Assembly (NCBI RefSeq): GCF_000002865.3
Contig: NW_001865054.1
Coordinates: 10,395-48,498 of the forward strand
DNA from: Monosiga brevicollis MX1
Lineage: Eukaryota > Opisthokonta > Choanoflagellata > Craspedida > Salpingoecidae
DNA: 38,104 bases
Direction of reading: 5' to 3'
Position 1 is the first letter of the stretch. Each line of letters opens with the position of its first letter. Below are positions 1 through 38,104 of this stretch, one piece after another. The notes beneath the pieces are model-generated. The model saw nothing but the letters and a program-made list of their open reading frames with translations, was not told where the DNA came from and did not search any database. The position numbers and the translations under genes are program-made.

Positions 1-1808
1 TTGAGCCTCAAGCGAAGTAAAGCAGGCACCTACGTTCTTGGCCACAATGGACATCACTTGGTCATCAACCACAAAGTCCCAGAGTCCATCCGAGGCAACC
101 ACTAGCCAAGTGGCTTCGCTGTGCTCCAAGCGATGGGGCTGCCAGTCATCAATACCAGCCCCATTGGGAGTGCAGATGACCACTGGTTTGCCGTCCGCCT
201 TGACATCGATATCACCAAATCTAGACAGAGACAATGCAACGCCACAAAATGATTCGTGGCAAACACGCGCAACAGAGCCGCCGAGGAGAGGGGGGTCTCG
301 CGGCCAGTGGAACGAGCTTGAAAGCACAGATCATTGGGAACAGTTGAGGTCATGAGCACTCACCCGCGGGAAGGGAAGAGGACACCGTACACACTGCCGT
401 CGGGTGCAATTTTGCCACCAGCCGCCAATATCCGTTTGCGCTCCGACTTGAGATTCGTGCCATGTCGTTCATTGAGCTCGACTGGGTTGACACCATGTGT
501 CTCATTGATCTGGAAAAGTAAGGCCTTGGAATCACCGGCATTGCCACAGTACACCTGGGAGACACCAGACCAGCGAGGTGGGCAGACATTGGAACGAATC
601 GTGAGTCGGGAGAACTTGTACTCGTTACAAAGCCTCAGCTGAGCGCACGCATTCTTGGCGTGACGCACCTGACTGCCTTTGACCACCACCGCAGTGCTGC
701 AGGAGCCTGCCGTGTCGTTGGCGCTTTTGGCACGCTCGCACCACTTGTTCTCCGTCACCTTGAAGCTGAATATGCGATCGGGGCCAGAATGCATGAGGCT
801 CGAGGTTGGTGTTTGAACTATTCAGACTGCGAGAAGCCTCGACAAGATCAGGGCGATGCACCTGTGATGAAGCGCAGTGCCAACATTTTTGTGGTAGTTG
901 GCCTGATACATGAGCTGGCCCAGCTCTTTGTAGAGATTCTTGCAAGCAAACTATGGAGCAATGTATTCCAAAGCAGACACATGAAGGGATGGTCGTGACC
1001 TTTTTATTGAATGTCGGCTAGATATGCGAGGGACGAAAGCAACGCACATCTGAGCAAGTTTTGCCACCGTGGCCATCGAAAACCGTGAACACGGCAAGAC
1101 GTCGATCGGAGGTACCAACATACTGCGAAAACGCCATCAAATGTCAGTTTTATGCCGCAGGTCCATCCGCCTGCACGAGTTGAACTACATAAGAGAACAG
1201 GAATGCGGCACAAACCTTGGCCTCCTCTTGGGGAGCGTCCGTAAAGAGGTCGAGGATGACATTGCAGCGATCCTCGTTGTCGGGGTGATTGAAACCCAAG
1301 TCCGTGGCATGGCCCACAACCATCTCTGGGAAAATCTGAAGTATCGACACCAGTGAATGAGACAGTATGGCGGATCCCAAGCGGCCCAATCAAGGCGAGG
1401 ACCCAAACAGCCTTGTTCGGCAAATCCGGGCGGCGTGGGGCCTACATCGTTTGCATCTTCGCTCTCGCCGGCTTCAGCGTGGAAGTTTGATGCAGAGGTG
1501 TTGCGCTTGAAACTGAAGACTCGACGCATCACACCTTTCTTCTTGGTGGGCTTGCGGGACTAGGTGCGAGCACAGGGCCAAGAGTGAGGAAGTTTCTGAT
1601 TGGTTCAAGGGCGCATCAACAAGGCGGCTCGACTCAGACGCTTGCCCGAACTTGATAAACAGCAGTGAACCCGTGCCAAGAGCGAAGATCATACCAGGGA
1701 AGTTTGGGTGATAGTGTCATTGTCATCGATGTTATCTGAAGCTGCATTGGCCGCAGCCGCTGCCTCGGCAGCCCGCAGGCCCTTTTTGGTGCTGCGCCGG
1801 CGAAACAT
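1..1808 (-). CDS. PP2C-family (PPM) protein serine/threonine phosphatase, 3' end cut by window edge
   Basis: Metal-dependent Ser/Thr phosphatase. Inferred exons: 1808-1695, 1559-1446, 1335-1216, 1122-1048, 938-862, 798-669, 554-364 and 220 to about 34 or beyond. All have GT-AG borders and compatible phases. Family motifs appear in order: GFNHPDNEDR (Asp/Glu of the first metal-site strand), VFDGHGG (residues about 131-136, the metal-binding Asp), GSCSTAVVV (the GSTA strand), YCGNAGDSKA, the ERKRILAAGG segment, SRGFGD and ASDGLWD. The start is the ATG at 1808, giving a basic N-terminus (MFRRRSTKKG) followed by an Ala-rich and then acidic stretch with no signal peptide, so a cytosolic or nuclear enzyme is likely. 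The last Asp motif of the family would lie beyond the left edge. A possible donor at 33-32 (GTAGGT) may end the last visible exon, but the frame also stays open to base 1. Exon 6 (C at 798) has the weakest acceptor. Confidence 0.88.
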
Positions 1809-2766
1809 GATGGGCCGTGCTGGGCGGCGACAAGAAGCGTCCGACGGGCAAGCAATTTGCAAAGACAAACACGGATGAACTTGGGCTGCTTGCTCTGGGT
1901 GGGTACAATGCGAAGAAATCCAAGGTCATGAGGATAGCACAAGAAGAAAGGACCAGCCGGCTTTGATAATGAGCGAGCACGAGCGCGTGCAATAAAGGAG
2001 AAGCGTGCGCGCAGGCGTCGCTGGCAGGCGGCTGTCCTACCTGTCAGCGGCGGCCACAGATGAGCAGCACGCGCCTTGAACCAAGCTGAGGTACACTCAC
2101 CCCACAAGCCTGCAGCGAGCAAAACTGTTTTCTCCACTGCTCAACCCGCCAAGCGCGCCGACAGGGATCGATGACCACAAGACGACGATCGGTGTCCAAG
2201 CGCGCGCGAGCCAGAGCCAGCGCGAGACTGCCACACCAACAGAAAAAAAATTTGAAAGGAACAACTGCAACTTCTATCCTGATAGCGACGAAAACTTCAG
2301 GTCGGTGCAAAGGGCAAGTTAAGCATATTTATTACCACATCGACGATAACCGTACCAACTGCGACATCACACCATGTCCTGAGCGCGCTGCTTAGTGATT
2401 CTATGAAGGCGTTGGAGTAAGGGGCGTTTCTGCTTGGCTGCACTTTCTTATTTATCAGCTACATTAAGTTACTTAGTTCACCTTATGTAATAGTATTTTA
2501 CTCAAAATTTTACTTCAAACTCGCTTTGGACAAGGGCAGGAACACTTGGTAACCAAGTCGACCCGGCAGCCCGCGAGAGCAGTGAGTCAATTTTCCTTGC
2601 ATTGTGGTAAACTGTAGTTTGCCACATTTAGATAGAACTTTGAAAGGAAACGGCGCTGGCGCGAAGTTGCCTCGACCCTCGTCCACGTCCCTCCTCGCCT
2701 GACTTTGCCTCCTTTTTATCCCGTCTTTGTTGACACCCTCGCTCGAGCAGAGCGGCTGGGGAGGAG
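1809..2766. other. Divergent intergenic region between the phosphatase and an orphan gene
   Basis: This stretch separates the start of a minus-strand gene from the start of a plus-strand gene, so it should hold both promoters. Open frames here are short and match no family I know. The stretch around 2430-2520 is AT-rich and the part near 1950-2230 is GC-rich with alternating CG steps. I see no convincing TATA box or other named element. Confidence 0.5.
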
Positions 2767-3231
2767 ATGGATCACGATAGAGGGGGTGGTTCACCACCGC
2801 CAGCCAAGCGTGGTCGGCCAACTCAATCAAAGAAAATATCGGTGCAGATTCTCACCAAAGCCTTTGGCTCCACCAACGTGAAGAGACACCTCAACGCCAT
2901 TTATGCCCAGGCCACAGCTCAAGCCTTTCCGGGCGGGACAAGCTCACCCGACGTTCAAGCCTTGGCCAAACGCATGATGCTCGCCATGATGGCCAGCGAG
3001 ATTGATCAACCTGATTGCCTCGAGCGTACCCTGGATAAAATGGCGCGTCTCTCGAGCATAGATCGGACAGAGTTGCGCACATGGATCCTACCGCTTTGGC
3101 ATGAGATTGCCGGTGATCCCGAACCTGAACCTGAGCCCAACCCGTCAGCCCCGCTAGCCACAGAGGCTGAGACTTATCATGATGTGGCACCTGCGCATCA
3201 GGGTGCAAGCCCTGCCCCTGAACATTCCTAA
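2767..3231 (+). CDS. Single-exon orphan protein with an AT-hook-like basic N-terminus
   Basis: I do not recognise this 154-residue protein. It begins with a glycine- and proline-rich stretch and a basic segment, PPPAKRGRPTQSKK, which contains the R-G-R-P core typical of AT-hook minor-groove binders and could also act as a nuclear localisation signal. Residues about 20-115 look helical and globular (FGSTNVKRHLNAIYAQAT, a Met-rich ALAKRMMLAMMASEID helix, then an ELRTWILPLWHEIAG segment). The C-terminus is Pro/Glu/Ala-rich and disordered. The coding sense is supported by amino-acid composition and by the lack of a good competing frame. It has no intron, unlike every other complete gene here. It starts in GGAGATGG context and ends with TAA. 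A role in DNA binding is only inference. Confidence 0.6.
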   Translation: MDHDRGGGSPPPAKRGRPTQSKKISVQILTKAFGSTNVKRHLNAIYAQATAQAFPGGTSSPDVQALAKRMMLAMMASEIDQPDCLERTLDKMARLSSIDRTELRTWILPLWHEIAGDPEPEPEPNPSAPLATEAETYHDVAPAHQGASPAPEHS

Positions 3232-3759
3232 AGCCTTCACCCGACTTATAATGCACGGGCCAACACACTGTCAAGCCGAGCTGCCCTGCCTCCTTTGTCT
3301 AGCGAGCGCTGAGCGCCCGTTGTACCAGCAATCACTTGTTCATGCCACTCATTCTGTATTTTTTTTTTTTAAGTCGAAGCTCTAAGCAGCTTGCGGAAAT
3401 TTACATGACATTGTTAAGAATTGACATGTTAAGCGACTGGTCATGACCACCTGCACCCGCAGCTGAATGGGTGGAGTCTTGCTCTCGAAGAAGAACCCAA
3501 AGCAGCCTTTTTGGCTCCATTAAAAAGGTAAATTGGAGAAGGAGAAAAACTCTGTAGCAAAATAAACTACAAGGGCATCAAGGCAAAAGCAGGACGCCCG
3601 CCTTGACCTTACAGAAGAGGCAGCATCGACAAACAAACGGCATAAAGAACAGAACGCATGGGGATTAACAGCAGAGACGGCCATGGCTGGCCAGCACCCG
3701 GTGCTGAATGAAAATGGAGCAAGGACAACAGACAAAAACCGCGAGCCAGCAACGCCAGC
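3232..3759. other. Convergent 3' intergenic region
   Basis: This gap lies between the stop of the plus-strand orphan gene and the stop of the minus-strand Mo25 gene, so it should carry both 3' UTRs. It includes a T-run at about 3360-3370. I see no other gene. Confidence 0.5.
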
Positions 3760-5403
3760 CTACAGCTCGCGAATCTGCTTCATCAGGTATTCCTTCTCAT
3801 CCACAAACTGCTCGTCCTCGGCACGATCGTTATGGAAATCAGCCAAGAATTCCAGCAAGGCCTCGCGATTCCGTTGCAGGATGCTCAAGATTTCCGGCTC
3901 CTTGTTCGGGTTGGCCACAAACACCTTGAACACGTGGAAGGCCTCAAACTGAATGTTGCGGCTCTTGTCGCCCAGCAGTGTCATCATCAGCTTCAGATTG
4001 TTCTTGTTGCTAATGTACTTGGTCATGGTCGTAAAGTTGGCGCGGTCCAGGAGCAGCTCACCCAAGAGCTTCAGGCTCTGGCGCTTGGTCACGTAGTTTT
4101 CCGACTTGAGCAGTGTATCATAATGCTCCATGAACTTGTCATAGTTGCTCTCCAAGAAGGTCGCCGCCAAAACCTTGTGCTTGGTCATCAAATCCTATCC
4201 CCACCAAAGGTGACCACAGAGAGAATAGTGAATGGCTGGAACAGGGCAAATCCTGTGCCTGAGGCGAGATGCGAGCTGCACCTCGGGTCAAGAATTGCAA
4301 GGATTGCGAGTCCTTGTCCGTGTGAATACTGCCGTACCTTGAACGAGGAGAAGGCGTCTGACGCCAGATCGAACTGGCTCAGCTGCACATGCTCGAAAAA
4401 CTTGTAAAAGAGCTCATCGGAATGCATGATGATCTTGGCCAGGGGCTCAAACTTGATGCACTCGCGCAGCATCATACCCGTGCTGAGGGCAATGGCAGGG
4501 TCTTCATAGCCCTGGCAGAGCTTCGTCAGAATCTCAGGCTTGACAGTGCAGATATAGTCCACCGTCGGGGTGCGGTCCCCAATCTCACGCTTCAGCAAGC
4601 GGTTGAAGATCTGGACCACGTCCTTCTTGCCCTATCATATTCATGCCCACAGGTAGCAAACAAGACCAATGTCAAACTCAAAAATGGAAGCCAACACGTC
4701 CATAGCAAGACCGCCCAAGGCGTGAAGGAGCCCAATGGTGATGAAGAGGAAGACTTGGGACCTACCTCAAAATCCATCTGATTGAGGTTGAGAATAAACT
4801 CAAAGAGAGCATGATTGGCTTCAACTGCTGCGGCCAGCTGGGCGCAGGCCTCGGTTGATGCAGCTCCTCCATCTAGCATGGTCACCAGCCCGAAAAACAT
4901 CATGACCAAATAGAGCACCGCCAGTGCCAATGGCAATCGACATGAATGGATGAGTTATGGAGAAATTTACGCCTACACCAGCGAGAAAACCCCCTTGCAT
5001 ACTCGCGTGGTAACGCACCAGCACCAAACAAAATCAGCTTCATCTGCTGCAGTTGCTTATCAAATTCTTCCTGGCGCTGTTGCAAGGCGAAAAAGAGGAA
5101 AAAGAGAAGATGAGATTGAGTGAGGTGGCGAGGAAATGGGGCATGACCGTCTGAGCTGCACCTAGCCTAGTCCAAGCCAGGGTGGACGCATGATCAAGAG
5201 CAAGCGAACCTTCTTGTTGCCTTCTTGCTTGTCGACGAGCTCAATCGCCTTTTTGACGAGGTCTGCGGCCTTGGGCTACGGCAAGATTCAATACAATAAT
5301 ACGCGATAATGGCCGAGGATAGGGCAAGCCACGAACCCAAGACGCGCTCCTGTCAAACTCTGCTCAACTAAGCATCCCAAAAAAAAAAAGCTCAACATAC
5401 CAT
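3760..5403 (-). CDS. CAB39: Mo25/CAB39 scaffold protein (LKB1-STRAD partner)
   Basis: Mo25 is an armadillo-like helical scaffold that stabilises the LKB1-STRAD kinase complex and activates GCK/STE20 kinases. Exons: 5403-5401 (ATG only), 5275-5210, 5076-5019, 4872-4766, 4631-4338 and 4194-3760. The total is 963 nt, or 320 aa, slightly shorter than the usual 340. Diagnostic segments are MKLILFGA near the N-terminus, [98 protein letters not shown] and [19 protein letters not shown], all near-invariant in the family. The final exon carries the most conserved C-terminal third. The first exon supplies only the start codon: the intron donor GTATGT follows the ATG directly. The context around it is GCCACCATGG. 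The identification is very secure. Only the short N-terminal exons depend on splice inference. Confidence 0.95.
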
Positions 5404-6278
<875 letters not shown>

Positions 6279-7621
6279 TCAGACAGAAATTTGCTTGTAG
6301 CATCCAAGCGAACATATGGGCGCTTGAGTTTCACGATGCCGATAGCGGGAAGATTGACCACACACGGAGCAGGCTGGTGCACTCGTTCGACGCTCTCTAC
6401 CCGTAGCACAGCAGCAGCAATGGGTATGGGGGTGCCCATATCCACAGCGGTATTGATGAACAGACTTGTTGCATGACATCACTCTGGGGAATCAGAAACA
6501 ACAAAGTCGGAAAAAAATAGAAATTACAAACAATACGAACCGTGGCGGCGGGAGTGCAGGAAAGGTCGCCTCGTCTTGATAGCTGATGGTCGTCCCCTCG
6601 GCTCGGCTCACCATGCGCGTATGCGGGCCAATCACTTGCCGTGCCTACGTGGCGATGCAAGACCAAACGGCGGCAGGGTGACTGCCCATACTGATACGTG
6701 TATGATTCCAAGGCGATTGGCAACGGCGCGTTTCGCACCTCTGTTTCTTGCTCGTCCATTACGGCGCGCGAGTGTTTCTGCTGCTTAAGTAGCTTCTCTA
6801 CGACGGCTCGCTTCTCTTCTTCGGCTCGTTGCGCCACCAGCTGCGTGCGACGACGGTTGGCAGCTTCCCGCAACAGCTGACGTCGCTCCTCTTCCTCACT
6901 TGACAGTGACTTGCTTTTCTCTACGCAAAAGTGGCCTCGTGAGGGTCAATCCAAGCCATATTCTGACTCATCTCTCTGGTCCTCTCCGAACATCGGTCAG
7001 CCATGAGCAAAAGTCGAAGCGTCCATTCACGCACTGTTCGGGATCTCAACCAGCTCCTCTGTGAACGGATCCTCCTCCTTCAACAGCGCCCGCTGCAAAC
7101 ACACGCACGGTGAGCGGGCTTTTAACGTGAGGCACGCTGGGTACCATCATAATAGCACCATCCAGGCTATCGTGCGCACCCGGCCCCCTCACCTGCCGCG
7201 ACGTTAGATTGGCATCTGTGGCACGAGGTAGCTCGCCGTTCTCGTCAAGCTCACCGGCCTCGAGCGCAGCCGACCATGCGTCCAGTGGATCCTCGCCGCC
7301 GTCTTCCTCTCCATCGTCCTCGTCCTCGCCCTCATCCTCATCTTCATCCTCGTCTTCATCCTCATCCCCTTCGTCGTCCACCTCATTTTCCTCAACCTCG
7401 TCGTTTCCCTCCTCCTGGCTCAGATCATCACTCTCCTCAACCTCCACGTTGCCTGATCAAGCAGCCAGCCAAGGTCAGCTCGGTTTCCGTGGCTTACACG
7501 TACGCTAGCGGCGCCGCTTACCCATTTCCACGTTTTCCTCAACCTCCTCGTCCTCTTGACTTGAAGCTGGAACGGCTTGTGTGGCTGCCGCACCACTCCG
7601 CCTTGAACGTCGCGGCGGCAT
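6279..7621 (-). CDS. INO80B: INO80 complex subunit B / Ies2-like protein (PAPA-1 domain plus HIT zinc finger)
   Basis: Subunit of the INO80 chromatin remodeller. Inferred exons: 7621-7522, 7452-7193, 7092-7035, 6920-6739, 6644-6541 and 6396-6279. The total is 822 nt, or 273 aa, and all phases match. Order of features: basic start (MPPRRSRRSG); a long Asp/Glu run (about residues 35-85) typical of chromatin proteins; GELDENGELP...LTSRQRALLKEEDPF leading into the PAPA-1-type region; a charged helix with REAANRRRTQLVAQRAEEEK and VVEKLLKQQ; the segment RMVSRAEGTTISY; and a C-terminal HIT-type zinc finger, CSVCGQSSRYRHRETQ then CSLGCYKQ, ending at TGA. This domain order matches INO80B/Ies2 in animals and fungi. 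The acceptor of the last exon has two in-phase choices (6396 or 6488). I chose 6396 because the longer one adds a Cys/His-rich stretch unlike the family. Confidence 0.88.
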
Positions 7622-8231
7622 GAATCTTGTGACACAAGGCGAGCACACGCGCTCAAGTAATCGCCAACAGATTGATAAGGACGTGGAGCATAAAGAAACA
7701 AAAAAGGGAAAGAAGTCAGTTCTGGTTTTTTGTCTTCTTTTTGGGGTTTTTTGTTGTTGATTTCGTCATAATTTACTCGGTATATTTGGTAATTTTCTGA
7801 GGCGATAGAGCTTGTCCAGCCGTCCGTCGAAGTGCTACTGGGCCTGCACAGGGATGATAACAAACTAATCGGGTTGTTTGGAAAGCTGACCCAAAGTTTC
7901 AACCTTAAACGAGAGGGTTGGACATGAAAGAGAGAGTATAGTCTTGTTTTACGTTGCGAGCATCAATTGTGTGTCCAAAGCAGAAAGTTCTATTGTTCAT
8001 AGACACGGTTGAAGTGCACTCGGCATCTTCACGAGCGACGATGACAGTATCCCTGCCCCCTGCCCAGGACAACTACGTATCCCCTGCGCGCCGAAGACCC
8101 AGTCTTGTGGATGCCAGAGACGAGCTCAAGCAAAGGCCTCCAAACACGCTGCCACACACTGCTGATCTTAGCGTGGTCCCTGTAGCATTTTCCCACTACC
8201 AGTGTGCTGCTGCACGTCCCAGTTGCGCAGC
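7622..8231. other. Intergenic region between the INO80B-like gene start and the dehydrogenase stop
   Basis: This region should hold the INO80B-like promoter and the dehydrogenase 3' UTR. It has a T-rich stretch at about 7725-7765. No supported gene or repeat was seen. Confidence 0.5.
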
Positions 8232-10189
8232 TTAAAACTTGATCACGCCTCGATAGTGCATGTCACCATTGCGGACCTTGTCAAAGGCGTCGTTGATCTG
8301 TCCAGTGAAGCAAAAGGCATCCATGTTGGCGCGCGCATGGAGAAGCAGCAAGATGCTCGTGAGACAAAGGTTGGGCCCGCACTGGCAGCGCTTACGCGGA
8401 GAGGTTGCTAGTTTGCGCGACACACTCACTTTGTCAGTCTCAAATACTTCCACCTTGGCGCCAATGCCATGCAAAGCGGCGAATGACAACATCTCCTCGG
8501 TCGCCTTGCGTCCACCTGCACAAGAACCCACGATCTGATGGTGTACGTAGTTCAAAAAAAAAAAAAGGTCGAGGTTAGACTGTGCGTGACGCAAGGCGCG
8601 TCCTGATCTGAACAAGATTAGATCCCGTGTCAAAAACTCACGTTGAGTTGTTTGAACAACAACTCGCCAAAAATGGCAATCTTCGCTTCCTCCTGCACAG
8701 CACCGACAAAGCAGAGAGTGCCCCTACGATATCACGGCACAATGCGGTAAAAAATGAGGTCAGCTATAGCGCCCTGCACAGTAGACAGCTGATCAGGTAT
8801 CCTACTTGTGACGAAGCAGCTTCAAAAAGCCATTCCAGTCCAGAGGAACGTTGACTGTCACAATCAAAAGGCCCAATTGGTTCTCGAAGCGCTTCATCTC
8901 TTCCTTGTTTTCCGTGTTGACAAAATCGTGTGCACCCATGGCCAGCACCTCGTCGCGTTTCTCTGCAACAAACCACCACCCACACGAGGACCGACATCAC
9001 ATTAGAAACAGGGGTTCTCAAGTTTTTGAGCGCTCTTTCAGCTTGCAGACACTTCTGGTTGTATATGTGCGGCACGTACTCTCGGAGTGTGACAAGGCCA
9101 CAACGCGCGAGCCGCGCGCCCGGGCAAACTTGACAGCCATATGTCCGAGACCACCAACGCCCAGGACGCCAACGGCATCAGAGGGGGCCGAGAACTTGAT
9201 CAAGGGGCTGTACACTGTAACACCGCCACACATCTATGACAAAGAATCGACCATACAGAAAAGATGGCGGGCGCGTGAGATCCACTGACACAAGAAGCGG
9301 TAAAATACAACCACCGAACCGCGATCAAAGTAGCATGCACAACGCTGGGCGTTCAACTCACCAGGGGGCCGACGGTCTCAGAATCAAGGCCATCGGGGAT
9401 GGGAAAGACACCCGTCTTGTGCCCACGCCATTTGCTGGCCATGCCACCATTCTCCTGGCCAGCACATGTAGTTCGGCCGTTTTGGCACAGCTGTTCGTCA
9501 CCGTCCTTGCAAAAAGTGCAGTCTCCTGCGAGTGCGCCGCAAGTTGGTGAGTCATTGCCTTGCCGTATGTTCAGTGAGATGATCTGATCGCAACCGAATA
9601 GGTAAACCTACCACATGCCTGCTTCCACCAGCCGACGCCAACTCGCATGCCCGGCTTGAACTCGCTCTCGCGAATCGCCGAGCCTACCTGCGTCACTTTG
9701 CCAACGACCTCGTGTCCGGGGACCTGCAACACACGGACAACGGTGAGCGTTGGCGGGCCTCAGGTTGCTTCAGTTCGCCTTTTGTCAGGCATCAACCTGA
9801 CAGGGCTGGCCGGCTGGTCTTACCTTTGGGTACGCACACATTGAACCCCAGTCGCCGTCCACCAGGCTAATGTCAGAATGACAGACACCTAAAACGTCAC
9901 GCGAAACAGCGTCGCGGTCAGGTCGGTCCAGGGACAGTGTCCTCTTGGGCGGTGATGGGCGGCAGCATGCACAGCACGTACCGCAGTGGGTGACCTCGAC
10001 TTCAACATACTCGGGCTCAAGCGAGTCAAGTTCAAACTGCGAGCACATCACATGCAGCGTAAGGACAAGATGATTGGAAGCTCGTGCCTTTGAGGCTTGG
10101 TCAAATTTTCGTTGTACTGGTCACACCTCGAATTTCTCCAGGCGGCCCTTGGCCTCCTTGGCGGCGTATCCAACAGTTTTTTCTGCCAT
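8232..10189 (-). CDS. Zinc-dependent medium-chain alcohol dehydrogenase (cinnamyl-alcohol/YahK-like)
   Basis: NAD(P)H-dependent alcohol/aldehyde oxidoreductase, probably cytosolic. Ten exons: 10189-10127, 10036-9982, 9888-9824, 9723-9612, 9525-9362, 9233-9080, 8962-8806, 8723-8642, 8534-8430 and 8297-8232. The total is 1023 nt, or 340 aa, the normal length for this class. Catalytic zinc ligands are seen as CGVCHSD (Cys39), GHE (His65-Glu66) and MCGG (Cys155). Structural zinc cysteines are at about 98, 101, 104 and 112 (CGDCTFC...LC). The Rossmann motif is GVLGVGGLGH (about 175-184). GTLCFVGAV and IVGSCAGGRKATEEML are the usual late strands, and the end HYRGVIKF matches the family's HYR terminus. 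Substrate cannot be told from sequence. The family is widespread in bacteria, plants and fungi and less usual in animals, so an ancient transfer is possible. The ten-exon structure shows it is a resident eukaryotic gene. Confidence 0.93.
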
Positions 10190-10593
10190 GGTGGGTCGGT
10201 CAGTGCACGGGAATGCAAGACAAGGTGTAGTGAAATGTTCAAAGATGTGTGTCGACGTATCAACGAGTAAAATGCTACTGCCGCGCGCGTTGTGCCAGCT
10301 TCTCACCCGCCTCTTTCCTGCTGAGTTGAAGGCTCCGAGGTGCTGGCACATGCCAAGCGAGACGCCCGATCACTTATCGTGTCTCGTTTCTCCTCACGTT
10401 GCACCTCTTCTGTAGCCCATCACGGCTTGTCAAAGAATACATGACGGATTGTGCACGACTGCACAAGCGCTACATGTCTGAAGGGCTCCAAGTGCTTCAA
10501 AGCCTCCAACACAGGTCAAATCGTGAGCAACGAAGAAGTAAACACACAAAGTGTATGACATCTTTTTTGGACATACTTTTTTTTGGTTGCATT

Positions 10594-10635
<42 letters not shown>

Positions 10636-11018
10636 ACATTGATCGCCTGCTGGAGCCGCGACGTGTGTGTCATGCGTGCACGTACTTGCGCTGAACGATC
10701 GTGATACTCGGCGTCATTATGATGGAGAGGCTGGCAGCTGTTTCAGCTTACCAGTTTTTTTTTTTCTCGGCCTCGTGTGGGTTATCTTCACAAACTCACT
10801 CCTCTCTATCATTTCATCGTTTGATCATCAATTCTTCATTCACATGCCGTGGCAATACAATACATGGGCATGCTCCAGGTGGTGGTTGGTTATTTCACAT
10901 AAATCCGACCGCAAATAAGAAACAAGGTGATCCCAGCAGCCTGCCCATTCTTTACATACACACTGGACACTAAAATCCAAGGCTTTCTTCTTGACAAAGT
11001 TGCTGAGAACAAGCTGCT
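10190..11018. other. Intergenic region between the dehydrogenase and copy A
   Basis: This region holds the dehydrogenase promoter and the 3' UTR of copy A. It includes the GT microsatellite listed separately and T-runs near 10577 and 10755. No supported gene was seen. Confidence 0.5.
10595..10634. repeat. (GT)n microsatellite
   Basis: About 20 uninterrupted GT units in the gap between the dehydrogenase start and the copy A stop. Confidence 0.95.
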
Positions 11019-14000
11019 TTAGGCCTCGACCACACTCAGCCGTCGCCCAGACAAGGAAGGATTGCGGGCAAAATCGTAGTCATTGTCATTGTCAATCAGC
11101 TGAACTGTCGTCTTGGCCGAAGTCGCCAAGTTGTACGTGCCTTCGCCGCTCATCTGGCTCTCCTGCAGGCGAGGCCTGGACTCGATACGTGAGGTCGAGA
11201 CGGGCTGGCGCTGGGATGCGAGAGCAAAGTGACCCTTTTTGCGACCCAACGCGGCTGCGTCAGAATGTTTTGAGCCCAAGCGTTTCTTCAAATACAGGTA
11301 CAAGCCAACAAAGCCCAAGACCTGCACCGCCAAGACAGCTACCACGAGTCCAAAGACCGCAGATACATCACTGTCCCAGGTTTGGCTGAGCGCCGAGGCA
11401 GCCGCAAAGGTGGTGGTGGTAGTAGTAGTGGTAACGGTGGTTGCTTCAGTTGTACTTGTGTCCGTGTCAATGACGCTGCTCGTCTCCAAGTACGTATTGC
11501 CATCGGCAGAGACGATTGAGAAGTTGCCACCATTCTGTAACGCCTGCTCAAGTAGAAAAACGAGGGCCTCGCTCGAGAGATCCTCCGAGCGACGGCGTCG
11601 TGCGGTTGTTGTGCTTGGGGGTAGGAACACCAAGTCTGCGGCCGTCATATTGTTTTCATCCGAGAATCGGGTCACGGCAATGCGCGCACTTGAAATACCC
11701 AAGCTGGTTGCGAGCTCGCTTGCAACTTCTGCCGCCAGAGCGATCGACGCCACACTGCTCAGATCTGCGTACGTGTCATTCCATGCGACCGTCAGAACCA
11801 ATTGGCTAACCGTAACGGATACCGTAGTCGAGTCCTCCGTGGTTGCCTCGTATTCGTACGTCCAGCTAATCTCATCGGCCGCATTCTGCGCCAGGTCCAG
11901 CAGGTTGGTTATGGTCACCGTCACGCTGGTACCAGCCAAAGTGGCCGCGGAGAAATGGCGATAGAGCGACAGCGAAAGCGTGTCGCCGGAGCACTTGATG
12001 TCGACGTCATTTGTACCAAGCTGTAATAGTCCGTCAATATCCACAGAGAGATAGAAGAGGAAAGGTCGGCTGCACAAAATATCCTCCGTCATCTTGACAG
12101 AAATCACATCGCCAGCAGAGAAGACACCGTCCACGGGCTCGGGCTGAGAAAAGATTTCGGGTGCTTCACGATCAATACGACCACTGATGATGGAAGAGAA
12201 AACCTCATTGATACCGTCTGGGGGATCCAGACCTGCTGCAGTGCATTCGGCCGCGGTCTGTAGCTCATACTCACCATCAAGCACGCCATCGACTGCCCAG
12301 TTGAGGCTACTGTAGCCGTAGTCCGACTCGTCGTACATAAAGTTGAGGATATCCCCACTGGCATTTCGGGCGTACGTCCAGTCCACGTCACCCACGCGAC
12401 GGTACATGAGGTGGACGCCCTCCAGCCGGGCATTGTCTTCCCAGCGACGGGAGGAAGTCTCAGGATTGGTGAGTGTGATGCGGAAAACCTCAGCATTCTC
12501 CTCAATGCTGACAAGGAACGAGCTCTCACGACTCATGGTGCCAGTCCAGTCAACCTGAGAGCAGGGCTGGAGGAATTCGACGGAGAGCGTCACTTCCGAG
12601 AACTGCATCAGTTCGTAGGCAGAGTCGTCGCGCCCAAGGAACTCAATGCTCTCGCAGCGCGAGCGGAAGCCCAGGACGACATCAAACGTATAGCGGCTCA
12701 TGTCGTAGCGCTCAATGGCAATCACTTGCTCATACTGTCCAAGTCCAGGCATCTGCTCGAAGAGCAGTGGCTCAAAGAGGGGATGGCCATCCGCTGCCAC
12801 AGAGACACCGGTCTCATTGCGAACATAACTGTGGATGGGTCATTGGTAGCAGGAGAGGGCGAAGCTATTAGAAAGGTGCCCCGTGCCGCGTGAAGAATGA
12901 TTGGCGATGAACGCGAGTGTAGCAAGCCAACTCACAGCTCATAGGTGGCCGACGAGATGGCATCGTTCATGAGATAGACAGTGAAAAAAGCCTTGCTCGA
13001 GGGCAATACTGCGCTTGTGGGTTCTCGAGATATCTGAACACGTGGCTACGCAAGGATAATCAAATATTTTTTAGTGCGCGACCGGGCAGTAGACATATGC
13101 GAATGCTGTTTGAGCTAGGGTCAAGCGCAAGCCAGTTGGCGATTTATGGGGGATGGGCGGTGGGTATGATTTAAGCTTTTGAATAATTGCTTGCACCAAC
13201 CTGTTCAAGAGCATAGGTGTTGCTCTCGTGCAAGCATGAGCTTGAGCCCGCCGATGTGTGGAAAACCAAAGTGTTAAAGTATGGATCCCGATAAACCTAT
13301 TAAGCCGTGTCACCAATCGCTGTGTGAGGAATACCGTGGGCCGTGCACTCTGACAAGCTGTAGACGCTCCGAGAAACAAAACTTTGCTGTTAATATCGCA
13401 CCTCAACAAGAAATTCGTTGCCCATGTCGCCATCACTGAGCTCAAAGCCCTGACGCTCAGCGGTTTGGGTGCCCCTGGTAGTATGGTTGAGCCTAAAGTT
13501 CTGGCCTTGGGCACCAAGATCACCTTCGATGTAGCCGCCTGTGGCACCTTCAAAGTCGTGATCTGCGTGTACAAACGTGCTCCAATCCAGTTGAAATTCG
13601 TGTCCAGTAGTTTTTGAGCTTTCTTCCTCGTCGGCAGTCTCATAAGAATACTGTTGATGCGGTATGCATAATTTACACATGGGTGAGAACAAGGGTGCAA
13701 TCTGTTTGCTCCCTCTTATAACAAAGACCTTGCATGTGCGAGCCACCACTACCCAGTGGAGGGACCCATCCCCCAAGATCATCATATTCAAACTCAAATG
13801 ACTTCTCACCTTGGCTCCCCCACCCGAGAAGCTGATGGCATTATTTTTCTCCAAAGAGGCTTGCGCATTGGAACTCAAACTCATGTCAAAATCGCGAGCC
13901 TGTTGCATCAAGTTGGTTGGCATCAGGTTTGTTTGCGCTGTCAAGTTGCCAGCTGCTGCTTGGGCAGTAATGTTGTCAATGTAGTCGACGATGTCAGTCC

Positions 14001-17000
14001 AGCCGTCAATGGCTTCAGTGAGCTTCTCAACTTTCGCCAAGGTTTCGTTGATGAGAGCATCATTTGTGGAGCCCTCGGCAATGAGTGCGTCATAGGAAGC
14101 CTGGGCGAGGGCCAGGTTGTTTTGAAGCGTGGGGATCTGCGCCACACCCGGCGTAAGATATAAGCGTCAAATGAAAGTGCTCCCAAACTAGGTAAATAGA
14201 ACGCAGTGCAGGGGAAAACAAAAACAAAAACAGTCGTTTGCATGACCACACCTCTTCAAGCTGTAGAAAGCGATACGTCTTGATCGAGAAGGCCCCTGTA
14301 GCACTTCGTGGATTCAAGCTCCACTGTACATCCTGCGATGATGATGCCTCGCAGGTGGTGTAGTTGAACGAAATGGTTCGCACGTCAGCAAACCTGACAA
14401 CGAGCGAAGGCGTGATGATCAAGTGATCAGACGGCGTGCCCTTGTAATCGCTGGTTTTCAAGCTGAAGGTCGTTGTGAACACTGCAGATCCATCCGCGTT
14501 TCTGTCGCCTTTGAGGTCGCTTTCAAGCGTATCAATATGAGTCTGAACACCAACATGCGTCTTATAGTCGGCCCACTGTACACACGCCATAAGTCTGAGC
14601 AGGCGTGAAAACACAATCAAAGTGAGATGTAACGGAAGTACACCCAGGACGGTGGGCCAAAGGCGGGCCGCCGTTAACGTACACGCATGTTTCCATACTG
14701 GTTCCAAAGCTAAGACCACCAGCCACTTCACTGTAAGCACCAGCAAAAGCTTTGTATTCGCTGTGGGTGATTGTCATGCTGGCTTCGGCGCTTTCATAGT
14801 ATGCATAGCTCTCTCCACCAGGTGGATCTATAAGAGTCCACGAGTTTTATTTGAAAAACAAACAATCAAAGAAGGCCAGTAAGTCACCACCTCAAAAACT
14901 GTGCAAGGCCTTCCTTTTCACCACACATACCATAAACGATGGTCAAGGGAAAGTACTCCGGAAAATCCTATCGTTAGAAGTGCAACACAGACATCCATGG
15001 TGCCAGGCTTCTGAGCTTAGGCACGACTGTTGCCGACAAAGGCATTCTTTTGTAATGCGGTGCAAGCACATACCATCGTGAAACGGTCAGAGATGATCTT
15101 TGAGCCCAAGACCACCACGGGGATGTACGTTGTTGAGGGTTGATAGACGCTTTGCGTGAAGCTGGCTGAAAAGATTTTGGCATATTTGACACCTTCCTTC
15201 TCCCCCGATGATAGCTCCGGCTCGCCTGTCTGAATCTCCAGTTCACCGCGTGCATTGGTGTATGTGTCCGATGTATCGCCATCATCATACAAAAGCTCCA
15301 GTTCACACCCGGTGTTGCACACCACGAGGCGGCTATACTCAGCGTCAGTAATGGAACTTTGTGCCAACAAGTTGTCGGCCACAGCAGTTGACTCGCCCAG
15401 CAGATTCGTGACGGATAGTGAGCCCTCGACCCAAGTGCAGTCGTCTTGGTCGTTCCAGTACTCTTCATAAACATAAACAGTGACGTTGGAAATCACATCA
15501 CGATTGATGGTGTGGACATCGCAGCTGCTGGCCAGAGTGCTGCCGATATCGACACTGATCGTGGCAGCTGAGTGATACTCCCAGCGCACAGTCGTATCGT
15601 CGCTTGAAAGGTCTGCGTCCTGCGTCAAAGTTCCGGCGGCTTCAAAGTAATTGATCATCATATCTCCAATGTCCGTGTCATCATCAGGCAATGTGCCTGT
15701 GTAGGTGACTTCCCACAAAGTGGCAGGCATTTGCAAAGTGGTCTCGTAGCGCACTGGCACCTCCTTCTGAATGGTACATGTTGGCAGCGAAAAGACAAGG
15801 GTTGAGGTTCCAAGGGTCCGATTGCACTTGCCACCTGCGACCTGCAAGGTGACATTGCGGGTCGTCACATCGTGAAAGTTGATCGATTCACTGCTGAGCT
15901 CATCGAAGGAGATTGAGAAGTAAGAATAGGCAAGCACATCGCCCACAAGGCTCAGGGTGTCAACAGTTCCATCCGGTGTGCGACTACGATCATTAGAAAG
16001 GAACTCAAATTCGTGGTCTTCATACTCGACGGTCCCGTATACCACCATGCCGGCTGGAATGGGGGCAACATAGTAGCCAGTGGCGTCCGTGTAGGCACAG
16101 ACGATAGCGGAATGGGAGTAGTGGCTGTTAAAGCACACGTGGGCATTGTTCATGCCACAACCATCTGGATTCGAGTCAGACTCGGTGCCATTAATGTAGA
16201 CATAGCCATACACCGGCACAGCTGAGACGTCAGTAAAGTCAGCTTCGGTATTGAAGGTCAGCCACTCGACCAGAAAGGTGCGAGAAGTGCATGGCAACCC
16301 ATCGCATTCGTAAGTATGATTGACTGCTTCAGACTGCTTAGAGACAGAAATGTTCATTTGCTCGTATTTCTGACTCAAAAGGTCAGTCTGGATGTAAATC
16401 TCGTATTGACCGTTTGAGTCGGTGGTGGTGGTGCCAGAGAGAACGCCACCCAGTGTCCATTCAATCGTGGTGTCAGCAACAGGCACACTCTCAAATTCAT
16501 CGTTGCCAATGTTCACAGACCCCTTTACCATGGCTTCCTATTGCGCATGCAGTCACATTCCTAGAGGTCAGTTGCAGGTTGGCTCAAAGTGCAATATTGG
16601 CATGGACGACGCACCCATTTGATCTTAAAGTCGATGCAAGTCTGCGAGGACTCGTAGCGACTATCCAATTGCTGGTTGTCGGCCCACACGACCGTCGTGC
16701 GCGAGTAAGCGGATATGCAGTACGAATAGGCAGAACCGACATCAACTTCGGGAGAAATGACAGCATCGTCGTAAATGGTTTCTGGGTGATGTGTCGTGCC
16801 ACAAGCCGAGCTCGATGCGACGTCATCTAGGCACGTGCATAAACAAAAGAACAAGCAGCAGTGTCACAAAACTGATTTCTCTAGTCAATGTATTCACATT
16901 TCCAGCCCAGCATCGTTCAAGCTAGTTCTGTTACCGTACAGGAAGAAGTAAAGGTGTTGGTGTCGCGACGCATGATGAAACCGTCTTCACAGTAGCTCTA

Positions 17001-20000
17001 TCAAACGGACCAAGCCCGCGTACCATGACAATATAAGACCCATCAATGCGACGCTGACCCTTTCAGGCTCAACCGGGAGAAACCTGAGGCAGCCACTCAC
17101 CTCGTCAGTCCATTGGAAGAAGATTTTGCCCATGTGCTGGGTGGCACTGACGTCGATGGGGGGTCCTGTGGTGTCGGATTGATCGCACCCGCAGGTGGTC
17201 TGCACAATATTGAACTCGGCGGCCTCATCCTCATACTCTGACGCATCCTTGTCCTGGGACTCGACCTTAAGATAGTAGTACTGGCCTGAAATAAACGGGA
17301 GAAAACCGTGTTAGCGCGAATCCAGGTGGCACAGAGTTGCACTTGTGGCCTACAAGTCAGCGTTCGGTACCTGACCTGGCACGAGGTTGGCAAACGTGTG
17401 GTCTGAAATGTCAGCGTAGCCACTACCGCTGGTATCAGCGGAAACCTCCAGGGGATAGCCCACAGCGTCATCATACGCATCTGAGGGCCAAGCGTAAGCA
17501 CGGGAGAGCATCGTGAGTGTGCATGCATGGAGATTTTGCTTTGGAGCTACAGATCAGTAACGCAAAAACCAAAGCATTCTTACATTCGCGGTCTCGCCAC
17601 AGGCCCAAAGTAACGCGGAACTTGGCCCATCGTTGAGCTGAGTTATCGATCTTAATGGTTATATTTTTGGCGTAAGCCTCATAGGTCACGGAGAAAGCGG
17701 GTTGATCAATGCATTCGGTAGCACCCGTCGTCGTGACGTAGGTTCCATCTGGACACGTCTGACAAGATGACTGCGCCGTCTATGGCGTTGCAAAATATCC
17801 ATGATGCCATGAGTTGTTGGCCAGCACAAGCTGTTTTGAAGTCCTGCGGAAGCCGAAGGGAAACGCTATCTTACCGAATCTTGATATTTTCCTGGCCAAG
17901 GCGAGGACTGGCAACTTTTGCAAGAATTCGCCGTGTTAACATCTGAATACTTGCCCACTGGACAGGCCTTGCGGGTAGTGCGATCAGAGTCAGATACATA
18001 GTAGCCCGTACTATAGTTCAAAAGTATCAACATAAGTTGATCGCGTTTGATGAGCGATGCAGATGATGGAAGGAAGGATGTTGTCAGCACGCCCTCCTTT
18101 CCCTTACCCGGCCTGCTTGCAAGAACTTTGGCCTGTCTGGTCAGTGTATGTGCCGCTCGAGCACGACGTGCAGGCAGTATTGCCAGTGCCCGACGCATAT
18201 TTGCCTACGCAGAAATGCATTGGTTTAATTAGCAAAAGAATGTTTGCAACATGCTTGGATAGCGATGTGCGCAGGGATGAGAGGCGCCCACCTTGAGCAC
18301 ACGAGGAACAACTCGTCTGTCCACTGCTAGATTGGGCTTTGCCGGCCGTGCAGGCAACACACACGCCATCCACTGTGTCACCAGACTGATAGTATCCAGC
18401 GTTGCACGAGGTACCTCCGTCGCAACCACAGTTTTGATCACACCCCGAGTCACAACTGCTATCGCAGTTTACCGAGCCGCCGCAATTACTACATTGTGGT
18501 TCACAAGTCAAGCCAGCATTGCAGTAAGCAAAGTCAAATCATGACGAATCATACCAGTTTGATACTATTATTTAGCTACCAACCTGTCACATCCGTTATC
18601 ACAGCTGTCACGTTGTCGTCGATTCAGTGTCAGATGGCGGGGGGTTCGTATGTGCGGAGAGGCAACAGACATGAGGCGTAAAGATTAAGTCTCAACCCTT
18701 CGAGTCAAGCGCCGAACGCTGCAAACCACGTCGGAAACGCAACGTACCTGCCATCACAATCGCAGCCAGAGGAGGAACATGTGCCGGCGGACGAGCAAGG
18801 CGCAACCCAACTCGTGCCACGACGACTGCGTTCCATGCCCATCGCCGTGTCGCGGACACTGGAGACACGCTCAACGAGCTCATTGCCCGCACACTGCAAC
18901 AGAGCGCCAAGATTTTGGCGAAGTTTTTGACGGGGCCAGTAGAGACCAGAGCGATCACCCAGACTGCGTTGCAGCTGCTCAAAGCGAATACCACTGAGTG
19001 CCGAAAGAAGCGAGTACGACGCTTCACCCATAATCAGCGGGCTCAGGCTGGCGCAGAGCTGTTCGCGCCAAGTAGCCAGGCCCGGCACAGCCAGCTCGTG
19101 CCAAATGAGGCCCTCAGGCGTCTGACCAACGGCATTGGCGAGTGCCTCATACTGATGGCAGACGTAACTGGGGAGGGTAGTGCGCTGGCACTGGGCAGTG
19201 AGAACGTCGAGCCAGGTGCGGCCCGTGCGGGAGAGACCGATGGTGAGATGGGCAGAGGGGGTATCGGTGGTGACGGCGTAGTGGATGACGCCCTTGGGGA
19301 GGTACATGCTGTCGCCTTGGTGGAGGGTGACGTTGCGGCAGATCATGGGCTGGAGCATGGACATGGTGTAGGTGGTGCAGCCGTCGAGGTGGCTGCGTTT
19401 GATCTCCTGGAGCTGGGCACGGTCGGCTTCTGAGAGGGAGACGGTGGCGTTGTCTGTCTGGGGGAGGCAGAGGGTCCAGTGTTTTTGGTTTGCCACCTGG
19501 ACCACGACGACGTCGTATGGATCCGTGTGGGGCTATCGAGAAGGACAGAGGGACAGAGGGACAGAGGGACAGTGAAGTAGGAGGTCGTGTGAGCAGAGAG
19601 GTGGATGAGCATGCGTTTCCGTGTGTCAAAGCGGTGAGAGGCAAGGCACGGCAAGGCAAGGTGGGGAAGCATGGGCGGTACCTCGAGGGTCTGGGCGTTG
19701 GCAGGAGTAAAGTAGGCGTGAACGGTGGCATCGATGCCGAGTTCGGATTCGATGAGGGACTCGAGGGCCGATGGCTGGGCCTTGCGGTCAAACTCACGCT
19801 TGTAGACGACGCTGGTCACATCGCTCATGTTCTGAAGCTCGGCCCAGCTTGGCGTCGTTGAATACTTTTGGTTCAAACGCATCGCCTTGATGGCATTGGG
19901 GAAGCCGGCGGCCTGGCGATAGATGGAACCAAAGGCTTCGAGGCTCGCCATGTGTTGAGCGAGGGGTTCGGTCTCGCGCAGCTGGGTGAGAAAGGCATCG

Positions 20001-20218
20001 GCATCGGACCCGGAGCGGGAGACGACGCGTGTCTGTGTCTGGAAGGTTCGTTCGATCTGGCGGGAGTTCATGGGTTGGAGGACTGTCACAAGACCATCGT
20101 TTCCTTGGGCTGTGGGGCTGAGGCAGAGCAGGTAGAAAAGTAGGGCGAGGGCAGGCAAGCGAGTGTACAGCCGCTTCTGCACCGGCCTCGCCTCACCCAC
20201 GGTTGGCGTGGGCGTCAT
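11019..20218 (-). CDS. Copy A: receptor-like transmembrane protein with N-terminal JmjC oxygenase ectodomain (2369 aa)
   Basis: Twenty exons: 20218-19682, 19532-18748, 18604-18584, 18488-18292, 18204-18108, 18010-17875, 17779-17584, 17480-17376, 17285-17101, 16997-16940, 16826-16615, 16537-15074, 14967-14931, 14827-14683, 14594-14252, 14136-13810, 13650-13402, 13296-13201, 13045-12936 and 12828-11019 (7110 nt). Order: hydrophobic leader (LPALALLFYLLCLSPTAQG); JmjC domain with PHTDPYDVVVVQV (H181, D183) and YLPKGVIHYA (H263); CDxxCD cysteine clusters and GCC2/ephrin-receptor-like repeats; FN3-like pieces; a 488-codon exon of beta-sandwich/carboxypeptidase-regulatory-like sequence; a helical segment (about AIDGWTDIVDYIDNITAQ); a second beta-rich half with a Big-like EPVDGVFSAGDVISVKMTED motif; a transmembrane helix (VFGLVVAVLAVQVLGFVGLY); and a tail of about 90 aa with TYNLA, DYDFA and RRLS. 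An in-frame upstream Met (about 20317) is an alternative start. Function is unknown. Oxygenase activity is inferred only from the triad. Confidence 0.88.
18905..19831 (-). repeat. Near-identical block shared with copy B (29583-30512)
   Basis: Most of JmjC exon 2, all of intron 1 and the 3' part of exon 1 are almost base-for-base the same in copies A and B. Both sides of the block are clearly diverged. The intron differs mainly in the number of short CAGAGGG units. A second short near-identical patch lies at about 19945-20045, matching 30640-30740. Confidence 0.9.
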
Positions 20219-21549
20219 CTCGGCGGCGGCAATGCTCGACAGTAGCAGTGGTAGTGCTTCAATTCCAAAGGTCAGCGGGTGGATCGACCAGAGTGAAAGA
20301 AAAAAAAAATGAAGCATTCACACACCCCAGCTCGAGAGACTGCATGGATTCAATCTCAACAGGAGGGGGGCGAGAGGAGCCGAGAGGAGCAAAGGCTGTT
20401 GTTGTTTACACCCAGTTTTTTTTTTTTTCCGTCCTGAAATTGGGACCAAAGGAGTTGGGAAAAGGGGTGTGTTTGAGCATCAGGGGTACTTGGACTGATT
20501 GGGACCGTTCGTCCAAATGCTCCGCTCCATCCGCTCCGTCCGCTGTTGGAGTTTCACGAGTTCGGAAGAGGGAGAGGAAAGAGGGAGAGGGAAGTGGGAG
20601 AGGGAAGTGGGAAAGGGAAGGAGGGAAGGAGGGGACTGTTGTGTGGTTTGTCTGAACCCGCTGTTGCTTTGTTTTCGTCTCACTGCGACTTTGCCTGAGC
20701 GGCAGGGGCTGACGCACCACCATACTTCGGACGTGGTTGGGTTGACTTTTTGTAGGTTGGGACACTATCATCACGTCTGTCGTGACAAAAACCAGCACGT
20801 GAAGAATGAATGACATGCACTTGTACAACGAAATTTCAAATTTTTTTCTACTTCACTTGTTTTTGAGAACTACAACAACAAAGAACAAAACAAAACCTGA
20901 CAGGGTGTAAGGTGCGTGATGGTGTGGAAAGGACTGCTACTTCAAGGCTAAGTTGGCGAGACAACAATGGGTTGTGGTGGTCAGGTTTGACACCTAATTC
21001 ATTGTGAGGTCAACACAACAGTCTTACACGTTTCGATGCGTCGGGCGGTGCGTATGTGCCGTTCGCTTGCCTCTTGCTTCTCTCACCTACTTTTCGATGC
21101 CACCCAACCTATCTGGCCTGATGCTTGCTACAAACACCTTGTTTATCACGCGCACCGATCTGTGCTCAAGCTCGTCTCCCAACTTTTTTCATGTATCGAT
21201 ACATATGCAGCTCTAGAGGAGGGTGATAGCACATTCATTTGCCATTTGCAAATTTGTGTTACCAAAGCACACCCTTTTATTGCTACAACAAGGGAAGGAT
21301 TTGTGATGACGAAAAAGGGGCTCTTTGCTTTGAATTGCGCCGACTGAAAAAGCGATGCTTAAAAACATGTCAATTCTTTCATTGACAAGAGCAGAACCGG
21401 CAGGGTGGGTGGTAGCTGGCGGCCTTTAATAATTTTCAACATCCCACTAACTCACAAACGTTAAACACTCATGCACAGGCTCAAAATATCAAGGAGCTAG
21501 TGAGGTTAGCATGGGCAGAAAGCATGCAAGAACCGACGATCATCAGCAT
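20219..21549. other. Intergenic region between the tandem copies
   Basis: This region holds the copy A promoter and 5' UTR and the copy B 3' UTR. It contains a GA/purine-rich stretch (about 20560-20640, GGGAGAGGGAAGTGGGA-type units) and T/A-runs at about 20416 and 20840. I see no supported gene and no trace of a third copy. Confidence 0.55.
20560..20640. repeat. Imperfect purine (GGGAGAGGGAAG) repeat
   Basis: Strongly strand-asymmetric G/A tract built of irregular GGGAGA and GGGAAG units, lying about 350 bp upstream of the copy A start. Confidence 0.75.
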
Positions 21550-23495
21550 CTACGCCGAGACGACGCTCACTCGTCGCCCGGTTGCAGGCAGAGCATGCTC
21601 CTCTTCAACGTCAGATTGAGCAAAGTCTGTCATGGCATCCAAGTCCGTGCTGGTCACGCGACGCTGTCCGTGCGCAGAGTTGCGATAGGCCAGTTCATAA
21701 GTTGGGTTTGCCACATCCTGGCGGTTGGCCAGCTCATATGTCGTGTTCACATGGGCGGGAGATTGAGCAAAGCTGTAGTTGCTGTCCTGCTTGCCAGTGC
21801 GGGTCGACTTGGCGCTCCCTGCCGAGAACACTTGGAATTGGCGTTGGTGCTTGGAGGAACCCTCCAGATGCGCGCGCTGGCCGCGATACTTGTAGCACCA
21901 CACCAGGGCCACAATCACCACAAACTGCAACACCATCGTCACAATAGAAACGACAAACGTGGCAGTGACGTCGTCCTTGAGGGCCGAGATGTCCGCCGAA
22001 GAGGCCGACGCACTGTTGTCCGAGTCTCCCGTGGGTGTCGCCGTCGTGCTACTCTCCCCATCCGAATCGTCATCAATGATGCTGCTGGTTTCCAGGTAAG
22101 TATTGCCATCAACGGACACAACGGAAAAATTGCCACCGTTCTGCAGTGCTTGCTCAAGGAGGTACACCAAGACCTCGCTTGACTGCTCCGAGTTGTCGCG
22201 ACGACGCGCAGAAGCTGCTGCCGTGAAGAGCAAGCTGACGGCCGTTCGGTTGTCAGCCTCCTCGGAGAAGCGCTGAACAGAGATGCGGGAGGTCGCCACG
22301 CCGAGGATACTGGCCAGTTCCGAGGCGATGCGTGCGGCCAGCGCCTGTGCCTCCTCGCTGTTGATGTCCGCGTAGGCCTCGTCCCACGTCACCGTCAGGA
22401 CCAGGTCGTTGATGGCTACCGACACACTGGACGTGGTCGTCGGGGCCTCGTACTCGTACGTCCAGCTAATCTCACTGGCTGCGTTCTGCGCCAGATCCAG
22501 CACGCCCGTGATGACAACCGTCACACTCGAGCCAGCCAAGGTGGCCGAGGAGAAGTGGCGATAGAGCGACAGTGACAGCGTGTCGCCGCTGCACTCAATG
22601 TCAATGTCGTTGGTACCTAGCTCGAAAAGCCCCTCAACAGTCACGGCCACATAAAAAGGGAAGGGGCGGCTGCACACAATATCCTCAGTCATCTTCACTG
22701 AGATCACATCGCCAGCAGAGAAGACACCGTCCACGGGCTCGGGCTGAGAAAAGACGCCTGGCGCCTCCCGATCAATGCGGCCACTGATCGTACTAGAAAA
22801 CACCTCATTGATGCCATCCGGCGGATCCAGGCCCGCCGCAGTGCACTCGCTCACTGCCATCAGCTCGTACTCCCCGTCCAGAACACCATCGGTATTCCAT
22901 TCAAGGGTGCTATAACCGTAGTCCGACTCGCCGTACATAAAGTTGAGAATGTCCCCGCTGGCGTTGCGGGCGTACGCCCAGTCCACGTCACCCACACGAC
23001 GGTACATGAGATGCACGCCCTCCAGGCGGCCATTGTCTTCCCAGCGGCGAGAGGATGTCTCAGGGTTGGCCAGGGTAACGCGGAAGATCTCGGCATTCTC
23101 CTCAATGTTGACAAGGAACGAGCGCTCGCGACTCATGGTGCCAGTCCAGTCAACCTGGGAGCAGGGCTGGAGAAACTCAACGGAGAGCGTCACTTCCGAG
23201 GACTGCAGCTCAGCCAAGGCAGCATCGTCGCCACCCACAAACTCAATGCTCTCGCAGCGCGACCGGTAGCCCAGAATCACGTTGAAGGTGTAGCGGCTCA
23301 TGTCATAGCGTTTCACGGCAATCACTTGCTCGTACTGCGACTCACCGGGCATTTGCTCAAACACAATGGGCTGAACGAGACGATGGCCATCTGCCGTGAC
23401 GGACACACCCGTCTCGTCACGAATATACCTACATTACCGAACACAGGAGACGAGGTGACGGGCACGCTTTGTCGGAAACTGTTGCGGACGCGGTC

Positions 23496-23569
<74 letters not shown>

Positions 23570-26500
23570 GCAACAACAACAACAACAATCATCATTCTTC
23601 AGCACTCAAAGGCGTAAACAGAACACTCACAGCTCATAAGAGGCAGAGCCAATGGCATCGTTGAGCAACAGGACGGTGAAATAGGCTTCGGCATCCGGGA
23701 AAACCTCCCCAGCCGGCGTGCGCGTCACAAGCAATCGTGGCTAAAGGGGAAATGAAAAGACAAACAACGTGAAACTGCCGCTTCACTGCAATAGCCCCAT
23801 CGGTGTCGTGCCCCAGAGGCACACGAGCTGTACACTCTAGGGGAGGGCACGAAATGCAACGCACCTGCTGCAAGGCATATGTATTGTCCTCGTGAAGGCA
23901 CGAGCTGGAACCAGCAATCGTGGCAAACACCATGGTGTTGAAATAGGGGTCACGATAGACCTAAAAGGTGACCCCATGCAAAGCACAACAAGAATGCCAT
24001 TGCCACCCACATCTTGGTGAGCCGTGACACGCCGCGTTGCAAGTGGTGTTGCGCACTTTGCACAGTGGTGTGCAAGGTCTCACCTGCACCAGGAATTCAT
24101 CACCCATGTCTGGATCACTCAGCTCAAAGCCAAAGGTGGCGGTGGTACTCGAGCCATTCGTTGTTGTGTCCTGGTCGTTGATTTCACCCTCGCCACCCAC
24201 GTCTGCACCCACATAGCCGCCAATGACAGTGGCGGAGAAGTCGTGGTCACCAACAATGCGCGCGTTCCAGTCGAGGTGATAAAAGTCGCCGCTGGTAGAC
24301 GTTGCTTCTTGCTCACGAGTGCTCTCGTAACGATACTAAAGCCCAGGCCGACATCAAACCACACAGTCACATTGATGAGAAGGGAAAATACAGCTGTCAC
24401 ACCCGGTAAGGGCGGGAGGCAGGAGGCGGAGGGCAGAGGGCGGAGGGCGCGAGGCGCGTGGATGCTTCTGTACCTTCAGGCCACCACCGCTAAAGCTGAT
24501 GGCATCATTGACCTCGAGATTGGCTTCCGCATCCTCGACCTTGTTCAGGTCAAAGTCCATGGCATTGGCCATGAGCTTGGAGGGCATCAAATGTGTCTGG
24601 CGGGTCAGGTTACCGGCCTCGGCCTGGGCAGTCATGGTGTCAATGTAATCCAAGATCGACTGCCACCCGTCAATGCCCTCGTTGATCTTGCTGATCTTGG
24701 TCAATGTCTCGTTCTGAGAAGCAACATTGTCTGGCTGAGTTTCCAGGAGCTCTTCATACTCTGCCTCGTAGTAGGCCAGGTTCTTTCTCAACGTCGGCAG
24801 CTGTGTACGCAGTCAGAACCAAACACAACACAGTATGAGAACCCTGCATGGGCGATACACAAGGTGGGGCAAAACCAAACAGGAGGCGCATCCTCTCAGC
24901 ACAAGCTCTCAGCACAAGCCGCCACAGAAACACCCACCCACCTCCTCAATCTCAATAAACTTGTACGACTTGATGGAGAAGGCGCCAATCTCGTTGGCCT
25001 TGTCCAGGGTCCACTGGATCTCCGTATCCACGTTTGACTCGCAGGACGTAAAGTTGAAGGAGACCACGCGGACCTCGGCAAACTTGACAACGAGGGAAGG
25101 TACGACAACCAGGTGGTCCGAGGGCGTCCCAGAATAGTCGCTGGTTTCCAACGTGAAGGTTGTCGTCACTTGCAGGGACCCGTCCTTGTTGCCGCTCGTC
25201 TTGATCTTGCCCTCCAAAGAGTTGATGTCCGCAGCAACACCCAAGTGTGAATGGTAGTCAATCGTCTCGACGCATGCCACCAAAGCACACGACTCCATCA
25301 CCGTTCCAAAGCTCAGACCGCCTTCAATATGGCTGTAAGCTCCGGCAAAGGATGCATATTCCTTATGGGTCAAGGATAGTGAAGACTCGGCTGCCTCATA
25401 CCATGCGTAGCTCGCGCCACCCGGAGGATCTAGCAAGGCACCAATTCATCACGGATCAGGATGGCAGTTCCAAGCGCAGTGGCGAAGCAACATTAAGTCG
25501 GATAGACCACGTACCGTAGACGATGGATAGGGGAAAGTATTGGGGAAAGTCCTAAGCCGTGTTGCAAGACAAAGCAAGGCAAGGCAAGACAAGACAAGAC
25601 AAGGCAAGACAAAGCAAGGTAAGACAAAACCAAAAAAAAAAGGAGGGGCGGGGGGGATCGAGGCAGAGGAACAGCCGGCGTCAGACAGGAACAGCTGCAG
25701 CGCATTGAAGAAACCGGGATCATCCATGTGCTAGCAAACCCACAATCCACAACCTACCATCGTAAACTTGTCGCTGAGAACCTTGGCACCAGTCACAACG
25801 ACAGGTACGGCAAGCGTCGAGTCGATATTGACCGCATGCGAGAAGCGAACGGAAAAGAGTTTGGCATACTTGACACCCTCCACCTCGGCAGTGGTTTCCG
25901 GCTCGCCCATTTGAATCTCCATCTCCCCACGAGTAAACTCATACGTATCGGCATTCTCGCCATCGTCGCGCTGCAGCTCCACTTCGCATTCCGTGTTGCA
26001 AAGAACCAAGCGATCATACTCCTCTTGCTCAATGGCTTGTTCAGACAAGAGCTCGTCAGCCACAACCGTGGTCTCACCCAGCTGGTTGGTGACGTACAGA
26101 TTGCCCTCGACCCAGGTGCAGTCGGCCTGGTTGTCCCAGAACTCCTCGTACACCGTTACTGTTACATCGCTGACGACGTCGCGCCCAATGACCTTGGTGT
26201 CACAGGAAGAGGTCTTGGTGCCCGAGATGGTGAGCTCGATGGTGGCCTGCGGGTGATACTCCCAGCGGGCGGTTGCTTCTTCGCTCGAGAGGTCCACGTC
26301 CTGCACACGCACGCCAGCCGCCTTGTAGTACTTGAACATCATGTCCGTGACGTAGGTATTGTCAAAGGCCACGGTGGAATCGTACGAGGCAATCCAGTTG
26401 ATGGCCGGAACCTCCTGGACGCTCTCATATAGAACCTCATAGGTCAGTTCGATGTCGCAGGTCGCGTGCGTGAAGACAATGGTGCTCGTGCCCAGTGTGC

Positions 26501-29500
26501 GGTTGCACTTGCCACCCGCCACCTGCAACGTGACGTTGCGCTTGGTCACATCTTGAAAGTTGATGTCGTTGCCGTTGACAACGTCAAAGTCCACGTAAAA
26601 ATACGAGTAGTTGAGCGTGTTGCCCATGCTGTCAACGACGACTTCGCTGCCCTCTGGAGTCAGGCTGCGAGAGTTGTTCATCAGCTCATACTCATGGTCC
26701 TCATACTCGACTGTGCCATAAACAGTCAACCCTTCGGGCACTGCCACAACGTAGTAGCCCGTAACGTCAGTGTAGGAGCAAGCAATGGTGCCGTGGGTGT
26801 GGCGGCTGTTGAAGCACACGCGGTGGTCTTGCAGACCACAGCCGTCTGGGCTGGCCGTGGTGATTGTGCCGTCAGCGTAGACGTAGCCCGTCAGCGGGAC
26901 GCTCGAGGTGTCCTCAAACTCAATCTTGTTCTCAAAGGTCAACCACTCCACAAGGAAGGTGCGCGAGGTGCAAGAGATGCCGTCGCATTCGTACGTGTGC
27001 TCGATGCCCTCAGAGGTCTTGGCCACGGACACAATCATTTCTTCAAACTGGTTGGTGAGGAGATCTGTCAGAATGTAAACCTCAAACTCGCCGTTGGCGT
27101 CTGTTGTTGTCGTGCCTGACAACGTCCCCCCTCCAATGCTCCATGACACGTTGGTGTCGGCCACGGGAACCTTTGAAAACTCGTCGTTGCCCAACGCAAC
27201 CTGACCTGTCACCTTGGCCTCCTGAGAAAGCCGGGAGAGCAGAAAAGAAAAAAAGAAAGAGAAAGAAAAAAAAAAAAACGGAATACGAACAGAGACACCA
27301 CCAAGTCAGTGTTGAAACGGCCCTGCTTCATGAAGACAAGCCAGTCGGCGCGAGCGCAGCAAACACTCACCCATTGCACCTGATAGTCGGCACAGGCCTC
27401 GCTCGACTCATAGCGGCTATCCAGATCTTGGTCGTCGGCCCAGATCACCGTGGTACTCGAGTACGCGGAAACACAGTATGAATACGCTTGGCCAACATCA
27501 ACCTCGGGTGAGATGATAATGTCGTCAAATACCGTTTCCGGTTCGTGTAGCAAACCACATGCCGTGCTGGAGGCCACGTCGTCTAAGGCACCCGACAGCC
27601 AATGGCATAGCAATGTGTTGGGTTAGATGCCTATCATGGTAGTGGCCACCCGACAAGGAAAGGAACAAGGCGGGAGCTACTCACAGGAGGAAGTGAATGT
27701 GGTACCATCGCGGCGCAGAATGAACCCATCTTCACAGTAGCTCTAACAAACAAGTTAAAAGCAACAACAACAACAACCCATGCAAAGGTTAGTATATACT
27801 ACCAACCCAGGTACGGCAATCAACTCCAAGTCGCAAGCTTTCCGAGATGTCAACCAGACCTGATCCTCCCAAGAGAAGAAGAGCTTGCCCATGTACTGCT
27901 CAACGGCCATGTTGACTGGCGGTCCACTCGTGTCTGTCTCTTGGCAGCCGCAATTGGTTTGGACAATGTTGAACTCGGCGTATTCATCTTCATACTCATT
28001 GTTGTCCTTGTCCATGGCCTCAATCTTCAGATAGTAGTATTGGCCTGCGCAGAACATTTGCAAAACAAGGGTAAGGAAGGAAAGGTTGGGAACAAAGATT
28101 TGACGAAGCGAGCGCGATCACATCGGAGTAAGTTGCCGCGACGCAACGCCCAAGCGCACCTGGAATCAGGTACGAGAGCGTATGGGATGAGACAGAGTCA
28201 TAGGAGCCGCTTGTCTTGGAGGCATCCACTTCAATGGGATAGCCCGAGGCATCGTCATAAGCATCTAAGCATCCCCACGACATTTGCGCAGTATCGGTAT
28301 GTCAGCAAAGAGGTCATCGGAGCAAGCAGTGCCTGGCACGCATTCCCATCAGTAAACCCACATTCACGTGAGCGCCAAAGGCCCAGGCTGATGCGGAACT
28401 GGCCCCAGCGGCCAGCAGAGTTGCCCACGTTGATGGTAATACTCTTGGCCGCGGCCGAGTACGAGGCAGTCAAATCAGGCTGGTCGATGCAACTCGTGGC
28501 TGAGTTTGATGTGACGTATTTGCCGTCAGGGCAAGCCTTGCAGCTGCTCTGTTTTGCCTGATTCTGGTACTCGCCAGGCCACGGCGAGGACTGGCAACTC
28601 TTGCATGAGTTAGCCGTGGAAGTATCAGAATACTTTCCGGCCGCGCACTGCAGGCGGCGCGTGTGGTCTGAATCCTTGACATAGTATCCGGTGCTACGTC
28701 AAGGGATTAGGCCGTGGTGAGTGGTGGCTGATAAATGCTCATGCGCACAGTTGTATAGGAATAATGTTGATGAAAAATTGAACACGACCTACCCGGCGTT
28801 CGTACAGCTACTTGAGCCGTCCTGGGTGTTATACTTGCCGCTTGGACAAGTATAGCAAGCGTTGAACCCCTTTCCAGAGTATTTGCCTAATTCAATGGCA
28901 AGCATGCAATCAGTCGCAGATGACACGGCGGGCATCTCCTCCATGCGAGGTGGATCAATGTCTGCATTCGCAGAAGCATGCGCTCATACCTTGAGGACAG
29001 GAGAAACATGAGGTACCACCGGTACTTGGTTGATACTTTCCAGCAGCACATTCATTGCACTGAGCCTCCGACTGGGCTCCGGAGCGATAGTATCCTCTGT
29101 TGCAGGCAACAGTGCCATCACATTCACAGCTTGAGTCGCAGCTCGAATCACAGCCGCTGTCGCAGCTGAGGCCTAAAGTGCAGCCGCTGTATAAACGCAA
29201 GAGATGGTGGAGATGAGGGACGAAACGACAGTATCTCATGCCGGAGTTGATCAACAAGGGCAAGCGAGCAGGGGCCTTGGTGCAAGAAATACCTGTCACA
29301 ACCGCTATCACAGCTATATGGGGCCGAATAGGAAAGGGGGCATCGCAGGTCAGTCAAATAACAACAAGGCAAGGAAACGTTGGCTATAGCCGACAGCAAG
29401 CCAGCGGCAATGCAGCGACTTACCTTGAGTCACAATCGCAGCCAGAGGCGGAGCACGTATTCGCCGAAGCACATGGTGCCGTCCAACTTGAGCTGCGACG

Positions 29501-30860
29501 ATCACGCTCAAGACCAATCGCGGCATCGTGATGCACATTGACACGCTCGGCCAACTCTTGGGGTTCACACTGTAACAGAGCACCAAGGTTTTGGCGAAGT
29601 TTTTGACGGGGCCAGTAGAGACCAGAGCGATCACCCAGACTGCGTTGCAGCTGCTCAAAGCGAATACCACTGAGTGCCGAAAGAAGCGAGTACGACTCTT
29701 CACCCATAATCAGCGGGCTCAGGCTGGCGCAGAGCTGTTCGCGCCAAGCAGCCAGGCCCGGCACAGCCAGCTCGTGCCAAATGAGGCCCTCAGGCGTCTG
29801 ACCAACAGCATTGGCGAGTGCCTCATACTGATGGCAGACGTAGCTGGGGAGGGTAGTGCGCTGGCACTGGGCAGTGAGAACGTCGAGCCAGGTGCGGCCC
29901 GTGCGGGAGAGACCGATGGTGAGATGGGCAGAGGGGGTATCGGTGGTGACGGCGTAGTGGATGACGCCCTTGGGGAGGTACATGCTGTCGCCTTGGTGGA
30001 GGGTGACGTTGCGGCAGATCATGGGCTGGAGCATGGACATGGTGTAGGTGGTGCAGCCGTCGAGGTGGCTGCGTTTGATCTCTTGGAGCTGGGCGCGGTC
30101 GGCTTCTGAGAGGGAGACGGTGGCGTTGTCTGTCTGGGGGAGACAGAGGGTCCAGTGTTTTTGGTTTGCCACCTGGACCACGACGACGTCGTATGGATCC
30201 GTGTGGGGCTATCGAGAAGTACAGAGGGACAGAGGGTCAGAGGGTCAGAGGGACAGTGAAGTAGGAGGTCGTGTGAGCAGAGAGGTGGATGAGCATGCGT
30301 TTCCGTGTGTCAAAGCGGTGAGAGGCAAGGCACGGCAAGGCAAGGTGGGGAAGCATGGGCGGTACCTCGAGGGTCTGGGCGTTGGCAGGAGTAAAGTAGG
30401 CGTGAACGGTGGCATCGATGCCGAGTTCGGATTCGATGAGGGACTCAAGGGCCGATGGCTGGGCCTTGCGGTCAAACTCACGCTTGTAGACGACGCTGGT
30501 CACATCGCTCATGTTCTTGAACTCGGCCAGCGTCAGCGGGCTGTGCAAGGTGTCGATGCCGCCATGCTGTGTTGTGCGGATGGCATTGGGAAAGCCAGCA
30601 GCTTGAACATAAATGTTTTCAAAGTCCAACAAGCTCGCCATGTGCTGAGCGAGGGGTTCGGTCTCGCGCAGCTGGGTGAGAAAGGCATCGGCATCGGACC
30701 CGGAGCGGGAGACGACGCGAGTCTGTGTCTGGAAGATACGTTCAAGCTGATTTGGGGTGATGGGCTGCAAAAGGGTAGCCAAGCCCTCGAGACCATGGGC
30801 GGGTCTCAGGCAGAGGCAGAGCAGCAGGAGAACCGCCGAGGCGGCGCACCCGCGAGCCAT
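21550..30860 (-). CDS. Copy B: receptor-like transmembrane protein with N-terminal JmjC oxygenase ectodomain (2378 aa)
   Basis: Eighteen exons: 30860-30366, 30208-29424, 29313-29293, 29186-28990, 28886-28793, 28693-28362, 28264-28160, 28044-27860, 27742-27685, 27582-27371, 27221-25758, 25551-25515, 25429-24942, 24800-24474, 24335-24084, 23960-23865, 23740-23631 and 23428-21550 (7137 nt, exactly in frame). The start MARGCAASAVLLLLCLCL with cleavage near AHG is a clear signal peptide. The JmjC iron triad is intact (H167, D169, H249). Cys-rich repeats (about 415-600) include SGCTLGLSCDSGCDSSCDSS. FN3-like, central and Big-like regions follow as in copy A. The transmembrane helix (about 2244-2263, FVVSIVTMVLQFVVIVALVW) precedes a tail of about 115 aa with NYSFAQ, TYELAN, NPTYELAY and RRVS. 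The protein should sit on the cell surface or in a secretory compartment with the oxygenase outside or in the lumen. No known protein with this architecture comes to mind. Confidence 0.9.
23497..23588. repeat. (CAA)n trinucleotide repeat in a copy B intron
   Basis: About 30 CAA/AAC units with one CAG interruption, inside the 202-bp intron 23630-23429 of copy B. The matching intron of copy A (12935-12829) lacks it. Confidence 0.95.
25565..25630. repeat. AAGACAAGGC-type minisatellite in a copy B intron
   Basis: Irregular tandem AAGACA, AAGGCA and AAGCA units in the intron 25757-25552 of copy B, next to an A-run (25633-25641) and a G-run. Confidence 0.8.
29583..30512 (-). repeat. Near-identical block shared with copy A (18905-19831)
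   Basis: This is the partner of the copy A block. Sequence identity falls sharply at about 29580, where the codons after LLQC differ, and at about 30512, where the codons before NMSDVTSVV differ. Confidence 0.9.
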
Positions 30861-31764
30861 GGTGGCGGCGGTGTGGGGAGGGACACAGGGCCTTTTGATG
30901 TGGGCTGCCAGCAATTGACGGAGCCAATGACTCGCCCGTCTCAACGGCAAAGAGCGACTCGGGTAGGCTGTCAAGGATGTCAAAGATGGTGTTGAACCTT
31001 GCTTGCTGGGCAAGTGAAAGAAAAATGAGATGTTGAGCCAACAGTTTGAGATTCATATGTATGCTACCTGAAACCGAGCGCGTGTGTGGTGTGTTGGGGT
31101 TGGAATTCCTTGACTATGGTGTTCGCATTGGTACCGTTGGTGTATTGTAGCGGGTTTGGAATGGACAACAAGAAGGAGCGGATCGGATGTGGGAAGACTG
31201 CTCGGTTGAGACTAACCGTAGGGGGGAAAGGAAAATTCACATCGAAGGAGGATGCTCGATCAGATCCTGTTTTTGGAGCGCACGAGGACCGAGGAGCGGC
31301 AGAGAGCGAGCGCCAGGAGTGAGCACCAGAGATGTCCAACGTGGGCGAATTTTTTGGGGGGATTGGGTGTTTGGGCATCAAGACAAAGGGCGGAGGGAAG
31401 GTAACGTGAGTGGCTAGCGCAACTTTTTTGGATTTCTGTCCCCAGCCAAACGGGGTTCGTTACCGCTGTTTTGAAATGTGTCATGTGTTACGGATGTATA
31501 TTCCCCACTCGATACATAGCCAATCCTATGGCATCGGTTCGTCAGACACGGCCGCGGAGCTTTTGATGCTCGAGCCAACACAGTGAGAAACGTCAGTTTG
31601 ATGGATTACGTTATCTGACAACCAGTCCTTATAAAATTTTGGTTTTAAAAATTAGGATGTGCATTTTAAAGTTTTAAAAAGTTGTTCATGTTGATGTTTT
31701 TTTTGTTTTTGTTCTTTTGTCGACGGTCTGTCAGTGAGTTGATCTTTTTTTTTTCAACATCATC
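30861..31764. other. Divergent intergenic region between copy B and the nucleoside hydrolase
   Basis: The start codons of a minus-strand and a plus-strand gene flank this region, so it should carry both promoters. The part next to the hydrolase (about 31620-31760) is AT-rich with T-runs and a TTATAAAAT stretch at about 31630, a possible but unproven TATA-like element about 135 bp upstream of the ATG. Confidence 0.5.
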
Positions 31765-33849
31765 ATGAGAATGGCGCTTCATCAACACTGGAGCTGGCTG
31801 CTCATGGTTGGACTGGCCAGCAGCGTGTGCTGGGCCGAACCCGTGAAGGTACGTGAGAGCAGGCGTTGTGGAAAAGTTGGTCCTCTACGAATCGCTTTGG
31901 GCACTATTATGGTCTTCCCATCTTACTCACACAAGACTGTTTCAGGTGATTTTGGACACAGACATGTCGACTGATTGCGATGATGTGGCAGCGACCTGCA
32001 TCCTGAATCAGATGCATGCCGATGGCGAGGTGAGAGCACCAAAAGTGTTGACGTTTGACCTGTTCATGCACATCAACACTCAATCTTGGTACACGCCACT
32101 CATCACGGCATCGGATTAGGTCGAGATTCTGGCCATCGTTCACAACACTGGTCTCTATCAGGGTATTGGCGCCGTATCCGTGCTCAATACGTTCTATAAC
32201 CACTCAAAGATCCCTCTCGGTGCCTACAAAGGCACCTTTGATGCCAACGCCACGGGCCAAGGCGGCGCCAACAAGACAGGCGCGTACGTGGCGGATCTTG
32301 TCGAGCACTTTCCCTCGCCCATCAAAAATTACGACCAGGTTTGTGTCCGGGTTCACTTTTTTACCTTCATCGCTTAACTTTCCGCATCCTGCATGATCGC
32401 ATTTTGTTTCACTGTTGCTTGCAGGTTCCCGCTGCGCTGAGTGTGTACCGACAACAACTCGCAGCAGCGGTATGGCCGACGCCTCTGCATCTTCTAATCA
32501 TCAAGGATGTCTCATTCGTGCTGAGTAAACATGCACAGCATATTTGCCTTTCACCCCGCTTGCTGATTCTCAATTGTTAGGCTAACAACAGCGTGACCAT
32601 TGTATCCATTGGCTTTATGACCAACTTGGCGGATCTCATCAATTCAACAGCCGACGAGCACAGCCCTTTGTCGGGCATCGAGCTCGTCAGCGCAAAGGTG
32701 TGCGCACTGAGGCTCCTCTTGGAGCTTGATCGGAAACCATGTGGGCCTGTTCGCACTTATTTTCTTTACCATAGGTCAAACACTTTGCTGTCATGGGGGG
32801 CAATTACCTACACTATTCCACTCATCCAGAGTGGAACTTTGGCCACAACAACATTGGCGTGAAAACCAAGTTTGTGATTGAGCACTGGCCATCTCACATC
32901 CCAATCACCTATTTGGGGAGTTTCGTGGGTCAAGAGGTATGGACTTGCGGCTAGAGCAGCACTGGTGCCATTGTCACAGATCAGCTGTTTTTCTCACGAC
33001 TACCTTGGCTCATGTTTGCTCCCCTCTATCTCCAACGTTGCTGTTCCTGCCCCTGATTCATTTTGATTTTCAGGTTGTCACTGGTGCTGCCATGACAAAC
33101 CAACTCCCGACTACCAATCCGTGTCGTCAAGCCTACGTTGATTTCAACGTACGTTCTTTGTTAGCAAGCGTGCTATTGCTACATAGCCTTCCCCTCGATG
33201 TACTTGTAAAGATTAGCGAACCCTTGCTGAGTTGACCATTAATATTATGCGTGCGTGTGTGTGTATGTGTGTGTGTGTGTCTGTGTGTGTGTGTGTCTGT
33301 GTGTGTGTCTGTGTGTCTGTGTCTGTGTGTCTGTGTGTCTGTGTGTCTGTGTGTCTGTGTGTCTGTGTGTCTGTGTGTCTGTGTGTCTGTGTGTCTGTGT
33401 GTCTGTGTCTGTGTCTGTGTCTGTGTTTGTGTGACCCTACAGGGCCCCTCGAATGGGCGTTTTAGTTGGGACCCAATGACCACCCTCTTGGCCGTACGCG
33501 GTATTGATCAATTTTACGATAGCGTTCGTGGCTGGAACGAGGTGGTAAGTGTCAACTTTTCAGGGCTTTTTAACATGCTTTCTCCTGACAGCGCTCTTGC
33601 ATTGATCTATAGTTGACCAACGGCACCAATGTATTCCACAATCAAACGGGCACCAACCAAGCATACGTTGTACGTGTATGATTTGGGTGTATGTGTGTTG
33701 CACGCTTGTTGTGTGGTGATGTTCGTCCCACCTGATGCTCATGTTTCACGACTTTGTAATTGCAGGCCATAAAAGGAGACCCACAACAAATCGCCAACGC
33801 CATCGACAACCTGCTTCTCAAAAGTGAAGCGCAGAATGCTCAGGCATAG
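31765..33849 (+). CDS. Secreted inosine-uridine-preferring-type nucleoside hydrolase
   Basis: Hydrolyses the N-glycosidic bond of nucleosides to base and ribose. Ten exons: 31765-31848, 31946-32029, 32120-32338, 32425-32469, 32581-32697, 32775-32936, 33074-33148, 33443-33544, 33613-33669 and 33766-33849. The total is 1029 nt, or 342 aa, and every intron is in phase 0. The first exon encodes a signal peptide ([16 protein letters not shown]). The calcium-binding DxDxxxDD signature is complete at residues 32-41 ([10 protein letters not shown]). [19 protein letters not shown] and [14 protein letters not shown] supply the usual substrate and metal segments, including the late Asp. Secretion suggests scavenging of nucleosides from prey or the medium. 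Exact base preference cannot be read from the sequence. Intron 7 (33149-33442) is enlarged by a TGTGTC microsatellite. The gene ends only 124 bp from the convergent neighbour. Confidence 0.92.
33247..33432. repeat. TGTG/TGTC microsatellite in intron 7 of the nucleoside hydrolase
   Basis: Alternating GT runs broken by regular C substitutions (TGTGTGTC and TGTGTC units), about 185 bp, ending roughly 10 bp before the acceptor at 33441-33442. Because it sits in the pyrimidine-tract position it may influence splicing. Confidence 0.95.
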
Positions 33850-33972
33850 TTGTTGCCATTTTTTATAAATTACCAAGTTTTTGAGTGAATGCTTTAGTTG
33901 TGTGCCATCATGATCGATTAACAAGTTATGCATGGAGTCATCATAGTTGCTCTTGTTTACTTTCATTTAAGC

Positions 33973-35867
33973 CTAAGTCTTGAATGTCTTTTGACGCTTC
34001 ATTTGATTCCGGTGTCTTGAGCAAAAGTCCTCATGCTGAAGCACACGACGTTGATCTTCCAGAGAACGCTCAAGCGCGTCAAGTCGTTCCTCCATCATTC
34101 CCCGAAACCAGACCTGAAGCTGGCGTTGGCGCTTGTCGATTACGCTTGAGAGTGGGGCCACAACCTCTATGGAGGATGCCAGCTCGTCCCACGCCTCTAG
34201 GAGCAATATTGGGGCTTCAAATAAATCGCTCGGAAACCGAACACCTAAGTCTAATTGCGCTACAACAGGGATGGCTCCCGCTTCAATGGCCTCATAAAAG
34301 CAGGTCCAATCAAGCTCATGCTCCTACGTGTCGCAAAGAGTTTTAGAAGCAAAGCGAAGCCTTGTCAGTTCAAAAGCACCAATTCCATCTCAGGCAAAAC
34401 TGCACAATTTAATAGCTACGCGTACCAAAGGGCAGATAGTGAAAGAGGATGCCAGCATGATGCGTGCCGTGGCCGCCGTCGTCAGGCCATCGCTCGCATC
34501 AAGATCGTCCTTATTGAGTGGAACGAGGCTTTGCTCGTAAACCTGCACGACATGATGAGTCCATCTTAGTTGAAGCCTTGCATCGACTTCAACTTTGCTT
34601 CGCGGCACGCCGCTGCAGACAAAGATAGAAACACACCTTTCCAGGAAACAGTTGAGACACGTGTTGCAACGCAGCACGGATAGTCGAGCGCAAGACCGAG
34701 GGACAATTGACGCTTAAACTGACGACGTATTGGCTGATAAAAGGAAAAAAGGGGGGACACGGTTAGAGTGGGAGACCGACAAAAAATACAAATAGAAAGT
34801 GCATAGTTGCACACTGGAATTTAGCATGTTTGCTGTTGTGCGTACCGCGTGCTTGCTGGCAAGACTTGATCAGGAGCGATGGACGGGAAAGTAGCACGCG
34901 TGCCAATGGGAAACAGATCATATTCTTGAGCGCTTTCCGGGTGAGTGGCTTGGTGATGCCACTGCGGTAAAAATATTGGCGCGCGCAAAGTGGGAAAAAG
35001 CGAGGGATTCATTTGTTCACCAAAAATCAAGAGTGCAGTGCGTCCCGGAATTCTCTGTGCCGCTTGTGCAAGGTCTTCAACTGCCACCAGCATGACTTTG
35101 AAGCCAGGATTGTCCATGCAGACTTCTTTAAACCATTTTGTGTCGTCAAGGCTTGCAATGCTGGTGAGCTGCTGCTCGGTGTAAGAGTACGAGCGTCGGG
35201 ATGTGCTTGCGATGGTGCGCATGCTCCAGTCCAACGGCGAGATAGGGGACGCTGAGAAAACGTACAACGTGATGCGGGGTCGTAACGCAGAGTCGATGTG
35301 AAGAACTTCCGACCAGAAGTTTCGTCCACCACATGTGGTCTGTGAAAAGCCTGAGCAAGGCTGCAAGCAGACGTTTTGCCTGTGTTGTCCATCTTCATAC
35401 GCCGAGAAAGCGCGCAAGCAGCCACACTGGTTACCTTTGTTGAGGACGGCAAATTCGAAGCTCTGGTCGGCACAAAAACGCGCGCAGCGAGTTCGCGTCA
35501 ATTCAGGAAGCACAGTCGGCTGTATATCCACCTTGCTGATTGGCAAATAAAAACAACCAAGCGGTGAGGCTTTGATTCTCAAAGAGCGCACGGCAACAGG
35601 CTCCTTTTCTTCTTCTTCACTTTGCTTCGATGAGAATCCTCGACTGAAGCGCGGACGATTGGGCGAAAACTCTTTCGTTTGCGCATCTTCATCTGATCGC
35701 GGCACGTGGAAGGCATGGGCATATGGATGCGGCTGTGGCAGGGTGGGTTTTGCAGGAGAAGGCGCCGTTTGTGTTCGTGATGCTGCAGACCCATGCCAGA
35801 GCAATAGACTGCAGGCCAGGAGCGCCACTACAAAGAGTGCCACCAGAAATGTGGGAAGGCGAGCCAT
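33973..35867 (-). CDS. Type II membrane protein with WSC domain and exostosin-like glycosyltransferase C-terminus
   Basis: Exons 35867-34846, 34733-34635, 34612-34426 and 34323-33973 total 1659 nt, or 552 aa. A short cytoplasmic N-terminus is followed by a signal-anchor helix (LVALFVVALLACSLLLW, about 8-24) and a Pro/Ser-rich stem, the layout of Golgi glycosyltransferases. Residues about 103-190 form a WSC carbohydrate-binding domain: LGCFYLP, CARFC, FEFAVL, CGCL and TTCGGRNF with eight regularly spaced cysteines. The C-terminal part has ITLYVFSASP, RIMLASSFTICPL and CFYEAIEAGAIPVV (about 444-457), which resemble the nucleotide-sugar part of exostosin/RXYLT1-like GT47 enzymes. Substrate is unknown. 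WSC is solid. The transferase call rests on a few motifs. I start at ATG 35867. Exon 2 to 3 joining (GT at 34634) is the least certain splice. Confidence 0.78.
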
Positions 35868-36700
35868 CGCGCCACTTCCAAGACCGATCTTGGCCAGCAA
35901 GCTCACATGGATGGCCGATGGCGCCGTCGTCTGAGAAGAGCGGCCCTCTCAAAGGCGACTATCCGAGCATTTGAACGCAAGAGTAAGAAAGAAGTTATTG
36001 GTGTGTGTGTGTGAAAAGTGAAAAGAGCATCTTCAAAAGAAAGCCAAGAAGCACACCAACAATTTCTTGCGTTGTTGTTGTGACCACTTTGACATGTGCA
36101 TGGACGACAAGAAAAGAAAATCTTGAGGAGATCATGAATCCGACGCGTTAGCCACAAACACGGCCAATTAAAAAACAGAGGCGTGGATAGAGGGCATCAA
36201 ACGCCTCAAGGCAAAGCCGCTGCAGGTATGCAGACGGAGAACCGACCAATCAAAAAGGCTTGTCAAAATACATCCAAAATACATCCAAAATACATCCAAA
36301 ATACACACAACGACTGATACGTACGAGGATTGTGGTTGAATTGGCCCTTGTCTAATGAGCGAATTATTCAACCGCCAATACAGGTACAAGCAAGCTTCGC
36401 ATTCATGCTGCGCGGGTTTTCGATCAGGAGGCAGTCTGGTGTCTCCTTGATATTTGATTGGCAGCATGTCGCACGTCTCCGCAAAGAGCTGTGTGTGTGC
36501 GGTCACGAACCAATAACAGAATTCCTACTTCCAAGTACGAAAAACTAAACCCGATGACCATAACAACAATAACGGTAAAGGATTCTACGAAAACTAACTC
36601 TATGTTGCTTTGAAAACTACAATAATGGCACAAACAGCGTTGATAACCACGATAAGAACATGAAAGCATTTTGCTGACGAGGCCTTGGCACATCAGTGCC
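35868..36700. other. Divergent intergenic region
   Basis: This region lies between the start of the WSC protein gene (minus) and the start of the tail-fibre-like gene (plus). It carries short simple repeats, including a GT run at 36001-36011 and an 11-bp tandem repeat. No supported gene was seen. Confidence 0.5.
36265..36306. repeat. Tandem 11-bp repeat (AAAATACATCC), 3.5 copies
   Basis: Three perfect direct copies plus a partial fourth, head to tail, about 400 bp upstream of the plus-strand start at 36701. Confidence 0.95.
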
Positions 36701-38104
36701 ATGGCAGATCATGCTGAGATAAGTTGCTGGAGGCGTCTCGTCTTTCTGGTGTTGCTGCTGACTTTGGGGACTTGGAGGCCGGCGAACGGTAAGCTGGGTT
36801 GTCGAGAGCCATTCGTGTCATCTGGCAACCGCACAATCTCACACGCTTCCTCACGTTGGGCAGGACAAATCCAATGGATTCCGTTGCAGCTGGAAGAGGG
36901 GTTTGCTGCACGGGCAGGCTACATGCAGCCCGAGTACGCCCTCGACGGTGATCGCGTGTATCTACGTGGTGATATCGAGGTAAATGCGTCTCAGAGCTTT
37001 CATCGTCATGCGCCCCAGCGCTGGGCCCAGCTGGGCACGCGCGGTCCCCTGGCGCAGTGGCCCGTGCCCATGCTTGAATGTCATGCCGAACCCACTACAC
37101 TGCATCGTGTTATAGATTGTCGATGCGACCAAATCCGTCATCACCATTCTGGCCGACCATGCTCCTGAAGCTGCGCTGGCCTTCACCGCTCCGACTTCTG
37201 ACACCATTTATTCACATCGGTCCGTATCCCAAAGCATGCGAACATGCGGGGGGGAAAGGAAGAAGAAGGATAAACCCAGACGAAACCCAGACTGGGGAAA
37301 AAAGTCGTTGATGGCGTCTTTGCATGCAAACATGCCCAGACACAATTGCCCCACCAAAGGTGACTAATCTTCGGAAGCACCACAAACACTCACCTTCACC
37401 CTGAATGGATGGCAGTGTGGATGTTCGCGTGAGCGGACAAGTGGCCATCACGGCTCAAGTCCCAGGATCGACCTACTTCTCGCTCAATCGCATCATCTAT
37501 TCGGTAGCGCCTCAAAACGGTGGAGATAGTGTCAATGGCATGTCAGTTTCCCACAATGTCGCTGGGAAAACGCAGCTGGCAACACCAAGCCATGAACACC
37601 GTGCTGATGACTCGACGATGGGGATCTGATGTATCACTAGGTTCCAGACAATGTCCATGGCCACAGACGCATCAGCCAACGGCAACGGGTGGACGGTGCG
37701 TTGACCGGTGCCCAACCACAGCTGCTGCGCACTTGCCCGTCCCCCCGCCTTTTTTTTAATTTTTTTTTTTTTTGTTGTTGTTGTGTGCTGTGAGGACGGT
37801 GCGGTGGTGTAGCTTACTCACGACCAAGTGCCTGTGCCAAAATGGATGGTCAAACTGGTTGCTGAATGCCTGCAGATACCACAATGCCGCTTGTCAACGG
37901 ATAACGTTGTCGAGTGTCGAGGCCTCGTTCGCCGCAACTCTCTTGGCACCTTGTTCACCTTGCCGGCAGGTCAGAAAAGCAATGGTGTTGCCCTCCGTCG
38001 TATCGCCATTGACCTCGTTGGTACTGACTGCCCATCGCTATTGCTCTGTAGGAATGAGACCCGCCATGGACCTGTCCTTTCCGACCGTATCCCATCAGTC
38101 ATAC
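36701..38104 (+). CDS. Secreted protein with phage-tail-fibre-like beta repeats, 3' end cut by window edge
   Basis: Inferred exons: 36701-36979, 37116-37219, 37415 to about 37500, about 37649-37695, and 37813 to the edge. The N-terminus has a signal peptide (RRLVFLVLLLTLGTWRPANG). The first repeat reads WIPLQLEEGFAARAGY, then PEYALDGDRVYLRGDIE, then SVDVRVSGQVAITA and STYFSLNRIIYS across three exons. A second repeat begins at 37813 with KWMVKLVAECLQ, then DNVVECRGLV and GTLFTLPAGQ. These match the recurring W-x-x-L...Y-x-x-x-G-D-x-V-x-L-R-G, TLPAGYRP and V-x-x-x-G-x-V...LSLDGI motifs that I know from phage tail-fibre and bacterial adhesin C-terminal domains. A carbohydrate-binding or adhesive surface role is inferred. 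The middle exon borders (37500-37700) are tentative, as the donor at 37220 (GTCCGT) is weak and the end of exon 3 is ambiguous. Confidence 0.65.

Follow-up and report, generated by a model that had tools for sequence, protein, structure and literature searches.

JmjC oxygenases have mostly been studied inside cells, on chromatin, ribosomes and cytosolic targets. NO66 (RIOX1) and MINA53 (RIOX2) hydroxylate histidines of ribosomal proteins (PMC9994133), and Lys355 of NO66 contacts the carboxylates of inhibitors (PMC8667043). A 2017 study described human JMJD8, a protein that consists only of a JmjC domain, as the earliest known case of a JmjC protein residing in the ER lumen (PMC5684140). In the choanoflagellate Monosiga brevicollis, for which 88 receptor tyrosine kinases have been predicted (PMC3584944), the receptors RTKB2 (PMC3584944) and RTKC8 (PMC10263333) are described with Cys-rich and HYR ectodomains, a transmembrane helix and a tyrosine kinase, with EGF also in RTKB2. 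The available portions of these two accounts mention no JmjC domain: "jumonji" is absent from that of PMC3584944, and "JmjC" and "cupin" from that of PMC10263333.

The window analysed here is a 38,104-nucleotide stretch of the M. brevicollis genome that carries two copies, A and B, of a predicted gene joining a JmjC domain to a receptor-like ectodomain. Exact matches to RTKC8 primers assign the genome to M. brevicollis, in agreement with the choanoflagellate origin supposed in a first-pass annotation. The open papers searched, a set without those on the genome and kinome of M. brevicollis, describe no JmjC-on-receptor architecture.

The copy B gene and its relatives in the genome

A first-pass annotation had placed a JmjC domain at 29424..30860, with HTD at residues 167-169, a KHW segment and H249 in YLPKGVIHYA; all of this proved exact, on the minus strand, and KHW is residues 182-184. 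The copy B model (Table 1) encodes 2370 amino acids comprising the JmjC part, ephrin-receptor-like repeats, a long ectodomain, a transmembrane helix and a tail, and runs about 1,950 residues past the JmjC part. Exon 1 is an open frame of 165 codons that ends with a GT donor in phase 0. Its N-terminus, MARGCAASAVLLLLCLCLRPAHG, is signal-peptide-like, in line with the signal peptide previously proposed. Intron 1 is modelled at the identical position in five GT-AG gene models (copies A and B and paralogues C12, C32 and C46). Exon 2 terminates in CASANTCSASGCDCD, and the Cys-rich region begins at 29473, so that exon 2 ends inside the Cys-rich ectodomain and the JmjC and Cys-rich parts share one frame. 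This shared frame, the ephrin-receptor-like match and the transmembrane helix support the earlier claim of a single polypeptide with all of these elements. Near the membrane, an RRR cluster in a weak SEA-like region (E 0.018, below the cut-off, copy B only) marks a possible second cleavage region.

Table 1. Positions of copy B and copy A features in the window
Feature	Position	Strand	Remarks
Copy B start codon ATG	30860	-	
Exon 1: ATG, signal-peptide-like sequence and beginning of JmjC module (residues 1-165)	30366..30860	-	
Signal-peptide-like N-terminus, residues 1-23	30792..30860	-	by eye and Kyte-Doolittle only
Intron 1, directly before PHTDPYD	30209..30365	-	GT-AG model
Exon 2: JmjC catalytic core, C-terminal part of module, furin-type site, first Cys-rich residues	29424..30208	-	
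H167-T-D169, two iron ligands by homology	30197..30205	-	
K182, aligned with Lys355 of NO66	30158..30160	-	
H249 in YLPKGVIHYA, third iron ligand by homology	29957..29959	-	in 16/16 modelled members
R400-D-R-R403, furin-type proprotein convertase consensus, JmjC/Cys-rich linker	29495..29506	-	
Exon 3: CDSxCDSSC Cys-rich region	29017..29186	-	
Exons 4 and 5: GCC2/ephrin-receptor-like Cys repeats	28362..28961	-	PF07699 Ephrin_rec_like, E 6.6e-10
Large ectodomain exon	25758..27221	-	fold unassigned
RRR, residues 2153-2155, in weak SEA-like membrane-proximal region	22198..22206	-	
Transmembrane helix, residues 2231-2259	21886..21972	-	Kyte-Doolittle maximum 2.87
Cytoplasmic tail with NPTY motif	21550..21885	-	
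Copy B stretch almost the same as in copy A, across the intron too	29601..30500	-	likely gene conversion tract
Copy A JmjC exons	18748..20234	-	model continues to 11019, 2257 aa; start codon uncertain

At least 22 loci in the genome carry this type of JmjC domain, a count that omits C52a, C52b and C56a (not refound in the two later searches) as well as the weak matches C39a (E 5.8e-4) and C47a (E 2e-4, with internal stops). Sixteen loci were modelled; C18, C17, C48, C44, C28 and C34b were located only, and the remaining PF08007 matches also lie outside the modelled set. Of the 16 models, only 11 show a start that looks like a signal peptide by eye, some of them from an internal methionine, and 9 show a transmembrane helix, several models being cut by the ends of their loci. 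At five loci a tyrosine kinase match lies downstream of the JmjC domain in the same orientation. A piece of paralogue C51a matched PK_Tyr at E 1.1e-86, and the layout of C51a resembles that of RTKB2 and RTKC8. Unlike those receptors, the window gene has no kinase domain: Pfam matches to 21550-23433, listed up to E 0.1, include none, and copy B does not qualify as a receptor tyrosine kinase.

The introns of copy B are GT-AG predictions from our own gene model, in which the joins from exon 2 to exon 4 are the least certain and have alternatives. The JmjC part and the ectodomain could be separate adjacent genes that the predicted model has fused, since the same gene finder merges genes elsewhere. 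The C32 model extends into the next gene, and the first models of C51a, C55a and C12b included upstream sequence (C47a and C56a initially had no model); because of the mergers in C32, C51a, C55a and C12b, exon joins were not used alone as proof. Furthermore, an unspliced exon 2 of copy B would stop immediately, at a TAA in the donor. Such a fusion of neighbours is nevertheless very improbable, given that the Cys-rich motif starts within the JmjC exon and that the order of parts recurs. The large ectodomain exon was found at five genomic places, and at all five a JmjC_2 match precedes it by 1.8-2.7 kb in the same orientation; paralogues C12 and C32 repeat the link at 36-39% identity to copy B over this long exon. 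Similarly, the motif CDxxCDxxC follows on the same strand within 1.5 kb at 16 of the 22 JmjC loci. These linked clusters are 16 of 34 in the genome, against 0.014 expected by chance.

The JmjC domain and its active site

The JmjC domain belongs to Pfam JmjC_2 (PF08007), which matches exon 2 alone at E 2.9e-13 (49.9 bits) and exons 1 and 2 joined at E 2.1e-17 (63.3 bits, with a curated cut-off of 22 bits), the match spanning the junction at residues 137-267; an NCBIfam search gave no match. The closest PDB chains are MINA and NO66, both by single sequence (8.3e-8 and 1.4e-7) and with a 9-row family profile (1.4e-19 and 3.8e-18), in keeping with the resemblance to the NO66/MINA/ROX group noted earlier. 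All 16 modelled members have equivalents of H167 and D169, as do the aligned stretches of NO66 and MINA. A candidate 2OG-binding lysine is present as K182, and K occupies this position in 16/16 members and in NO66 and MINA. Y155 and H260 are likewise invariant in the 16, an alignment in which the rows of copies A and B are identical over the active-site region. The retention of active-site residues in 16/16 argues that the domain match is not due to chance.

The likeness to NO66 and MINA thus includes the Pfam family, the spacing of the triad, the lysine at H+15 and the nearest structures. In contrast to those proteins, the copy B family has a signal-peptide-like start, a fused receptor ectodomain and three extra cysteines. 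The latter (C187, C217 and C230) occur in 16/16 modelled members and are absent from NO66, from the bacterial protein L046 and from the NO66-like C39a; MINA lacks equivalents of C187 and C230, the two positions that its comparison covers. This distribution fits an oxidising compartment. In a tree with a midpoint root only, a branch (86/86) separates the 16 secreted members from the other sequences, giving moderate support for a single clade, and C39a groups with NO66 and MINA at an open fork (80/78). Copy B as a simple intracellular NO66/MINA orthologue was rejected on this separation and on the signal-peptide-like start, and also because C39a, which has no hydrophobic stretch, already provides an NO66-like gene of its own in this genome.

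In architecture, JMJD8 likewise combines a JmjC domain with a signal peptide and belongs to the secretory pathway, but it differs from copy B in having no receptor part; copy B does not qualify as JMJD8, since its model continues far beyond the JmjC part and is not domain-only. The sole relative returned by a pattern-based scan of genome contigs was L046, a JmjC_2 protein from a Polyangia MAG, which shares the HTDPYDV motif, the triad and the lysine but is a stand-alone protein of 288 aa. A single scan each for viral and phage relatives found none.

Within the window, copies A and B are 84-100% identical per 50 bases across the stretch listed in Table 1, with 30-78% in the flanks except for a block at 30651-30750, and the stretch is likely to be a gene conversion tract. 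Basic clusters are seen by eye in copy A and in C12 at the place corresponding to RRR of copy B. Gene conversion together with expansion in copy number might suggest that the JmjC part was captured by fusion, has no function and is decaying. This is very doubtful, however, since the recent duplicates C32 and C46 have a dN/dS of 0.092 in the JmjC part, which is under purifying selection between them, and the active site is invariant over deep divergence. Selection was read from this pair only, because dS of distant pairs is saturated or undefined; the value of 0.42 for the JmjC parts of copies A and B is distorted by gene conversion.

A furin-type site between the JmjC and Cys-rich parts

Between the JmjC and Cys-rich parts of copy B lies a furin-type site, which is new here. 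The first-pass annotation is supported in part, namely for a NO66/MINA-type JmjC domain with intact catalytic residues on the luminal or extracellular part of a large receptor-like protein, but it overlooked this site, the family of loci and the five kinase matches. RX[KR]R occurs in 10 of 14 linkers (a set that left out C12b and C54b), 7-14 residues ahead of the Cys-rich part, and recurs across 6 of the 8 lineages (P 1.5e-8 by shuffling); the looser RXXR occurs in 12 of the 14. C32 and C46 have only IKRR at the site, and C54b has AQRR. The conversion tract shared by copies A and B does not reach the site, which has thus been kept while the surrounding DNA diverged. The genome encodes a proprotein-convertase P domain (PF01483, E 4.8e-17). 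The conserved site suggests that the JmjC part is later clipped off, so that in the mature protein it may be separated from the receptor.

One consequence could be that cleavage frees the enzyme to act on extracellular or prey-bacterial proteins, leaving the receptor stub as a separate product. The signal-peptide-like starts, the conserved RX[KR]R and the extra cysteines would all suit such an enzyme, yet an enzyme acting on its own would have no need to be fused to receptors again and again, and Fe(II) and 2OG are in short supply outside cells. This outcome is judged unlikely. Somewhat better placed, though still improbable, is a JmjC part that serves as a ligand sensor or an oxygen/2OG sensor. 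Cleaved or uncleaved, it would stay bound to the receptor like the Notch S1 heterodimer and alter signalling on binding Fe/2OG, oxygen or a ligand, with catalysis secondary or absent. The JmjC part does lie farthest out in these receptor-like proteins, five of whose loci have the kinase match, and the tails of copy B, C47b and C12b contain NPxY motifs. Against a purely sensory role, the complete triad, K182, Y155 and H260 are kept in 16/16 members, which suggests selection for catalysis.

A possible role in receptor maturation

The domain, its active-site residues, the signal-peptide-like start, the single frame, the recurrence of the architecture and the protease motif all have support at the level of sequence. 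Iron binding, catalysis, the substrate, the compartment and actual cleavage we infer from that evidence. The preferred model, to which we give a little short of an even chance, is that a luminal Fe(II)/2OG oxygenase of the JmjC_2 type acts in receptor maturation and is then cleaved off. The N-terminal module would be a secretory-pathway (ROX-type) enzyme made in one chain with a receptor-like type I membrane protein. The nascent protein would enter the ER; there the JmjC module, with disulfides probably holding it together, would hydroxylate residues on the ectodomain of its own or a neighbouring receptor, the prime candidate substrate being the adjoining Asp-rich CDxxCD module. Weighing against this choice of substrate, the other 18 of the 34 CDxxCDxxC clusters are not near any JmjC domain, and a reversed control pattern gave 7 matches versus 62 for the motif itself. 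A furin-type protease would then cut at RX[KR]R, parting the enzyme from a mature receptor that would start at the Cys-rich region. The working analogue is provided by the collagen prolyl hydroxylases and AspH, luminal 2OG hydroxylases of animals that modify secreted or Cys-rich repeats in the ER; these belong to other families and are separate enzymes, not fused to receptor substrates.

The family unites JmjC_2 domains with intact active-site residues, at no fewer than 22 loci, with receptor ectodomains and a conserved protease site behind the domain, and the adjoining Cys-rich module offers a testable substrate hypothesis. Such a family would represent a new means by which an organism closely related to animals ties signalling at the cell surface to oxygen and 2OG. 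It is conceivable, if rather unlikely on present evidence, that choanoflagellate receptors, including tyrosine kinases, each bring along a modifying enzyme dependent on oxygen and 2OG, in the form of a leader that furin can remove. Receptor maturation or ligand recognition would then hinge directly on oxygen and metabolic state, giving surface signalling an oxygen-sensing input distinct from the HIF hydroxylases of animals.

The JmjC domain and its setting in one polypeptide

The first-pass annotation had proposed a JmjC domain on a receptor-like protein, and this is confirmed for copy B, the gene under study, on the minus strand; its residue numbering (HTD at 167-169 and H249) proved exact. 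Exon 2 alone matches the Pfam family JmjC_2 (PF08007) with 49.9 bits, and residues 1-837 of the protein after splicing do so with 63.3 bits (E 2.1e-17), the second-best family for that piece being Cupin_8 (28.6 bits). The JmjC_2 match crosses the junction between exons 1 and 2, and the splice is thereby supported. The suggested likeness to the ribosomal oxygenases NO66 and MINA was borne out by matches of the single copy B query to PDB sequences (MINA 8.3e-8, NO66 1.4e-7), and a nine-row family profile gave 1.4e-19 and 3.8e-18, respectively.

Genes were modelled with our own simple splice-aware Viterbi model, which gives copy B 2370 aa in 16 exons, and its tandem paralogue, copy A (JmjC exons 18748..20234), 2257 aa in 17 closely corresponding exons. 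This predictor can merge genes, at the 3' end in C32 and at the 5' end in the first models of C51a, C55a and C12b (JmjC loci elsewhere in the genome, named by contig), and the single-polypeptide claim was therefore rested on facts other than the model. The Cys-rich region already begins within copy B exon 2, whose last residues are CASANTCSASGCDCD, so that the JmjC and Cys-rich parts share one reading frame. When the large ectodomain exon was used as query, five genomic places were found; upstream of each, at a distance of 1.8-2.7 kb and in the same orientation, lies a JmjC_2 match. The DNA pattern CDxxCDxxC has 62 genome matches, versus 7 for a reversed control pattern, and at 16 of 22 JmjC loci it follows on the same strand at no more than 1.5 kb; 16 of its 34 clusters are linked to JmjC, versus 0.014 expected. 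For three of the six loci lacking the pattern (C34a, C54a, C56c), the models contain a variant form of the Cys-rich region.

Per 50 bases, identity between copies A and B is 84-100% over the homogenised stretch, of which intron 1 is a part, and 30-78% in the two flanks, with the exception of one short block. This pattern marks the stretch as a likely gene conversion tract. It takes in the catalytic core and not the protease site, which has therefore been kept in both copies while the surrounding DNA diverged.

Features of the window, with neighbouring genes
Feature	Position	Strand	Remarks
Exon 1, copy B	30860-30366	minus	begins with MARGCAASAVLLLLCLCLRPAHG, signal-peptide-like
Intron 1, copy B		minus	157 bases, GT-AG; between exons 1 and 2
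Exon 2, copy B	30208-29424	minus	starts PHTDPYDVVVVQVANQKHWTLC, contains GDSMYLPKGVIHYA
Homogenised stretch, copy B	29601-30500
Matching stretch, copy A	about 18925-19820		counterpart of 29601-30500
Short block in A/B flank	30651-30750		88-100% identical
Putative protease site, copy B	29495-29506
Large ectodomain exon	25731-27221
Basic cluster	22198-22206		RRR
Cytoplasmic tail, copy B	21550-21885		NPTY
Nucleoside hydrolase, secreted-looking	31775-33850	plus	next gene; PF01156 E 1.2e-12, hand-spliced protein
TG-rich microsatellite	near 33250-33430		with nucleoside hydrolase gene
WSC-domain protein	34824-35948	minus	N-terminal hydrophobic stretch; PF01822 E 9.7e-11
Mo25-like gene	3760-4631	minus	at least 2 exons; PF08569 E 6.7e-70 and 7.4e-31

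A conserved JmjC subfamily

The 22 loci come from two protein searches, in which the NO66-like gene of M. brevicollis itself (C39a) was found weakly (E 5.8e-4). Sixteen were modelled (A, B, C12, C32, C46, C34a, C35a, C35b, C54a, C47b, C12b, C54b, C51a, C55a, C38a and C56c), and the other six were located by position. H167, D169, H249, K182, Y155 and H260 are kept in all 16, as are cysteines at 187, 217 and 230, in counts that include copies A and B, which are identical over this part. NO66, C39a and a stand-alone bacterial JmjC_2 protein (L046) lack all three cysteines, and MINA, compared at two positions, lacks two. The 2OG-binding lysine that the annotation had asked after is found in K182, the equivalent of NO66 Lys355, which we take to be the 2OG lysine. 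Lys355 is among the residues given as inhibitor contacts in models (PMC8667043). A tree in which L046 and C47a, a weakly matching JmjC locus, are long branches gives moderate support for placing the 16 members on one side of a branch (86/86).

Of the 16 models, 11 have a signal-peptide-like start recognizable by eye, which for some lies at an internal methionine, and nine have a TM helix; models without them are incomplete or mis-modelled at those ends. The recent duplicates C32 and C46 have a dN/dS of 0.092 in the JmjC part; their regions (C32:630001-650000, L028-L029; C46:419001-439000, L030-L031) encode proteins 97-99% identical over the compared parts, with dS ~0.11. At C54:144001-154000 (L038) two exons of ~3.9 and 3.1 kb encode ~2,000 residues of GCC2/TNFR-like Cys repeats behind the JmjC part. 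The JmjC model at C47:545480-545938, minus strand (L033), begins with a hydrophobic stretch, like a type II membrane protein, and has no Cys-rich part.

Linker protease motif and kinase-linked members

Of 14 linkers joining the JmjC part to the first Cys (C54b, with AQRR at this position, and C12b are left out), 10 contain the furin-type motif RX[KR]R and 12 contain RXXR, 7-14 residues before that Cys; in 40-residue windows taken from other parts of these models the two motifs are seen at 0-3% and 0-9%, respectively. When each linker was shuffled and one member counted for each of eight lineages, with lineages and first-member choice set by the analyst, RX[KR]R was present in 6/8 (P 1.5e-8) and RXXR in 8/8 (P 5.9e-5). 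C32 and C46 carry IKRR in place of both motifs; their lineage was represented by C12, and choosing either of them makes the RXXR count 7/8. A proprotein-convertase P domain is encoded in the genome. In the main rival reading the JmjC part would remain attached to the receptor as a sensor or ligand module; the conserved linker motif makes the JmjC part look like a removable leader. Copy B, copy A and C12 each have a basic cluster (RRR/RRRR/SRRRS) at a corresponding position in a weak SEA-like membrane-proximal region, a possible second cleavage site.

At least five of the 22 loci (C51a, C38a, C54b, C56c and C18) are followed on the same strand, after 2.0-6.4 kb, by a tyrosine kinase match, a lower bound because both kinase searches scored part of their candidates. 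The C51a model reads JmjC, Cys-rich, Ig-like (HYR below its cut-off), EGF, TM helix and kinase (PK_Tyr E 1.1e-86, hand-trimmed piece), and the compact C56c has a signal peptide, JmjC, RMRR, Cys-rich part, Ser/Thr stalk, TM and partial kinase. The C38 model extends into the kinase but misses the TM exon, and linkage at C18 is by position. Neither kinase search gave a match downstream of C55a, whose sequence, as far as read, is close to that of C38a, and Pfam and protein searches gave no JmjC match near the kinases that are close to that of C51a (C20, C15, C41:162k, C46:1106k); the JmjC module is therefore not tied to the kinase. Pfam found no kinase in copy B. Cytoplasmic tails contain NPxY motifs, NPTY in copy B and C47b (L037) and NPVY in C12b (L039), which suggests PTB-domain or endocytic adaptors.

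Cloning primers for M. brevicollis RTKC8 have been published (PMC10263333). The gene-specific part of the reverse primer has one exact genome match (C21:293445) and that of the forward primer two (C21:294549 and C21:304881); the pair C21:293445/C21:294549 encloses tyrosine kinase matches. By these matches the genome belongs to M. brevicollis or an extremely near relative.

A proposed luminal oxygenase on receptors

The JmjC domain is of a known kind, and what appears new is the architecture and the putative cleavage site. The JmjC/cupin-receptor architecture was not found in the accessible portions of the open literature on choanoflagellate JmjC, 2-oxoglutarate hydroxylases or JmjC secretion, nor among the matches listed for RTK ectodomains; the gene-model papers of Manning et al. 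2008 and King et al. 2008 may mention it. Searched by term, PMC10263333 and PMC8662651 gave neither JmjC nor cupin, PMC3584944 gave no jumonji, and PMC6006756, which deals with the evolution of NO66/MINA, gave no mention of choanoflagellates. According to PMC5684140, JMJD8 was the first JmjC protein discovered in the lumen of the ER.

The earlier interpretation is partly supported and is here extended. On the best reading of these sequences, the JmjC part would be a luminal Fe(II)/2OG oxygenase that modifies receptor ectodomains during their maturation, after which a furin-type protease would remove it from the receptor.
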